Under the pieces are notes generated by a model that was not told the DNA's origin, searched no databases, and was given only the letters and a program-made list of their open reading frames with translations. Source: Sterolibacterium sp. (GTDB lineage Bacteria > Pseudomonadota > Gammaproteobacteria > Burkholderiales > Rhodocyclaceae). Taken from it: DNA of 64,000 bases. Location of the stretch: positions 90,885 through 154,884 of the forward strand of contig JAGOVA010000002.1 in the NCBI GenBank assembly GCA_018061005.1, read 5' to 3'. The position numbers and the translations under genes were made by a program. Positions 1 to 64,000 of this stretch are shown here, in pieces; position 1 is the stretch's first letter; every line of letters starts with the position of its first letter.

Positions 1-804
1 GAGGATTGAAACCTGTCTATTGATGTGCACAAGGGTTCTGCGTGCGGGGTCGCGCCCGCCAGCAATGGCGGGCGAGGATTGAAACATCAGAAATCCCCTC
101 CAATAGCAATGACGTTGAATGGTCGCGCCCGCCAGCAATGGCGGGCGAGGATTGAAACCGCTGGCGGTGGGTGGATGAGGATGTGGCACTGAGTCGCGCC
201 CGCCAGCAATGGCGGGCGAGGATTGAAACATTTGTCAAATACAGATAGCTCATACAAAACGAGTCGCGCCCGCCAGCAATGGCGGGCGAGGATTGAAACT
301 CCGGAGACAACCGAGACCAGCGAGCCTATGAGCAGTCGCGCCCGCCAGCAATGGCGGGCGAGGATTGAAACTCCGGAGACAACCGAGACCAGCGAGCCTA
401 TGAGCAGTCGCGCCCGCCAGCAATGGCGGGCGAGGATTGAAACGTGTACCGCCGAAGGTGCCGCCAGTCCTTATGCCCCGTCGCGCCCGCCAGCAATGGC
501 GGGCGAGGATTGAAACAATAATGACCGATATTGGGATAGCATGAAGTCACATGTCGCGCCCGCCAGCAATGGCGGGCGAGGATTGAAACGCGCAGAAGAA
601 GCCAAGGCAAAGGTCGCCGAAGCCGTCGCGCCCGCCAGCAATGGCGGGCGAGGATTGAAACTTGCGGAACAGTAAATAGACGGCATCCTCACCCACGTCG
701 CGCCCGCCAGCAATGGCGGGCGAGGATTGAAACACTGAGGAATCCCCCCGTGCCGGGTGCAGCGTCTGTCGCGCCCGCCAGCAATGGCGGGCGAGGATTG
801 AAAC
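1..804 (+). CRISPR. CRISPR array, trailer-side part: one partial and 11 full repeats
   Basis: Eleven full 37-bp repeats start at 49, 122, 193, 263, 335, 407, 480, 553, 625, 697 and 768; the last 12 bases of another occupy 1-12. Spacers are 33-36 bp. Each repeat contains a perfect 8-bp hairpin stem (CGCCCGCC / GGCGGGCG, loop AGCAAT) and ends GGATTGAAAC, the usual 5' handle of type I/III crRNAs, so transcription should run left to right, with the leader and youngest spacers left of the window. Spacers 300-334 and 372-406 are identical. No cas gene is present, so the subtype (I-C-like or a III type by repeat end) is open. The right edge does not end in ordinary trailer DNA but runs straight into phage sequence. 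Confidence 0.98.
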
Positions 805-1097
805 AGCCGGGCATCGAGCTGTGTCATAGCCGAAGTCTGGTCGACGATCCACCGCGCCGAACTGGCTAACTGTGTCACGCCGACATAGCCCAGCATGGCG
901 TTTTTAAGCACATCCAACTGACCTGAGACCGACCGGACACCTTGTGCCGCAGAGGTCATTCCGCCAGACATGGCCTCGCCCGCACGCTTGGCATCGACGG
1001 CCAGCTTGCGAAAATCATCGCGTGAAATGCTGACCCCGCCGGTAACCTCCTTACCATCGAAGGTCAGCTTTATCGCAAGATTAACGCCCTGTGCCAT
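805..1097 (-). pseudogene. phage tail tape-measure protein, N-terminal fragment
   Basis: The ATG is at 1097 and about 97 codons are kept, from MAQGVNLAIKLTFDG to TSAMTQLDARL. The polar start, the stretch like 'VRSVSGQLDVLKNAMLG' and the segment leading to SSARWIVDQTSAMT are typical of the first 100 residues of tape-measure proteins, which set tail length and take part in DNA injection. The reading frame then runs into the antisense of the CRISPR repeats, so everything after residue 97 is missing; full proteins are usually over 600 aa. It lies downstream of the DUF1799-like gene, the normal phage order. A second, different tape-measure start lies at 2690-2808. Confidence 0.75.
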
Positions 1098-1114
1098 TGC
1101 CCTATAATCCCCGC

Positions 1115-1297
1115 ATGAACGTCTTGTCCGTATTCGTCATTTCACCTGCCCTCATTGCCTGGTCTCGTGGCAAGCGGGGTGGCTGGCTGATCTTTGGCGC
1201 GCTACTGATGCTGGCAAGCCTGTTTTCTGGTGAAATCCTGAATGCATTGATACTCTGGCTGGCCTGCATGGCCATCGCGCTGCTCAAAAAAACCTGA
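1115..1297 (+). CDS. 60-aa hydrophobic protein antisense to phage tail genes
   Basis: The ATG at 1115 gives MNVLSVFVISPALIAWSRG..., with two likely membrane segments (about residues 2-15 and 25-58) separated by a basic RGKRGG turn. It ends KKT at 1297, two bases before the end of the convergent DUF1799-like gene. A TATAAT hexamer at 1103-1108, only 6 bases before the ATG, suggests a leaderless or very short leader transcript. The frameshifted ORF at 3059 is a clear relative: FVI, RG(K/R), GW and LLSG match in order. Such genes beside tail operons are often morons, expressed from the prophage and serving exclusion or host fitness; function here is unknown. Confidence 0.6.
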   Translation: MNVLSVFVISPALIAWSRGKRGGWLIFGALLMLASLFSGEILNALILWLACMAIALLKKT

Positions 1298-1298
1298 T

Positions 1299-1563
1299 TC
1301 ACGCCGCGCCCATCACCGCCAGCGCTTCATCTTCCATATACCGCAACGCCCGCATCACATCCAGCCGCCGCCGTTTTTTCACCCCGGCAATTTCCAGCGC
1401 CACCGGCAGGCTGGGCAAATCCAGCCCCAGATAACCGCCGCCATTCAGGCCGGCAACGATGCGCCAGTGATTACTCATCACGCACCAGGCATCCCACACA
1501 TCGTGATGCTCCGGCCAGACTTCGACCACCTGCCCATCGTCCTCATCCTCTGCCTGCCGCAGC
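1299..1563 (-). pseudogene. DUF1799-like phage tail assembly protein, C-terminal fragment
   Basis: Reading leftward from 1563, 87 codons give LRQAEDEDDGQVVEVWPEH... to EDEALAVMGAA, stop at 1299. The pattern of an acidic lead, VWPE, a W/GG(G)xxGLD core, LP(x)ALEIAGV, basic residues and a closing RYMEDEALA fits the DUF1799 family, small proteins coded just before the tape-measure gene in lambda-like tail operons. The start codon is lost: the frame continues into the antisense of the degenerate CRISPR repeat at 1564-1600. Its position just upstream of the tape-measure fragment confirms the orientation. Confidence 0.6.
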
Positions 1564-1600
1564 GTCGCGCCCGCCAGCAATGGCGGGCGCGAATTGAAAC
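1564..1600 (+). repeat. isolated degenerate CRISPR repeat
   Basis: This 37-bp copy matches the array repeat except near its 3' end, where GGCGAGGATTGAAAC has become GGCGCGAATTGAAAC (two changes). The hairpin stem is intact. It has the same orientation as the array, 759 bp past the last array repeat, with phage DNA on both sides. Degeneration is typical of the oldest, trailer-end repeat, so this was probably the terminal repeat of the array before phage DNA came between it and the rest. Confidence 0.95.
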
Positions 1601-1713
1601 AATCTTCCGATGTACAGCATCTTGTTGAGAAGAAATGGCCGAAGGATATTGCCCGGCTGAAAGAAGAAGCCGAAGTGCTTGGCGGATTGATAGAGGAGCT
1701 TAAAAATGTCTGA
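1601..1713 (+). pseudogene. C-terminal tail of a phage gene cut by the CRISPR repeat
   Basis: Directly after repeat 1564-1600 an open frame reads SSDVQHLVEKKWPKDIARL..., continues with a charged helix (LKEEAEVLGG) and stops at 1713. It has no start of its own; upstream the frame passes through the repeat, so only the last 37 residues of some phage protein survive. The stop overlaps the next start (ATGTCTGA), normal for tightly packed phage genes. I do not recognise the family. Confidence 0.4.
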
Positions 1714-1771
1714 GATGAATGCAGCAATGGCAGTCCTTGAGGAAGTGCTAGAGCGTGCGCTTGCTGATTGC
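1706..1771 (+). pseudogene. N-terminal piece of a small phage gene
   Basis: The ATG at 1706 overlaps the preceding stop and gives MSEMNAAMAVLEEVLERALADC, a regular amphipathic helix. Past about codon 22 the frame turns into low-complexity, arginine/glycine-rich residues while the neighbouring frame becomes the clearly coding gpF-like protein. This points to a deletion or frameshift joint near 1755-1780. The right edge given is approximate and the function is unknown. Confidence 0.3.
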
Positions 1772-2495
1772 CGTGAAGCAAAAGCATTACCCGCCGCAGA
1801 TTCCGCCGCACTGGGGCTGCCGCTGCCGCGTGGTGGGGGTGGAAACGCCGGAAGATGCAAGCACCCTGGGCGGCGAGCCAGACAAAGCCCTGCCCGAAGG
1901 CTGGCAGGCGGTGGATGCCGAACACAAAGACCCGGCACTGCTGGCGCAAGGCTGGAACTTTGCACCAGGGGCGAACGTGGACACCGCGCTGCGGGAGCTG
2001 GTGGAGAAGAAGCTGATCGACTATCCGCCTGCGATTGCCAAGGCACTGTCGCGCGATCTGAACCGTTACCTGTCTGCCGAGCACCCCCCTGCCTTGTTTG
2101 CCGAGGCCGTATTGGCTGACCGTCAGCTGACCCATGACCAGTGGCTGGGATTCCCGGATAACTTTGATCGCATCCAGCGGGATACGGGGCAGGACGTGAA
2201 AGGGTACATCGGCATTTTGCCCGCGCAAGCCCCGCGCCACGTCATGAACAGCCACCAGTACGATGGCAAAGGGCAACGCCCCGTAACCCCGGAGGACTAC
2301 AACAGTGCCTGGACGGTACTGAACGAGGCCGATGACATCAGGGCGGGCAGCAATGATGGACACAACCATCTGGAGACCATTGTGGCCGTCAAGATGATGG
2401 GGGGCGAAAAATGGCGCGCCGTGTACGAAATACGCCCAGGTCGCAAAACCCGGCTGCTGGCTTTGGTTTCGCTGGTTATAAAAACCGCGCATTGA
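1755..2495 (+). pseudogene. Mu gpF-like head morphogenesis protein, C-terminal part with nuclease-like domain
   Basis: The frame becomes coding around 1765 with HYPPQIPPHWGCRCRV, the cysteine motif near the C-terminus of Mu gpF / SPP1 gp7 head morphogenesis proteins. It is followed by a linker (ALPEGWQAV..., GWNFAPG) and a C-terminal domain with RPVTPEDYNSAWTVLNEAD, HNHLETIVAVKM and WRAVYEIRPGRK, matching the phage-borne barnase/EndoU/ColicinE5-D/RelE-like nuclease domains often fused to gpF. The N-terminal half is missing and an in-frame stop lies at 1749, so it is a fragment joined to an unrelated gene start. A 29-codon frame just after it (2498-2587) may be its continuation after a frameshift. 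Confidence 0.65.
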
Positions 2496-2621
2496 ATATG
2501 AAAGGGGTGAGGCCAGCTGGGGTCGATGTGGCACGAATGCCCCCCGACCATTACGCCCGAAGCGAGTCAGCCTATGGCCTCAATTAGAGCATAGCAACAA
2601 GATCAACACGGAGACAAAACC

Positions 2622-2720
2622 ATGAACATTGAAAAACTGCGGCTGGTGATCGACAACAACCAGATCGCGCTGGATCTGGCCGATGACCGGGCTTGTCCAG
2701 ATTGTCATTCAGCCGGGTAA
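2622..2720 (+). pseudogene. short phage ORF broken at an inverted joint
   Basis: The ATG at 2622, preceded by GGAGAC, gives MNIEKLRLVIDNNQIALDLADD; after codon 22 the reading continues only through antisense tape-measure sequence and stops at 2720. The position just after a gpF-like gene would suit a virion morphogenesis (gpG-like) protein, but the piece is too short to prove it. The joint with the opposite-strand tape-measure fragment lies near 2686-2695. Confidence 0.35.
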
Positions 2721-2808
2721 CTTCATCGCTGATCTGGCGGATTGCATCCTGACTTGACTTTGCGCCATCAACGGATAACTTGACACTGACCCCATTCACT
2801 GCCGCCAT
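2690..2808 (-). pseudogene. second phage tape-measure protein, N-terminal fragment
   Basis: The ATG at 2808 gives MAAVNGVSVKLSVDGAKSSQ... to EVTRLNDNLDK, about 39 codons. The opening resembles the first tape-measure fragment (VNxAIKLTFDG at 1097) but is clearly a different allele, so it comes from another phage or another tail module. The frame loses coding character near 2690, where it abuts the oppositely oriented fragment at 2622. As at 1097, the tape-measure start faces a small plus-strand membrane-protein gene. Confidence 0.5.
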
Positions 2809-2841
2809 GCCCCCGCTCCCTCAACCGATGCCCCGTACACA

Positions 2842-3036
2842 ATGAATGACATCCTGACCATTGCCCTGCTGGGCGGGCTGTTCGCTGCCTTCCCGTCCTT
2901 CCTGCTCTTCTACTACCGCCACAGCATCCCGCTGCCGATGATCTGGGTCGGCATCGTTTGCAGCTGGTCGATGCCCGTCATCGGCTGGTTCGTCGCGCTC
3001 TACATCGCCCTCAAAGACTGGGAGCAGAAAACGTAG
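2842..3036 (+). CDS. 64-aa membrane protein resembling superinfection-immunity (Imm) proteins
   Basis: Starts ATG 2842 (MNDILTIALLGG) and ends KDWEQKT at 3036. There are two membrane segments, about residues 4-24 and 32-58. The second half, with SW, PVIGWFVALYIAL and preceding IPLP, has the helix-GW-helix layout (GWxxxGWxVALxxAL) of the T4 Imm superinfection-immunity family, inner-membrane proteins that stop DNA entry by related phages. It lies divergently beside a tape-measure start, a sensible site for an exclusion moron because tape-measure proteins act in DNA injection. The Imm link is by pattern only. Confidence 0.6.
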   Translation: MNDILTIALLGGLFAAFPSFLLFYYRHSIPLPMIWVGIVCSWSMPVIGWFVALYIALKDWEQKT

Positions 3037-3058
3037 GGCAATTTTTTATACCTCCCGG

Positions 3059-3233
3059 ATGAATGCGTTTGCCATCTTTGTCATTGCCTCCATCCTGGTT
3101 GCCCTGGCGCGGGGGCGAAAAAACGGCTGGATTACCTGCGGCTCATTACTGTCCCTACTATTACTGCTCTCCGGCACACCAGTCATGGCAACCCTGCTTT
3201 TGGGCAGTGTGCCTGGTGGCGGCCTTTGTATAG
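3059..3233 (+). pseudogene. frameshifted relative of the 1115 small membrane protein
   Basis: From ATG 3059 the frame reads MNAFAIFVIASILVALARG..., matching the 60-aa protein at 1115 through the RG-K-GW turn and the LLSG motif. At the CTTTTGGG run (3196-3203) the match jumps frame: with one T fewer the tail would read LLWAVCLVAAFV and stop at 3231-3233, against LILWLACMAIALL in the intact copy. As it stands, the ORF runs on to 3373 with no likeness to anything. The upstream motif TATACCTCCCGGATGAA parallels TATAATCCCCGCATGAA of the other copy. Confidence 0.55.
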
Positions 3234-3275
3234 CAGGCACTGTGGAGCACACGGGCAGCCACTCACGCCCGCCAG

Positions 3276-3506
3276 TTGGGCTTCCTTCCGTCATTATTCG
3301 AGACGGGCAACACGTTGGGTGCCCACCCGGGTCACGTTCCTTGCTTGGTACGGCAACTGCGACAATTGAATGATGCCGCCGACCCTGGCTTCAAGACGTA
3401 CATTGAGGTGGCGACATTGAAAACCAAGGGACATGTGGAGCAAAAGATCGCGGCGGAAGCCAAGGCGTGGATTATCGACAACCGTGAATTCATCATGCAG
3501 ATTTGA
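3276..3506 (+). CDS. hypothetical protein upstream of the DUF2442 gene
   Basis: An open frame of up to 76 codons, possibly starting earlier (after a stop near 3231) or at an internal codon, ends 20 bases before the DUF2442 gene. The last third (VEQKIAAEAKAWIIDNREFI) is a charged helix like the C-terminal end of DUF4160 toxins, the usual partner coded just before DUF2442 antitoxins. The N-terminal part lacks the PPHFH-like motif of that family. It may be a decayed toxin gene or only a phage remnant; I cannot tell. Confidence 0.35.
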   Translation: MGFLPSLFETGNTLGAHPGHVPCLVRQLRQLNDAADPGFKTYIEVATLKTKGHVEQKIAAEAKAWIIDNREFIMQI

Positions 3507-3526
3507 GCAGAACGAGGAGCAAAACG

Positions 3527-3967
3527 ATGAAGGAACTGAATATCAAGACCGTCGCGGTTAGCGACGGGCAGGTAGTGCAAATTACCTGGGCCAGCGGCAA
3601 GCTTGATCGCGTCGACCTCACCGCGCTGATCGCAGACCTGGACGGACTGGCAGTGCTCGACGATATCGGCATATTTGATACCGTTGCCATCGGTGAGGAG
3701 GGTTGGTCGCTGATTTGGACCAATGGCGCGGAAATCGGCACGGATGCGCTCTGGCGCATGGCACGCGAACAGGCTGGCGAAGCGACACCCATTGAGGAAT
3801 TCACGGCCTGGCGCACCCACAATCGACTATCGTTGTCCGATGCCGCCCTGGCGCTTGGCATTACGCGACGCATGGTGGCGTATTACGAAGCTGGTCGCTA
3901 TCTGATTCCACGCATGGTTGGATTGGCCTGCAAGGGCTGGGAGGCGGATCATCATCGTCATGTCTGA
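3527..3967 (+). CDS. DUF2442 protein with C-terminal HTH, antitoxin-like
   Basis: I place the start at ATG 3527, behind AGGAGC at 3515, rather than TTG 3503. Residues 1-85 (MKELNIKTVAVSDGQVVQIT..., VDLTALI, IWTNGAEIGTDALW) show the DUF2442 pattern: a beta-rich start, a VDL segment and a final W-NG(A/L)-(I/L)--D-L(W/Y) motif. Residues 95-146 (FTAWRTHNRLSLSDAALALG, RRMVAYYEAG) form a Cro/C1-type helix-turn-helix. DUF2442 proteins usually serve as antitoxins for DUF4160 toxins; the HTH would allow self-repression. No intact toxin is seen, so this may be a solitary antitoxin. Confidence 0.7.
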   Translation: MKELNIKTVAVSDGQVVQITWASGKLDRVDLTALIADLDGLAVLDDIGIFDTVAIGEEGWSLIWTNGAEIGTDALWRMAREQAGEATPIEEFTAWRTHNRLSLSDAALALGITRRMVAYYEAGRYLIPRMVGLACKGWEADHHRHV

Positions 3968-4007
3968 TACGCCAGACAATAAGGAGCCACGATCAACCGA
4001 CCACCCC

Positions 4008-4042
4008 ATTTTCCAGCCGGTGTCGCTTACCGGCTGGAAAAT
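4008..4042. terminator. hairpin at the 3' end of the MFS gene
   Basis: A 13-bp perfect stem (ATTTTCCAGCCGG with its complement) around a 9-base loop. The stop codon of the minus-strand MFS gene (4027-4029) lies in the loop, so the last codons form one arm. It separates convergent genes and could end transcription from both sides, though the T run is only the four bases within the stem. Confidence 0.55.
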
Positions 4043-5268
4043 GCCAGCAATCCCAGCAGCATGAAGCCGGCCATGCCCAGGGCAAGGTTGAGGGGGGTAT
4101 TCCACAGGAGAGGGGCGATGAGGGCGGCGGTGAGGGCCGCAGTGCTGGTTTGGACGACGCCTTGCACGCTGGAGGCGAGGCCACGTTGTTCGGGGTAGTG
4201 GTCGAGTGCACGCAGTTGCAGGCTGGGCATGGCGAGTGCCATGCCGGTGGTGTAGACGGGCAGCGGCAGGATGGCCCAGGGGAGGGTGGCGGGGGTGATG
4301 AGATTGAGGAGAAGGTTGCTGCTGGCGGCCAGGCTCATCAGGACATAGCCGCAGGCGATGGTACGCCCGGTGCTGAGTCGGCCTGCCAGCCGCCCGGAGA
4401 TGTACGCGCCCAGCATCATGCCGGCGACGCAGGGGATGAACAGCCAGGCGAATTCGCCGGGGGTGAGGCCGATGTGGTCGATGAGGAAGACGGGCGCGGA
4501 GAGGACGTACAAAAACATGCCGCAGAAGTTGCAGGCGAGTGCTGCAGAAAGCCGCATGAACTCTGGATTGGCGAAGACTTTGCGGTAGGCGCGCCCGAGA
4601 TGCCGGGGATGCAGGCTTTGACGTTGTGCCGGGGCGAGGGTTTCGGGCAGGCGTTGCTGCACGGTGAGCCAGAGCAGGCCGGAAAACAGACTGAGGAAGA
4701 CGAAGATGCTTTGCCAGCCAAACAAGTGGTGGAGCGCGCCGCCAAGGATGGGGGCGATGGCGGGGCCGATGGCGAACATCATGCTGATATGGGCCATCAG
4801 CCGTTGGGCGGCGGGGCCGTCGTGCAGGTCGCGCACCACGGCGCGGCCGACGACCATGCCTGCCCCGGCTGACATGCCTTGCAGGGCGCGACCCAGTAGC
4901 AGCAGGTCAAGACTGGGGGCGAACGCGCAGAGCAGTGAGGCCAGGCTGTACACGGCCAGACCGGCGAGGATGACGCGGCGCCGCCCCAACGCATCGGAAA
5001 ACGCGCCATGCCAGAGCATCATGGCGGCAAATGGAACGAGATAGGCGGTCAGCGTTTGCTGGATTTGCAGGGGACTGGCGTGTAGTGCCGCGCCCATCGC
5101 GGGAAAGGCGGGCAGGTAGGTGTCGATGGAGAAGGGGCCCAGCATGGCGAGTGTCGCCAGCAACACGGCCAGCCCGAGGGTTGTTCGGGCTTCGTCTGGG
5201 GCGGGGCTCGCGGCTTGCGGTTTATTCAACGCGCCGCACGTCGACGACGAAATGGTCGGTTTCACCAA
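4027..5268 (-). CDS. Bcr/CflA-type MFS drug exporter
   Basis: A 12-helix major facilitator of the DHA1 Bcr/CflA subfamily, about 400 aa, proton-driven inner-membrane efflux. Visible marks: a first helix ending DTYLPAFPAM, motif A-like FSDALGRRRV between helices 2 and 3, LGRALQGMSAGAG (motif B region) in helix 4, and PILGG (motif C) in helix 5. The ATG at 5268 lies inside the upstream gene; a TTG at 5229 (NKPQAASP...) overlapping its stop is an alternative start and would suit translational coupling. It is the last gene of the run comM - small membrane protein - MFS. Confidence 0.85.
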   Translation of the reverse strand: MVKPTISSSTCGALNKPQAASPAPDEARTTLGLAVLLATLAMLGPFSIDTYLPAFPAMGAALHASPLQIQQTLTAYLVPFAAMMLWHGAFSDALGRRRVILAGLAVYSLASLLCAFAPSLDLLLLGRALQGMSAGAGMVVGRAVVRDLHDGPAAQRLMAHISMMFAIGPAIAPILGGALHHLFGWQSIFVFLSLFSGLLWLTVQQRLPETLAPAQRQSLHPRHLGRAYRKVFANPEFMRLSAALACNFCGMFLYVLSAPVFLIDHIGLTPGEFAWLFIPCVAGMMLGAYISGRLAGRLSTGRTIACGYVLMSLAASSNLLLNLITPATLPWAILPLPVYTTGMALAMPSLQLRALDHYPEQRGLASSVQGVVQTSTAALTAALIAPLLWNTPLNLALGMAGFMLLGLLAFSSR

Positions 5269-5605
5269 AGCAGCGGCTGGGCACGCCGACGTGTTGCTGG
5301 AAGATCAGGGCGACGCGCTGCCCCATGCTTTTGTTGATTTTCTCGGCCACGGCGTCATCCCGCACGGTGAAGCGGAATTTTTCGGACAGCGTGCCCGGCA
5401 GGGAAACCATGGCCAGTTCGCCTTCCCAGGTTTTGCACAGCCAGCCTTTGTGGGTGAAGGTTTGCACATAACCGGCGCGCTCGCCTTCGGAATAGCTCCA
5501 TTGCAAAGAGAGCCAGGTGTAGGCGACCAGGAGGGCAAGCAGCGTCAGCAGCGTGCCGGCCAGATATAGCGGCCAGCGTTGGGGTTGGGGTTGGATCATG
5601 GACAT
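5222..5605 (-). CDS. conserved 127-aa membrane-anchored protein
   Basis: Starting at ATG 5605 (or 5599) the protein has one N-terminal membrane helix (LYLAGTLLTLLALLVAYTWL) followed by a soluble domain with GYVQTFTHKGWLCKTWEGEL, EKFRFTVRDDAV and HVGVPSRCFGETDHFVV. This is a widespread proteobacterial family that databases have at times mislabelled as 6-phosphogluconate dehydrogenase; no such activity is apparent. The domain probably lies on the outer side of the membrane. Its stop lies within the start region of the MFS gene and its start is 13 bases after comM, so the three are probably cotranscribed. Function unknown. Confidence 0.75.
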   Translation of the reverse strand: MSMIQPQPQRWPLYLAGTLLTLLALLVAYTWLSLQWSYSEGERAGYVQTFTHKGWLCKTWEGELAMVSLPGTLSEKFRFTVRDDAVAEKINKSMGQRVALIFQQHVGVPSRCFGETDHFVVDVRRVE

Positions 5606-5618
5606 AGGCGGGTATCGG

Positions 5619-7133
5619 TCAGGTATCCGCATTGCGGCGGTAGTGGATGGCTTCGGCGATGTGCGCGGAGGTGACCTGCGTGCTGCCGGCCAGATCGGCA
5701 ATGCTGCGGGCGACCTTGAGGATGCGATGGTAGGCGCGCGCCGAGAGGGATAGCCGGGTGATCGCCTGTTTGAGCATGTTCAGCCCGGTTTCGTCGGGGG
5801 TGCAATGGCTGTCGATTTCGCTGGAACCGAGATGGGCGTTGGCCTTGCACTGCCGGTCAAGCTGACGCTTGCGCGCTGCCATGACGCGCTCACGCACGCA
5901 GGCCGTGGTTTCACCGCTGGCGCGGTTTTGCAGTTCAGTTTCGCTCAGTGAAGGGACTTCAATCATCAGATCGATGCGATCGAGCAGCGGGCCGGAGAGC
6001 TTGCCGCGATAACGGGCGACCTGATCGGGCGTGCAGCGGCATTTGCCGTTACTGTGCCCAAGCCAGCCGCAGGGGCAGGGGTTCATGGCAGCCACGAGTT
6101 GAAAGCGTGCGGGGAAGTCGGCGCGCTGGGCGGCACGGGCGATGCTGATGTGGCCGGTTTCCAGCGGCTCGCGCAGGGCTTCGAGCACGCGTCGGTCAAA
6201 TTCGGTGAGTTCGTCAAGAAACAGTACGCCGTGGTGCGCCAGCGAGATTTCACCGGGGCGCGGCACGCCGCCGCCGCCGACCAGAGCCGGGCTGGAGGCC
6301 GAGTGGTGCGGCGCGCGATACGGACGTTGCCCCCATTGTTCCGGGCGAAAACGTCCGGCCAGTGAGTGAACGGCAGCGGCTTCCAGTGCCTCGGTTTCGC
6401 TCATCGGCGGCAATATTCCGGCAAAGCGGCTGGCCAGCATCGACTTGCCGGTACCAGGGGGGCCAGACATCAGCAGACTGTGCCCACCGGCAGCGGCGAC
6501 TTCAAGGGCGCGACGCGCCTGAGTTTGTCCTTTGACTTCCGCCAGATCGGGATAATCCGGCGGTTGAACGGCAGCCTGTACGGAGAATGGCGTCAACACT
6601 TGCTGTCCAGAGAGGTGAGCACTAACCTCCAGCAGATTTCGCGCCGCCAGAACGGTGGCTGAACGCACCAGCGCGGCTTCGGGGGCGCTGTCGAGCGGCA
6701 GGATCAGGGTGCGCGGGCTGGTTTTGTTCGCGCTGCGCTGCAAGGTGCTGGCGGCGACCATGGCCAGCGCGCCACGAATCGAGCGTAATTCACCGCCCAA
6801 CGCGAGTTCTCCGGCAAATTCGTAATCGTCGAGTGCTTGCGCCTTGAGTTGCCCCGAGGCGATCAGGATACCCAAGGCAATGGGCAGATCGAACCGTCCG
6901 GATTCTTTGGGCAGATCGGCTGGGGCGAGATTGACGGTGATGCGCCGTTGCGGAAATTCGTAGCGGCAATTCTGGATGGCCGCGCGCACCCGGTCGCGCG
7001 CTTCCTTGACTTCGGTATCCGGCAAACCAACCAGATTGAAGGCAGGCAGGCCGCCGGAAAGATGCACCTCGACGATGACTTCGGGCGCGTCCATACCGGC
7101 AATGGCGCGAGAACGGAGGACGGCGAGGGACAT
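5619..7133 (-). CDS. comM: YifB/ComM family Mg-chelatase-like AAA+ ATPase
   Basis: 504 aa, full length. It has an N-terminal Lon-protease-like fold domain (MSLAVLRSRAIAGMDAPEV, LVGLPDTEVKEARDRV), the Walker A motif GPPGTGKSML at about residue 220, Walker B LFLDELTEF, the cysteine stretch MNPCPCGWLG and a C-terminal Mg_chelatase domain (RAYHRILKVARSIADL). ComM is a hexameric helicase that drives branch migration during natural transformation in Vibrio and relatives. It is first in a minus-strand run; its promoter should lie in 7134-7217. Confidence 0.95.
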   Translation of the reverse strand: MSLAVLRSRAIAGMDAPEVIVEVHLSGGLPAFNLVGLPDTEVKEARDRVRAAIQNCRYEFPQRRITVNLAPADLPKESGRFDLPIALGILIASGQLKAQALDDYEFAGELALGGELRSIRGALAMVAASTLQRSANKTSPRTLILPLDSAPEAALVRSATVLAARNLLEVSAHLSGQQVLTPFSVQAAVQPPDYPDLAEVKGQTQARRALEVAAAGGHSLLMSGPPGTGKSMLASRFAGILPPMSETEALEAAAVHSLAGRFRPEQWGQRPYRAPHHSASSPALVGGGGVPRPGEISLAHHGVLFLDELTEFDRRVLEALREPLETGHISIARAAQRADFPARFQLVAAMNPCPCGWLGHSNGKCRCTPDQVARYRGKLSGPLLDRIDLMIEVPSLSETELQNRASGETTACVRERVMAARKRQLDRQCKANAHLGSSEIDSHCTPDETGLNMLKQAITRLSLSARAYHRILKVARSIADLAGSTQVTSAHIAEAIHYRRNADT

Positions 7134-7217
7134 GGAATCGGCGGCTCAAAAGCGGGGATACGATGATTATAGGGGCTATACTAATTGATTCTTCAAAGCC
7201 ATGAAGAGGGTGAAATC

Positions 7218-7622
7218 ATGAGCAATATCGAACTACCCGAGCGTCAGCCAACTTTGCGCGTGGTGCCCATGCCCGCCGATGTGAATGCGGCGGGTGATAT
7301 TTTTGGCGGCTGGGTGATGGCGCAGGTCGACATTGCCGGTGGGGTCGCCGCAACCTTGGCGGCCGGCGGGCGAATTGCGACGGTGGCGGTCAATGCTTTT
7401 CAGTTCCGCCAGCCGATATCGGTGGGCGATGTAGTGAGTTTTTATGCCAGCGTCAGCCGCGTCGGCAAAACTTCGGTGACCATCGACGTGCAGGTGTATG
7501 CCCAGCGTTTCATTGAAAACCAGCGAGAACTGCTGGTGGTCAAAGTAACGGAAGCCACGCTGACCTACGTCGGCGTGAATCACGATGGCAGCAAACGGGA
7601 GATCGGCACCCCGGTGGTGTAA
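7218..7622 (+). CDS. yciA: YciA-type acyl-CoA thioesterase
   Basis: 134 aa from ATG 7218, behind AAGAGGG. A single hotdog domain of the acyl-CoA hydrolase type: MPADVNAAGDIFGGWVM holds the conserved N-x-x-G-x-(I/L)-F-GG-x-(V/L) catalytic loop with its aspartate, followed by VNAFQFRQPISVGDVV and EATLTYV. Such enzymes hydrolyse acyl-CoAs to free acid and CoA in the cytosol. It stands alone, divergent from comM and convergent with phaM. Confidence 0.88.
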   Translation: MSNIELPERQPTLRVVPMPADVNAAGDIFGGWVMAQVDIAGGVAATLAAGGRIATVAVNAFQFRQPISVGDVVSFYASVSRVGKTSVTIDVQVYAQRFIENQRELLVVKVTEATLTYVGVNHDGSKREIGTPVV

Positions 7623-7680
7623 CGCAAGCACCGTGGCCACCGTGGCACCGTGACGCTCACCAGAAAAAACCTGACGGCCG

Positions 7681-7710
7681 ATGAACGTCAGCAACGTTCA
7701 TCCATCATTT
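7681..7710. terminator. hairpin between convergent yciA and phaM
   Basis: An 8-bp perfect stem ATGAACGT / ACGTTCAT with a 5-base loop (7681-7701), followed by CCATCATTTT. It lies between the stops of two convergent genes. The T run is short and set off by six bases, so strength is uncertain. Confidence 0.45.
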
Positions 7711-7713
7711 TCG

Positions 7714-8196
7714 TCATTCCGCTTTCTTGCGCGACCGCCCGGTTTTAGCTGGGCTTTCTGACGGTGCCGCAGCCGCCGACGCAGCTTCATCGGGCGCGCC
7801 CGGCTGCATGAAGTTCCACGGCCACAATGACGGGTTGAGCGCAGCATTCATCAGGGTTTGCTGAAGTTGCGCGGCGCTGTCAGTGGCGGATGCCTGCGCC
7901 GCATCGCCCGAGGCCGTGTTTTGTGTCGCGGCCTGCGCGGCCTGGCTTAACGCCTGCCCCATCGCCTGCGCGGTGGTCAGTGCCACACGCTGCATTTCCA
8001 GCCCCTGTATGCTCATCTGCAGGGTGCTCAGGTTCATTTTCAGCCAGCCCTCGACTGCTTTCAGGTCGGCAATGCGCTTGCCCAGTTCGTCCACATCCAG
8101 CGTGGGGGTCACCATCCCTGGCAGGGAAAAACCCATATTGCCCCACATGGACTTCAGAAAATCCATCGGGTCGTTGCTATTTGATTCGTTTGACAT
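7714..8196 (-). CDS. phaM: PhaM-like polyhydroxyalkanoate granule-associated protein
   Basis: 160 aa. The N-terminal half has MDFLKSMWGNMGFSLPGM, then TLDVDELGKRIADLKAVEGWL and a long helix (NLSTLQMSIQGLEMQRVAL), the layout of Ralstonia PhaM. Then comes an Ala/Gln-rich linker and a basic end KTGRSRKKAE that would suit DNA binding. PhaM binds and activates PHA synthase PhaC and ties granules to the nucleoid so both daughter cells receive them. It is shorter than Ralstonia PhaM, mostly in the C-terminal lysine-rich part. No pha synthesis gene is in the window. Confidence 0.75.
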   Translation of the reverse strand: MSNESNSNDPMDFLKSMWGNMGFSLPGMVTPTLDVDELGKRIADLKAVEGWLKMNLSTLQMSIQGLEMQRVALTTAQAMGQALSQAAQAATQNTASGDAAQASATDSAAQLQQTLMNAALNPSLWPWNFMQPGAPDEAASAAAAPSESPAKTGRSRKKAE

Positions 8197-8211
8197 GACG
8201 CGCTCCGGGCT

Positions 8212-8278
8212 GACAAGACTTTGATGTTACTCCAACATTGTGCAGAAATGAACGATATCCCAACGGCAAGACTTTGAT
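8212..8278. repeat. pair of 14-bp direct repeats between phaM and a response regulator gene
   Basis: GACAAGACTTTGAT at 8212-8225 and GGCAAGACTTTGAT at 8265-8278 (13 of 14 identical) start 53 bp apart, close to five helical turns. They flank the likely divergent promoter region of phaM and the response regulator gene, so they could be a two-site operator. No protein can be assigned from the sequence. Confidence 0.4.
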
Positions 8279-8347
8279 TTATGGTGGCCTTGCGTTAGGA
8301 TGGCGAGTGATCGTGTTTTATATCAAATCCGGACGGGATATCGCAGT

Positions 8348-9007
8348 ATGCTGAAATTGTTGGTGGTGGAAGATCATGCGCTGGTACGCGAAGGTTTGTT
8401 GCAGACCCTGAAAAAGCTTGAACGCGGCGTGGTCTGCAACGGAGTGCGCGATGCCGAAGAAGCCATCGCGCTGCTGGAGCAGGAAGGCGATGAAGGCTAT
8501 GACCTTTGCCTGCTCGACCTGATGCTGCCGGGGCTAAATGGCATGGGCTGCCTGGGCGTACTGCGGAAACGCTTTCCGGCCATTCCCGTGGTCATTATTT
8601 CAGCACTTGATGACCAGAATACGGTGGATCGGGCGATGCGTGCCGGGGCTTCCGGTTTTGTCAGCAAGTCGAGCCCGGGCGAGGTGCTGCTGGGGGCTTT
8701 GCGTCAGGTGCTGGCCGGTGAGGTGTATGTGCCCATCTCGCTGCATGATGAGGCGGATGCACAAAACCAGCGCAGCAAGCGGCGCGGCAATCTGTCACTG
8801 TCCGAAGAATACGGTCTGACGGCCGCCCAGATGCGTGTGCTTGAACCACTGGTGCAGGGCAAGACCAACCGCCAGATCAGCGAATTACTGGGGCTGACCG
8901 AGGGCACGGTGAAGGTGCATGTCTCCGCCATCCTCAAATTACTCAAGGTAGATAACCGCTCCCAGGCGATCCTGCTGGTCAGAGATCACAAATCAATCAA
9001 GCTCTGA
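8348..9007 (+). CDS. NarL/LuxR-type response regulator
   Basis: 219 aa from ATG 8348. Residues 1-120 form a receiver: VVEDHALVREGLLQ carries the acidic pair, LCLLDLMLPGLNG holds the phospho-acceptor Asp57, VVIISAL is the switch Thr/Ser region and FVSKSSPGE the conserved lysine. Residues 155-215 are a LuxR-type HTH (LTAAQMRVLEPLVQGKTNRQ, EGTVKVHVSAILKLL). It is a DNA-binding transcription regulator. Its gene ends 84 bases from the convergent end of the hybrid kinase gene, the probable partner. Targets are unknown; neighbouring phaM is one candidate. Confidence 0.9.
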   Translation: MLKLLVVEDHALVREGLLQTLKKLERGVVCNGVRDAEEAIALLEQEGDEGYDLCLLDLMLPGLNGMGCLGVLRKRFPAIPVVIISALDDQNTVDRAMRAGASGFVSKSSPGEVLLGALRQVLAGEVYVPISLHDEADAQNQRSKRRGNLSLSEEYGLTAAQMRVLEPLVQGKTNRQISELLGLTEGTVKVHVSAILKLLKVDNRSQAILLVRDHKSIKL

Positions 9008-9091
9008 GTCTCGATTCAGCTCAACTCGGCTTATTCAGCCGCATGGGGCAATACGTGGGGCGATGCGCGGGTCACATGTAGTTTGCGGAGG

Positions 9092-11002
9092 CTACCCCGA
9101 GGTTTCGCGCTCGTCTGCGGTCTGGAACAGGCTTTGCAGCAAGGCGCGCAAACGTGCCGGGCGCAGTGGCAGATTCAGGCGACTGTAAGGCGGCAGGCCT
9201 GGAGTTTCGCCAGTGTGGTTTCCGGCAGACGGCAGCCCCACCTGAATGAGCAAGGGTGGCGTGGCATAAAGCGCCGCATGACGCTGCGCCGCCAGACATT
9301 CGTTCGCACCAAAAATCAACGCATCGGGACGGCGGCTTTGCCACTGCTCAAGCGCATCGGCGCTTTCGATGCACTGCACCTGGCAGCCCCATTGCTCCAG
9401 CAGGCCACAAATGCAGGAGCCGCTTTCGTCCGGGGGCTTGCCCAGCACAATGACGGTCTTGTTGAATTCGCCCGTTGCGTGCGGGCTGGCCGGGCTGTCG
9501 AGAGGCACTTCTGCTGCGCTCGCCATGGGCAGCATCATGCCGAAGACCGTGCCGCGCCCCGGGATGGAGCGCACATCGACCGGGTGCTGCAGCAGTTCGC
9601 TCAGCCGCGACACGATCGACAAGCCAATGCCCAGCCCTTTGCTGGCATCGCGCTCCGGATTGGCGACCTGATAAAACTCCTGAAAGATCAGCGAAAATTG
9701 TTTGGGGTGGATGCCGATCCCGGAATCCCAGATTTCCAGATGCCACTGCTCGCCCCGTCGTCGCACGCCCATCACGATGCCGCCTTGCCGGGTATAGCGC
9801 ACGGCATTGGAGAGCAGATTGCCGAGCATGCTTTCAAACAGGCGTGGGTCGCTGTGCGTACAGGCACGGGTGGCGACCAGACTCAGGCGCAGCCCTTTGG
9901 CCTGGGCATCCGGCGCATGCACCGCCATGATGCGTTCCATGACGGGCTGGAGTGCAAAAGCCCGACGCTGGATGCCGATATTGCCCATATCCAGCCGTGA
10001 AATATCGAGCAGGGCGCTGAGTTGCTGGTTCATCGCATCGACGGCGGTTCGCACCTGCTTGAGCAGCCGACTTTGTGCGGCCATGTCAGGATAGTGCGCG
10101 AGCTCGTCGGTAAAGAGCGTCAAGGCATGCAGGGGCTGGCGCAGGTCGTGGCTGGCTGCGGCAAGAAACCGTGTTTTGGCAAAGTTCATGCGCTCGGCTT
10201 CTTCTTTTTTATCGCGCAGCTCTGCCGTCGCTTCACGGATGCGTTGTTCAAGCTGGTCACGCCCGGCTTGCAGGGCTGCGGCCATTTCATTGACCCCGTC
10301 TTCAAGTCTGTTCAGGATATCCCCGAGATGCGGTGCCACCCGTGCATCGAGTTGCCCCTGACGAATACTCGCCACCGTCTGCTGCAAGGCGAAAATGGGC
10401 TCGCTGACATCCCGGCTCAGGCGTCGTGCCAGCAGGCTGCCCACACCCATGGCCAGCAGGGAAAAAATCGCCGTGGCCAGCAGGATTTCCTGCCGGGTAC
10501 GAATCACACTGGCGCGTGACAGTTCGACACTGATACTCCCCAGCGTGGGCGGCTGTGCGCTTGCACTACCCGGCTCGCTGCGGAAAGGATCATCGAAGCT
10601 GGCCGCTGTGTGCGGAATCTTTGCGTGAAAAAACAAGGTGGTACCACTGTCACTCACACCCTGCCAATGGGGGGGTAATTGACTGGGTGGCGTTTGCAGT
10701 AGGGGCTTTCCAAGCTGGATCAGCGGTTGTCCATTGGCATCGAAAATGCTGACCGCGTGAACATCCGCTTCCCGTGCTGCCGCTTCCGCCAGGCGTTTCA
10801 GCTCGCCCAGATTGCCCGAAAAGCTGCCGTATTCGGCTGCAGGCGCCAGTTGCCGTACCAGCGCAGCCCCCCGCTCAGCGAGTGCCGCCTCAGCCGCACT
10901 GAAACGCTGATTGATGACAAACAGCGAAAACGCCAGGCAGACAATCAAAACCGGCGCCAGCGCCACAAACAACATGCGTGTCTTGATGTCGGGAGTTTTC
11001 AA
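9092..11002 (-). CDS. hybrid sensor histidine kinase with degenerate receiver
   Basis: 636 aa. There is a membrane helix at residues 9-30, a periplasmic sensor of about 140 residues, a second helix near 172-192, HAMP, and a coiled coil. HisKA follows with phospho-acceptor His about 285 in FLAAASHDLRQPLHAL, then HATPase_c (NLLSNAVRYTRQGG, WDSGIGI, SKGLGIGLSIV, GRGTVFGMMLP). The last 120 residues have a receiver-like fold (VIVLGKPPDESGS..., RPDALIFGAN, LLIQVGLP, LNLPLRPARLRALL), but the acidic pair and acceptor Asp are not at their usual places, so it is probably not phosphorylated. It lies tail to tail with the response regulator gene. Confidence 0.88.
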   Translation of the reverse strand: MKTPDIKTRMLFVALAPVLIVCLAFSLFVINQRFSAAEAALAERGAALVRQLAPAAEYGSFSGNLGELKRLAEAAAREADVHAVSIFDANGQPLIQLGKPLLQTPPSQLPPHWQGVSDSGTTLFFHAKIPHTAASFDDPFRSEPGSASAQPPTLGSISVELSRASVIRTRQEILLATAIFSLLAMGVGSLLARRLSRDVSEPIFALQQTVASIRQGQLDARVAPHLGDILNRLEDGVNEMAAALQAGRDQLEQRIREATAELRDKKEEAERMNFAKTRFLAAASHDLRQPLHALTLFTDELAHYPDMAAQSRLLKQVRTAVDAMNQQLSALLDISRLDMGNIGIQRRAFALQPVMERIMAVHAPDAQAKGLRLSLVATRACTHSDPRLFESMLGNLLSNAVRYTRQGGIVMGVRRRGEQWHLEIWDSGIGIHPKQFSLIFQEFYQVANPERDASKGLGIGLSIVSRLSELLQHPVDVRSIPGRGTVFGMMLPMASAAEVPLDSPASPHATGEFNKTVIVLGKPPDESGSCICGLLEQWGCQVQCIESADALEQWQSRRPDALIFGANECLAAQRHAALYATPPLLIQVGLPSAGNHTGETPGLPPYSRLNLPLRPARLRALLQSLFQTADERETSG

Positions 11003-11160
11003 AGGGGAAAAACACCGTGCGCCGTGCGTGAGTAAGAGTGCTGATTCTCACCCAGCCCGCCACGCTGGGCAAGCCTGCGATGTGCGGACAGCGGCGAAAA
11101 GTCTCGCTTGCGCTGCGCTGGACAGCACTGCGGCAGCCCTGGCGCGGGACAGCCCGCGAC

Positions 11161-11951
11161 TCAGGCGCTGGCCGCGAAACGGACGGGGTGCGGCGGCTGC
11201 GGCTGCCTCGGTGACGCAGTGCGGTTCAACGGTTGGGACAAGTGCGGCGATACTGAAGCCGATGACACCGAGGGCGCCGACGGCTCATAGAGCGCGTGGG
11301 TGGCCGGCGCAGAACGACGCGTCGGGGCTATCTGCTCGTTCGTCAGCTGAATTTGCAGCAAATCGACCACCTGATGCGCGACCTGGCGACAGGCGTTGTT
11401 CAGCGGCGTGGGCAGGCTGATGGGGAGCTGTTTTTGCAACAACAGCTTGCTGGCCGAAAGCACAGAAATCGGGTCGAGAATACGGTCGTGATACTGATGA
11501 AGAAATTCGCCCACGGTCTTTTCGGCACTTTCGCGCTGCCAGACGTTGGTCGGCCACTGCATGGGCACCGCATACGCATGCGGAAAACGTTCCAGATCGC
11601 GGGTGACGGTACGAATATCTTCGTGGGAATCGCGAAACGGCAACAACACCAGATCCGCCAACGCATACAGTTTGCGATCCATTTCAGTACGGTTGCCACC
11701 GCCATCGATCACGCCCAACCAGGCCGGCAGGGAGCGGATTTTGTCGACCACCTTGGCCAGTGCTTCGCTCGAACGGGCATCGGCCGTCAGATAACGACGA
11801 TGAGTCGGGTCCAGCGGTTCGCGGTCGGTATCGGTCAGCACACAAACAGAACGCTGCCCCACCAGCCCCATGCCCTGACAGAGCATGTGTGAAAACGTCG
11901 TCTTGCCAGTTCCGCCCTTGTTACCAATGACGCAGATGATATCCGCCATGT
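11161..11951 (-). CDS. orphan ParA/MinD-like ATPase
   Basis: 263 aa from ATG 11951 (MADIICVIG); upstream codons look non-coding. The deviant Walker A motif GNKGGTGKTTF near the N-terminus marks the ParA/MinD/Soj P-loop family, with WLGVIDGGGNRTEMD as the Walker B-like region and LVLLPFRDS as the switch end. The tail of about 60 residues is rich in Pro, Ser and Ala and probably unstructured. No ParB is adjacent, so a plasmid-type partition role is unlikely; such solo proteins position cellular cargo or act in conjugative or exopolysaccharide systems. The 157 bp before the kinase gene hold nothing recognised. Confidence 0.7.
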
Positions 11952-12158
11952 CAGCCTCTAGAAATTCCCTGATCCACATTATTGGCGAAGCCGGCCACGA
12001 ACGAAGCGGAGAAATACGAGGAAATCCGACTTTAGATCGAACTTTTATCGCCCGGCACATGAATCACCAAGGCACAGACACGCATGGAATGTCGCTTCAT
12101 CACAAACCCGTGATGGCTCAAAAGTGCGCCCACTCTGCTGCTCTTGCATCCGACAGGC

Positions 12159-13148
12159 TCAAGTTTTACGCAAGCGTTGCACCCACTGCACCAGCCCAAG
12201 CACCAAGACCCCGACCAGCACGCCCACCAGTGCATTCAGGCCATTGCTTACCAGCATCTGCCCTAGCCCGGCCAGGCTGTCCTGGGTTGAAGACTGCGCC
12301 ACGCTCAGGCTTTCGATTGCATGATGCAGGGGCGCAATCCCATGCACCACAATGCCACCGCCCACCAGAAACATGGCCGCTGTCCCCGCCACGGCAAGAA
12401 AACGCATCAGCCACGGTGCCAATGCCAGCAAGAATCGCCCAAATGCCTGAGCCACCGCACGGGGTTTGCGAACCAGCCACAACCCTGCGTCGTCGATCTT
12501 GACGATGCCCGCCACGAGGCCGTACACGCCGATGGTCATGAGCAGTGCAATCCCGGTCAGCACGGCCACTTGCTGAACAAAACTCGCCGTGGCCACGGTA
12601 CCCAGGGTAATGACGATAATTTCAGCAGACAAGATGAAATCCGTACGCACGGCGCCCTTGATCTTTTCCTGCTCCAGTACCACCAGATCCACCGTCTCTG
12701 CCGCATTTGCCTGAGTATGACGAGCATGATCCTGTTTGGCCTCAGCCTCAGCGTTGTGATGCAGGAATTTGTGCGCCAGTTTCTCCACACCTTCAAAACA
12801 TAAAAACGCCCCGCCCAGCATCAGCAGCGGCGTAATCAGGCTCGGCAACAACGCACTAATCAGCAACGCCACGGGCACCAGAATGGCTTTATTGACCAGC
12901 GAGCCTTTAGCCACCGCCCAGACCACCGGCAGCTCACGTTCGGCACGCACACCGGCCACTTGCTGGGCATTCAGTGCCAGATCGTCGCCCAGCACACCCG
13001 TGGTTTTGCGTGCGGCCACCTGGGTCATGGTGGTGACATCGTCGGCAATGGCGGCACTTTTTTTCGCCGCCACTTGCGTCATGGCGGCCACGTCATCGAG
13101 GAGGGTCGCAATGTCATCGAGCAGGGTCAGCAGACTGGCTCCAGCCAT
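12159..13148 (-). CDS. DUF808 (YedI-like) inner-membrane protein
   Basis: 329 aa from ATG 13148 ([20 protein letters not shown]). The opening with repeated alanine/aspartate helices ([33 protein letters not shown]), the segment [15 protein letters not shown] and a membrane block with [13 protein letters not shown] are hallmarks of DUF808. Six to seven hydrophobic segments follow, including [20 protein letters not shown]. The family is common in bacteria and has no established function. It is monocistronic; 208 bp separate it from the ParA-like gene, with no gene seen there. Confidence 0.85.
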
Positions 13149-13305
13149 GAAAAATCCTTTTAAAAAACAATTAGCGTGACAAGCATCACAGATGACACAC
13201 GGTTCAACAGGGCGGCAAATTGACAGCCGATCCAGCCAACCCATAGCATACGGATGCAGCGACTTTTGTTGCAAAAAAACCTTCAAATACTAAGGAGTGC
13301 TTCAA

Positions 13306-13413
13306 ATGAGCAAATATCTCACCGCCCTGACCCTCATCGCCACCACCCTGATGGTCAGCGCGTGCGGCATGAACGGCACTTACGCGTTCACCGCCAACAT
13401 GAAACTGATCTGA
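13306..13413 (+). CDS. 35-aa putative lipoprotein
   Basis: ATG 13306 is preceded at good distance by AAGGAG (13292-13297). The product MSKYLTALTLIATTLMVSAC then GMNGTYAFTANMKLI has a classical lipoprotein signal with lipobox VSAC; the mature part is only 16 residues. It is followed at 19 bases by a strong terminator. Mini-lipoproteins of this kind include entericidin-like peptides, but sequence likeness is lacking. It is divergent from the DUF808 gene. Confidence 0.7.
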   Translation: MSKYLTALTLIATTLMVSACGMNGTYAFTANMKLI

Positions 13414-13431
13414 TCCGTAACACGGAATGAC

Positions 13432-13468
13432 AAAAAACCCTCTGATTCGCCAGAGGGTTTTTTGTTTG
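13432..13468 (+). terminator. rho-independent terminator after the mini-lipoprotein gene
   Basis: AAAAAACCCTCTG and CAGAGGGTTTTTT pair as a 13-bp stem around a short loop, followed by TGTTT. The A-tract/T-tract symmetry would let it also terminate transcription on the other strand. Confidence 0.9.
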
Positions 13469-13536
13469 TAGGTTTGTAGTCAGCGCGCGCAAGGATTGAG
13501 GTGCACGCCTCGCCAAACGAGGCATACACCCGAACC

Positions 13537-15798
<2,262 letters not shown>

Positions 15799-15799
15799 T

Positions 15800-16114
15800 T
15801 CAGTTTTCCTCCATCACGCACGCCAGCGGATGCTGCTGCTGACGTGCAAAAGCGCTGACCTGTTCCACCTTCGTTGCAGCAAGATCGCGCGGATACACGC
15901 CGCACACGCCCTTGCCTTCCCGATGCACTGCCAGCATGACCAGCGTGGCTTTTTCGCGGTTCATGCCGAAAAATTTCTCCAGCACCACAATCACAAAATC
16001 CATCGGCGTGAAGTCATCATTCAGCAGCAACACCTTGTACATCCGTGGCGGCCCGAGCTTGCTGCGCTGCGCTTCCAGTACCGCCCCGCCCTGTTTCTGA
16101 TTTCGTGATCCCAT
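15800..16114 (-). CDS. clpS: ClpS adaptor of the ClpAP protease
   Basis: 104 aa. It contains the typical core [53 protein letters not shown] and a closing alpha/beta segment ([18 protein letters not shown]). The Asn-Asp of LLNDD and the following hydrophobic pocket bind N-degron residues, which ClpS delivers to ClpA. The clpA start is one base after its stop. A promoter should lie between 16115 and 16274, a region shared with the divergent lipoprotein gene. Confidence 0.97.
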
Positions 16115-16274
16115 AAGCTGATTCTAATGGCTAACAATGAATCTGCAATACATCATCCGGATTGCCGACGACCGATGAAATGCCCTATAGTTCCACGAGA
16201 TTTTCACTGAACCTTGTCTGTACGCTGGCAGCCTGTCTGCCGGTTCTCCCGCTAACGGAACCTGGAATCCAATC

Positions 16275-17447
16275 ATGAAATGGACACGCGAACTTAACCA
16301 GACTTGGCGCATTTTCGCCATTTTCCTGCTGGTCACCTACGCCGCCGCCTGTACCCACATGCCTTCAGGCGAAAAGGCCTTCAAGACCTTTGAGAGCTGT
16401 TTCGCAGCCAATCTGGGGCTGGCCACGGTGGGCGGCATCGGCGCGGGCATCCTGGCAACCCAGCTCGCCGGTAACGTCACGGGCAGTCATTCAGCCGCAC
16501 GCAATATCGGGGCGACGGCCGGTGTCGCTGTCGGGGTCATGATCGCCATGAAGGCCTGGAAAAACTGTGCAGCGGTCTATAACAAATCCGAGGCCATCGC
16601 GCCGCCGACACCCGCAGCGCGCCCGACCTCCGCCAATGCCGCACAAACCCCGAACCTGACGCTGGACAGCCTCAAGGTGCGTGTCGAAAAAACAGAAAAT
16701 GACCCGCCGCAACCCGAGTTCGGCCTCAGCTTCATGGCCGCCAGTGCTGCCGCCAAAGACATCAAGGCCAAATTCCGCCACAAGGTTGAAATCGTCCGCT
16801 TCAAGGCCACCGATGACAACCGGATGATCCTGACCGACAGCAGCGGCAACCCCATGCACGACAGCGCCGGCAAGGAAATCCCGCTCGAAGCAGCGGCGCG
16901 TATGCCACGCAACCAGCTGGCCTGGGTACCAATTGCTGAAGACGGCAAGGATGATTACGTCGAGGATGTCGTCATCCAGCAAGGACAAAACGCCAGCTAT
17001 CGTCACAAGCTGCAAGTGCCGCCGCGCGCCCAGCTGCCGCTGCCGCTGCCGGTGCCGATGCGGTACACGCTGAGCGTTGAAGCCGACAACATGACAGCTA
17101 CCCGCAGTGTGGATTTTTCCATCCTCAGCACGGCGGAGCGTCCGAAACTGTATGCCGCTTCGGGCGCCAATGCCGCCAGTTCCGCAAACTCTCCCGTGAC
17201 GCGCAGCCTCAAAAGCAGTACCCCGGCCGCACCCGCTTCGGGCAGCACAACCAGCCGCAGGGTGACGCTGTATAGCGACACCACCGGCCAGCGCAAACCG
17301 GTGGGCTCCCTCAACAAAGGCGTTGCCGTTCGTGTCGAAGAACGCACCACCGCCATCGTCAACAACAAACCCGCCGAATGGGTGAAGGTGAATAGCGACA
17401 GTGGCAGCGGCTGGCTGCCTGCGGCCTTCCTCTCTGGCGCGAACTGA
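16275..17447 (+). CDS. lipoprotein with glycine-zipper-like segment and SH3b domain
   Basis: 390 aa. A signal of about 25 residues ends at a lipobox (TYAAAC), so it is probably membrane-anchored and periplasmic. Residues 45-95 alternate Gly/Ala in a hydrophobic stretch (GLATVGGIGAGILATQLAG), like glycine-zipper or 2TM segments. The middle is a beta-rich domain of unknown type. The last 70 residues (VTLYSDTTGQRKPVGSLNKG... WVKVNSDSGSGWLPAAFL) form an SH3b-like domain. Its stop is one base before the start of the caspase-like gene, so the two products probably work together. Function is not known. Confidence 0.75.
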   Translation: MKWTRELNQTWRIFAIFLLVTYAAACTHMPSGEKAFKTFESCFAANLGLATVGGIGAGILATQLAGNVTGSHSAARNIGATAGVAVGVMIAMKAWKNCAAVYNKSEAIAPPTPAARPTSANAAQTPNLTLDSLKVRVEKTENDPPQPEFGLSFMAASAAAKDIKAKFRHKVEIVRFKATDDNRMILTDSSGNPMHDSAGKEIPLEAAARMPRNQLAWVPIAEDGKDDYVEDVVIQQGQNASYRHKLQVPPRAQLPLPLPVPMRYTLSVEADNMTATRSVDFSILSTAERPKLYAASGANAASSANSPVTRSLKSSTPAAPASGSTTSRRVTLYSDTTGQRKPVGSLNKGVAVRVEERTTAIVNNKPAEWVKVNSDSGSGWLPAAFLSGAN

Positions 17448-17448
17448 C

Positions 17449-18723
17449 ATGATTCCCCGTCGCACTCAGGCAGGTCATCTTGCACTGCTGACCACCGCCA
17501 CCGTGGGGCTACTGGCCTTCACACTGCCTAGCCATGCGGCGGAAGACCCGGTCACCACCACTGAAATCAACGAGATTCGCACGGCCTTCAAAGATATCGG
17601 CTTGCGTCAGGCGAATGTCGAACTGGGCGGCGATGGCCGGGTGAGCCTGGTGGGTGAATATGAAAACCGCGATGAAGTCGAAACCGCCTTCTCAGCCGCT
17701 CGTGCCGTGGTCGGGCTACGTCGAGTCGCACCGACCACCCCCAGCAACATCAAGTATCGGCTCAAGGGCTTCGACAATGCTTTCTCGTCGACCATCGCCC
17801 GCATGATGCAAAAACCGGCAGCCGCACCTTCGCAGCAACCTGCGCAGCCAACTGCGGCGCAGACTGTCACCGCCCCGCCACCCCGCAGCGGCCCGCAGAA
17901 TTTTGGTCTGGTGATCGGTGTCGGCAAGTTCAAATACCTGCCCGCAGACAAGGCACTGGAAGGCGCCGAGAAAGATGCGACCGGCGTATACAACCTGCTC
18001 ATCTCGCCCGAAGGCGGGTTGCCGCGTGACCACGTGCGTCTGCTGACGCAGGAGCAGGCCACCTCGACCGCCATCAAGGCCGCCATGCAGGAGGTGCTGA
18101 ACAAAACCCAGTCCGGCGATACCGTGGTTTTCTTCATCGCCAGCCACGGCCTGCCCAATGCCATGAACAAGTTCGACGTCATCCTCTATGACACCGAATT
18201 CCCACGCAAGAAAGCGGGCAAAGATGGCTTCGAGTTTGTCGTCACCAACCGCGCGACAGCCTTGAGCGATGACGAGTTCCAGAAATTCATCTCGCAACTG
18301 ACGCTCAAGAACGTGCGTACCGTGATTGTGCTCGACACCTGCTACAGCGGCAAAACCTTTGCGGCGGTACCCGGTTTCCTGTCGACGCGCACCCGTTCGC
18401 TGGTTGTTCGCAAGAAAGAGGCCGCCTACACCACGTCCATGCCGCAAGAAGCCATGAGCGATCTGGCTCAGCAGGCCAAAGACCTCAAGACTTCACGAAT
18501 CGTCATCGTCTCTGCCTCTGAAGATGAAGAGTCGCTGGAAGCGCCCGAACTGGGCGGCGGCGCGTTCACCCAGTCCTACATCAAGCTGCTGCGCCAGATC
18601 CACGATTACGCCGATGCTTTCGACAAGGCCAAGCCGACCGTCATCCGCTTTGCCCGTACTGTCGGCCGCTCACAGACCCCGCGTATGCTGGTGGTGCCCG
18701 AAGAAGCCGTCACCAAGATGTAA
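17449..18723 (+). CDS. exported caspase-like (peptidase C14) protein
   Basis: 424 aa from ATG 17449. A signal peptide ends near LPSHAAEDP. Residues 30-110 look like a BON-type domain (VELGGDGRVSLVGEYENRD), followed by a Pro/Gln/Ala linker. Residues 145-400 are a caspase fold: FGLVIGVGKFKYLP, then VVFFIASHG with catalytic His233 and VIVLDTCYSG with catalytic Cys298, and IVIVSASEDEES. The dyad is intact, so it should be an active cysteine peptidase of the bacterial caspase-like (orthocaspase) group; most such proteins cleave after Arg or Lys. Export to the periplasm is the odd point. It sits between the lipoprotein gene (1-base gap) and the DUF349 gene (2-base gap). Confidence 0.88.
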   Translation: MIPRRTQAGHLALLTTATVGLLAFTLPSHAAEDPVTTTEINEIRTAFKDIGLRQANVELGGDGRVSLVGEYENRDEVETAFSAARAVVGLRRVAPTTPSNIKYRLKGFDNAFSSTIARMMQKPAAAPSQQPAQPTAAQTVTAPPPRSGPQNFGLVIGVGKFKYLPADKALEGAEKDATGVYNLLISPEGGLPRDHVRLLTQEQATSTAIKAAMQEVLNKTQSGDTVVFFIASHGLPNAMNKFDVILYDTEFPRKKAGKDGFEFVVTNRATALSDDEFQKFISQLTLKNVRTVIVLDTCYSGKTFAAVPGFLSTRTRSLVVRKKEAAYTTSMPQEAMSDLAQQAKDLKTSRIVIVSASEDEESLEAPELGGGAFTQSYIKLLRQIHDYADAFDKAKPTVIRFARTVGRSQTPRMLVVPEEAVTKM

Positions 18724-18725
18724 TC

Positions 18726-21134
18726 ATGTTCAGTCGGTTGTTCAAAAGAAAATCCGCCACGCCGGAAGTCGCTTCCTCGCCCGCAGCCACGCCGCTGGCC
18801 ACAACCTCGCCAGACTGGCCCGCGCAACTGGCCGCCGCGCGTGGCCATGACGACGCACTGCTGGCAATCTCCCGCAGCATCGCACCCCATGCCATCCGGC
18901 TGGCAGCCGTGCAGGCATTGGCGGGGACGGCAGCGCTGCGCGTCGCCGAACAGGCATTTCACAACCGCGACAAAACATTGCATCGCGCTGCACAGCAGAA
19001 GCTTGACACACAAGCCCGGCAGCAGGCCACGCACGCAGCGGCGCACCGTCTGCTGGAAACGGCTCGGCAGTGGGTGCAGGATGCCAAAACCGCCTCCGAA
19101 TCTGCATCCACATCTGAATCCGCAACCAAAGTTCGCCCCCTCCCCGCCGCCAATCATCTGGTCGAACTCGATCAGGCCTGGCGCGCACTGGATGACACAC
19201 TGCTCGACGACACGCAACGCAGCGAGTTTGCATTGCATCAGCAAACCCTGTCTCGCCTGATGCGCGAACATGCTGAACAACAGCGTGACGAGCAGCGCGA
19301 CAAACAACGTCAGCAGGCCGCTTTGGCGGTGGCACAGGCCGAACAGGAAACCGCTGCCCGCGCAACCGCCGCAGCTGCCGCCCTTGAACAGCAGCAGCTG
19401 GAGCTGGCCCGGCAGAATACCGACCAGCAGGCGCAAGCCACGGCGCGCCTGCAGGCGCAACAAATCCGCACGCAACTGGAATACACCCTGAACGCCCTCG
19501 AAGCCGCGCTGCTCAGCGGCCAGCTCACCGAAACCCCCGCACAACTAGCCTTGCTGCGCGAGCTGGCCACCGGCATGAAAGCGTCCCCAGCCGGCTCCCC
19601 ACTGCACCAGCGCATCCAGGCCATCGAAGGCGAATATGCCCGCCTCAAAGGCTGGCAACACTGGGGCGGCGAGCAGGCGCGTCTGAACCTGGTCGAAGCC
19701 GCCGAACAACTTGTTGCACAACTCGCCCAACAACTCACCGCAACCCGCCACACCCCCGCTTCGATCAAACAACACACCCACGCCATCGAGCAACTGCGCG
19801 CCCGCTGGAAAGCACTCGACACGACAACCCACGGCGCGCAGTCCGCACTCTGGAAACGCTTCGATGCCGCGCTCACACTCGCCTGGCAACCGGTTGCCGA
19901 GCAACGGCAGCAACTCGCCACGGCGCGCGAACAAAACCTGCAGGCACGACAAAACCTGCTCAGCGAACTGGCAGCCTGCCCACGTCCTCCAGCAGAAGCC
20001 GCCACGGCTCACGCCGCCGACTGGCGCGCGCTCATACAAGCACTGGAACACTTTCACAGCACATGGCGCAAGCTCGGTCCACTCGAACACACCATTCCAA
20101 AACAGGCGCAAGATGCCCTGCAAACCCGGCTATCCAGCACACTCGCCGCACTCGAAGCCCCGCTACACAACGCACGACTAACCGCCCGCCAACAACGCCT
20201 TCAGCTCATCGAACAGGCACGCCAGCTGCAAACGGCCGCCAGCGACCGTGATCTCGTCACCCGGGTACGCGCCCTGCAAACCGAATGGCAAAGCCACGCC
20301 CAAGCACTACCGCTCGCGCGCAAGGACGAACAAGGCCTCTGGACAGAATTCAAGGCCGCCACCGACGCACTTTTTCAAGAGCGCACCCGCGCCCGGCAGG
20401 CGCATGACAGCGCACGCGCCGCCGAAGCAGCCACACGCGTCACCCTGCTCGACCAGATGACCGCGCTGAGCAACAACACACCATACGCACCGCACGAATC
20501 AAACGAATCAAACGAGCCACACCAACAACCCACGCCAAAAACACTCGCCCTTGAGATCGCCCGCCTCGAACAGCAATGGCGTGCCAGCCGCTCATCCACC
20601 AAAAACCGCGACGACCCGCTCGACACCGCCTTCCGCGCCGCGCGCCAGCAGGCACTACAGCATGTCGAGCAACGCCGTCGGCAGCTCTGGCAAACCGCAC
20701 GCACCGCCCTGCTGGCCTCGGTGCAGCACTGCGAACAAGCCGAAAACCACATGTCTCACGCCCACACCACCGCCGAACAGATAGCAACCCTGCCTGCCCT
20801 CATCCCCGCCCTCTGGCGCAAAGCCTTGCAGGCGCGCTGCACCACACGAACATCCGACGACCTCACGCTGGACACCACCTTGCTACGCCTCGAGTCCCTG
20901 CTTGAACTGGCCACCCCGCCTGAGTTTCAGGCGGCACGCCGGGTGCTCAAACTGCAGGACATGAAGCACGCCCTTGAAAGCCGCACCCCCATCGCGGCCG
21001 ACCACGTTCACGACCTGATGGCCACCGCACTGCGTCTGTCTGCGAACCACCCGCGTCAAAGCGCGCGGCTGCACCACATCCTCAACCACCTGCCGCATGA
21101 CGCTTTGGCCTCCCCGGCCTCCCCAGCCTCCTGA
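18726..21134 (+). CDS. DUF349-containing coiled-coil protein
   Basis: 802 aa, no signal peptide, strongly helical. Multiple DUF349 repeats show as (L/I)-x-x-x-W-(R/K)-x-(L/I)-(D/G): IEQLRARWKALD, ALEHFHSTWRKLGP, RALQTEWQSHAQ, LWKRFDAALTLAW. A Gln/Ala/Glu coiled coil covers residues 160-260. The protein is cytosolic by prediction. DUF349 proteins are common in beta- and gammaproteobacteria with no settled role. It starts 2 bases after the caspase-like gene, though the partners are exported, so a shared pathway is uncertain. Confidence 0.8.
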   Translation: MFSRLFKRKSATPEVASSPAATPLATTSPDWPAQLAAARGHDDALLAISRSIAPHAIRLAAVQALAGTAALRVAEQAFHNRDKTLHRAAQQKLDTQARQQATHAAAHRLLETARQWVQDAKTASESASTSESATKVRPLPAANHLVELDQAWRALDDTLLDDTQRSEFALHQQTLSRLMREHAEQQRDEQRDKQRQQAALAVAQAEQETAARATAAAAALEQQQLELARQNTDQQAQATARLQAQQIRTQLEYTLNALEAALLSGQLTETPAQLALLRELATGMKASPAGSPLHQRIQAIEGEYARLKGWQHWGGEQARLNLVEAAEQLVAQLAQQLTATRHTPASIKQHTHAIEQLRARWKALDTTTHGAQSALWKRFDAALTLAWQPVAEQRQQLATAREQNLQARQNLLSELAACPRPPAEAATAHAADWRALIQALEHFHSTWRKLGPLEHTIPKQAQDALQTRLSSTLAALEAPLHNARLTARQQRLQLIEQARQLQTAASDRDLVTRVRALQTEWQSHAQALPLARKDEQGLWTEFKAATDALFQERTRARQAHDSARAAEAATRVTLLDQMTALSNNTPYAPHESNESNEPHQQPTPKTLALEIARLEQQWRASRSSTKNRDDPLDTAFRAARQQALQHVEQRRRQLWQTARTALLASVQHCEQAENHMSHAHTTAEQIATLPALIPALWRKALQARCTTRTSDDLTLDTTLLRLESLLELATPPEFQAARRVLKLQDMKHALESRTPIAADHVHDLMATALRLSANHPRQSARLHHILNHLPHDALASPASPAS

Positions 21135-21151
21135 TTCTGGAACGACCCACC

Positions 21152-21580
21152 ATGCCCCGCATCAAGATCGAGCTACCCGAACACTTCCCCTTCAGCACCG
21201 AACTGGTCATTTACCAAAGCCACATCAACTACGGCGGCCACCTCGACAACGCCCAGTTGCTCACCCTCGTTTCCGAAGCCCGCTCGCGCTATTTCCAGTC
21301 CATGGATTATCACGAAGGCGATGTCGACGGCGTGGGGATCATCCTCGCCGATGCCGCCGTGCAATATCGCTCCGAAGCCTTTCAGGGCGAAACCCTGGTG
21401 ATCCACATGACCGCCAACGATTTCAGCAAAAATGGTTGCGATCTGGTCTGGCGCATGGATGAAAAAACCACGGGACGCGAAGTGGCACGCGGCAAGGCCG
21501 GCATCGTATTCATGGATTACAGCGAACGCAAAATCGCCCCCGTGCCGGCAGCCTTCCATCAGCGTGCCAGCTCCCGATAA
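21152..21580 (+). CDS. 4HBT hotdog acyl-CoA thioesterase
   Basis: 142 aa. [20 protein letters not shown] carries the 4HBT pattern with the catalytic-loop position (the usual YxxHx(D/N)xxGHxxN is here modified to [11 protein letters not shown]), followed by [11 protein letters not shown] and the beta strands [15 protein letters not shown]. This fits FadM/YbgC-like cytosolic thioesterases, substrate unknown. It starts 17 bases after the DUF349 gene and precedes rpiA by 34 bases, so readthrough is likely. Confidence 0.78.
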
Positions 21581-21614
21581 AATCCGGCTTTTCCGCTCCT
21601 GCAAGCATCCCTTC

Positions 21615-22307
21615 ATGAACCAGAACGAACTCAAACAAGCCGTCGCCCGCGCCGCAAAAGATTACATCCTCACCCATCTGCCCGAAGGCGCGATACTGGG
21701 CGTGGGCACCGGCTCCACCGCCAACTGCTTCATCGATGAAATCGCCGCAATCAAGGAGCATATCCGTATCGGTGGCTGTGTGGCCAGCTCCGAAGCCACA
21801 CGGCAACGCCTCGAAAGCCACGGCCTGCGCGTGCTGGAACTCAACGATGTCGTTGCAAAAGGCCTATCCATGCCGATCTACGTCGATGGCGCGGATGAAA
21901 TCGATGCCAGCCTTGCCATGATCAAGGGCGGCGGCGGCGCGCTGACCCGCGAAAAAATCGTGGCGGCGGTGGCCGATACCTTTGTCTGCGTCTGCGACCA
22001 GAGCAAACGCGTCGACACCCTCGGCAAATTCCCGCTGCCCATCGAGGTCATCCCCATGGCACGCGAACAGGTACGCCGCGAACTCGCCCACCTCACCGGC
22101 GGCGAACCGCGCCTGCGTGAAGGTTTCATCACCGACAACGGTAACGTGATCCTCGACGTGCATGGCCTGTCGATCACGCAACCCACCGAACTGGAAGCCC
22201 GCATCAACGCCATCGTCGGCGTCGTCGCCAACGGCCTGTTCGCCCAGCGCGGCGCGGATGTGCTGCTACTGGCGGGTGCGGATGGCATTCAGACACATCA
22301 TCGCTAA
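21615..22307 (+). CDS. rpiA: RpiA, ribose-5-phosphate isomerase A
   Basis: 230 aa from ATG 21615. Motifs of RpiA are all there: [14 protein letters not shown] near residue 30 (phosphate loop), [31 protein letters not shown] with the catalytic Asp pair, [10 protein letters not shown] with catalytic Glu, and [19 protein letters not shown]. It interconverts ribose-5-phosphate and ribulose-5-phosphate in the pentose phosphate pathway. A strong terminator follows 21 bases after the stop. Confidence 0.98.
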
Positions 22308-22328
22308 ATCAGCCATGCGCCACAAAAG

Positions 22329-22368
22329 GCAAGGGGTGCAGATGTCATCTGCACCCCTTGCTCATTTT
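22329..22368 (+). terminator. rho-independent terminator after rpiA
   Basis: A perfect inverted repeat with 16-bp arms (GCAAGGGGTGCAGATG and its complement) around a single central T, followed by TCATTTTTA. It separates rpiA from the convergent yggX. Confidence 0.9.
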
Positions 22369-22426
22369 TACGCAAGCAACGGTAAAACCATCGCTTGCGC
22401 TGGCTCCTTACATTGACTCCTGACGC

Positions 22427-22696
22427 TTACTTCGGCGCGACAAACCCCGTCACCTGATCGGCACCGCTGCCAAAGAAATGCTTGTGCATCTGCTCGGCCA
22501 GATATTTGCGGGCATTTGGATCCGTCATGCTGAGGCGGTTTTCGTTGATGAGCATGGTTTGCAGCTTGACCCATTGCTGCCAGGCTTCTTTCGAAACGCT
22601 GTCAAACAGTTGCTTGCCCATTTCGCCCGGGACGGGAGGGAAATCCAGACCTTCGGCCTCGCGGCCGAGTTTGATGCAATTCACCATGCGTGCCAT
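22427..22696 (-). CDS. yggX: YggX, probable Fe(II)-trafficking / oxidative damage protection protein
   Basis: 89 aa from ATG 22696, full family length. [20 protein letters not shown] gives the conserved Cys7 and the K-(L)-G-x-EAEGLD(F/R)-P-P-P-G motif; further on come [20 protein letters not shown] and [12 protein letters not shown]. YggX is cytosolic and has been linked to protection of Fe-S clusters and to iron handling. It lies 60 bases downstream of argA on the same strand and may be cotranscribed. Confidence 0.95.
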
Positions 22697-22756
22697 GGGG
22701 GTTCCTTTCCAAAAAACAGGGGGAAATTCTAACGCGAGAACGCGCTGCAAAACCGC

Positions 22757-24109
22757 TTACAGGCTTTTGATAAATACCTTGGAACGCCGCTGGTAGTTAT
22801 ACAACTCACGCTTGGCTTCGGGTAGTGCCGTGACTTCGCCGGGCACGAAACCGCGTTCGATGAACCAGTGCGAAGTGCGCGTGGTCAACACAAACAGTTT
22901 TTTCAGCTTGAGTTTTTTCGCACGCGCCTCGATGTGCTTGCACAACTGTTCGCCATAGCCATAGCCGCGATATTCGCCCATCACCGCCAGACAGGCGAGT
23001 TCGCCTGCGCGCTCGCCCTTGCGCTCGCTGCTGAACGGATACAGTGCCGCACAGCCGACGATGATGCCGTCATCTTCGAGCAATGAGAAGCGACCAATCT
23101 CCATCTCGATGCGCTCACGCCCCCGCTTGACCAGCGTGCCATCGGCCTCGAGCGGCGCAATCAAACCGAGGATGGCACCGACATCATCCACCGTAGCCTC
23201 GCGCAGGCTGACCAGCGTCGAACGAGTCATCACCGTGCCCACACCGGCGCGGGTGAAGAATTCCATCAGCATGGCACCGTCGGCATTGCGATCGAGAAAA
23301 TGAACGCGTCCCACGCCCGCACGGCAGGCGCGGATCGACTCGACCAGCACCCGCTCGACTTCCGCCGCCTGCGGAACATTGCGCGCCAGCAGGTCTTCAG
23401 CCTCCTTGATTGTCACGGCTTCGAGCAACTGGCCTTTCTTGTCGACCACGCCCGGGGCATCGCACAGAAAAATCAGCTTGTCGGCCTGCAATGCCACGGC
23501 CACGGCTTCGGCCACTTCTTCGACACCCAGATTGAAAATCTCACCGCTGGGCGACACCCCCAACGGTGAAATCAGCACCACATTCTGCTGATCGAGATCG
23601 GCGGAAATTTCTTCATCAATCACTTTGCGTACCGCACCCGTGTAAAGATGATCGACGCCATCGAGCACCCCCACCGGCTTGGCGGTGATGAAATTGCCGC
23701 CCGTCACCCGCATCCACGCACCCGCCATGGGCGTATTCGGCAGGCCTTGCGAGAGCAGCGCCTCGATTTCGATACGCGTCACGCCCATCGCACTTTTCAC
23801 ACATTCGAGCGCATCGGCATCGGTCACGCGCAAGCCTTGATGGAAAGTGGAGGTCAGGCCACGCCGCTGCATTTCCGCATCAATTTGCGGACGCGCGCCA
23901 TGCACCAGCACCAGCCGGATACCCAGACTCGCCAGCAGGTTGAAATCCTGCGCCAACGCCTGCGCCTTATCCGTACCCAGCACTTCGCCGCCAAAAGTAA
24001 TCACGAACGTGCGTCCACGAAAGGCGTGAATGTAAGGCGCTGCCTGCCGCACCCAGGCCACCAGCGCAGCGGTGCTGATCTGCCCCCCGGAAGTTTCAAC
24101 TGTACTCAT
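22757..24109 (-). CDS. argA: ArgA, amino-acid N-acetyltransferase
   Basis: 450 aa. The N-terminal 290 residues form an amino acid kinase-like domain (FVITFGGEVLG, LVLVHGARPQID, LISPLGVSPSGEIFNL, LIFLCDAPGVVDKKG) that in this family binds arginine for feedback control. The C-terminal 150 residues are a GNAT acetyltransferase (GCAALYPF, ELACLAVMGEYRGYGYGEQL with the CoA loop, FVLTTRTSHWFIERGF). It makes N-acetylglutamate, the first step of arginine synthesis. It starts just after the PPK2 gene ends, suggesting cotranscription. Confidence 0.97.
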   Translation of the reverse strand: MSTVETSGGQISTAALVAWVRQAAPYIHAFRGRTFVITFGGEVLGTDKAQALAQDFNLLASLGIRLVLVHGARPQIDAEMQRRGLTSTFHQGLRVTDADALECVKSAMGVTRIEIEALLSQGLPNTPMAGAWMRVTGGNFITAKPVGVLDGVDHLYTGAVRKVIDEEISADLDQQNVVLISPLGVSPSGEIFNLGVEEVAEAVAVALQADKLIFLCDAPGVVDKKGQLLEAVTIKEAEDLLARNVPQAAEVERVLVESIRACRAGVGRVHFLDRNADGAMLMEFFTRAGVGTVMTRSTLVSLREATVDDVGAILGLIAPLEADGTLVKRGRERIEMEIGRFSLLEDDGIIVGCAALYPFSSERKGERAGELACLAVMGEYRGYGYGEQLCKHIEARAKKLKLKKLFVLTTRTSHWFIERGFVPGEVTALPEAKRELYNYQRRSKVFIKSL

Positions 24110-24115
24110 GCCTGC

Positions 24116-25639
24116 TCATGCTCCCCGCTTGATCTTTTTTCCTTCAATTTTCTTCCCCTTGCCTTTCAAGGCAGCCTCCAGCCGCTCGCAGACGGTACGC
24201 AACACCTTGACCCGTGCATGATTCTTGTCATTCGCCTCGACCAGCGTCCACGGCGCACTGCCGGTGCTGGTACGTTCAACCATGTCACACACCGCTGCGT
24301 GATAGGCATCCCATTTCTCACGGTTGCGCCAGTCTTCTTGCGTAATCTTGAACTGTTTGAAGGCAATCTTCTCACGTTCCTTGAAGCGTTTGAGCTGCTC
24401 CTCGCGGCTGATCTGCAGCCAGAACTTGATGACAATCGCCCCCGCTTCCGACAGATCATGTTCGAAATCGTTGATTTCCGAATAAGCGCGCTGCCAGTCG
24501 GCCTCGTTACAAAAGCCTTCAACCCGCTCGACCAGCACCCGGCCATACCAGGAACGGTCAAAGATGGCTGCCCGCCCCTTCTTCGGGATATGCCGCCAGA
24601 ATCGCCACAGATAAGGCTGGGCGCGCTCTTCCTCGGTAGGTGCGGCAATCGGCACAATCTGGTAATCGCGCGCATCGAGTGCGGCGGCGATACGCCGGAT
24701 ACTGCCGCCCTTGCCCGCCGCGTCCGAACCTTCAAACACGCAAACCAGCGAACGCTGTTGAAAATGCGGATCGCGCACCAGCTCAGACAAGCGCCCCTGC
24801 CAGCGCGCCAGCTCATCCTCAAAGGCTTTCGCCGCCAGCTTTTTGGTCAGATCAAGCTGCGTCAGGACATCGATGCGATCCAGGTTGGGGCGCACGGGTG
24901 GCGTGACCGGTGTCACCTGGCGCGCGCCATCCGCCATATGTCGTTTGATTTCTTCCAGCAGAATATTGCCCACTGTCAGCGAGCGATAACGATCATCCGT
25001 ACCTTCAACCACAATCCACGGCGACCAGGGCGTGTTGGTCATACGCAGCACATGGCCGACCACTTCCTGCAACTGGTCATGCGTTTTCAGGCGATCCCAG
25101 TTCCATTGCGTCACCCGCCAGGCCGTGCGCGGGTCTTTCTCTAATGCTTTTAGCCGTTTCTTCTGCCCGTCTTTGGTCAGATGAAACCAGAACTTCAGCA
25201 CCAGTGCGCCTTCATTGACCAGCATGGCCTCAAACCGGTTGATCTCGTCGATGCGCTGATCGAGGGTCGCCTTGCTGCTCAAGCCATCGAGACGATCGTG
25301 GATCGGCCCGGAATACCAGGAACCGGCGAAGATGCCCAGCCGGCCTTTTGGCGGTAAAGCACGCCAGTAACGCCACATGAACGGGCGCGCGGCTTCCTCG
25401 TCGCTCGGTGCGGAAAACGCCAGCGTCGAGATATAGCGGGGATCCATCCACTCGTAAAGAATGTTGATGGTTTCACCCTTGCCCGCGCCATCCTGGCCGC
25501 TCACCAGCACCACCACCGGAAACTTCGCCTGCTCTTTCAACGCGTACTGTGCGTCCAGCAACGCAGCACGCAGTGCAGGCACGGCCTTGCGATAGGTTTC
25601 CTTGTCGATGGTGTGGCTCAGCTCGGCTGCTTCGAACAT
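24116..25639 (-). CDS. pap: tandem-domain PPK2, polyphosphate:AMP phosphotransferase
   Basis: 507 aa with two PPK2 domains in tandem. The first has Walker A VSGQDGAGKGETI and lid FMWRYWRALP; the second has FEGSDAAGKGGSI, YLWRFWRHIPKKGRAAIFDR and SWYGRVLVERVEGF. Two-domain class II PPK2 enzymes (PAP) convert AMP plus polyphosphate to ADP; usually the C-terminal domain is catalytic. An NAG kinase-type neighbour is absent; argA follows by 6 bases. Polyphosphate use would fit an organism that also stores PHA. Confidence 0.93.
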   Translation of the reverse strand: MFEAAELSHTIDKETYRKAVPALRAALLDAQYALKEQAKFPVVVLVSGQDGAGKGETINILYEWMDPRYISTLAFSAPSDEEAARPFMWRYWRALPPKGRLGIFAGSWYSGPIHDRLDGLSSKATLDQRIDEINRFEAMLVNEGALVLKFWFHLTKDGQKKRLKALEKDPRTAWRVTQWNWDRLKTHDQLQEVVGHVLRMTNTPWSPWIVVEGTDDRYRSLTVGNILLEEIKRHMADGARQVTPVTPPVRPNLDRIDVLTQLDLTKKLAAKAFEDELARWQGRLSELVRDPHFQQRSLVCVFEGSDAAGKGGSIRRIAAALDARDYQIVPIAAPTEEERAQPYLWRFWRHIPKKGRAAIFDRSWYGRVLVERVEGFCNEADWQRAYSEINDFEHDLSEAGAIVIKFWLQISREEQLKRFKEREKIAFKQFKITQEDWRNREKWDAYHAAVCDMVERTSTGSAPWTLVEANDKNHARVKVLRTVCERLEAALKGKGKKIEGKKIKRGA

Positions 25640-25671
25640 GCTCGTCCCCTCGAAAAATCAACAATCAACAA

Positions 25672-26415
25672 TCAAAAATCGCCCCACAAGGCCATGAGTG
25701 CGGCGAGTGCTGCCAGCCCGGCGGTTTCGGTACGCAACACCCGCGGCCCCAGGCTCACCGGCTGAAACCCCAGCGTACAGGCCAGGGTTTCTTCATCCGC
25801 ATCCATGCCGCCTTCCGGCCCGATCAGCAGCGTGACCCCAGCCGTCGGCCGAGGCCACGACGACAGCGGCTGCCCGCGATGCGGTGACAGCAGCAAGCGC
25901 AACGTTGCATCTGTATTAGACGCCTGTGCAGCAAGATATTTCGGTAAACCGGTGATCGCCTTGACCTCGGGCAAACGATTGCGTCCGGACTGCTCACAGG
26001 CCGCTACCGCCACCTGTTGCCAGTGCGCCTGTCGTTTTTCGGCACGCTCGCCCGCCAGCCGCACCACGCTGCGCTTCATCTCCAGCGGCTGGATGGCCGC
26101 CACGCCCAGTTCGACCGCCTTCTGCACCACCCAGTCCATCTTGTCACCGCCGGGCAAACCCTGCGCCAGCGTCACCTGCAGGGGCGATTCAGATTCACGC
26201 GCCTGCCACGCCCCCAAGCTGACCACCACCTGACGGGTGGCTTCTACGATGCAGCCGGGATACTCGCCCCCTTGGCCATCAAACAGTACCAGCGCGTCGC
26301 CCACCCGCAGGCGCAGAACCTTCAGCGCGTGGTGCGCCTGCGCCGCAGGCAACAGCACACGGCCTTGTGTGAGCAGGGTAACTTCCGTAACAGGGCAATA
26401 AAAGCGCGGTATCAT
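25672..26415 (-). CDS. rsmE: RsmE, 16S rRNA m3U1498 methyltransferase
   Basis: 247 aa starting at ATG 26415 (MIPRFYCP); the longer frame to 26580 overlaps the divergent gene. There is an N-terminal PUA-like domain (LPAAQAHHALKVLRLRVGD), then a SPOUT fold with the deep knot motifs LLIGPEGGMDADEE and SLGPRVLRTETAGLAALAAL, which bind S-adenosylmethionine. It methylates U1498 in the decoding region. The PPK2 gene follows 32 bases on. Only 28 bp separate its start from the divergent thioredoxin-fold gene. Confidence 0.96.
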   Translation of the reverse strand: MIPRFYCPVTEVTLLTQGRVLLPAAQAHHALKVLRLRVGDALVLFDGQGGEYPGCIVEATRQVVVSLGAWQARESESPLQVTLAQGLPGGDKMDWVVQKAVELGVAAIQPLEMKRSVVRLAGERAEKRQAHWQQVAVAACEQSGRNRLPEVKAITGLPKYLAAQASNTDATLRLLLSPHRGQPLSSWPRPTAGVTLLIGPEGGMDADEETLACTLGFQPVSLGPRVLRTETAGLAALAALMALWGDF

Positions 26416-26443
26416 CAATCGATTATATGACGAGGAAGATGCC

Positions 26444-26977
26444 ATGGTCAGCACCACCACGCCACTTTGCGCGCTTGGCCAGGCCGCCCCTGCCTTTAAC
26501 CTGCCGGGAGTCGATGGCCGGACACACACGCTGGAGACCGCCCGTGGGACGCACGGCCTGCTGGTGATGTTCATCTGCAACCACTGCCCTTACGTCCAGG
26601 CCATCCTGCCGCGCCTTCTGCGCGACACGCACGAACTGGCGCAACTGGGGATCGGCAGCATCGCCATCATGTCAAATGATAGCGCGGCCTATCCGGAAGA
26701 TTCGTGGGAGGCTATGCAGCGCATCGCCCGGAAACAGGATTTTCCGTTTCCATATGTGCTCGATGCCACACAGGCCGTGGCGCGCAGTTATGGGGCAGTG
26801 TGCACCCCCGATTTTTTCGGTTACAACCGTCAGCTGGAATTACAGTATCGCGGTCGGCTGAATGCCTCGCGCCGCGAACTGTTTGTAGCCATGCAGCAGA
26901 TCGCCCGCACCGGACAGGGGCCGGTGACACAAACCCCCAGCATTGGCTGCTCGATCAAGTGGCGGCAGGAAGCCTGA
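26444..26977 (+). CDS. thioredoxin-fold protein with CxxC (AhpC/TSA-like)
   Basis: 177 aa. LGQAAPAFNLPGVDGRTHTL opens an AhpC/TSA-like domain; MFICNHCPYVQAI holds a CxxC active site and SNDSAAYPEDSW and GAVCTPDFFGYN are family features. The C-terminus TPSIGCSIKWRQ is the conserved end of a widespread family of cytosolic 'thioredoxin family' proteins of about 180-200 aa. It is likely a thiol oxidoreductase; substrate unknown. Confidence 0.85.
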   Translation: MVSTTTPLCALGQAAPAFNLPGVDGRTHTLETARGTHGLLVMFICNHCPYVQAILPRLLRDTHELAQLGIGSIAIMSNDSAAYPEDSWEAMQRIARKQDFPFPYVLDATQAVARSYGAVCTPDFFGYNRQLELQYRGRLNASRRELFVAMQQIARTGQGPVTQTPSIGCSIKWRQEA

Positions 26978-27007
26978 CCACCTGCCACCCATTCCTGAAT
27001 GCCTGCT

Positions 27008-29257
27008 TCAGAACTTGTAAATCGCACTCAACTGCACATTCCGCGGTGTGCCGGCGACATAGTGGCCGCGATACAGGTAATCGGCATACAGCTTGTCGCC
27101 CAGATTATTCACGTTGAACTTGAGGCGCAGATCGCGCGTCACGCCATATTCGAGCATGAGATCAGCCGTCACATAACCCGGTGCGCGGATCGTCGCGGCC
27201 TGTTGTGGAGCCATGTCGCTACGCAGATTCAGGCCGCCGCCCACGCGCCAGCGCGGTGAGAACTGCCAGGTCGTCCATAGCGTGCCGGTGTGCCTGGGCG
27301 TGAGGCCGGGGCGCGTGCCCACCTTCTCGCCCACGAGGAACGATTCACCGCTTTTCGGCCCCTTGTCGATGCGGGCGGAAGGGATCCACGCATACGACGC
27401 AAACACATCCCAGTTGTGCGTGATGCGCCCGGCAACGTCAAACTCGATCCCCGCTGCATGACGCGCACCGGAAAGCAGATACGTGGTCGGCGTGACGGAA
27501 TCCTCGTCACGGTTACGCTCGTTGTATTTGGTCGCATGGAATAGCGCCACACCGAATGTCGTATCGCCGCTGTCCGTATCCAGCTTGGCACCCAGCTCGA
27601 TGTTGCGGCTGGCTTCGGGTGGCGTGTTGGAGCCGAGCGCGTCAAACTGATAGGTGTCACCCGAGGTATTGAACGACGTGCCGTAGGAAAAATGGAACGA
27701 AGCCATTGGGGTCGGTTGATACAACACGCCGAAACGCTTGCTCCACAGACTGTCGCTGCGGCTGCGCGTGCCCGTGTTCTGCCCCAGTGTGGCCGGGGTG
27801 GTCGAATAGGTCGTGTAACGGCCATCGAAACGATCCCAGCGCAGCCCCGCGATGACCTTCCAGGCATCGTTCAGCTCCAGCATGTTCTGGGCATACACCC
27901 CAAAAGCGCGGGCATCAAATTCGCGATTTCTCAGTTTGACGCGCCGCGATTCATCCACACTCGCCCCGTCATCCGGCTGCCCCAGCGTGGTCAACGGCTT
28001 GGTGAGCGTCACCCCGGCAGGCAGGGTCGGGGTATCACCATTAAAACCATCATTGGCCACATCCACCCCGGCCAGCAGGCGATTGACCTTGCCCCAGGCG
28101 GTGAACTGGCCGCTGTAATCACTTTGCAACATCTGCGTATCCAGCGTCATCGCCTTGTTGCTGGTGCCACGCGTGAGCAGCGTGGCATCACTCAGGCTGG
28201 CCGCAGTGAGCGGCGTTTTCGGGCAGTTCGCGGTCAAAGGATTGCTGGCATTGAACTGACAGAAACGCACGGCACTGGCGCGTTGATCGCGCTGAAAGTT
28301 GCCTGCCCGATACGTCGTCTTCAGTTCGCTACCATCAGCGAACCGATGGATGTGCGCCAGCGTACCAAAGAAGGCGGTGCCCGCATTCACATCACTGGCC
28401 ATGCCATAATAATTTTTCGCATCCACCGGAATCAGGACACGCGCTGTTGCTCCCGCGCCCGGCGTGAGCCACGGCATGCCGTAGTTGATGCCATTGTGAT
28501 TATCCAGATAGTAGAGGCTCGCCAGAAACTCGTCGCTGCTGCCGATGCCATAGCGGAAGGACGGTGCGATGCCTTTCTTGTCCAGCCCCGCACCGTATTG
28601 TCCGAAAGCCCCGGAACCCGTCCACATCGTCGCCACGCGGAAGGCCGAGGTATCGCCTGTCTTGAGATTGAAATCCCCTTCCAGCCGCGCATACTGGCCG
28701 CTGCCGAGCGTGCCGGTAATTTCATTGCTGTTGGTCAGACGCGGCTGCTTGCTCACCTGATTGGCCACGCCCCCCGTCGAACCGCGCCCGAACAGCATGG
28801 AAGCAGAACCGCGCAGCACTTCGAGGCGGTCATAGTTGAAAGTATCGCGCTCATAGAAGGCCGGATCGCGCAGGCCATCGATGAAAATATCGCCGCTGGC
28901 CTGCAACGAAAATCCGCGCAGACGGATGTCCTCCTCACCACCTTCCGCCGCCAGAAAGCTCACCCCTGCCGTGTTGTGCAGAACCTCCTTGAAGGTGTCG
29001 AGATTGCGATCCTCGATCAGTTTTTCCGTCACCACGGTGACCGACTGTGGAATGTCGCGCAGTTCCTGGGTGCCTTTACCAATGCGGCTGGTCGTCACCC
29101 GCAGGCTCTCCTTGCCGGTTTCTTCGGCGCGGGCTTCCACCTTCACCGGCGCCAGCGTGGTTTCTGCCAGAACGGACGAACTGGCCGACAAGCCCAGCCC
29201 CAGTGAGACTGTCAGCAAGCTCATGCCGCAGACGGGTTTTCGGGTAGATGCAGACAT
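27008..29257 (-). CDS. TonB-dependent catecholate-type siderophore receptor
   Basis: 749 aa. A signal peptide (GMSLLTVSLGLGLSASSSVLA) is followed by a plug domain (QELRDIPQSVTVVTEKLIED, LRGFSLQASGDIFIDGLRD, RLEVLRGSASMLFGRGSTGG) and a beta barrel ending in the aromatic terminal strand NVQLSAIYKF. The plug wording is that of Fiu-like catecholate siderophore receptors. It imports ferric siderophore across the outer membrane using TonB-ExbB-ExbD, coded just upstream on the same strand. It is the last gene of the Fur-box operon. Confidence 0.93.
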   Translation of the reverse strand: MSASTRKPVCGMSLLTVSLGLGLSASSSVLAETTLAPVKVEARAEETGKESLRVTTSRIGKGTQELRDIPQSVTVVTEKLIEDRNLDTFKEVLHNTAGVSFLAAEGGEEDIRLRGFSLQASGDIFIDGLRDPAFYERDTFNYDRLEVLRGSASMLFGRGSTGGVANQVSKQPRLTNSNEITGTLGSGQYARLEGDFNLKTGDTSAFRVATMWTGSGAFGQYGAGLDKKGIAPSFRYGIGSSDEFLASLYYLDNHNGINYGMPWLTPGAGATARVLIPVDAKNYYGMASDVNAGTAFFGTLAHIHRFADGSELKTTYRAGNFQRDQRASAVRFCQFNASNPLTANCPKTPLTAASLSDATLLTRGTSNKAMTLDTQMLQSDYSGQFTAWGKVNRLLAGVDVANDGFNGDTPTLPAGVTLTKPLTTLGQPDDGASVDESRRVKLRNREFDARAFGVYAQNMLELNDAWKVIAGLRWDRFDGRYTTYSTTPATLGQNTGTRSRSDSLWSKRFGVLYQPTPMASFHFSYGTSFNTSGDTYQFDALGSNTPPEASRNIELGAKLDTDSGDTTFGVALFHATKYNERNRDEDSVTPTTYLLSGARHAAGIEFDVAGRITHNWDVFASYAWIPSARIDKGPKSGESFLVGEKVGTRPGLTPRHTGTLWTTWQFSPRWRVGGGLNLRSDMAPQQAATIRAPGYVTADLMLEYGVTRDLRLKFNVNNLGDKLYADYLYRGHYVAGTPRNVQLSAIYKF

Positions 29258-29280
29258 GCTTCAAACTCCTTTAATTAGGT

Positions 29281-29317
29281 CAATAATCAGCGATTCAATG
29301 ATTCAACGATTCAACGA
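29281..29317. repeat. short tandem repeat between exbD and receptor gene
   Basis: Three to four near-identical copies of a 9-base unit (ATTCAACG / ATTCAATG) run through 29289-29317, overlapping the end of exbD. The 53-bp gap to the receptor start is otherwise AT-rich. Slippage could change the spacing; no function is apparent. Confidence 0.4.
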
Positions 29318-29727
29318 GGGGGCAAGGTTACAAAGCCGATCCGCGTCAATCCCGTGCGCGCGGCGGCTGACATGACTTCGGCCACTTTTTCATACGGGGT
29401 GCTGCGCTCGGCATTGAGGTGCAATTCGGGCTGCGGTTGCAGACGGGCTGCGGCCTGCAACTTCGCTGACAACTCGGCCTGCGTGACCACCATGCGGTTC
29501 CAATACACCTGCCCTGCGGCATCAATACTCAGTTGCAGGGTGTCCGGACGCGGCTGATTGGGGATGGCGGCCGCACGCGGCAGATCGACCTTGACCGCAT
29601 TCGTCAGCATCGGTGCGGCGACGATAAAAATCACCAGCAGCACCAGCATCACGTCGATCAACGGCACCATGTTGATCTCGGCCAGCGACTCATCGCTCCC
29701 GATTTCTGAAAATGAACCAAAGCTCAT
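29311..29727 (-). CDS. exbD: ExbD, energy transducer for TonB
   Basis: 138 aa. One membrane helix near the N-terminus (MVPLIDVMLVLLVIFIVA) contains the conserved proton-path Asp, and the periplasmic part ends with STPYEKVAEVMSAAARTG and IGFVTLPPR, typical of ExbD/TolR. With ExbB it harvests the proton motive force for TonB. The gene lies 97 bp after exbB, with a G/C hairpin between them, and is followed by the receptor gene. Confidence 0.93.
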   Translation of the reverse strand: MSFGSFSEIGSDESLAEINMVPLIDVMLVLLVIFIVAAPMLTNAVKVDLPRAAAIPNQPRPDTLQLSIDAAGQVYWNRMVVTQAELSAKLQAAARLQPQPELHLNAERSTPYEKVAEVMSAAARTGLTRIGFVTLPPR

Positions 29728-29772
29728 TTTGATCTCCTTTTAACTTGAAAGTCACGCGAACGACTCTGAATG

Positions 29773-29794
29773 CCCTCCCCCTTGAGGGGGAGGG
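29773..29794. repeat. C/G-rich hairpin between exbB and exbD
   Basis: CCCTCCCCCT and its complement form a 10-bp stem with a two-base centre; a G-rich run follows to 29807 on the plus strand. Similar 'CCCTCCCCC..GGGGGAGGG' palindromes are scattered between genes in many betaproteobacteria, so this is probably a dispersed repeat; it could lower expression of exbD and the receptor relative to exbB. Confidence 0.5.
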
Positions 29795-29824
29795 GTTGGG
29801 GGAGATGGGTGGCCATGGCTATCT

Positions 29825-30598
29825 TCAGGCAGCTGAATTGGCGACGACGCGGGCAATGATGCGATCCGACGTCGCTACCACATCGGCGCCATTTCCGGCT
29901 TCCGGGCTGCTCTTCAGGCCGGTGGCGAGGAAGGTGAATACGTCATGGGCAAACGAATCCAGCTCCGCCAGTGTGTTGCGGCTGGATCGCGCAAAAGCGT
30001 TGTAGGCCACCGCTGCAGGAATCGCCACGGCCAGACCGAGTGCGGTCATGATCAGGGCTTCCCCCACGGGACCAGCCACCTGATCGAGCGTGCCTTGTCC
30101 GCTGGCACCAATCGCAATCAGTGCGTGATAGATGCCCCACACCGTGCCAAACAGGCCGACAAACGGTGCGGTTGAAGCCACGGTCGCCAGAAAGCTCTGG
30201 CCGTACTCCAGACGCGCACGATCCTGGGCAATGGCGCGCTTGAGGGCGCGGGTAAGAAATTCATCTGAGGTGCCAGCATCAATCAGGCCGCGTGTTTTAT
30301 GGCCTTCCCGCGCGGCGCGATGCTGCTCGATGGCTGTGAAGCCATGATGCACCAGATGCGAGAACGCATCGGTCACACCGGTTTCACGCAGTCGCCGCGC
30401 CACATCATCGAGGCTGCCTGCCTGCCAGAACGCAGCCATGAAATCCGCACTGCGCCGCCGTGCACCCAGCAGCCGGATTCCTTTGATGACAATCAGGTAC
30501 CAACTACCGATCGACGCGACCAGCAGCACGCACAGGATGAAGCGCGCGACGCCATCGGCATCCGCAAGAAAATGGCCGAAGCCCAGGGCGTTTTCCAT
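29825..30598 (-). CDS. exbB: ExbB, MotA/TolQ/ExbB proton channel protein
   Basis: 257 aa. Three membrane segments are seen: residues 10-35, then near 138-160 (FLATVASTAPFVGLFGTVWG) and 175-200 (ALIMTALGLAVAIPAAVAYN). The FLATVASTAPFVGLFGTV and GLAVAIPA motifs are diagnostic of the family. It forms the pentameric channel around the ExbD dimer. The gene starts 2 bases after tonB. Confidence 0.95.
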   Translation of the reverse strand: MENALGFGHFLADADGVARFILCVLLVASIGSWYLIVIKGIRLLGARRRSADFMAAFWQAGSLDDVARRLRETGVTDAFSHLVHHGFTAIEQHRAAREGHKTRGLIDAGTSDEFLTRALKRAIAQDRARLEYGQSFLATVASTAPFVGLFGTVWGIYHALIAIGASGQGTLDQVAGPVGEALIMTALGLAVAIPAAVAYNAFARSSRNTLAELDSFAHDVFTFLATGLKSSPEAGNGADVVATSDRIIARVVANSAA

Positions 30599-30600
30599 GA

Positions 30601-31299
30601 CTACTCCTTCAATGAAAAGATGATGGGCACCAGCACGCTGGCAGCGACCGCCTCGCTGCCCTGACGTGCTGGCACGAACTTCCAGCGGCTCACCGCTGCC
30701 AATGCCGATTGATCCAGCCGCGTCGAACCGCTACTGGTGTGAATGTCCACTTCGCCCGCCTGCCCGCTGGCGGCTACCTGCACCCGCAGCAGCACCCGGC
30801 CTTCTTCCTTCATGCGCCGTGAAATGAGGGGGTAGACGGGCTTCGGATTATCGAGATAGGCCGCATCAAAGCGCGGCGGGCTGGGCGAGGCAATCACTGC
30901 GGGTGCGGATGCGCTGGCTGATGCCGCAGACACCTGGGCCGCTGAACTCGTCGTGGCGACCGGGCTGGCCTGCGGCGCAACCACCTGCTCAACCGGTGGC
31001 GCGACGGCAACCCGCGTAGCCGGCTCAACTGGCGCTGTGCTGCTGACGATGCGCGGCGGCGTGACCGCCGGTTTGACGGGCACGGATTTAACGGCGGGCG
31101 CCGCTACCGGTACAGGTTCCGGGGTCACCGCCTGCGCCGGTTCGAGCAGGCTGACGCTGAGCACGACGGGTGCCACCGGATTGACTGGTGCCCTCATCTG
31201 CCACAGCAGCATCAGCAAGCCCAGATGCGCCACGACCACACCCAGCAGCGCCATTTTGGACAAGCGCGGCGAGGCGTGCGTAGGCCGATCGACCTTCAT
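30601..31299 (-). CDS. tonB: TonB energy-transducing protein
   Basis: 232 aa from ATG 31299 (MKVDRPTHASPR). One N-terminal anchor helix (MALLGVVVAHLGLLMLLW) with the conserved His, a Pro/Val/Ala-rich periplasm-spanning middle, and a C-terminal TonB domain (PKPVYPLISRRMKEEGRVLL, DIHTSSGSTRLDQSALAAVS, WKFVPARQG). The start overlaps the stop of a 41-codon ORF (TGATG), so translation may be coupled. A longer frame to 31395 exists but it shadows that small ORF. Confidence 0.92.
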   Translation of the reverse strand: MKVDRPTHASPRLSKMALLGVVVAHLGLLMLLWQMRAPVNPVAPVVLSVSLLEPAQAVTPEPVPVAAPAVKSVPVKPAVTPPRIVSSTAPVEPATRVAVAPPVEQVVAPQASPVATTSSAAQVSAASASASAPAVIASPSPPRFDAAYLDNPKPVYPLISRRMKEEGRVLLRVQVAASGQAGEVDIHTSSGSTRLDQSALAAVSRWKFVPARQGSEAVAASVLVPIIFSLKE

Positions 31300-31424
31300 C
31301 AAGACCACCCAATGGTCAGCGGCAGCGGCATCAACTGACCACACGCCAGCAGGCTCACCAGCAAAACCGCCCCGCTGCAGGGCGCGCGCAGCCATCGTCG
31401 ACAGGAGGCCAGCGAAATAGACAT
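31299..31424 (-). CDS. 41-aa putative secreted or membrane peptide upstream of tonB
   Basis: ATG 31424 lies 11 bases after the DUF1513 gene and the stop overlaps the tonB start by one base (TGATG). The product starts MSISLASCRRWLRAPCSG, continues with a hydrophobic stretch GAVLLVSLLACGQ that could be a lipobox-like signal (LLAC), and ends PLPLTIGWS. It neatly fills the 136-bp gap in the operon. The ribosome site is poor, so it may act mainly in coupling tonB translation. Confidence 0.5.
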   Translation of the reverse strand: MSISLASCRRWLRAPCSGAVLLVSLLACGQLMPLPLTIGWS

Positions 31425-31435
31425 GATGCAGTCCA

Positions 31436-32548
31436 TCAAGCCAGCAAAGCCCAGTGATTACCTGCCGCCATACCGGTGGGCCAGCGCATCATCTGCGCCG
31501 TTTCACGCGGATGCCAGCGTGCCAGCCCCAGCCCGCCACCGATCGCCACGCCCGGCGCATCGGCCAGCGGCCACAAGCCACAGGGGTTCTGCACTTCACC
31601 GATGGTCAGCAATTCAGCCGCCTGCTGCGGTCGCCACAGTACGATCCGGTTGGCACGCTGTGCCGTCAGCACAAAGCCGCCATCCGGCCCGGCGGCCACG
31701 TCCCCGGCATAACCGTCTGCCACCACATGGCTGGGAATCTCCAGTGTCTGACCATCCCAGATCGCCAGCACGGGGGCTTCGCGCCGCTGCGCCGGGTCGT
31801 CATGCTCGGCCTGCAAACCCAGCCCGAGCAACACCTTGCCCGAACTTGCGGTCGGCTGATTCCAGGCAATGTGATGCGGACTCAAACGCTTGTCACGCAA
31901 CGACCACTCACCGAGCTTTTCGCCGCTGCCCGCATCCATGCGCACCAGATTCGGCTGCATTCTCTCCAGATTGCGCTTGTCCCCCGTGGGCGTGCGGGGA
32001 ATCCCGCCATTCGCCACAATCAACCGGCCTTCCGCATCAACCAGAATCTGATGCGGGTCGATGCCATGCGTGCGGTGTTCCGCCACCTTGCGCATGTCCC
32101 GCGCATCCCGCACGCTCACCCAGCCTTCGCCGCTCTTGCGATCGGTTTCACCGGTGTACAGCCACTGTCCATCGTGGCTGGCGATCACATGACCATCAAA
32201 CGTCCGCACATCGCCTTCCTCGACAGACGCAATACGATGACTCACCCGCCCTTCGGCATCCACGCGCAACATCCAGGTACCCGGGCGCGTCGCCACCGCC
32301 AGAAAACCGCCCCCCGCTTCCGGCACGATGGCGTGCGGCAGCGTCGGTGTGGTGACCGCAAACTGCGGCGTCAGGCGGCCTTCCGCCCAATCCACCTGCA
32401 ATGCGCCAATCTGGAATTCCTGCCCGTTCATGCGCCAGCCGCCACCCACCCGCACGCGACGACCTTCCGTTGCAGCCGCGACCCATCCTGGCAAAGCGGC
32501 ACTACCCAGCAACGCACTCAACTGCCACAAAAACTGACGACGACGCAT
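31436..32548 (-). CDS. DUF1513 beta-propeller-like periplasmic protein, Tat-type signal
   Basis: 370 aa from ATG 32548, behind GGGAG. The N-terminus MRRRQFLWQLSALLGSAALP looks like a Tat signal, though the twin arginine motif is RRRQF rather than a full SRRxFLK. Repeated blades with FDGHVIASHDGQWLYTGE, GIDPHQILVDAEGRLIVANG and LSPHHIAWN fit DUF1513, which occurs beside periplasmic iron-uptake genes in Pseudomonas and relatives. It is the first gene of the Fur-box operon, so a role in periplasmic iron handling is likely by context. Confidence 0.85.
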   Translation of the reverse strand: MRRRQFLWQLSALLGSAALPGWVAAATEGRRVRVGGGWRMNGQEFQIGALQVDWAEGRLTPQFAVTTPTLPHAIVPEAGGGFLAVATRPGTWMLRVDAEGRVSHRIASVEEGDVRTFDGHVIASHDGQWLYTGETDRKSGEGWVSVRDARDMRKVAEHRTHGIDPHQILVDAEGRLIVANGGIPRTPTGDKRNLERMQPNLVRMDAGSGEKLGEWSLRDKRLSPHHIAWNQPTASSGKVLLGLGLQAEHDDPAQRREAPVLAIWDGQTLEIPSHVVADGYAGDVAAGPDGGFVLTAQRANRIVLWRPQQAAELLTIGEVQNPCGLWPLADAPGVAIGGGLGLARWHPRETAQMMRWPTGMAAGNHWALLA

Positions 32549-32574
32549 GGTGATCTCCCGAAAGTCCAATAAGT

Positions 32575-32599
32575 GATAATGAGAATGTTTCTCATTATC
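32575..32599. promoter_or_regulatory. Fur box
   Basis: A perfect palindrome with 11-bp arms (GATAATGAGAA / TTCTCATTATC) around TGT, matching the GATAAT...ATTATC layout of Fur operators. It lies 26 bp upstream of the DUF1513 start and 137 bp before the divergent CocE-like gene. Iron-loaded Fur should repress the iron-uptake operon from here; the distant CocE promoter may or may not be affected. Confidence 0.88.
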
Positions 32600-32736
32600 T
32601 TGAAATACACAGGTTGTGTCAAGCTATTTCAGCTTCTTTCAAACAACGGTTTGAATTCCATCTGACTTCGGGATAACATCCACGACACAAAAAACAGCCT
32701 GGACAAACAGGCTCCATTCACCAAGGAGGAATGACC

Positions 32737-34893
32737 GTGTCACATCTTTACAAAAGCCGCACGCTGGCTTGTCTGGGCGCAATCATCTGCACGCTTTCGC
32801 TGACCGCCTGCAACGGCGGCTCCAACTCGGATGACGCGGCCAGCCCCCCTCCCCCCATCAGCCCCAGCCAGCCAGCCCTGCCTGCCGGGCCACAGGTTCC
32901 ACCCCCCAGCTACCCGGGCATCGGCAGCTCCAGCGGCAGCAGCACCACCCTGGGCACACGGCTGCTGACCAGCCAGGCCAACCCGCCCATCGTCAGCAAT
33001 GCGCTGGGCAAATGGCGCAACTACGCACGCACCCCGGACTACGCCGGGATCGCCAAGCTGCCTCTGCAGTTCATCACCACGCGTAACGGACAAAAGCTCG
33101 CCGTGCTGGTGGCTGTCCCGGCGGATGCCAAGGGCAACGCCATCAGCGGCCAGTTCCCGGTGATCCTCACCCAGAACGCTTATCGCATCGACCTGGGCAA
33201 CGCACTCTCCAGCATCATGCCGATTGCCAGCACCCTGGGGATTGGTGGCGCGGATCAATTTTTGATCCGCCGGGGTTACATTTCCGTCACGGTCGACACC
33301 CTGGGCTCCGGCATGTCAGACGGCGAACTGAACCTGTTTGGCACCACCGAGCAGGCGACTTACGCCGATACCGTCAATTGGGTAACCCAGCAGCCCTGGT
33401 CGAACGGCACGATCGGCGTGGCCGGAACATCGTATCTGGGCATCAGCTCGTTGTTCACTGCGGCGCAGCGTCACCCTTCGGTCAAAACGGCCTTCGTGAA
33501 TATCCCGATGGGCGACCCCTGGCGGGACACCATCGGCACCGGCGGCATGCTCAACGGCTGGTTCATTTCCAACTGGCTGCCGCTAACCCAGAACCTCAGC
33601 GTCTTCAACGATGCCGCCATTACCAAATACCCGCAATATGCCGACCAGATCAAAGCGGCCACACAACAGCATATATCCGCCATCTACAACGTCATCCTGC
33701 CGCTGATTAATAATACCCTCGCCGGACAAACGGGCTATGCCTCTGACGACGGCACATTCTGGTCTGACCGTTCGCCCATCGAGCAGGCGCACAAAATCCA
33801 GGTGCCGACCTTCGTCATCGGCTCATCCAGCGACATCTTCCAGCGCAACGAGCCGCTGCTCTACGAACAGCTCAAGCGCAATGTCCCCACCAAGATGCTG
33901 ATTGTGCCGGGCGCGCATGCCGAATCCATCCTGTCGGCGCTCATCAACAACAACAATCCGCTCGAAAACGGCGCACCCATGGCGGCGGGGCTCATGCTGC
34001 AGTGGTTTGACAAATACCTGAAAGGCATCAACAGCGGTGCAGAGTTGCAGCCCAACGTCACCCAGTATGTTAACGGCTTGAGCAGCGGCTTGCCGGGCTA
34101 CACCACCTCGACCGACTGGCCGCACCCGCAGGCCATGCCGCAGCGGCTCTGGCTGCGTGGCGACATGTCGCTGACCACCACCGCCCCCAGCGGCAGCGAG
34201 GCCACACACAGCGTCCGCGAACCGGCGGCTCCTGTGGTCAGGGCCGGCAGCAACAAGGAAGGTAATCTCGCGCGCGGCTGGGTGGTTCCTGCCGACGGCA
34301 GCGAAAAATCCATCAGCTGGCTGCAATGGAGCCTGGGCTTTGTCATGCCGTTGTTCGACTGGTACCGGGAAAGCGATACCGTGGAAAAGCTGCAGGGCGC
34401 GCTCAACTACGAAACCGGCACGATGACCACCGATTACTACATCAACGGCCCCATCCAGGCAGACATCTGGATGTCATCCACCGCCACCGAAGCCGCGCTC
34501 TCGGTGCGGATCGATGACGTCGGCACAGATGGCGTGGCGCGCCCCATCACCAATGGCCTGATGTCGGCCGCCTTCCGCACCGTCGACACCAGCCGCTCAC
34601 GTTACCTCAGCGGCGAAATGATCCAGCCCTGGCATCCGTACACCCTGGCCTCGAAGCAATTGCTCGTCCCCGGCCAGCCAGTGCTCGTGCCCGTGGAAAT
34701 CTTCCCCGCCGCAGCCGTCATCAAGAAGGGGCATCGGCTGAGGGTTTCCATCAGTGCCAGCAATCAGGCACAAGGGGTCTGGAACTACCCATCGCAGGCT
34801 TTGGCCAACGGCGGTGTCACCACCATCTACAATGAGAGTGGTCACGCGTCCAGCGTGGTCTTGCCCGTGCTGCCAAGCACGCTACTTAAGTAA
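32737..34893 (+). CDS. CocE/NonD-family alpha/beta hydrolase lipoprotein
   Basis: About 718 aa. AGGAGG at 32724-32729 is 7 bases from GTG 32737 but only one base from ATG 32731, so GTG is the likelier start. A lipoprotein signal ends at LSLTAC, followed by a Ser/Pro-rich linker. The X-Pro dipeptidyl-peptidase (S15) domain has GVAGTSYLGISS with the nucleophile Ser, VIGSSSDIF with the probable Asp and VPGAHAES with His; the C-terminal jelly-roll domain ends VLPVLPSTLL. Known relatives hydrolyse acyl esters or peptides; substrate unknown. It is probably surface- or periplasm-anchored. Confidence 0.85.
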   Translation: MSHLYKSRTLACLGAIICTLSLTACNGGSNSDDAASPPPPISPSQPALPAGPQVPPPSYPGIGSSSGSSTTLGTRLLTSQANPPIVSNALGKWRNYARTPDYAGIAKLPLQFITTRNGQKLAVLVAVPADAKGNAISGQFPVILTQNAYRIDLGNALSSIMPIASTLGIGGADQFLIRRGYISVTVDTLGSGMSDGELNLFGTTEQATYADTVNWVTQQPWSNGTIGVAGTSYLGISSLFTAAQRHPSVKTAFVNIPMGDPWRDTIGTGGMLNGWFISNWLPLTQNLSVFNDAAITKYPQYADQIKAATQQHISAIYNVILPLINNTLAGQTGYASDDGTFWSDRSPIEQAHKIQVPTFVIGSSSDIFQRNEPLLYEQLKRNVPTKMLIVPGAHAESILSALINNNNPLENGAPMAAGLMLQWFDKYLKGINSGAELQPNVTQYVNGLSSGLPGYTTSTDWPHPQAMPQRLWLRGDMSLTTTAPSGSEATHSVREPAAPVVRAGSNKEGNLARGWVVPADGSEKSISWLQWSLGFVMPLFDWYRESDTVEKLQGALNYETGTMTTDYYINGPIQADIWMSSTATEAALSVRIDDVGTDGVARPITNGLMSAAFRTVDTSRSRYLSGEMIQPWHPYTLASKQLLVPGQPVLVPVEIFPAAAVIKKGHRLRVSISASNQAQGVWNYPSQALANGGVTTIYNESGHASSVVLPVLPSTLLK

Positions 34894-34940
34894 TAGGTAC
34901 AATCGGCGACCAATGACATCCCTCACAGGTCGCCTCCGCC

Positions 34941-36647
34941 ATGCACACGCCATCGACCCCTGCCCGACATTCCTCCCTCTCCACCCGGCTGCTGTGGGCG
35001 GGGGGTGGGGTCATGGCGCTGGTGACGGCCACCCTGGTCGGCATCGGATTTGAACTGAAAAGTGCGGCACTGGAAGAAGCCGGGCTGGCAGCGGCGAATT
35101 CCGCCCTGAAAAGCGCAGAAGAAGCACGCAAGTTCTACGCACGCGAGATTGTCCCCAAGGCATCCGCCAAAGGGCTGCTGATCCAGCCGGATTTCGCTGG
35201 CAAGGACGATGCCATCCCGGTTCCCGCCACCCTCATCCGCGCTTTGGCTGATGCCGACAAATCCGGCAATGGCCTGCGCCTGTATTCACGCTACCCCTTC
35301 GCCTTCCGCAAAGGGGACGACATAAAGCGGGATGGCTTTGAAGAAGACGCCCTGAACTGGCTGGAAAAAAACCCCACCGCCACCTTTCACCGGATCGAGC
35401 AGCGCAATGGCCTCACGGTGATGCGCCTGGCCAAGGCCGACATCATGGTGAATGATGCCTGCGTGAGCTGCCATAACAGCCATCCGGATTCGCCGCGCCA
35501 CGACTGGAAACTGGGCGACACGCGCGGCGTGCTGGAAGTCTCCATCCCGATCCAGCAGATTGAATCCCAGATTCTCAAGCGGTTTGGCATTGCCGCGCTG
35601 CTGCTGGGGCTTTGCATGGCTGTTGGTGCTGCCTGTTTCTACTGGGTTGCGCGCAGCATCCGGCGACATCTGGATGCCGTCGTGACGGCCGCAGCCTACG
35701 CCGTCGCCAACAATGATTTCACCCGCAAAATCCCCCAGGAGGGTCTGCGCGAAACCTGGCAGGTGGGGCAGGCACTCAATGCGTTGATGCAGAAATTCCG
35801 TAGCGTCATCGATGACACCAAGCAGGCCAGCGAGCAAATTGCCGCCACCTCGCACAGCCTGGCCGCTGCCAGCGAACAAATGGCACAAAGCTCATCCGCC
35901 CAGGTCGCGGCCTCCTCTTCCGTCGCCGCCGCTGTCGAACAAACCTCGGCCAGCCTCAGCGAAACCGCTGCCAACACCCGGACGGCCAGCGAAATCGTCA
36001 GCAACGCCCGCACCAGCGTCAAACACGCACTGGTTGAAATGACGGCGACGGTGGATAACGTCAAAGGCATCGCCCAGCTGATCCAGGCTTCTGGCACCAG
36101 CATCGGCCAGCTCGAATACAGCTCCAACAAGATCGACGGCATCGTCAAGGTCATCAAGGAAATTGCCGACCAGACCAACCTGCTGGCACTCAATGCCGCC
36201 ATCGAGGCCGCACGCGCAGGCGAACAGGGGCGCGGCTTTGCCGTGGTCGCCGATGAAGTTCGCAAGCTGGCCGAGCGCACCGCCAATGCCACCCAGGAAA
36301 TCACCACCCTCATCGGTGAAATCCAGTCACAAATGACCGAAACCGTCAGCAGCATGCAGCACGCCACCTCGCAAACCACCGCCAGCCTCGGCCTCGTCAG
36401 CAATACCGAAGGCGCACTGCAAGGCATCGGCCAGGATTCCAGCGTCGTTTCCACCCATGTTCAGAGCATCGCTGAAGCCATCCGCGAACAAGACGCAGCC
36501 ATCCAGCAAATCGCCAGCAGCATCGAACACATTGCCCACATGACCGACCAGCACAGCCTCGCCGCAGCCTCCACCCACGAAGACGCCGCCCGCCTCGACA
36601 CCATGGCGTTGCAGCTACGCAATGCCGTCGCGCATTACAAGACCTGA
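34941..36647 (+). CDS. methyl-accepting chemotaxis protein with c-type heme sensor (DUF3365-like)
   Basis: 568 aa. A first membrane helix lies near residues 15-38 and a second near 212-237. The periplasmic sensor has the DUF3365 pattern ([21 protein letters not shown]) and one heme motif CVSCH in [18 protein letters not shown] follows, then a signaling domain with the hairpin tip [20 protein letters not shown] and [18 protein letters not shown]. It probably senses redox state or a gas and signals to CheA. No other che gene is in the window. Confidence 0.92.
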
Positions 36648-36656
36648 GCATAGCGC

Positions 36657-37139
36657 ATGCGTTACTGGCTGATGAAGTCCGAGCCCACCGACTGCTCGAT
36701 CGATGACGTGCTGGCCATGCCGGGACAGCAGGTCGCGTGGTACGGCGTGCGGAACTATCAGGCGCGCAATTTCATGCGCGACCAGATGAAGCTTGGCGAC
36801 GCAGTTTTCTTCTATCACTCGAATTGCACCACACCAGGTATCGTCGGGCTGGCCGAAGTCAGCCGATTGGCTTACCCCGATGAAACGCAGTTCAATCCGC
36901 AAAGCAAATACTTCGACCCGAAAGCCACGGCAGAAAAACCACGCTGGTTCAATGTTGACGTTCGCATCACCCGCAAAACCCGTTGCATCGGCCTGCCTGA
37001 GTTACGCGCCACGCCCGCGCTTGAACGCATGCGCCTCCTGCAACGTGGCAACCGTCTGTCGATCACGCCGGTTGATCCCGCCGAATGGCGTTTCATCTGC
37101 GTACACCTGCTTTTGCCAGACACCGCCCTACCCGAATGA
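36657..37139 (+). CDS. EVE-domain protein
   Basis: 160 aa, one domain. MRYWLMKSEPTDCSIDDV, WYGVRNYQARNFMRDQMKLG, DAVFFYHSNC and LAEVSRLAYPDETQFN are diagnostic of EVE (PUA-like) proteins, thought to bind modified bases in DNA or RNA. The end PVDPAEWRFIC is also conserved. It starts 9 bases after the chemoreceptor and its stop overlaps the TauE start (ATGA). Confidence 0.93.
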   Translation: MRYWLMKSEPTDCSIDDVLAMPGQQVAWYGVRNYQARNFMRDQMKLGDAVFFYHSNCTTPGIVGLAEVSRLAYPDETQFNPQSKYFDPKATAEKPRWFNVDVRITRKTRCIGLPELRATPALERMRLLQRGNRLSITPVDPAEWRFICVHLLLPDTALPE

Positions 37140-37936
37140 GTTGGCACTGGTTGGCGTATCCGCTGCTCGGCAGCTTTGCCGGCTTCATCGCCGGGCTGTT
37201 CGGCGTTGGCGGCGGGCTGATGCTGGTTCCGCTGCTGTTCATGCTGTTTGCGGCACAAGGCATCGCCGAAGCGCACCTGATGCATCTGGCGCTGGGCACG
37301 TCGATGACCACCATCATGTTCACCTCGATTTCCAGCATGCGCGCCCACCACCGCCACGGCGCGGTGCGCTGGGATATCGTCAAATACATGACACCGGGGC
37401 TGATGCTGGGCACGCTGATCGGCACCCAGATCGCCAGCCTCATCCCCACCCGGCCGCTCGGCATCATTTTCACGGTCATTGTCTATTACGCCGCCTTGCA
37501 GATGGCCATCGGCTTCAGCCCGCCGCCCTCGCACCGCCTGCCGGGGCGCAACGGGTTGATCCTGACCGGCGTCGTGATCGGCTGCATTTCCAGCCTGGTT
37601 TCCGCCGGGGGCGGCTTCATGTCCGTCCCCTTCATGCTCTGGTGCAATGTGGCCGCCCATCAGGCAGTGGGCACGTCCTCGGCACTGGGCTTTCCCATCG
37701 CCGTAGCGGGAACCCTCGGCTACCTTTTCAGCGGCTGGCAGGTCGCTGGCCTGCCAGCGGGAACGCTGGGCTACATTGATCTGCCTGCCCTGGCCGGAGT
37801 GGTCATCCTGTCCACCCTCACCGCCCCCCTGGGCGCGCGACTGGCGCACCGCCTGCCCGTCAAGCAGCTGAAACGCGCCTTTGCCCTCTTTCTTGCCGTG
37901 CTCGCCAGCAAAATGCTGGCGGATCTGCTGGCCTGA
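37136..37936 (+). CDS. TauE/SafE family membrane transporter
   Basis: 266 aa from ATG 37136. Eight predicted membrane segments in two inverted halves with the repeated glycine motifs AGLFGVGGGLMLVPLL in the first and SLVSAGGGFMSVPFML in the second. The family exports sulfite, sulfoacetate and other small anions. The start overlaps the stop of the EVE gene (ATGA), so translation is coupled. Confidence 0.92.
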   Translation: MSWHWLAYPLLGSFAGFIAGLFGVGGGLMLVPLLFMLFAAQGIAEAHLMHLALGTSMTTIMFTSISSMRAHHRHGAVRWDIVKYMTPGLMLGTLIGTQIASLIPTRPLGIIFTVIVYYAALQMAIGFSPPPSHRLPGRNGLILTGVVIGCISSLVSAGGGFMSVPFMLWCNVAAHQAVGTSSALGFPIAVAGTLGYLFSGWQVAGLPAGTLGYIDLPALAGVVILSTLTAPLGARLAHRLPVKQLKRAFALFLAVLASKMLADLLA

Positions 37937-37945
37937 CACGCACGA

Positions 37946-38521
37946 TCATTTGCCCAGCCGACGACGGTTCGGCTCGACCGCTGGAAGCGCGTCCACCAAC
38001 GTCATGGTGGCCAGCGAACGGCGTGCCAGTTCCTGATAGGTTTCCGTGCCTCGCGTCTTGCGTGCGACTTCTTCATCCGACAGCTCACGCACCACCCGCC
38101 CCGGCACACCGGCCACCAGCACGCGCGGCGGTACGCGCATGCCGGTCTTGACGAAGCTGGACGCGGCAACGATGGCGGACTCGCCGATCTCGGCCTCATC
38201 CATGATGACCGCATTCATGCCGATCATCACATTGCGCCGCAAGGTGCAGCCATGCAACACCGCGCCATGGCCCACATGGCCATATTCCTCGACCACCGTA
38301 TCCGTTCCCGGAAAACCGTGCATCACGCAGCCATCCTGGATGTTGCTGCCCGCCATGACGATCAGTCGCCCAAAATCACCGCGCAGCGAGGCGCAAGGGC
38401 CAATGAACACTCCCGCGCCAATCATGACATCGCCGATCAACACAGCCGACGGGTGCACGAACGCCGTAGGGTCGACCACCGGCACCATGCCCTCAAAAGC
38501 GTACACCCTGGGCGGCTTCAT
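37946..38521 (-). CDS. gamma carbonic anhydrase-like hexapeptide protein (PaaY/YrdA type)
   Basis: 191 aa. A left-handed beta helix of hexapeptide repeats runs from [17 protein letters not shown] to [12 protein letters not shown]. Metal-ligand histidines stand in [10 protein letters not shown] and [12 protein letters not shown], as in gamma carbonic anhydrases; the tail resembles PaaY, a thioesterase of phenylacetate breakdown, but no paa genes are nearby. Its start overlaps the stop of the YajR-like gene (ATGA on the minus strand). Confidence 0.88.
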
Positions 38522-39906
38522 GCGCGCGCTCCCGGCTGCTGAATCAGGACATACGCACCCGCCTCATCCCAGGCATCGGTACGCACTTTCAGATAAGCCA
38601 CGCCTTCGCTGGCAATCACCACGGCCTCAACCACACCAGCCAAGCCCGACAACCCCCCGGCCAGACGCGAAGCGTGTGCGGTATCGATCTCTCCCACATG
38701 CAGCAAACGGGTACGCACCGCCGGCGGGGTGTTCATCGACAAGGCCAGCAACAGCCAGGCCAGCACCAGGCCGGTGGAAAAAACAAATACCGCCGCATGA
38801 CCCACATGCTGCGCGAGAAAGCCACCCAGCGCGCCCCCCAGAAACAGGCCGAGAAACTGAAAGCTGTTATAGACCCCGATCGCCGTGCCCTTGCTGTCGG
38901 CTGGTGCGATTTTCGACACCAGCGAGGGCAAGGTGGCTTCAAGCAGATTGAAGGCCAGAAAGAACAGGAACAAGCCGGCCACCAGCCCCGCAAATTGATG
39001 AATGAAGACCGCAATGAGCAGGGTGGACAAACACAACAGAGCCACCGCGCCACAGAACACGGCCTTCATCCGGCCATATTTTTCGGCCAGGATAATGGCA
39101 GGGACCGCCGCAAAAAATGAAATTGCCATGATCGGCAGATACACCTTCCAGTGTTCAGCCACCGGCAAGCTGGTGACCAGCACCAGCGGGATCACCACAA
39201 ACAGGCCACGCATCGCCGCATGCAGGCTGAAGATGCCGAAGTTGAGCCGTTGCAGTTCGGTGTTCACCAGCACCGCGCCGATCTGGCCGGGGATGGTTTC
39301 GGCATCGGCATGCACCCGGCTGACCTGCGGCGTCGGCACGATCCAGCGGATCACCGCCATGGCCGCCAGTGCCAGCACCCCCGTCAGCGCGAAAATCCCC
39401 GGCACGCCGATCCAGTGATTCAGCATCGGCCCCAGTGCCAGCGAAATGCCGAATGTGGCACCGATACTCATGCCGATCATCGCCATGCCCTTGGAGCGAT
39501 GCTCTTCGCGTGTGAGATCGGCGGTGAGCGCGATGATCGCCGCCGCCACTGCCCCTGTGCCCTGCACCAGACGGCCAAGTATGACGAAATAGATGTCTTG
39601 CGCGCCTGCGGCCATGAAGCTGCCCAGCGCAAACAACGCCAGACCGATGTAGATCATGCGCTTGCGCCCATAACGATCCGAGAGCAAGCCGAAGGGAATC
39701 TGCAGAAAGGCTTGCGCCAGGCCGTCGATTCCCAGGGCGATACCGATCAGGAACGGACTATCGCCGCCGGGCATCCCTTTGGCATACAAGGCGAGCACCG
39801 GCAGGATGGAAAACATGCCGAACATGCGTAGCGCAAACACCAGGGCGAGAGCGATTGTGGCGCGCATCTCGGCCGGGGACATGCGGTCGTTGTTCGGAAT
39901 CGTCAT
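38518..39906 (-). CDS. YajR-like MFS transporter with C-terminal soluble domain
   Basis: 462 aa from ATG 39906 ([13 protein letters not shown]). Twelve helices, motif [13 protein letters not shown] after helix 2, [15 protein letters not shown] in helix 4. The last 65 residues ([33 protein letters not shown]) form a small ferredoxin-like domain like the YAM domain of E. coli YajR, a proton-driven drug/H+ antiporter of unknown natural substrate. Divergent from uvrA, an arrangement common in betaproteobacteria. Confidence 0.9.
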
Positions 39907-40007
39907 TACAGTCGTGCAATCGCAGATGGTGCGGGCTGGCTTGGCCAAGCCGCAAGGAATTGCGTATATTAGCAGCCCCTCACGCAGCATTCGACCCTTT
40001 GCGTATC

Positions 40008-42881
40008 ATGGACTTACTGAAAATTCGCGGTGCGCGCACGCACAACCTGAAGAACATCAGCCTCGACCTGCCGCGCAACCAGCTGACGGTCATCACCGGG
40101 CTATCCGGTTCGGGTAAATCCTCGCTGGCCTTCGACACCCTCTATGCCGAAGGTCAGCGTCGCTACGTTGAATCGCTGTCGGCCTACGCACGGCAATTTC
40201 TGCAACTGATGGAGAAGCCCGATGTCGATCTGATCGAAGGCCTGTCGCCTGCCATCTCCATCGAGCAGAAGGCCACGTCGCACAATCCGCGTTCAACCGT
40301 GGGAACCGTCACCGAAATCCACGACTATCTGCGCCTGCTCTACGCCCGCGCAGGCACGCCGCACTGCCCGGAACACGACCTGCCACTGGAAGCCCAGAGT
40401 GTCGCGCAGATGGTCGATAGCGTGCTGGCACTGCCCGAAGACAGCAAGCTGATGATTCTTGCCCCAGTCGTCGCCAACCGCAAGGGAGAACAGCAGGATC
40501 TGTTCAACGAACTGCGCGCCCAGGGCTTTGTGCGGCTGCGGATCGACGGCCAGATTCATGAAATGGATGCCCTGCCCAAGCTGGCGAAGAACCAGAAACA
40601 CAGCGTCGATGTGGTCGTCGATCGCCTCAAGGTGCGCGCCGACCAGCGCGGGCGGCTGGCCGAATCCTTCGAAACCGCGCTGACCCATGCCGAAGGCCGC
40701 GCCATTGCGCTGGAAATGAACAGTGGCCGCGAGCACCTGTTTTCCTCGCGCTACGCCTGCCCGGTGTGTAATTACGCCCTGCAAGAACTGGAGCCGCGCC
40801 TGTTCTCGTTCAACAACCCGATGGGTGCCTGCCCGCAATGCGACGGGCTGGGCGTGATCCAGTTTTTCGATGCCGGACGTATCGTCGCCTATCCGCATCT
40901 GTCATTGGCATCCGGCGCGATACGCGGCTGGGACAAGCGCAACCAGTTCTATTTCCAAATGCTCGCCAGCCTCGCGGGTCATTACTCTTTTGACATCGAC
41001 CAGCCCTTCGAAAATCTGCCGGAAAACATCCGGAAAATCGTCCTCAACGGCTCAGGGGATGAGGAAATCCGTTTCCAGTATCTCAACGAAAAAGGCAGCC
41101 GTTTCGAACGCAGCCATGCCTTTGAAGGCATCCTGCATAACTTCGAACGACGTTACCGCGAAACCGACTCCCCCATGGTGCGCGAGGAACTGGCCAAGTA
41201 TCTCAACAGCAAGCCTTGCCCGGAATGTCACGGCACACGCCTGCGTCGTGAAGCGCGTCATGTGTTCATCGGCGGGCGGGCACTGGCCGAACTGTCGGCA
41301 CTCTCGCTCGCCCATTGCCGCGAATTCTTCGACAGTCTCAAGCTCAGCGGCCAGCGGGCGCAGGTGGCGGAAAAAATCGTCAAGGAAATCATCAGCCGCG
41401 TCTCTTTTCTGATCAACGTCGGCCTCGACTACCTTTCCCTCGATCGCTCGGCGGAAACCCTTTCCGGGGGTGAAGCGCAGCGCATCCGTCTGGCCTCACA
41501 GATCGGCTCGGGGCTGACCGGTGTGATGTATGTACTCGACGAACCCTCGATCGGCCTGCACCAACGCGACAACACGCGGCTGCTGCAAACTCTGGTGAAT
41601 CTGCGCGACATGGGCAACACGGTGATCGTCGTCGAACACGACCAGGAAGCCATCGAAGCCGCCGATCACGTCGTCGACATGGGGCCGGGCGCGGGCGTGC
41701 ATGGCGGGCAGGTGGTGGCCAGCGGCACGCCGCGTGCCGTCGCCGCACACCCGGATTCGCTGACCGGTGCCTATCTTTCAGGACGGCGGCGCATCGCCGT
41801 GCCCACGCAGCGCAGCCCACGCAATGACGAACGCCTGCTGCGGCTCATCGGTGCCAGCGGCAACAATCTCAAGAACGTCACGCTGGAACTGCCGGTGGGG
41901 CTGTTGACCTGCGTGACCGGCGTGTCCGGCTCGGGCAAATCGACGCTGATCAATGACACGCTGTATGCCGCTGCCGCGCGTCATCTCTACGGCTCAACCA
42001 CTGAACCCGCCGCCCACGCAGAGATTCTCGGCCTCGAGTTTTTCGACAAGGTCATCAACGTCGACCAATCCCCGATCGGCCGCACGCCGCGCTCCAACCC
42101 CGCCACCTACACCGGCCTGCTCACCCCCATCCGCGAGCTGTTTGCCGGTGTGCCGCAAGCACGCGAACGCGGTTACGGGCCGGGCCGCTTCAGTTTCAAC
42201 GTCAAGGGCGGGCGCTGCGAAGCCTGTCAGGGTGACGGCATGATCAAAGTCGAAATGCACTTTCTGCCCGACATCTTCGTGCCCTGCGACATCTGCCACG
42301 GCAAGCGTTACAACCGCGAGACCCTGGAAATCCGCTACAAGGGACAAACCATCCACGACATCCTCGGCATGACGGTGGAACAAGCGCGTGAATTCTTCGA
42401 TGCCGTGCCGGTCGTTGCCAAAAAGCTGCAAACCCTGATGGATGTGGGGCTCTCCTACATCACGCTCGGGCAGAGCGCCACCACACTCTCCGGCGGTGAA
42501 GCGCAGCGAGTCAAGCTCGCGCTGGAACTCTCCAAACGCGACACCGGCCGCACCCTCTACATTCTCGACGAACCCACCACCGGCCTGCATTTTGCCGATA
42601 TCGAAATGCTGCTCACCGTGCTGCATCGTCTGCGCGACCACGGCAATACCATCGTGGTGATCGAGCACAATCTGGATGTCATCAAGACCGCCGACTGGAT
42701 CATCGACATCGGCCCCGAAGGCGGCGAAGGCGGCGGGCGGATCGTTGCCAGCGGCACCCCGGAAACCGTCGCTGCAAAAGCCACGGCGCTCGGCAGCCAC
42801 ACCGGCACCTATCTGGCGAAGCTGCTGGACAAGGCGGAAACCGATGTACCCAAAAAGCGCAAGCCGCGTCAAAGCCCATGA
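40008..42881 (+). CDS. uvrA: UvrA, excinuclease ABC subunit A
   Basis: 957 aa from ATG 40008 ([18 protein letters not shown]). Two ABC modules: Walker [17 protein letters not shown] and [16 protein letters not shown]; signature motifs [15 protein letters not shown] and [15 protein letters not shown]. Zinc-finger cysteines are in [10 protein letters not shown]...CPQC and [11 protein letters not shown]...CDICHG. UvrA2 with UvrB finds bulky DNA damage in nucleotide excision repair. No clear LexA box was seen upstream. Confidence 0.99.
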
Positions 42882-42931
42882 CGGCTTTTGATATATAATT
42901 TCTATTCCTTTAATCACCCTCTGGAGCCACC

Positions 42932-43183
42932 ATGGCCTGCAACCATACCGATCCTTCCATGATTTACCCCTTCGATGCCCGTGGCATCGCCAAACGTTTC
43001 CGCCATGCCGCCATTTTCGGCGCGCTCGACGCGCTGATGCCGGGTGAAACCATGCGTTTCTGTAACGACCACGACCCGATTCCGCTACTCAACCAGCTGA
43101 CCCAGCGTTACGGCCCGCAAGTCGAAATCACCTATCAGCAGCGCGTACCGGGTGAAATCGTCATCGACTTCGCCAAAAAATAA
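42932..43183 (+). CDS. DUF2249 protein
   Basis: 83 aa. IYPFDARGIAKRFRHAAIFG, LMPGETMRFCNDHDPIPLLN and YQQRVPGEIVI are the DUF2249 signature (TusA-like fold with an H-D-P-x-P-L motif). The family often sits near denitrification or hemerythrin genes. AATATATAAT-like sequence upstream could be its -10. It starts 50 bases after uvrA and precedes the membrane protein gene by 15 bases. Confidence 0.88.
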   Translation: MACNHTDPSMIYPFDARGIAKRFRHAAIFGALDALMPGETMRFCNDHDPIPLLNQLTQRYGPQVEITYQQRVPGEIVIDFAKK

Positions 43184-43198
43184 TCCTCACACCCGGCC

Positions 43199-44335
43199 AT
43201 GCCCGTGCTGCCGCTGCTCGCCATCAACGCAATCCTCATGATGGCCGTCGCCGCCGGGCTGGCCCGCTTCAGCCCGTGGCCGCCCCAGGCCATTGCCCAT
43301 GTGGCTTTTGCGCTGGGCATTCTGCCGCTGATCCTCGCGGCCATGGCGTACTTCATTCCCGTCCTCACCCGCAGCGGCAGTGCCACCCATCGCGGCCTGA
43401 AGCTGGTTCCCCTTGCGGCCTGGCTGGCCGGGCTCAGCCTGATCGCCGGGCTGAGCGGCACATTGCCCCTGACGGCCACCAGCCATGCCGCATTTGCCCT
43501 GGCAGGCAGCGCCCTGCTGACGATGCTGGGCTGGTGTCGTCATCGCGCCCGCAAGATGGTGGGCAAACCGCACCCCGGTTATGCGTGGTACATCGCCGCG
43601 CTGATCTGTCTGGGGCTGGCACTACTGGCCGTCCCCCTGATGACCGTCTGGCCTGAACACCGCGCCGCGCTGCGCCTGTTCCACCTGCATCTCAACCTGC
43701 TCGGCTTTGTCGGCCTGACCGCCATCGGCACGCTGCAGGTGCTGCTGCCCACCGCCGCCGGTCGCCCCGACCCGCAGGTCGCCACCCGGCTGGCACGCGA
43801 CCTGAAATATGCCATCAGCGGCGTGCTGCTGATCGCCCTCGGCGCAGGCTGGCTACGCCCCCTGGCGATCATCGGCACGGGCTTGTTGCTGATCGCCCCC
43901 CTCCGCATGCTGCAAGGCTGGTGGCAGACGAACCGCGCGCAGATACTGCAGGCGCACGGCACGCCTGCCTCCCTGGCCAGCGCAGGCATCGGCCTGATCT
44001 TGCTGCTGCTGCTCGGCGCAGCGCACGGCCTGCATGGGCTCAATGAACTCCATGGGCTGAACGGCCAGAACGCACTGGTCGGCTATGTCGCCGCTTTTTT
44101 ACTACCGCTGGTCAGTGGCGCGGCCGCCCAACTGCTGCCCACCTGGCGTAAGCCCGGCCCGCAGCGCGAATGGCACGCGCAACAACGTGCCGCCCTGGGC
44201 TGGCTGGGGGGTGTTCGCACCTGGTTGATGGCCACCGGTGGTGTGCTGCTGGCCTGCGGCGTGCCGGAAGGCAGCTGGCTTGTGCAAGGCGGCGGCGGGC
44301 TTATGCTGCTCGCCGCCCTGCGCGCGCTGCGCTAA
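43199..44335 (+). CDS. polytopic membrane protein, His-containing
   Basis: 378 aa with about ten hydrophobic segments. Conserved-looking features are LRLFHLHLNLLGFVGLTAIG with two histidines in a helix, LQVLLPTAAGRPDP, and paired His in AAHGLHGLNELHGLNG. The histidine-bearing helices recall NnrS or oxidase subunit I-like proteins that accompany DUF2249 genes in nitrogen-oxide metabolism, but there is not enough to name it. It ends before the convergent Ig-like gene. Confidence 0.7.
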   Translation: MPVLPLLAINAILMMAVAAGLARFSPWPPQAIAHVAFALGILPLILAAMAYFIPVLTRSGSATHRGLKLVPLAAWLAGLSLIAGLSGTLPLTATSHAAFALAGSALLTMLGWCRHRARKMVGKPHPGYAWYIAALICLGLALLAVPLMTVWPEHRAALRLFHLHLNLLGFVGLTAIGTLQVLLPTAAGRPDPQVATRLARDLKYAISGVLLIALGAGWLRPLAIIGTGLLLIAPLRMLQGWWQTNRAQILQAHGTPASLASAGIGLILLLLLGAAHGLHGLNELHGLNGQNALVGYVAAFLLPLVSGAAAQLLPTWRKPGPQREWHAQQRAALGWLGGVRTWLMATGGVLLACGVPEGSWLVQGGGGLMLLAALRALR

Positions 44336-44377
44336 ACCGCCGCCCCCCTGCAACGCTATAACGCTACATTGCCTTCC

Positions 44378-46543
44378 TTACGGGGCAATGTGCACCGTGA
44401 TCGGCGTTTCCACGCCTTGTGGTGTCTTGATAAGCAGCGTGAAGTCCCCTGTAGGCCAGGTATCTCCCGGCGCGGCCGACGGTGCCGCGCAGGCTGTCCC
44501 GCCTTCCACAGACAGCAGGATCGTCGTCGGCTGCACGGCATCCGGCACGGTCGTCAGCGGCAGGCTGATCGTGGCCTTGCCGGACAATACCGCGCCGCTC
44601 GAATCCGTGGTCTGAAAGCTCACCGTATTGAGCGTACCCACGCTGATCGCCGTCCCGGCAGGCATGGGATTGCCGTTCTGGTCGCTCAGGCTGAACGAAA
44701 ACACGCCATTACATTGGCCATTCATGGCGTAATTCAACTGGGTGATCGATGACACGGGCGTTGAGCCCGAAAGGATCAGCAGCGCGCTGCGCCGCACATA
44801 GGCACGCCCGCCATTCCAGGTCCCCGTACAGCTGTTCTGCACACTCGGAATCCGGCTGTAATTCGCCGGCAGCGCGGCGGTACTGCCGTCACCCAGACGC
44901 GTCAGACACGCCACCGGGTTGGCTACCGGCGCAAAATTCAAGGTTTGCTCGCGTGCATTGGCGGCATCCCATTGCCCATTCTCGCTGGCATCGATGTACG
45001 GGTCGCCCAGGTCGTAAAAAGTTTCGTCCGCGTCATACACATTGTTGCCATTCAGATCGATGAAACTTTTCTCGCCGCTGGCATAGGCCAGCACCGTGAC
45101 ACGGCCATCGACCGGCTTGAATTGCGCGCTCTTGAAGGTCACCGTACAGGTGCCATCGGCAATCCGGCAGGAGGACGGCACGATCTGACTGCCTTCGGTA
45201 ATGAAATTCATCACCGTCCCATCCGGCACGGGATTACCCACGCGGTCCGAAGCAATCACCATCAGATTCGATGTGATGCCGTCATACGACAAACCCTCGA
45301 TGTTGTGCGTCTGCACACTCAACGAGAAGAAATCCTGCGATGGAATGCCGGTGGTCACCGTCAATACATTCGACTGGGTGCTGGTCGTACTGCCATCCGC
45401 CAGCGTCACACTGGCCACTACCGACACCGGCATCGGCACACTGCCCGCCTTCACCGTGGCTGTTACATTGCCTTCCGCATCGGAGGTGGCGCTCATCGTT
45501 GCCAGCGTCGCCCCACCGCTACGCGGCGTTTGCAGCAGGCTGAAGTTCACCACCACCCCGGGCTTGCCATTGTTGCTGGCATCCACCACCTTGAAGCTGA
45601 CCGTTGAATTCTGCTGCAGCAGCGAGCCTGCACCCTGAATGCCGATCACCGCCGGGACGGCACTCGTGAATTGCAGATTACTGGTGGCCGGCGGTGTCAC
45701 CGCGAGTGTCGTGCGGGTGCTGACATTCCCTACCGAAGCACTGATCACATCACTGCCCGTCGCACAGTTGGCATCTTTATAGGTCGCCGTCGCCACACCA
45801 TTGATCGTCGTCACCGGGCTCGACAACGTTGCCTTGCCGCTGGCCACACAGGGCGAAGTGAAGCTCACCGCCATGGGGGAACTGCTAGGCGCGCCATTGA
45901 CCAGCACCGGCACGCTGACCAACGCCGTGCCATACGCCGAAATTTTGCCCAGATCGAGCGTCGCCGCCCCCAGGGTGACACTCGACGCATTCACCGCCAC
46001 CCCCAGCGGTGCGCTGGTGTAGGTGGCTGTGGTGGCTGTGCCATTGCTGGTGGTTTCCACATCGGCCGAGGCCGTCAAGCTGGTCGCCCCCGCATCGGCG
46101 ATACCCGAGGTATCCAGCCTGATCCAGGCGCGACCATCGCTGCCGGTCAGCGCCGTCGCCGTCGCCGGGCTGAAGACGATCATCGGGCTCACGCTGGCAA
46201 AGCTGACCACCGCGTTGGCCACCGCCGCGCCCTTCGCATCCTTGACCGTTGCCACCGCCCAGATCGGGCTGCCAAAAGAAACCGCCGTCACCCGGTTCGC
46301 CGTTGCCGCCTGGCTCTCCTGCAACGCCAGCAGCACCGTGGGGCGCGTGGTCGCCGTGGGCGACGAAGGCGTGCCAGCCCCTGTGCCGGAGGTCGTGCTG
46401 CCACTCCCCTGCCCGCCCAGACATCCCGCCAGCAAGGTACTGGCCAGCATCAACGCCAGCATCCCGCTGCGTCGGCCACATGGCCTGGTTTGTTCAATCG
46501 GTGTGAATTGTGTGATTCGTGCGACGTTCATCGTCTGTCCCAT
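44378..46543 (-). CDS. Ig-like (Big) repeat lipoprotein with calcium-binding-like loops
   Basis: 721 aa from ATG 46543, or 717 from ATG 46531. Signal LALMLASTLLAGC gives a lipoprotein, then a Gly/Ser/Thr linker. At least four bacterial Ig-like (Big1/invasin type) repeats follow, each with a VxDAxGxxVxNAxVxF-like motif: VKDAKGAAVANAVVSFASVS, VVDASNNGKPGVVVNFSLL, ASDRVGNPVPDGTVMNF, LSDQNGNPMPAGTAI. Between repeats, FIDLNGNNVYDADETFYDLG and YIDASENGQWDAA look like EF-hand/dockerin-type calcium loops. Divergent from the pilus genes, so it may be a surface protein tied to adhesion. Confidence 0.75.
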   Translation of the reverse strand: MGQTMNVARITQFTPIEQTRPCGRRSGMLALMLASTLLAGCLGGQGSGSTTSGTGAGTPSSPTATTRPTVLLALQESQAATANRVTAVSFGSPIWAVATVKDAKGAAVANAVVSFASVSPMIVFSPATATALTGSDGRAWIRLDTSGIADAGATSLTASADVETTSNGTATTATYTSAPLGVAVNASSVTLGAATLDLGKISAYGTALVSVPVLVNGAPSSSPMAVSFTSPCVASGKATLSSPVTTINGVATATYKDANCATGSDVISASVGNVSTRTTLAVTPPATSNLQFTSAVPAVIGIQGAGSLLQQNSTVSFKVVDASNNGKPGVVVNFSLLQTPRSGGATLATMSATSDAEGNVTATVKAGSVPMPVSVVASVTLADGSTTSTQSNVLTVTTGIPSQDFFSLSVQTHNIEGLSYDGITSNLMVIASDRVGNPVPDGTVMNFITEGSQIVPSSCRIADGTCTVTFKSAQFKPVDGRVTVLAYASGEKSFIDLNGNNVYDADETFYDLGDPYIDASENGQWDAANAREQTLNFAPVANPVACLTRLGDGSTAALPANYSRIPSVQNSCTGTWNGGRAYVRRSALLILSGSTPVSSITQLNYAMNGQCNGVFSFSLSDQNGNPMPAGTAISVGTLNTVSFQTTDSSGAVLSGKATISLPLTTVPDAVQPTTILLSVEGGTACAAPSAAPGDTWPTGDFTLLIKTPQGVETPITVHIAP

Positions 46544-46705
46544 GCCAAGTCAATCTCAATCGGCCGATTATCCTCCCGGCTCATTTTGTATGAATCTGAA
46601 AAACAAGGGGCTTTTCACCCGATACAGCCTCAATCAATACGCTATGCGTGATTTTGTTATCAATGGATAATACCCAGACTGGCACATACCGTGTCCTTCT
46701 GTGAT

Positions 46706-47758
46706 ATGACCACGAGCCCGACGATGACCGCGATCTACCAGGAACATTTCGGCCTGAGCCGCCCGCCCTTCCAGATCACCCCCAACACGGATTATTTTTT
46801 CTCCGGCAACCGCCGTGGCGACCTGCTCACGGCGCTGCTGCATGTGGCCGCGCACGATGAAGGCATCGTCACCGTCGTCGCCGAAGTCGGCAGCGGCAAG
46901 ACCCTGCTGGCACGCCAGCTCATCACCCGCCTGCCCAACGGGATCAGCACCGTTTATCTGGCCAATCCCAGCTTCAGCCGCGATGAAATCCTCAGCGCCA
47001 TCGGCCGCGACCTCGGGCTGACCGGGCTGCCGCCCTCGATCGAAGAAAAGCTGGCCACCCTGCAAAATGAACTGCTCCGCCGTCACGCCAACGGCGAGCG
47101 CGTCCTGCTGGTGATCGACGAAGCGCACACCATGCCCGCCGAATCACTGGAAGAAATCCGCCTGCTGTCTAACCTCGAAACCGGCAGCCACAAGCTGGTC
47201 AACATCCTGCTCCTGGGGCAACCCGAACTCGACAGCCTGCTGGCCGAACCCCGGCTGCGCCAGGTGCACGACCGCGTCATCCACCGCTTCGAACTGACCC
47301 CGTTCTCGCGCGATGACGGCGCGGCCTATATCGACCACCGTCTGCGTATTGCAGGCTGGACGGGCGGCCGGATATTCACCCCGACCGCCATCGCCCAATT
47401 GATCAAATCCGCCGGAGGGCGCGCCCGTCGCATCAACCTGCTGGCCGACAAAGCCATGCTGGCAGCCTATGCCGAAAATCTGAAAAAGATCGACAAACGC
47501 CACATCCGCCTGGTTCAGAAAGAGTTTGCCGCAAACGACCCCGCACGCCCTGGCAAGCCGGTTTCTCATACAGCCGTCCGCTGGCTACCGCTGCTCCTGA
47601 CCAGCCTGGCACTCTCCATCCTCATCGTGACGATCCTGTTCTTCAGCAGCGGCTTTCGCCTCCAGCTACAGCCCCCGGTGACTCCCCTGGCAGCCGCTCC
47701 CCTGGCCGCTGCTGCCGACCCCACCAGCCCACCGGCCGGAAGCCAACCCGCCCCATGA
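46706..47758 (+). CDS. mshM: MshM, ExeA/GspA-type AAA ATPase of the MSHA pilus
   Basis: About 350 aa; ATG 46706 chosen, ATG 46724 also possible. YQEHFGLSRPPFQITPNTDY opens the ExeA family; Walker A EVGSGKTLLAR, Walker B LLVIDEAHTM, sensor LGQPELDSLL. A membrane helix near residues 295-315 is followed by a Pro/Ala-rich periplasmic end. In MSHA and type II systems this protein is thought to help place the secretin through peptidoglycan. Its stop overlaps an ATG of the mshL frame (ATGA). Confidence 0.88.
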   Translation: MTTSPTMTAIYQEHFGLSRPPFQITPNTDYFFSGNRRGDLLTALLHVAAHDEGIVTVVAEVGSGKTLLARQLITRLPNGISTVYLANPSFSRDEILSAIGRDLGLTGLPPSIEEKLATLQNELLRRHANGERVLLVIDEAHTMPAESLEEIRLLSNLETGSHKLVNILLLGQPELDSLLAEPRLRQVHDRVIHRFELTPFSRDDGAAYIDHRLRIAGWTGGRIFTPTAIAQLIKSAGGRARRINLLADKAMLAAYAENLKKIDKRHIRLVQKEFAANDPARPGKPVSHTAVRWLPLLLTSLALSILIVTILFFSSGFRLQLQPPVTPLAAAPLAAAADPTSPPAGSQPAP

Positions 47759-47793
47759 TATTTCCCACGCCTCTCTATCCGCGCAAGGCCACC

Positions 47794-49638
47794 ATGACCC
47801 CGTTCCGCCCCGGCAGCCTGCTGTGCCTGCCCGTCCTGCTCAGTCTCGGTGGTTGCGGCACGCTGCTGCCGCCGTCTGTCCAGCATCTCGAACCGGCACC
47901 AGTGGTTCCCGGCAAGCTCCCTGAGTTTGCCCACCTGCCTGCGCTACCACCCCCGCCGAAACCCTCCGCCATCGCCCGACAGGAGCTCTACAGCGTGGTG
48001 GTGCACCACATCGGCGTGCAGGAACTGCTGTTCGCCCTGGCGCGCGACGCGAAGATAAACATTGATCTCCACCCGGAGATTACAGGCACGGTCACCATGA
48101 ACGTGCTCGACCAGACGCTGCCAGAAATCCTCGACCGCATCGCCGCGCAGGTCGACATGCGCTACGAACTGAACGGCAAGAACCTGTCCATCACCCCCGA
48201 TGCGCCCTATCTGAAAAACTACCGCATCGACTACCCCAACATCCAGCGCGATGCCAAAAGCTCGGTCAACACCTCCACCAGCATCGGCGCGTCAGGCGCA
48301 GCACCCGGCGGTGCCGCCGGCGGGGGCGCTGGCAACAACTCATCGACCACCTCCGTTACCAACACCACCAACAACCGTTTCTGGGAAACCCTGATCGCCA
48401 ACCTGCGCGACCTCCTGCGTGAAACCGACAAGATCTTGCCCGACGGTTCCAGCGAAACCACCACCGAACAAAACAGCCAGCAGACCGCCATCCCACAACC
48501 GGGTGCTGGCGAAGCCGCCACCTCGGCCACCTCCAGCACGGGCAGAAACGCGCGCAACACCCCGCTGCCCGGCTTGCTCACCCAGCAGGGCAATACCGTC
48601 GTGCGCCGCACCACCTTCCGCGAAGCCGCCTCGGTGATCGCCAATGCTGAAAGCGGCCTGGTCAGCGTGCGTGCCACCGCGCGCCAGCACGAAAAAATCC
48701 GTGAATTTCTCGACCGCATCATGGACAGTGCGCGCCGCCAGGTGCTGATCGAAGCCACCATCGTCGAAGTCGATCTGTCCGACCGCTTTCAGCAAGGCAT
48801 CGACTGGAGCATCGTGCGCAATCTCGGCAGCAGCGCCGGCTCCAATCTCAGCCTGCAACCGGCCGGTCCGGTCACCAGCGGCATGTTGACCGGCGGCCTG
48901 GTCAGCACCCTGGCCTCGCTGACCTGGAAGAAAAGCAGTGGTGAAGCCGACATCAACGCCGCCCTCAAGATGCTCGAATCCTTTGGCACGCTGCGCGTCC
49001 TGTCGAGCCCGAAAATATCGGTACTCAACAGCCAGACCAGCCTGCTCAAGGTGGTCGACAACGAAGTCTATTTCACCATCACTGTCACCCCCGGCACGGC
49101 AGCCACCGCCACCTCACCCGCGATCGCGCCGACCTACAGCTCGACGATGAACACCATCCCCATCGGTTTCCTGATGACGGTGACCCCGCAGATCAGCGAA
49201 AACGGCGAAGTCATCCTCAACCTGCGCCCCACCATTTCCCGCATCAGCGGCTATGCGATGGACCCGAACCCGGTACTGGCCGAAAACAGGCTCTCCAATC
49301 CCATCCCCATCGTGCAGACGCGTGAAATGGAATCCGTCATGCGCGTACAGACCGGCGACATCGCCATCCTCGGCGGCCTGATGCAGGACACGCGCAACCA
49401 CAAGAGCGACGAAGTGCCGCTGCTCAACCGCATCCCCTTCATGGGTGACCTGTTCAAGTTCAAGGACAACGCCAGCCGCAAATCCGAACTGGTGGTTTTC
49501 CTGCGCCCGACGGTGATCACCGATGCCAGCCTGGAAGGCGATTTCAAACGCTATCGCCAGATCCTGCCAAATGCACGCCAGGCACTCGAAACCGCTGAAC
49601 CTGCCCGCACCTCAGGCCTGCACGGGGCGCAGCCATGA
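47794..49638 (+). CDS. mshL: MshL, outer-membrane secretin of the MSHA pilus
   Basis: 614 aa from ATG 47794; the frame also opens at 47755, overlapping the mshM stop, and that start would be coupled. The lipoprotein signal ends LLSLGGC. An STN/secretin N domain follows (VVVHHIGVQELLFALARDAK), then a Gly/Asn/Ser loop, a second N domain (VSVRATARQHEKIREFLDRI) and the secretin core (VLSSPKISVLNSQTSLLKV, VILNLRPTISR, GDIAILGGLM, VPLLNRIPFMGDLF). It forms the gated pore through which the pilus leaves. Confidence 0.93.
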   Translation: MTPFRPGSLLCLPVLLSLGGCGTLLPPSVQHLEPAPVVPGKLPEFAHLPALPPPPKPSAIARQELYSVVVHHIGVQELLFALARDAKINIDLHPEITGTVTMNVLDQTLPEILDRIAAQVDMRYELNGKNLSITPDAPYLKNYRIDYPNIQRDAKSSVNTSTSIGASGAAPGGAAGGGAGNNSSTTSVTNTTNNRFWETLIANLRDLLRETDKILPDGSSETTTEQNSQQTAIPQPGAGEAATSATSSTGRNARNTPLPGLLTQQGNTVVRRTTFREAASVIANAESGLVSVRATARQHEKIREFLDRIMDSARRQVLIEATIVEVDLSDRFQQGIDWSIVRNLGSSAGSNLSLQPAGPVTSGMLTGGLVSTLASLTWKKSSGEADINAALKMLESFGTLRVLSSPKISVLNSQTSLLKVVDNEVYFTITVTPGTAATATSPAIAPTYSSTMNTIPIGFLMTVTPQISENGEVILNLRPTISRISGYAMDPNPVLAENRLSNPIPIVQTREMESVMRVQTGDIAILGGLMQDTRNHKSDEVPLLNRIPFMGDLFKFKDNASRKSELVVFLRPTVITDASLEGDFKRYRQILPNARQALETAEPARTSGLHGAQP

Positions 49639-51200
49639 GCCTGCTCCTCGATGCCCTGCAGCGCGCCAGCAAGGAAAAAGCCGCCGCCAGCCCGGCGGGC
49701 TCACCCACCACGCCCAGCACACCCAGCACGTCCCGGAAGCCCGCTGAACAACCCGCGCTCGAACTCAGCATCACCGCACTACCCGAGCCACAAACCCCGG
49801 CCGCCGCGCCCACGCGGGCCGACATCGCGTCGACGCTCAGCCTCGCCCCGCTGCAAATGACCGAGGCCGCACCTACACCTGCTACGCCTGCACTTGCTGC
49901 ACCGGCAGCGGAGCCGACCCCTGTGCCTCCCGTCGCTGCTCAGGCTGCCCAGGTTTCCGTCACGCCGCCTCCGCCTGCCGCGCCGCAAAACCCGGCGGCG
50001 ACAGCTGCTGCCGAACCTGCCGTGACGCTGAAATCCCCGCCGCTTTCGGCCAACACGGCGCGCGACATCCTCAGCGCCACCGGCCACGCCCCGCAGCCCC
50101 CTGGCGCGCGCAAACGCCGCCTCACGCTAATTGCCCTCGGCAGCACCGCCGCACTGCTCGGGCTGGCCAGTGCCAGCTTCTTTCTGGGCTATTGGGACGC
50201 CCTGCTGCCGGGCAACCACAGCGGCCTGTTGATCGCACAAAGCCCACCACCCCCGTCATCCCAGATCCCGGCCAACACCGTCATTACACCAGCGGCCTTG
50301 CCCGACGAAACGCCCACAGAGAACACAGCGAACATAGCCCCTGAATCCGCTGCCCCTCCCCCCCGCAACGGCAGCACGTCCACCGCAACCCCGCTGACAC
50401 CGCCGCCGGCCGCAGCCCCTTCCGTCAAGCATTCAGCCATCGCCCCCCGCCAGGCCGCCGCCACCCCCGGCCACACCGTGCACACCAGCCGTCCGTCGCC
50501 CCGCGTGCAAACACCGGCTCACCCACCCCTGTCGGGCAAAACCCGCAGCCCGGCGCGCCCGACGGCAGAAACACCGCTGATCGCCCATCGCCCGGCGGGT
50601 TCCGGCGCGCTCGAACAAGGCTACGCCGCACTCACGCAAGGGCGGCTGGACGATGCTGCCACCGCCTATCGTCATGCCCTGCAGACCAACGCCAACGAAC
50701 GCGATGCCCTGCTCGGGCTGGCCTACATCGCCCAGCGGCAGGACCGCCCGGACGAAGCGCGCAAGCTGTATCAACGCGTGCTGCGCCAGGAACCGGACAA
50801 CGCCACGGCCAAAGCCGCACTACTGGCCCATCTGGGTGACAGCGAACCGCAAAAAGCTGGCAGTCTGGCGCGCGACCTGGCCGAACAAAACCCGCAATCT
50901 GCCGCCGCGCTGGCCACCCTGGGTGGCCTCATGGCACGCGACAATCGTCTGGCCGAAGCCCAGCAAGCCTACTTCAAGGCCGTCACACTGGAACCGGAAA
51001 ACGCGCTCTACGCCTACAACCTGGCGGTTGCACTCGACCGCCTGCACAAACCCGGGCAAGCCGCCCGCTATTACACCCGCGCCATCGCCCTCGCCGACAA
51101 AACAAGCGACAGCATCCCGCGTTCAGCCGCGTTGCAACGGATCGAACAACTGCGCTCAGTCAGCGCGGCTGTGCTCAACGAACCCGCCAGCGCACCATGA
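49635..51200 (+). CDS. mshN: MshN-like TPR protein
   Basis: 521 aa; start overlaps the mshL stop (ATGA). MSLLLDALQRASKEK opens as in MshN/GspB-like proteins. A long Pro/Ala-rich stretch surrounds one membrane helix near residues 160-180 (LIALGSTAALLGLASASFFL). After a second Pro-rich linker, TPR repeats fill residues 320-500 (YAALTQGRLDDAATAYRHAL, LGLAYIAQRQDRPDEARKLY, AVTLEPENALYAYNLAVALD). It is probably an inner-membrane protein with periplasmic TPRs that scaffolds pilus assembly. A shorter relative lies at 62439. Confidence 0.85.
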   Translation: MSLLLDALQRASKEKAAASPAGSPTTPSTPSTSRKPAEQPALELSITALPEPQTPAAAPTRADIASTLSLAPLQMTEAAPTPATPALAAPAAEPTPVPPVAAQAAQVSVTPPPPAAPQNPAATAAAEPAVTLKSPPLSANTARDILSATGHAPQPPGARKRRLTLIALGSTAALLGLASASFFLGYWDALLPGNHSGLLIAQSPPPPSSQIPANTVITPAALPDETPTENTANIAPESAAPPPRNGSTSTATPLTPPPAAAPSVKHSAIAPRQAAATPGHTVHTSRPSPRVQTPAHPPLSGKTRSPARPTAETPLIAHRPAGSGALEQGYAALTQGRLDDAATAYRHALQTNANERDALLGLAYIAQRQDRPDEARKLYQRVLRQEPDNATAKAALLAHLGDSEPQKAGSLARDLAEQNPQSAAALATLGGLMARDNRLAEAQQAYFKAVTLEPENALYAYNLAVALDRLHKPGQAARYYTRAIALADKTSDSIPRSAALQRIEQLRSVSAAVLNEPASAP

Positions 51201-52915
51201 ACGCCCCCGCGCCACAGAACGGCAAGCCCCCCGTCCGTCTCGGCGATCTGCTGCTCGAAAAAGGGCTGATCACGCAGGATCAGTTGCGGATTGCCCTGCA
51301 CGAACAAAAAAATCTGGGCAAACCGCTCGGCGAAACCTTGATCGCACTCGGCTTCGTCACCGAAAGCTCGATGCGCGGTGCGCTGGCTGAAAACCTCGGC
51401 GAACAGGCGATCAGCCTGAAAAACATCGCAGCGGATCCGCACGCACTCGCCTACATTGGCAAGCAGATTGCCAAACGCCATACCCTGTTCCCGGTCAGCT
51501 ACCACGCCGAGCGCAACGAACTCCTGATCGCCAGTGCCGACCCGAATGACATCGTCGCCGCCGACCAGATCAACGCCCTGCTGGCCGGAGGGCCGAAACC
51601 GCTCTGGCGACTGGCCTCGGCCAACGAAATCCTGCCGGCCATCGAACAGTTCTATGGCCATGAACTCTCCATCGACGGCATTCTCCATGAGCTCGAAACC
51701 GGCAACATCGACATCGCCAGCCTGACGCTGGACACCGAAGGCTACAGCCACCCGGTGGTGCGTCTGATGGACTCCCTGCTGGCCGATGCCACGCTGCGCG
51801 GCGCGTCGGACATCCACTTCGAACCGGAGCTGCAGTTCCTCCGTATCCGTTACCGCGTCGACGGTGTGCTGCGCCAGGTACGCGTGCTGCATTCGCGCTA
51901 CTGGTCGGCGATGGTGGTGCGCCTCAAGGTGATGGCCGGCATGAACATCGCCGAAACGCGCGCGCCGCAGGATGGCCGCATCTCACTGTCCATCTCTGGC
52001 AGCCAGGTCGATTTCCGTTGTGCCGTGCAACCCACCATTCACGGCGAAAACTTTGTTCTCCGCATCCTCGACCGCAAACGCGGCATCGTGCCGCTTGACG
52101 GCCTGGGGCTTTCCGACCCGCAACTCACGCTGATGCAGCTGATGCTGGCACGCCCGGAAGGCATCCTGCTGGTCACCGGCCCCACCGGCTCGGGCAAGAC
52201 CACCACGCTGTATTCGATCCTCGGCCACCTCAACGACGAAGGCGTGAACATCATGACGCTGGAGGATCCCGTCGAATACCCCATGCCCATCATCCGCCAG
52301 ACCTCGGTTTCCGATGCGGTGAAGATGGACTTTGCCGAAGGCATCCGCTCGATGATGCGGCAGGATCCGGACATCATCCTGGTCGGCGAAATCCGCGACC
52401 ATGACACCGCCGAAATGGCGCTGCGAGCCGCCATGACCGGCCATCAGGTGTTCTCCACCCTGCATACCAACTCGGCGATCCGCTCGATCCCGCGTCTGCT
52501 CGATCTGGGCATCAAACCGGATGTGCTGGCCGGCAACATCATCGGCATCATCGGCCAGCGTCTGATTCGCAAGCTGTGCCTGAAATGCCGCAAGGCCGAA
52601 ACACCCAGCCCGCTCGAAGCCCAGCTGCTCGGGCTGACGGCCGATGAATCGCTCACCCTCTACCACCCCGTCGGCTGCCCGGCTTGCGAACACAGTGGTT
52701 ACAAAGGGCGCACCTCCATCGTCGAACTGCTCAAGTTTGACAGCGGCCTCGATGAACTCATCGCCCAGCGCGCCAGCCTGCGCGCGATGAACCAGCACGC
52801 CCTCGATCTGGGCTTCGTCAGCATGGCGCAGGACGGTCTGCGACGGGTGCGTGACGGCGTGACCACCATCGAAGAAATTGCCCGCGTGGTCGATCTGACC
52901 GATCTGGTGAACTAA
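51197..52915 (+). CDS. mshE: MshE, pilus extension ATPase with MshEN domain
   Basis: 572 aa, overlapping mshN by 4 bases. The N-terminal MshEN domain carries the motif RLGDLLLEKGLITQDQL with ALHEQ, then PLGETLIALGFVTESSM, the two-part pattern shown in other MshE proteins to bind c-di-GMP. The GspE motor has Walker A GPTGSGKTTTLY, Asp box LEDPVEYP, Walker B DPDIILVGEIRD, His box HQVFSTLHTN, and a CLKC...CPAC zinc site. It powers pilus polymerisation from the cytosol. Confidence 0.95.
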   Translation: MNAPAPQNGKPPVRLGDLLLEKGLITQDQLRIALHEQKNLGKPLGETLIALGFVTESSMRGALAENLGEQAISLKNIAADPHALAYIGKQIAKRHTLFPVSYHAERNELLIASADPNDIVAADQINALLAGGPKPLWRLASANEILPAIEQFYGHELSIDGILHELETGNIDIASLTLDTEGYSHPVVRLMDSLLADATLRGASDIHFEPELQFLRIRYRVDGVLRQVRVLHSRYWSAMVVRLKVMAGMNIAETRAPQDGRISLSISGSQVDFRCAVQPTIHGENFVLRILDRKRGIVPLDGLGLSDPQLTLMQLMLARPEGILLVTGPTGSGKTTTLYSILGHLNDEGVNIMTLEDPVEYPMPIIRQTSVSDAVKMDFAEGIRSMMRQDPDIILVGEIRDHDTAEMALRAAMTGHQVFSTLHTNSAIRSIPRLLDLGIKPDVLAGNIIGIIGQRLIRKLCLKCRKAETPSPLEAQLLGLTADESLTLYHPVGCPACEHSGYKGRTSIVELLKFDSGLDELIAQRASLRAMNQHALDLGFVSMAQDGLRRVRDGVTTIEEIARVVDLTDLVN

Positions 52916-54114
52916 TGCCGCTCTACCACTACCGCGCCGCCGATCAAGACGGGCGCATCGTCAAAGGCGCGGTCGAAGCACTGCATGAGTCCGACCTTGA
53001 AGCGCAGCTGAAAAACCTCGGTCTTTCGCTGATGCGCGCCAAGGTCATCAAATCGCATCACCGCTCCGTTAAAAACCTGCCGCCGCGCGAAGTCATCAAT
53101 TTCCTGTTCCAACTCGAAATGCAGGTGCGGGGCGGCGTTCCCATCCGCACGGCGCTGACCGACATGCGCGACGATGCCGAATCGCCGGAAAGCCGCAACC
53201 TCGCAGCCGGACTGACCGAAAAAATCGAATCGGGTGCGACCCTGGCCGAAGCCATCAACGCCTATCCCGGCATCTTTTCCGAAGTGGTTCGCAACCTGAT
53301 CCGCGCAGGCGAAGTCTCCGGCCAGTTGCCCGAAGTCCTCAGCGAAATCGTCCGCTCCCTGAAATGGCAGGACGAAATCGCCGCCGAAACCAAAAAACTA
53401 CTGCTCTACCCGAGCTTCGTGGTGGTCGTCATCAGCGGCGTGGTGTTTTTCCTGATGATTTATCTCGTGCCGCAACTGGTCGGCTTCCTCACCAACATGG
53501 GGCAGGAAGTGCCACTGCAAACACGCGCCCTGATCTGGCTCTCCAACCTGTTCGTGCATTACTGGTGGGCGATCCTGACTACGCCCGTCATCATCGTTCT
53601 GGGGGTTGCCACTGCCGCCCGCAGCAACCCCAAACTACAGTTTCGCCTGCATCAGGCACTGCTCAACCTGCCCTTCATCGGCAGTGTGCTGAAAAAAATC
53701 ATCCTCGCGCGGTTTGCTGATACCTTCGCCCTGATGTATCGCACCGGCATCCCGATGCTCGAAGGGCTGGGCTATTGCCAGCAGGTTTCCGGCAATCTGG
53801 TGATCCAGCAGGCCATCGCCCGGGCGCGCGAACGCATTGCCAACGGTGAAGCCATCTCCGCCAGTTTCGCCGCTGAGAACATGTTTCCCAACCTGGTCAT
53901 CCGCATGCTGAAAGTAGGCGAAGCCACGGGCGCGCTGGATCTCGCCCTCAACAACATCAACTATTTCTACAGCCGCGATATCGAAGAATCCATCGGCAAA
54001 GTTCAGGCCATGATCGAACCGGCCATGACCGTCATCATGGGGCTGATCCTCGGCTGGATCATGCTGGCCGTACTCAGCCCGATCTACGACACCATTTCGA
54101 AGATGAAAACCTGA
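52915..54114 (+). CDS. mshG: MshG, GspF/PilC-type inner-membrane platform protein
   Basis: 399 aa; start shares one base with the mshE stop. Two T2SSF domains: the first (FLFQLEMQVRGGVPIRTALT, LIRAGEVSGQLPEVLSEI) and the second (FADTFALMYRTGIPMLEGL, MLKVGEATGALDLAL), with three membrane segments and the typical end IYDTISKMKT. It forms the platform at the base of the pilus that works with MshE. Confidence 0.95.
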   Translation: MPLYHYRAADQDGRIVKGAVEALHESDLEAQLKNLGLSLMRAKVIKSHHRSVKNLPPREVINFLFQLEMQVRGGVPIRTALTDMRDDAESPESRNLAAGLTEKIESGATLAEAINAYPGIFSEVVRNLIRAGEVSGQLPEVLSEIVRSLKWQDEIAAETKKLLLYPSFVVVVISGVVFFLMIYLVPQLVGFLTNMGQEVPLQTRALIWLSNLFVHYWWAILTTPVIIVLGVATAARSNPKLQFRLHQALLNLPFIGSVLKKIILARFADTFALMYRTGIPMLEGLGYCQQVSGNLVIQQAIARARERIANGEAISASFAAENMFPNLVIRMLKVGEATGALDLALNNINYFYSRDIEESIGKVQAMIEPAMTVIMGLILGWIMLAVLSPIYDTISKMKT

Positions 54115-54119
54115 CGCGC

Positions 54120-55670
54120 ATGGCAGCCACGACCACCCTTCTACACCTCACTTCCGCCGGGGCGCAACGCTGGCAACGCACCCGTCAGGGCTGGCAAGCC
54201 CTGCCTGCCGACACGCCCATCGACCCGCTCAACCCGCTGTGGGTCGTCACCGACCTGGCCGAAGAAAGTTTTGTCGACATTGAAATCCCCCGCCTGTACG
54301 GGCGCGACCGGGGCGACCTGATCGAACGCCAGCTGGCCACCCGCTTTCCCGACACCCTTTATCGCACCCGCCTCAACCTCGCGCACAGCCCGGGTCTGGC
54401 CGAGCGGATGGCACCGACGCGCCACACCCTGTTTGGTCTGGGTGGTGCCGACAAGATCGACGCGCTTTTCGATGCCAACACCGACAGCCATACCGGCGCC
54501 GACACACTCCCGATCGCCGCCCTGTGCCCCACTTCCCTGCTGCTCACCCACCTGGGACGGCACAAGAGCCTGCCTGCCGATCTGTTCATCATCCTGCCCA
54601 GCCCGCAGGCGCTGCGTATCGTCGTGCTCAAAAACCGGCTGCCGGTGCTCACCCGCCTCGTCACGGTCGCCGCCGATGCCGCACAGCAGGCCGAAGAAAT
54701 CATCCGCACCCACCGTTACCTCGAAAACACGCGCGTTTTAGTGCGTGGCGCGCCACCGCCGCCGACCCTGATTCTGGGCGACCGCACTGCCTACAGCGCA
54801 CCACTGGCCGCCGCCCGCTTTGAACTCATCGCCCCGCCACCGCCCTGGAGTAGCCAGCCACCGGCCGACTGGCGGTTTCCGCTGTTCGATCTGGCGGTGC
54901 AAAAACAGCCGTTCGGCCAGCTCGCCCCCATCCGTCGCCGCACGGTTTATTTCACGCAAACCCTGCGTCGCCTCGCCTATCGCGCCACCCTGGCCAGTTT
55001 GCTGACCGGTGCGGTGGCCGCCGGTTTCAATGTGGATGAACTCTTCACCCACCTGAACGAGAAATCACAAAACCAGCACACCACGGAACAGATGAACCAG
55101 CAACTCGCCGAGCTTGAACAGCACAGCGCACGGTTTGGCGTCAGTCACGACTTCATGCAGCGCGCGCTGGCACTCCAGCAGAACGAAATCACCGACGCAC
55201 CCGCCTTCGACCGGCAACTGCGCCAGATCGCCCACGCCCTCGACGACCCCGACACTGCCCGCAACATCCGCCTCAGCCATCTGGAATGGCGGCTGTTGCC
55301 CGCAGGGGCGACGGCCTGCGAAAAATGGCGCACGTCCGCCGCACCTGACACACCTGGCAGCCCCCAGGAAGCCCCGGCCGCCGAGCCATCCACCACCGAG
55401 ACCACCGCCACGCCGCCATCACAGGCCGAAATTCAATTTGAACTCTTGCTGGGCGCAAGCTCGCCGCGTGTCCGCCTTGAAACCTTGCGCCGCCTCTCCG
55501 CTCGCCTGCATGCACTCGATGGCATCAAACTGTTCAACGACCCGAGCACGACGCTCAACAAGGAAACCCTGCGCGGCGGCGCGCAGGCCGACAGCAGCGA
55601 CAAGAACCCCAGCGTCTGCCTGAGCCTGCCCGGTGCCACCCCACACAAGACGGAGGCCTCGCCATCATGA
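54120..55670 (+). CDS. MshI/PilM-L-like pilus biogenesis protein
   Basis: 516 aa. The first 260 residues have the actin-like fold features of GspL/PilM (LWVVTDLAEESFVDIEIP, GDLIERQLATRFPDT, ILPSPQALRIVVLKNRLPVL). A membrane helix lies near 280-300 (TLASLLTGAVAAGFNVD), followed by a coiled coil (TEQMNQQLAELEQHSARFG) and a periplasmic ferredoxin-like domain. By position after mshG it should be the MshI-type link between the ATPase/platform and the pilus alignment complex. Confidence 0.7.
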   Translation: MAATTTLLHLTSAGAQRWQRTRQGWQALPADTPIDPLNPLWVVTDLAEESFVDIEIPRLYGRDRGDLIERQLATRFPDTLYRTRLNLAHSPGLAERMAPTRHTLFGLGGADKIDALFDANTDSHTGADTLPIAALCPTSLLLTHLGRHKSLPADLFIILPSPQALRIVVLKNRLPVLTRLVTVAADAAQQAEEIIRTHRYLENTRVLVRGAPPPPTLILGDRTAYSAPLAAARFELIAPPPPWSSQPPADWRFPLFDLAVQKQPFGQLAPIRRRTVYFTQTLRRLAYRATLASLLTGAVAAGFNVDELFTHLNEKSQNQHTTEQMNQQLAELEQHSARFGVSHDFMQRALALQQNEITDAPAFDRQLRQIAHALDDPDTARNIRLSHLEWRLLPAGATACEKWRTSAAPDTPGSPQEAPAAEPSTTETTATPPSQAEIQFELLLGASSPRVRLETLRRLSARLHALDGIKLFNDPSTTLNKETLRGGAQADSSDKNPSVCLSLPGATPHKTEASPS

Positions 55671-56302
55671 ACCCCTGGCGCACCATCCTGCGCGCTGCGC
55701 GCCGCAGCCTGGCCCTCCTCGCCCTGGGGATCGGCCTGGCACTCGCCCTGGGGATCGGCAGCGGTCACTTCAAGGATCGCCTGCAACAAGAACTCCAGCA
55801 GCAACGTCAGCAGATCGCCAGCCTGCGTAACCAGATGCTGGAACAACAGCAGGACATCCGCTACCTCGACGCACACTCCCGCGCATTTCACACCCTCCAG
55901 CAACGCGGGCTGCTGGAAGCCCCGCGCCGGGAAAGCCTGGTCGAGCAGCTGGTTGCGACCCAACAGTCATTGAACCTGCCCGACACCCTGACCTACAGCA
56001 TGCCGCCCCCACGGCCGATGGTCACCCCGGCGACCGACCCGGCCACAGGCCAGCCCGCCAGCGATGCCCCACCGTCCGCCGACACGCCGCTGATGCACGA
56101 CATCGAAATCGGCCTGCGCGACATCCACGAAGGCGACCTGCTCGCCCTGCTGAGCAACTTCCGCCAGGCCAGCGACCACCGTTTCCGTGTCCAGCAGTGC
56201 CTGCTCGACAACCCCACGCCAAGCGGGTTTTCTGCCACCTGCACATTGCGCGCGTTCACCCTGCCGCTCCCATTACCATCGCTGCCCCCGGCTGCGCCAT
56301 GA
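55667..56302 (+). CDS. MshJ/PilO-like pilus alignment protein
   Basis: 211 aa, start overlapping the preceding stop (ATGA). One N-terminal membrane helix (LALLALGIGLALALGIGSG), then a coiled coil (LQQELQQQRQQIASLRNQML), a Pro-rich segment and a small domain with EGDLLALLSNFRQASDHRFR and CSATCTL-like strands, the layout of GspM/PilO/MshJ proteins. It should pair with the upstream MshI-like protein. Confidence 0.65.
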   Translation: MNPWRTILRAARRSLALLALGIGLALALGIGSGHFKDRLQQELQQQRQQIASLRNQMLEQQQDIRYLDAHSRAFHTLQQRGLLEAPRRESLVEQLVATQQSLNLPDTLTYSMPPPRPMVTPATDPATGQPASDAPPSADTPLMHDIEIGLRDIHEGDLLALLSNFRQASDHRFRVQQCLLDNPTPSGFSATCTLRAFTLPLPLPSLPPAAP

Positions 56303-56377
56303 AGCGCGCCTCATGCACTTCTTGAACCCGACCCCACCGCACTTGCCTGTCACTGCGCGACTGCATAGACTGAAACG

Positions 56378-56839
56378 ATGATGCGCCACTTATCCCGCAA
56401 CCTGCTCCGATTGACTGTCTTGCTGGCCACATGCCTGCCCGGCCTGGCGGGTGCTGCGCCCTTGACCACCGAAGCTGAAGAACCCGGCACGCTGTTCTAC
56501 AGCCCCGAAGAGCGCGCCAGCATCGAACGCACACGCCGTGGGCTCATCGCCAGCGAACAGGGCAGCGTACCCGTCACACTGCAACTCAATGGCCTGGTTC
56601 GCCGCAGCCACGGCAAAAGCACCGCCTGGGTCAACCAGCGACCACAGCCGGAAGGTACGCTGAGCGTGCCACGCCACGACGCGGTGGTCGGCGCGCGCGG
56701 ACTGCAAGTCGATGGCCAACCCTTGCGCGTCGGCGAAACCCTCGATCTGGCCAGCGGCCAGCGGGAAGACCTCCTGCCCCCGGGTGCGGTCAGCATCCGC
56801 CCGCCCCGTATCACTCGCACCACTCGCCCCCCCCAATGA
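56378..56839 (+). CDS. MshK-like periplasmic protein
   Basis: 153 aa with a cleavable signal ending LPGLAGAAP. The core LQLNGLVRRSHGKSTAWVNQ is typical of MshK/GspC-like small domains (a short beta module often with 'G-x-V-x-R-x-x-G-x-S-x-V-W-x-N'), then a SPOR/PilP-like hydrophobic strand set VRVGETLDLAS-like. 75 bp of non-coding DNA precede it. Its stop overlaps the start of the next gene. Confidence 0.6.
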   Translation: MMRHLSRNLLRLTVLLATCLPGLAGAAPLTTEAEEPGTLFYSPEERASIERTRRGLIASEQGSVPVTLQLNGLVRRSHGKSTAWVNQRPQPEGTLSVPRHDAVVGARGLQVDGQPLRVGETLDLASGQREDLLPPGAVSIRPPRITRTTRPPQ

Positions 56840-58908
56840 AACGCCCGCCGCGCCGCCCTCTGCAAGGACACCATCAACGCGGTGCCGTACTGATGGTGAT
56901 CCTGCTGGCATTGGGTTTGATGGCCGCCTATTTCACCATCAACGCGCTCAACCGCGCCAGCCACAACGAGCGCAAGCGCGTGAATAGCAGCGCACTGGCA
57001 GAGGCACGCGATGCCCTGCTCGGCTTTGCCGCCACCTACCGCGACAATGGCCATGCCAACGAAGTTTATGGCTACCTGCCCTGCCCCGATCTCGACAATA
57101 ACGGCGCAGGCGGCCTCGGTGGCGTGGCCAGTGTTTCGCCCGTCTGCCCGGCCACCGACAGATCCACCGCAGGCCGTCTGCCCTGGAACAGCCTGGCCAT
57201 CCAACCTCTGCGCGACCACGCAGGCGAATGTCTCTGGTACGCCGTCTCCGGCACCGCCAAGGATGTCAATAAAACCGGCGTATTCAACTGGGACACCCTC
57301 GGTCAGTTCATCGTGCAGGATGCTGGCGGCAATCCGCTGATGGGAGGGGCCACGGGTGCGGCCGCCCATCAACGCCCGCTGGCCGTGTTACTGGCACCCG
57401 GCTTCACCCTCGCCGGACAAACCCGCGCAGCTTCGGCCAGCGAATGCAGCGGTACGACCACGCTCGCCAGTTATCTCGAAAGCCTGGGCGCACCCTGGCC
57501 TGCGCCCGCTGCGGCCACCACTACGGTCACGCTGGGCACGCCCGCCAGCATCGCCAGCAATAACGATCAGGCGATATGGATCACCCCGCAGGACGTGTTC
57601 GACCGGATCCGGATGAACCGCAATTTCAAGGCGGATATCGATACGATGATGAACGACATCACCGCCTGCATCGGCACCCTGGGCACGATCTCGCCTGCCT
57701 CGCCGACGAACAAAGGCATCGACACAGCCATCACTGATTACAACGCCAACTGCCCGCACACCCCCTTGCAGACCAATGTCATCGTCAACTGGCGTGACAA
57801 CCTGCTCTACGCCCATCCGGCAGGCACATCGACGGTGACCAGCGCAGGCATCACCACTGAAAACTGCACTGCGGTGCTGTTGTTCAGCGGTGCGCGCACG
57901 GCCACGCAGACCCGTGAAACCCCGCTCAATCAAGGCAATCCCGCGATGTACCTGGAAGGCAGCAACGCCGCCCTGTTTCCCAATGCCGGTGCTTACAGCG
58001 GCGCCAACGCGTTCAACGGCCTCACGACCGCCAGTGCCAGCACCGATCTCGTTCGCTGCATCAAGTCTGCGACGGTCACCGAATCCTCCTTCAGCAAACC
58101 CGGCGACTTCGCCAGCTATACCCCGGCCGGGGTCGGCGTCACTACCGACACCAGCGTTCCGGCCAACCCGAAAGTGCTGTTCAACAATGCAGCCGGGCTT
58201 AATGGCGGCTGCTTCTGGAACCCGACCGCCCTGCCGCGCACCGGGAAGACGATTCGCGCTTATTACGAGTTCATCTTCGGCTGGGCCGACCCGGTCGGCG
58301 GTGCTGACCGTGGCAACGGCCTCACCCTGCAGATGGTGCGCGGCGACAGCGGCGCACCGGCCAACTGCGGCACACAAGCCAACATGGGCGTGCTGCCCGC
58401 AGGCGACCTGCGCGGGGTGAATTCACTGATATTCGAAACCGACGTGCATCAGGATGCAGGCCACAACGACCTCGCCGGCAACCACACGGCGATCCTGTAT
58501 GGCGGCAATCTGGTGCATTCATTGACCAACGGCAACCTCACCACCGCCTGCAACGGTTCGGCCAGCGGTTGCCGCCACACGCCAGCCGATAAGTTCGAGG
58601 AATCCCCCACACCGCTGCCGCACAAGCAACGCATTGAAATCCACAGCGGTTGCGACGCGAGTTGCACCCTTTGCAACGCCACCACCCCCGCAGGCCCCAA
58701 CACCCGCGTCACGGCCTGGGTCGATTGCGTGAATTGCAGTGACATCCGTTTTGATGTCGATCGTCAGGCCACCCCGCCCACACTCAGCCGCTGCATCGTC
58801 CTGCCTGCCAGCATGAACACGATCTACTTCGGGCTGACCGCCGGATTTCGCAGCGGCGCGTCCCAGCAAGGGGTCACGGTCACCAACCTGAACATCCGTA
58901 GCGAATGA
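56836..58908 (+). CDS. 690-aa PilX-like pilus protein with L-type-lectin-like C-terminal domain
   Basis: A positively charged start and one helix (QRGAVLMVILLALGLMAAYF) without the Glu5 of classical pilins recall PilX/GspK-like minor pilins. Residues 50-440 are a Cys-poor, Gly/Ala/Thr-rich region with LPCPDLDNNGAG, the same LPCPA-like element found in the next prepilin. Residues about 445-690 look like a concanavalin-A/L-type lectin sandwich: YYEFIFGWADP, GNGLTLQMVRGDS, SLIFETDVHQDAGHNDLAGN (metal-loop-like), HKQRIEIHSG and the closing strand YFGLTAGFRSG. Cysteines in this part may form disulfides. I infer a tip adhesin, in the place MshO/P/Q hold in Vibrio. Confidence 0.65.
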   Translation: MKRPPRRPLQGHHQRGAVLMVILLALGLMAAYFTINALNRASHNERKRVNSSALAEARDALLGFAATYRDNGHANEVYGYLPCPDLDNNGAGGLGGVASVSPVCPATDRSTAGRLPWNSLAIQPLRDHAGECLWYAVSGTAKDVNKTGVFNWDTLGQFIVQDAGGNPLMGGATGAAAHQRPLAVLLAPGFTLAGQTRAASASECSGTTTLASYLESLGAPWPAPAAATTTVTLGTPASIASNNDQAIWITPQDVFDRIRMNRNFKADIDTMMNDITACIGTLGTISPASPTNKGIDTAITDYNANCPHTPLQTNVIVNWRDNLLYAHPAGTSTVTSAGITTENCTAVLLFSGARTATQTRETPLNQGNPAMYLEGSNAALFPNAGAYSGANAFNGLTTASASTDLVRCIKSATVTESSFSKPGDFASYTPAGVGVTTDTSVPANPKVLFNNAAGLNGGCFWNPTALPRTGKTIRAYYEFIFGWADPVGGADRGNGLTLQMVRGDSGAPANCGTQANMGVLPAGDLRGVNSLIFETDVHQDAGHNDLAGNHTAILYGGNLVHSLTNGNLTTACNGSASGCRHTPADKFEESPTPLPHKQRIEIHSGCDASCTLCNATTPAGPNTRVTAWVDCVNCSDIRFDVDRQATPPTLSRCIVLPASMNTIYFGLTAGFRSGASQQGVTVTNLNIRSE

Positions 58909-59618
58909 ACCGGAGCACACCCATGAGCCGCCGCCCACGAGGTTTCACCCTGATTGAAATGGCCATCGTTTTGCTCATCGTCAGCCTGCTGCTGGGCGGT
59001 GGCCTGTCGCTGATCGGCGCACAGGCCGAACAGCAGCGCGTCAAAGACAGTCAGAAAGCCCTCGACGATGCCAAAGAAGCCCTGATCGGCTACGCGCTGG
59101 CCAATGGCCGCCTGCCCTGCCCGGCCACCGCCGCCACCACGGGCGTGGAAAACCCGCTCGGCGGCGGCAACTGCAACAATTCATATGACGGCTTCCTGCC
59201 GGCCACGACCCTGGGGCTGCCCGGCACCGATGCCAACGGCTACCTGACCGATGCCTGGGGTCGCCCCATCCGCTATGCCGTCACCCGCGCCAACGGCAAC
59301 GCCGCCACCACCGCCAACGGCATCCGCACCACCACGCTGGCCACCTTCGCCCCCGACCTGCGCGTCTGTTCCACCGCCACCGGCATCGCGCCACCCAACT
59401 GCAGCGGCGCGGCCACCACACTCAGCAACAACGCGGTCGCCATCATCCTCTCCACCGGCAGCAATCCCGCCAACGTCAACACGGATGAAACCGCCAACCA
59501 GAACAACGACCCGGTTTTCGTCAGCCACACCCCGACCGCCACCTTCGACGACCAGGTGACCTGGCTGGCTCCTGGCACCTTCTACAACCGCATGGTGCAG
59601 GCGGGTGCTTTGCCATGA
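58905..59618 (+). CDS. type IV prepilin-like protein
   Basis: 237 aa, start overlapping the preceding stop (ATGA). Class III/IVa prepilin signal RRPRG followed by FTLIEMAIVLLIVSLLLGGG, with cleavage after Gly and Glu5 in place. The mature region has RLPCPATAATTGVENPLGGG, DAWGRPIRYAVTRAN and a C-terminal FYNRMVQAG. The LPCPA and DAWG-PxRY elements are typical of minor pilins/pseudopilins that cap or seed the fibre. Confidence 0.9.
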   Translation: MNRSTPMSRRPRGFTLIEMAIVLLIVSLLLGGGLSLIGAQAEQQRVKDSQKALDDAKEALIGYALANGRLPCPATAATTGVENPLGGGNCNNSYDGFLPATTLGLPGTDANGYLTDAWGRPIRYAVTRANGNAATTANGIRTTTLATFAPDLRVCSTATGIAPPNCSGAATTLSNNAVAIILSTGSNPANVNTDETANQNNDPVFVSHTPTATFDDQVTWLAPGTFYNRMVQAGALP

Positions 59619-59881
59619 AGCCGATTTCGCCCGCGCCCCCGGAACGCCCGCCACTGCCTTCGCGAATCACCCAACTGCATCAGCAGCAACGTCGCCAACG
59701 CATCACCCAGGCACTGGGGGTGCTGATCTTGCTGGGGGGTTACGCTGCCCTTGCCGTCAGCCCCGACACCCCCTCCGAATGGGTGCTGCTGCGCGTGGCA
59801 CTTGGCTTTGCACTGCTGCTCTGCGGCTTCGGCCTCGCCGTCCTGCCCTGGCTTTCCCGCATCAGCGGCGGCGAAGAATAA
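59615..59881 (+). CDS. 88-aa two-helix membrane protein
   Basis: ATG 59615 overlaps the prepilin stop (ATGA). A Pro-rich cytosolic start (SPAPPERPPLPSR) and a Gln/Arg helix (QLHQQQRRQR) precede two membrane segments, residues 31-49 and 57-80, with a short loop. I recognise no family. Its place between the prepilin and the two-component genes suggests a role in the pilus locus. Confidence 0.6.
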   Translation: MKPISPAPPERPPLPSRITQLHQQQRRQRITQALGVLILLGGYAALAVSPDTPSEWVLLRVALGFALLLCGFGLAVLPWLSRISGGEE

Positions 59882-59888
59882 TTTCTCC

Positions 59889-60503
59889 ATGCCCGATTCA
59901 TCAACTTCATTACTGCTCGTCGAAGACGATCCCGCGCTGGCGGGCTATCTGGCCGCTGCCCTCAGCGAGCAAGGTTATGTGGTGCGCCAGGCGCACGATC
60001 GCGCGCAGGCACTGGCGCAGATCAGCCCGCAGCAACCCCCCGGGCTGGTGCTGCTCGATCTGGGGCTGCCGCCGCAGCCCAGCACCATGACGGAAGGGCT
60101 GGCACTGCTCGACGAACTGCTGCGTATCGCCCCGCAGGCCAAGATCATCGTCCTGACCGGGCAGGATGAAAATGCCGCCGCACAGGAAGCCATCCGCCGT
60201 GGTGCCTTCGACTTTCTGCTCAAACCGGCCAGCCTCCCCGGCCTCATTCAGGCACTGCAGCGCGCGCGCCTGTTTGTGCGCGAAGAAGCCCGCCTGGCCG
60301 AAACCGGCATCACCCGCCTGCACCTGACGGCGCGCCTGGGCGAAGGCCCGAAAGAAGCTGCCGCCGCAGCCGAAGAGCAACTGCTGCGACAGACGTTGAA
60401 CGCATGCGCCTACAACATCGCGGAAACCGCGCGCCGTCTCGGCATAGCGCGGGAGCATGTGTATTACTACCTGAACAAATATGGAATCCAGCGTCCTCTC
60501 TAA
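59889..60503 (+). CDS. response regulator, receiver plus Fis-type HTH (ActR/RegA layout)
   Basis: 204 aa from ATG 59889. The receiver shows LLVEDDPALAGYLAAAL, LVLLDLGLPPQ with the acceptor Asp, IIVLTGQDE and FDFLLKPAS with the conserved Lys. The C-terminal 45 residues (LRQTLNACAYNIAETARRLG, IAREHVYYYLNKYG) are a Fis-type HTH. There is no AAA+ sigma-54 domain between, unlike NtrC or PrsR. Its 3' end overlaps the kinase gene by 23 bases, so the pair is translated together. Confidence 0.88.
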   Translation: MPDSSTSLLLVEDDPALAGYLAAALSEQGYVVRQAHDRAQALAQISPQQPPGLVLLDLGLPPQPSTMTEGLALLDELLRIAPQAKIIVLTGQDENAAAQEAIRRGAFDFLLKPASLPGLIQALQRARLFVREEARLAETGITRLHLTARLGEGPKEAAAAAEEQLLRQTLNACAYNIAETARRLGIAREHVYYYLNKYGIQRPL

Positions 60504-61617
60504 CCTGCCCCTGATGTTCATCGCGGCGGGGCTCACCCTGCTGGCCGCCAGCATGCTGCTCAACTGGCGCGCCCGCCAGCACCGGCAACGCATGAAACAC
60601 CTGCTGGCACTCGCCAGCCGCAACGACATCGAACCCCTGCAACTGCCCGCCATCGCCTGGCCGACGCTGGCCGAGAGCGGCTGGCAGCACCTCCTGTGGC
60701 AGGGTGACTGGTTTGGCCAGCCGATCCACGGCGAACTGGGTCATCTGCCCCGCCGCACACAGCCACTCAACGTCACACTCAGCGTCACCCTCGATGGCGG
60801 CGAAGATGCCCGCCTGACCTTGCATCTGCAACATGGCACACCCGGCGGTGAAACCCGCATGTTTGCCGAGCATCTGGCGCGGGTGTTCTTCCTGCTGCTG
60901 GAAACGCGACTGCGGGCGCGCACCGAAGCTCTCTCCGCCGCGCTGGCCGAACGCGCAAGCCTGTCGCTCTATCTGCAACATGACATGCGTAACCTCGCCC
61001 AATGGGTGAGCTGGGTGAGCGCCGACTTCGCCGCCTGCGCCAGCCCAGAAGCACTGCTCGCCGCCGCCCGGCGTCTGCGCGACAACGCCCCGCTGGCACA
61101 GGAGCGTGCCGAACGCCTGATCGCCGCACTCGGCCAGCGTCCCGGTGGCGAGCAGGCCACAGCACTCGATTTGCGGCAGGCGGTGGCGCAGGCTGCTCAG
61201 CTGGCCGGATTCACGCCGCTCATCGACGGCCAGGCGCGCGCCTGTATCGCCCCCAGCCTGCTGGCGCGCGCGCTCGACAATCTGTTCGCCAACCTCGCCG
61301 CCGTCTGGCGCGGCCAGGCAACCCAGCAGCCCCCCCTGCAGCTGACGACGCAAAACGCGGCTGACGGCAGCCGCTACTGCGCGCTGGCTTTTCACTGCCC
61401 CTGGCCTGCCGGTCAAACCACGCTAGCCGCAGAAAAGCTGTTTGAACCCTTTGCCAGCGGCCGCCCCGGCGGCCTGGGGCTGGGGCTTTATCAGGCACGC
61501 AAAAGCCTGCGCGAAGCCGGTGGCGATTTGCACGCCCAGCCCGGCAGCGGGGGCATCGATTTCCTGCTGCATCTACCTGCCGACAGCACGCCCTGCCCCA
61601 GCGAACCCCCACCGTAA
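60481..61617 (+). CDS. sensor histidine kinase, PrsK-like H-box
   Basis: 378 aa. One or two N-terminal membrane residues stretches (SNLPLMFIAAGLTLLAASML), a short linker domain, then a coiled coil (RARTEALSAALAERASLSLY) leading to the H box LYLQHDMRNLAQWVS, where HD-x-(R/K)-N resembles the PrsK/WalK-like variants. HATPase_c elements: LARALDNLFANLA (N box), LFEPFASGRPGG, LGLGLYQARKSLREAGG (G2). No obvious periplasmic sensor, so it may read the membrane or the neighbouring small membrane protein. Confidence 0.8.
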   Translation: MESSVLSNLPLMFIAAGLTLLAASMLLNWRARQHRQRMKHLLALASRNDIEPLQLPAIAWPTLAESGWQHLLWQGDWFGQPIHGELGHLPRRTQPLNVTLSVTLDGGEDARLTLHLQHGTPGGETRMFAEHLARVFFLLLETRLRARTEALSAALAERASLSLYLQHDMRNLAQWVSWVSADFAACASPEALLAAARRLRDNAPLAQERAERLIAALGQRPGGEQATALDLRQAVAQAAQLAGFTPLIDGQARACIAPSLLARALDNLFANLAAVWRGQATQQPPLQLTTQNAADGSRYCALAFHCPWPAGQTTLAAEKLFEPFASGRPGGLGLGLYQARKSLREAGGDLHAQPGSGGIDFLLHLPADSTPCPSEPPP

Positions 61618-61703
61618 AATTTTCTGACTCCCTGCGCTGTTTCATTCGGCAAATACTGAAGACGTTTCATCCTGTCGCCCCATCCCTAGCAAAGGAGCAT
61701 GCC

Positions 61704-62381
61704 ATGCAGTCCCTGTCACCGAAGCAATCCCTCCGCCTGCCCGCCCGTCAGTCGGGTTTCACCCTGGTCGAAATCGCCATCGTACTGGTCATCATCGGCC
61801 TGCTGCTCGGCGGCGTGCTGAAGGGTCAGGAAATGATTGAAAACTCCAAAGCCAAGAACGCCATCACTGATATGAACGGCGTTTCGGCGGCCTACAACAG
61901 CTATATCGACCGCTTCCGGCGGATTCCGGGTGACGACGGCCCACTGGCCACACTCACTGCACGTAACGGAAACTGGACGACAGTTACTCGCTTTGGCGAT
62001 AACAACGGGGTGTTATTGAGTGCTCAAGCCGACGTGTTCGCCGGCACCAATGAAAGCGATGCACTTTGGCAGCACCTCAAAGCCGCCGGGTTCATCACAG
62101 GCAATCAAGCTGACATAGGCGTCAATGCCTTGCCGCGCAATGCCTTCAATGGATTAATAGGCATCGGTGCAGGTGTCACGGGTATGACCGGCATCTCAGT
62201 CTGCCTGAGCCAAGTACCAGGTAAGCTGGCACGTCAAATCGATACCCAACTGGATAACGGGTTGTCCAACAGCGGCAGCATCCGCGCGACACAAGGGGTC
62301 GCTGGTGCCAATACCGCTCCGGGTGCCGCCGCCGGTGCCTACAGTGACGCACAAATCTACACGCTCTGCCGCACCCTATAA
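61704..62381 (+). CDS. probable major pilin (MshA-like)
   Basis: 225 aa, preceded by AAAGGAGC. Prepilin signal ending LPARQSG, then FTLVEIAIVLVIIGLLLGGV with Glu5. The mature protein has KGQEMIENSKAKNAITDM and paired C-terminal cysteines (ISVCLSQV ... TLCRTL) that would form the D-region disulfide loop. Codon usage from about 61,960 to 62,240 is more relaxed (TTA, AGT, GGT) than in neighbours, as expected of a diversifying surface pilin. A strong terminator follows. Its separate promoter would allow high expression. Confidence 0.88.
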   Translation: MQSLSPKQSLRLPARQSGFTLVEIAIVLVIIGLLLGGVLKGQEMIENSKAKNAITDMNGVSAAYNSYIDRFRRIPGDDGPLATLTARNGNWTTVTRFGDNNGVLLSAQADVFAGTNESDALWQHLKAAGFITGNQADIGVNALPRNAFNGLIGIGAGVTGMTGISVCLSQVPGKLARQIDTQLDNGLSNSGSIRATQGVAGANTAPGAAAGAYSDAQIYTLCRTL

Positions 62382-62403
62382 CACATACAGGCTGCTACAC
62401 CCC

Positions 62404-62438
62404 GCCCGCCCCGTATCCTGTACCGGCGGGCTTTTTCT
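62404..62438 (+). terminator. rho-independent terminator after the major pilin gene
   Basis: GCCCGCC (62404-62410) pairs with GGCGGGC (62425-62431), loop 14 bases, followed directly by TTTTTCTTT. It separates the pilin gene from the convergent TPR gene that ends at 62439. Confidence 0.8.
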
Positions 62439-63323
62439 TTACAGCATCGCGCCCAGTGCGGCCACCCGCGCCACGGCTCGCTCGCGATCAAAACTGGCCG
62501 GAAACTGCTTGGCGGCGGCGAGTGCCAGCCGGTAGAAAATGCGCGCCTGTTGCCCCTGCTGCAGGTGATCAAAACTGACGGCCAGGCTGTACAGCACGTC
62601 GGGATTGTCCGGCTGCTGACGGTAAACCTCAAGAAAAGCCTGTTGCGCCTGCGGCCAGTGGCCTGCGTCGGCCTGCAGGTTGGCCAGTGCCAGTTGCGCC
62701 CGTACATCCCGGGGTGCCAACGCCAGCACCTGCTGGTAATAACGCTGCGCCGCTTCGTTCTGCCCGGCGTGCTGACTGAGCGTGGCCAATCCGTGCAAAG
62801 CATCGAGATTGCCTGGCTCGACCGCCAGCAGACGCTGATACTCGGCACGCGCCGCTTCCAGTTGCCCAGACATCAAAGCCGTGTAGGCATGCTGCGCCGA
62901 GGGCTGCGGCTCGGCGGCCAGCGGGGTGCCAGATGCCGCCGCATCGGTGGCTGATTTTTCCGCCGTCAAAAAATCCAGCCCGAAGTTCATCGCCGCCGCC
63001 CCTAATCCTGCCGACAGCAGCCCCACCCCCAGCCAACCCAGCCAGCGACGCGGTGGACGTAGTGAACGTGCGGCTTGCATCACAAGGAGCGCAGCGGAGA
63101 GCAGCACCGGGGCTGGCGAAGTCGCGGGCAAAGTCGGCTTCGTCGGTACCAATGAGGACGCTGGCTGCGGTAACTGGGGCTGGGGCTGGCGGGGCGGCAG
63201 CCGGGGCGCAGGCTCAGCGACGACCGGCGATTGGGGCGGCTGAATCGGCTGGGGCGACGGCGGTACTTCCAGCGGGCGCGTTGCCCGCTCGGCCTTCTTC
63301 AGCTCATCCATCAAAAAACTCAT
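62439..63323 (-). CDS. second MshN-like TPR protein
   Basis: 294 aa from ATG 63323 (MSFLMDELKKAERATRP). Same plan as the mshN product: an MS-(L/F)-L-x-D-x-L start, Pro/Gln-rich segment, one membrane helix near residues 105-125 (WLGWLGVGLLSAGLGAAAM), then TPR repeats (YTALMSGQLEAARAEYQRLL, LHGLATLSQHAGQNEAAQRY, PDNPDVLYSLAVSFDHLQQG). It is half the length and lies on the other strand. It probably serves the same pilus or a paralogous one. Confidence 0.8.
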   Translation of the reverse strand: MSFLMDELKKAERATRPLEVPPSPQPIQPPQSPVVAEPAPRLPPRQPQPQLPQPASSLVPTKPTLPATSPAPVLLSAALLVMQAARSLRPPRRWLGWLGVGLLSAGLGAAAMNFGLDFLTAEKSATDAAASGTPLAAEPQPSAQHAYTALMSGQLEAARAEYQRLLAVEPGNLDALHGLATLSQHAGQNEAAQRYYQQVLALAPRDVRAQLALANLQADAGHWPQAQQAFLEVYRQQPDNPDVLYSLAVSFDHLQQGQQARIFYRLALAAAKQFPASFDRERAVARVAALGAML

Positions 63324-63513
63324 GCCGCCCCAATCTCTGCAATTTTTGAAAGGCCGCATCATATCTCAAGCACTGCCCGGCCAGACAGGACAATTGCATC
63401 AATGCACGCCCGCTCCTTCAAGGTCGCTGATCCTGCCCCAGCCGAAATCTGAAAAACGCCCACGGCGTGCCAATGGTAGAATTGCCGCTTTTATTTTTCG
63501 ACGAGAGACTTGC

Positions 63514-64000
63514 GTGGCCGTTCTGGCTTCTTCTCCTGCGACTCCTGTTGCTGCTGCTGCAACTGCTGCCGATGACTGTCTGGTCAGGCTGCATGACGTG
63601 AGTTTTGCCTACGATCAGCGCCCGGTGCTCAGCGGCATCCACATGACCATCCCGCGTGGCAAGGTAGTGGCCATCATGGGCAGCAGCGGCTGCGGCAAAA
63701 CCACCACGCTGCGTCTGATCGGCGGCCAGCTCAAACCAACGCAGGGCGAGGTGTGGGTGAATGGCCAGCGGGTGAATGATCTCGATAGCGACGGCCTCTA
63801 CGCGCTGCGGCGACGCATGGGCATGCTGTTCCAGTTTGGCGCACTATTTACCGACATGTCGGTATTTGAAAACGTCGCCTTCCAGATCCGCGAACATACC
63901 GATCTGCCTGAAGACCTGATCCGCGATCTGGTGATGATGAAACTGCATTCCGTCGGCCTGCGCGGTGCCCATGCCCTGATGCCTGCCGAGCTTTCCGGCG
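63514..64000 (+). CDS. mlaF: MlaF, ABC ATPase of phospholipid transport (partial)
   Basis: Start GTG 63514, reading AVLASSPATPVAAAATAADD before the domain; the gene runs off the window after 162 codons. LHDVSFAYDQRPVLSGIHM, Walker A IMGSSGCGKTTTLRLIGGQL, the Q loop MGMLFQFGALFTDMSVFENV and the start of the signature (LMPAELSG) match MlaF. With MlaE, D, B it moves phospholipids between outer and inner membrane to keep lipid asymmetry. The rest of the mla operon should follow. The 190 bp before it, shared with the divergent TPR gene, hold no gene I can see. Confidence 0.93.
   Translation, partial: MAVLASSPATPVAAAATAADDCLVRLHDVSFAYDQRPVLSGIHMTIPRGKVVAIMGSSGCGKTTTLRLIGGQLKPTQGEVWVNGQRVNDLDSDGLYALRRRMGMLFQFGALFTDMSVFENVAFQIREHTDLPEDLIRDLVMMKLHSVGLRGAHALMPAELSG

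Follow-up and report, generated by a model that had tools for sequence, protein, structure and literature searches.

Cas1-Cas2 is generally assumed to set spacer length at a constant value of about 35 nt. For type I-C systems a 5' TTC PAM is described in the section of PMC7913775 used here, together with P. aeruginosa spacers that measure 32-37 nt, and the part of PMC6519985 consulted states that Cas4-Cas1-Cas2 of this type seems to process the PAM-proximal end only and leaves the determinant of the distal end open. Recombination between spacers and phage genomes has also been published (Varble 2019 and Watson 2018, both as cited in the excerpted part of PMC8616872), and the same excerpt envisages for solitary repeat units (SRUs) a route of integration via the solitary repeat.

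Here we describe a type I-C array in which 759 bp of phage DNA occupy the position of the last spacer. The array is located at the start of the analyzed window, a stretch of 64,000 nucleotides (G000:C130:90885-154884) from a draft genome with 135 contigs and a completeness of 93%. It starts 24 bases upstream of the window edge and contains 13 repeats (contig positions 90860-92484, window positions -24 to 1600), of which 12 are perfect 37-mers and the 13th is the terminal repeat with two substitutions. A perfect repeat at -24 is split by the window edge, and the leader and cas2 are located upstream, outside the window. Eleven intervals within the window hold ordinary spacers of 33-36 nt each; the adjacent spacers 300-334 and 372-406 are identical, representing a spacer-repeat duplication. 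The insert is far longer than these spacers and than those of related arrays (32-39 nt), it lies in register between two full repeats, and positions 1-4100 contain no N. According to the portion of PMC8047081 considered here, terminal repeats are commonly altered at the 3' end. The coordinates of all features are listed in the table.

Table. Features of the array, the insert and the adjoining region (window coordinates).
Feature	Position	Strand	Evidence or remark
Type I-C CRISPR array, 11 perfect 37-nt repeats and spacers of 33-36 nt	49..804	+	
Perfect repeat, leader-side border of the insert	768..804	+	
Phage tail segment, contiguous, 759 bp, in spacer position	805..1563	+	
Tape-measure gene, first 97 codons, cut at repeat edge	805..1097	-	
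Small divergent ORF, 60 aa, between tape-measure and DUF1799 genes	1115..1297	+	
DUF1799 phage tail gene, 5' part missing at repeat edge	1299..1563	-	PF08809 E 2.7e-17
Terminal repeat	1564..1600	+	substitutions at positions 27 and 29 of 37 (A27C, G29A)
Second phage-type fragment, C-terminal gene end and start of next gene	1601..1734	+	
Minor head protein, C-terminal fragment	1776..2495	+	PHROG 220 E 5.3e-8; 52% aa over 237 to G181
Further phage-type remnant	2692..3199	+	
Tape-measure-like gene start	2692-2808	-	position and start-peptide likeness only
Two small ORFs	2842-3036; 3059-3199	+	
DUF2442 / HTH-like gene	3384..3967	+	DNA identity 75% to G209, 74% to G082

A comparison with two related regions, contig C43 of the same genome and the viral contig L053, showed the nature of the insert. 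Its gene order is repeated in both, and because the same block occurs there in the same order, 805-1563 is one contiguous phage segment. The DUF1799 piece is 91% identical at the amino acid level to its C43 counterpart and matches PHROG 680 (E 2.9e-18), a family labelled 'tape measure' by PHROGs; DUF1799 of L053 was confirmed by profile (E 1.4e-20). The tape-measure piece shows 51% amino acid identity over 97 residues to C43 and 58% over 81 residues to L053. By itself it gives a weak profile score (PHROG 2335, E 0.012), but both relatives are tape-measure proteins (Pfam TMP_3, E 1.5e-53 for L053 and 1.5e-27 for C43). The ORF between the two genes has positional counterparts in L053 and in C43, where the corresponding small ORF shows 37.7% aa identity. 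On the DNA level C43 matches with 94.5% over 255 bp ending at 1563 and with 71% over 143 bp. These identities indicate that the source is a phage related to, and not identical with, the C43 prophage. A six-frame reading of the insert yielded the tail gene parts and the small ORF only, and a profile scan identified neither of the two gene parts as a transposase. An initial sequence-only reading of this DNA had described contiguous phage tail DNA between repeats of the same orientation, a degenerate second repeat and an expected spacer length of 33-36 bp; the gene order in C43 and L053, the two substitutions in 37 positions and the 11 other intervals of the array bear this out.

That reading had also stated that both phage genes are cut to the base at the repeats. 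Truncation at both repeats is confirmed, but the right breakpoint appears less sharply defined. C43 continues after AGC with CGCGCC where the window continues after AGC with GTCGCGCC; using a longer query, the C43 match extends 8 bases into the terminal repeat with a 2-bp gap, and the alignment suggests that the break may have occurred a few bases into the repeat. At the left edge the sole relative is diverged (51% aa). The last 13 bases there are identical to C43, although a match this short is, by itself, no better than chance (E 0.32).

Newly noticed in the present analysis is that phage DNA starts again directly past the terminal repeat, with homology within 11 bp of position 1601 and clearly from 1612. 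The fragment 1601-1734 has a relative in G001:C39 (66.7% over 33 aa) and a weak match to PHROG 5489 (E 0.026); its DNA is 78% identical to G001 over 1632-1734 and 89% identical to G131:C9 over 1621-1657. At the PAM position of the 1601 edge one relative has TTG and the other GGC. The minor head protein encoded further downstream is presumably MuF-like. The ORF 3059-3199 resembles the insert ORF at 1115 (42.6% over 47 aa), and for the gene at 3384 the DUF2442 and HTH_3 matches fall below the Pfam cut-offs. The region 1601-3967 as a whole is a patchwork of mostly phage-type fragments. A search on both strands for more repeat remnants downstream of 1600 gave none that was convincing; the best partial match (12/14 bases, at 3262 and elsewhere) was chance-like, as judged by eye.

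Insert DNA flanked by both repeats had no match among 50,697 phage records. In this phage collection the DUF1799 protein had no match either, and the head fragment had five distant ones. The search of viral contigs returned no DUF1799 relatives, one tape-measure relative and one marginal head-protein match. A collection of genome contigs yielded no relative and no exact 23-mer, and the viral contigs no exact 27-mer. Of the contiguous phage match that had been suggested as a check, the related block in the viral contig L053 is what was obtained, and the phage collection supplied none.

The leader side of the array carries, in this order, cas3, cas7, a DUF433/DUF5615 gene pair, cas4, cas1 and cas2. 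Profile searches detected Cas4c, Cas1c and Cas2c, a Cas3c match ending at profile position 578 of 612 and a Cas7c match starting only at position 45. The cas3 gene abuts the remainder of cas7 (L006 8551-12026, upstream of the window), and since cas7 starts about where cas3 ends, there is no room in the operon for cas5 and cas8. The full type I-C set (cas3, cas5, cas8c, cas7, cas4, cas1, cas2) is therefore incomplete at this locus, with cas5, cas8c and the 5' end of cas7 apparently deleted. It is a degraded I-C locus in which interference is probably dead, while the adaptation genes cas4, cas1 and cas2 look whole by their profile matches. The DUF433/DUF5615 pair between cas7 and cas4 (L006 12056-12735), which we take to be toxin-antitoxin-like, has a parallel in the related genome G172, whose complete operon carries a DUF433 gene at the equivalent position (L078 reverse complement, about 2064-2543).

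The corresponding region was compared with three other genomes of the genus. They contain a single copy of the repeat core (up to 3 mismatches), at the end of a G001 contig (L100; G001:C45:38127-38163), where a truncated cas3 matching the Cas3c profile to position 141 of 612 abuts a single CRISPR repeat. In G001 a gene assigned as metH from its translation is separated by about 150 bp from the counterpart of the gene at 5222, and the cas-array region is therefore absent from that place. Stretches from G002 and G003 contain the counterparts of the transporter and of comM (a name likewise assigned from the translation) together and have no match to the cas-array region.

Long inserts were also looked for in related arrays. 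From the matches listed, 20 array loci with related repeats were taken, the array of G092:C127 being left out; exclusion of L095 (three partial repeats) before the count resulted in 19 loci from 17 genomes of one bacterial family with 738 intervals, one of these loci (L094) having 242 masked bases. Among these loci 735 of the 738 intervals measure 32-39 nt, one measures 16 nt and two are large. The first large interval (L082 6042-7271; G026:C1), in an array of 36 repeats, is a 1,230-bp insertion sequence (IS) encoding a DDE transposase; it seems to have inserted into a spacer by ordinary transposition.

The second large interval (L078 6300-8296; G172:C1) consists of 1,997 bp between perfect repeats and is interval 28 of 29 in an array of 30 repeats, whose other intervals measure 33-38 nt. 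It belongs to a single-contig genome in which the cas operon is complete by profile (Cas3c, Cas5c, Cas8c, Cas7c, Cas4c, Cas1c, Cas2c), which argues against dependence of such inserts on a broken interference module. One reading frame stays open along the whole insert. Remote relatives of its middle part occur in 10 of 259 genomes of the phylum (25-33% identity over the 11 matches listed), and nine of these 11 listed matches lie in frames of 1,986-4,815 aa. Three weak plasmid matches were obtained, one annotated PLxRFG and one LPD38. Two of 101 other genomes match, over 28-38 bp only. The 1,997 bp are probably an internal piece of a large gene from a mobile element. To call it phage DNA goes too far: 14 weak phage records were found at E up to 5, the best with an E value of 1e-4, a phage match at 1e-5 was found neither in the phage records nor in the viral contigs, the PHROG scan was empty and the Pfam scan gave one chance-level match.

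Neither insert is matched (E up to 1e-3) by any of the 735 normal-length spacers taken from the related arrays, and the window array's own spacers have no match to its insert. A possible protospacer of the surveyed spacer L088_13 in L030 shows several mismatches and no TTC. The survey for repeat-bounded inserts whose ends match spacers, as proposed in the sequence-only reading, thus uncovered L078 among the 19 loci and no spacer corresponding to the ends.

If two spacers against the same phage had recombined with the phage genome, a TTC is predicted inside the insert, just 5' of its last 33-36 nt. The trinucleotides 5' of the last 33, 34, 35 and 36 nt of the window insert are ACC, CAC, CCA and ACC, respectively. 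The TTC nearest to the distal edge would give a spacer of 40 nt, a length that occurs in none of the 738 related intervals. PAMs are not absolute, and this result is evidence against a former spacer at the distal edge, not proof. In L078 the nearest TTC would give a terminal spacer of 32 nt, which is below the 33-38 nt of its own array and rare overall (2/738); since 32 nt still falls in the 32-37 nt described for I-C spacers of P. aeruginosa (PMC7913775), L078 alone is not decisive in this respect. The leader-proximal edge is the PAM side both for recombination between two spacers and for an oversized prespacer. Eight tape-measure relatives were inspected at the homologous place, of which L074 had no readable motif. 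TTC was present in two of the other seven; three of the five without it are near-identical Pseudomonas phages, and C43 and L053 have no TTC at this place. The phage relatives had been found with a peptide carrying the lysine that yields TTC, so that the sample is biased towards TTC; a search for the tape-measure motif on the class level gave 0/369. This comparison of relatives is permissive, not probative.

Taking the array, its repeats and the phage genes together, the insert is probably a real and inherited 'giant spacer', a single unit between two CRISPR repeats. As its origin we tentatively favor integration of an untrimmed prespacer by Cas4-Cas1-Cas2, an explanation we rate somewhat short of an even chance. 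Cas4 would cut the leader-proximal end of a phage fragment at a PAM, whereas the PAM-distal end would be left untrimmed and not shortened to 33-36 nt. The type I-C Cas4-Cas1-Cas2 complex would then integrate the long fragment into the array, and repair would duplicate the repeat as with any spacer. No normal crRNA could be produced from such a unit, so it would probably be inert, and near the trailer end it would silence few or no working spacers and could be tolerated; the near-trailer position of both inserts fits such tolerance.

We prefer the untrimmed prespacer because full repeats at both edges need no earlier spacers; a complete 37-nt repeat in register on each side is what Cas1-Cas2 integration leaves behind. 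Moreover, in both inserts TTC is missing at the spacer length of the own array from the distal edge, as expected if this end was never that of a normal spacer. The published type I-C biochemistry (PMC6519985) assigns no factor to trimming of the PAM-distal end, and the locus has kept cas4, cas1 and cas2. Several points count against it. Cas1-Cas2 normally measures about 35 nt, the window cas4 looks whole by profile, L078 has a TTC 32 nt from its distal edge, and the left PAM is unproven, with TTC in only two of seven relatives. The phage DNA flanking the terminal repeat on either side also calls for a second event. According to the part of PMC6519985 consulted, Cas4 of type I-C holds back unprocessed prespacers, and in type V-A, as far as the excerpt of PMC9419969 goes, loss of Cas4 lengthens spacers modestly with the mode still at 29 nt. 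In the open-access literature we found no report of in vivo Cas1-Cas2 integration of 0.8-2 kb. As a broader and more speculative proposal, to which we give slightly less credence than to this origin, type I-C modules may occasionally bank 0.8-2 kb of phage or mobile-element DNA as 'giant spacers', because the PAM-proximal end alone would be measured and cut in this reading; arrays would then be a low-rate site of gene capture, and a single family would already supply two or more independent cases.

The main rival is the explanation put forward in the sequence-only reading, in which two spacers against the same phage recombine with the phage genome and a double crossover with homologies of about 35 bp, similar to lambda Red, replaces the intervening repeats. 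Primed adaptation can place several spacers against one phage side by side, and phage recombinases use homologies of about 35 bp. Such an event gives base-exact edges, and a third spacer could even account for the phage DNA at 1601. With the published precedent, phage DNA actually in spacer position and a terminal spacer of 32 nt conceivable in L078, the proposal has points in its favor, but the predicted distal TTC is absent at 33-36 nt, and no surveyed spacer matches an insert. We consider it rather unlikely, and the aberrant long prespacer, which the same reading had named as its main alternative, fits somewhat better. We reject a Campbell-type event in which an entire phage entered a single spacer and was later partly deleted; both ends would then belong to the same spacer, and they differ.

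Less probable again is an illegitimate or microhomology-mediated fusion of the array end with phage or prophage DNA, followed by prophage decay, so that 805-4000 would be one degraded patchwork. The mixture of fragments in 1601-3200 resembles such a patchwork, and other I-C rearrangements are present in the genus (the cas deletion at this locus and the cas3 truncated into a repeat in G001). The sequence CGCGCC, common to C43 and the repeat start with a 2-bp offset, could have served as microhomology; however, a crossover within it would have removed the first two bases of the repeat, and both are present. In addition, chance would have to preserve intact 37-nt repeats at each edge, and to do so a second time in L078.

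An assembly artefact linking phage and array via the repeat would fit an incomplete draft in many contigs, but we regard it as very improbable: the C43 relative lacks any repeat through which an assembler could have made an overlap, the region is free of N, and the second large foreign insert in a single-contig genome indicates that the phenomenon recurs. Equally remote is a phage with a solitary CRISPR repeat that integrated by recombination with the array; phage DNA does flank the terminal repeat on both sides, but whole-phage integration would not leave an uninterrupted 759-bp segment whose two ends differ, the repeat truncates phage genes on either side, the query with both bordering repeats was without a match in the phage records, and the repeat core occurs once only in the three other genomes of the genus that were compared.

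If full-site integration of 0.8-2 kb occurs in nature, the ruler of the adaptation complex is leaky, and the definition of the PAM-distal end in type I-C becomes directly testable. If recombination between spacers and phage is the route, the locus preserves a record, formed in nature, of phage genes that moved into an array. With either route, long inserts bounded by repeats can be searched for in genome collections, where array-finding programs that restrict spacer length could overlook them. CRISPR immune memory may at times hold extended pieces of invader genes.

Compared with known systems, the locus shares with the IS insertions in arrays of Xanthomonas citri (as described in the excerpt of PMC6889575) and in L082 the presence of a large insert. 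Those elements carry a transposase and are located inside a repeat or a spacer, whereas the window insert contains no transposase and extends from edge to edge. As in the solitary repeat units and mini-arrays of phages (PMC8616872, in the part excerpted), phage DNA adjoins a repeat; in contrast to these units, the phage genes are truncated at the repeat and no phage record with the window repeat was found. Like the spacer-phage recombination of staphylococci (Varble 2019, via the same excerpt), the insert joins phage DNA to an array at spacer boundaries. There, however, CRISPR loci are transferred in transducing particles, whereas here a phage segment lies inside the array, and the PAM test for the second spacer fails in the window. 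Ordinary type I-C acquisition by Cas4-Cas1-Cas2 agrees with the locus in the repeats, the position, the phage source and the full repeats on both sides, and differs from it in length, an ordinary spacer having 33-36 nt and the insert 759 bp.
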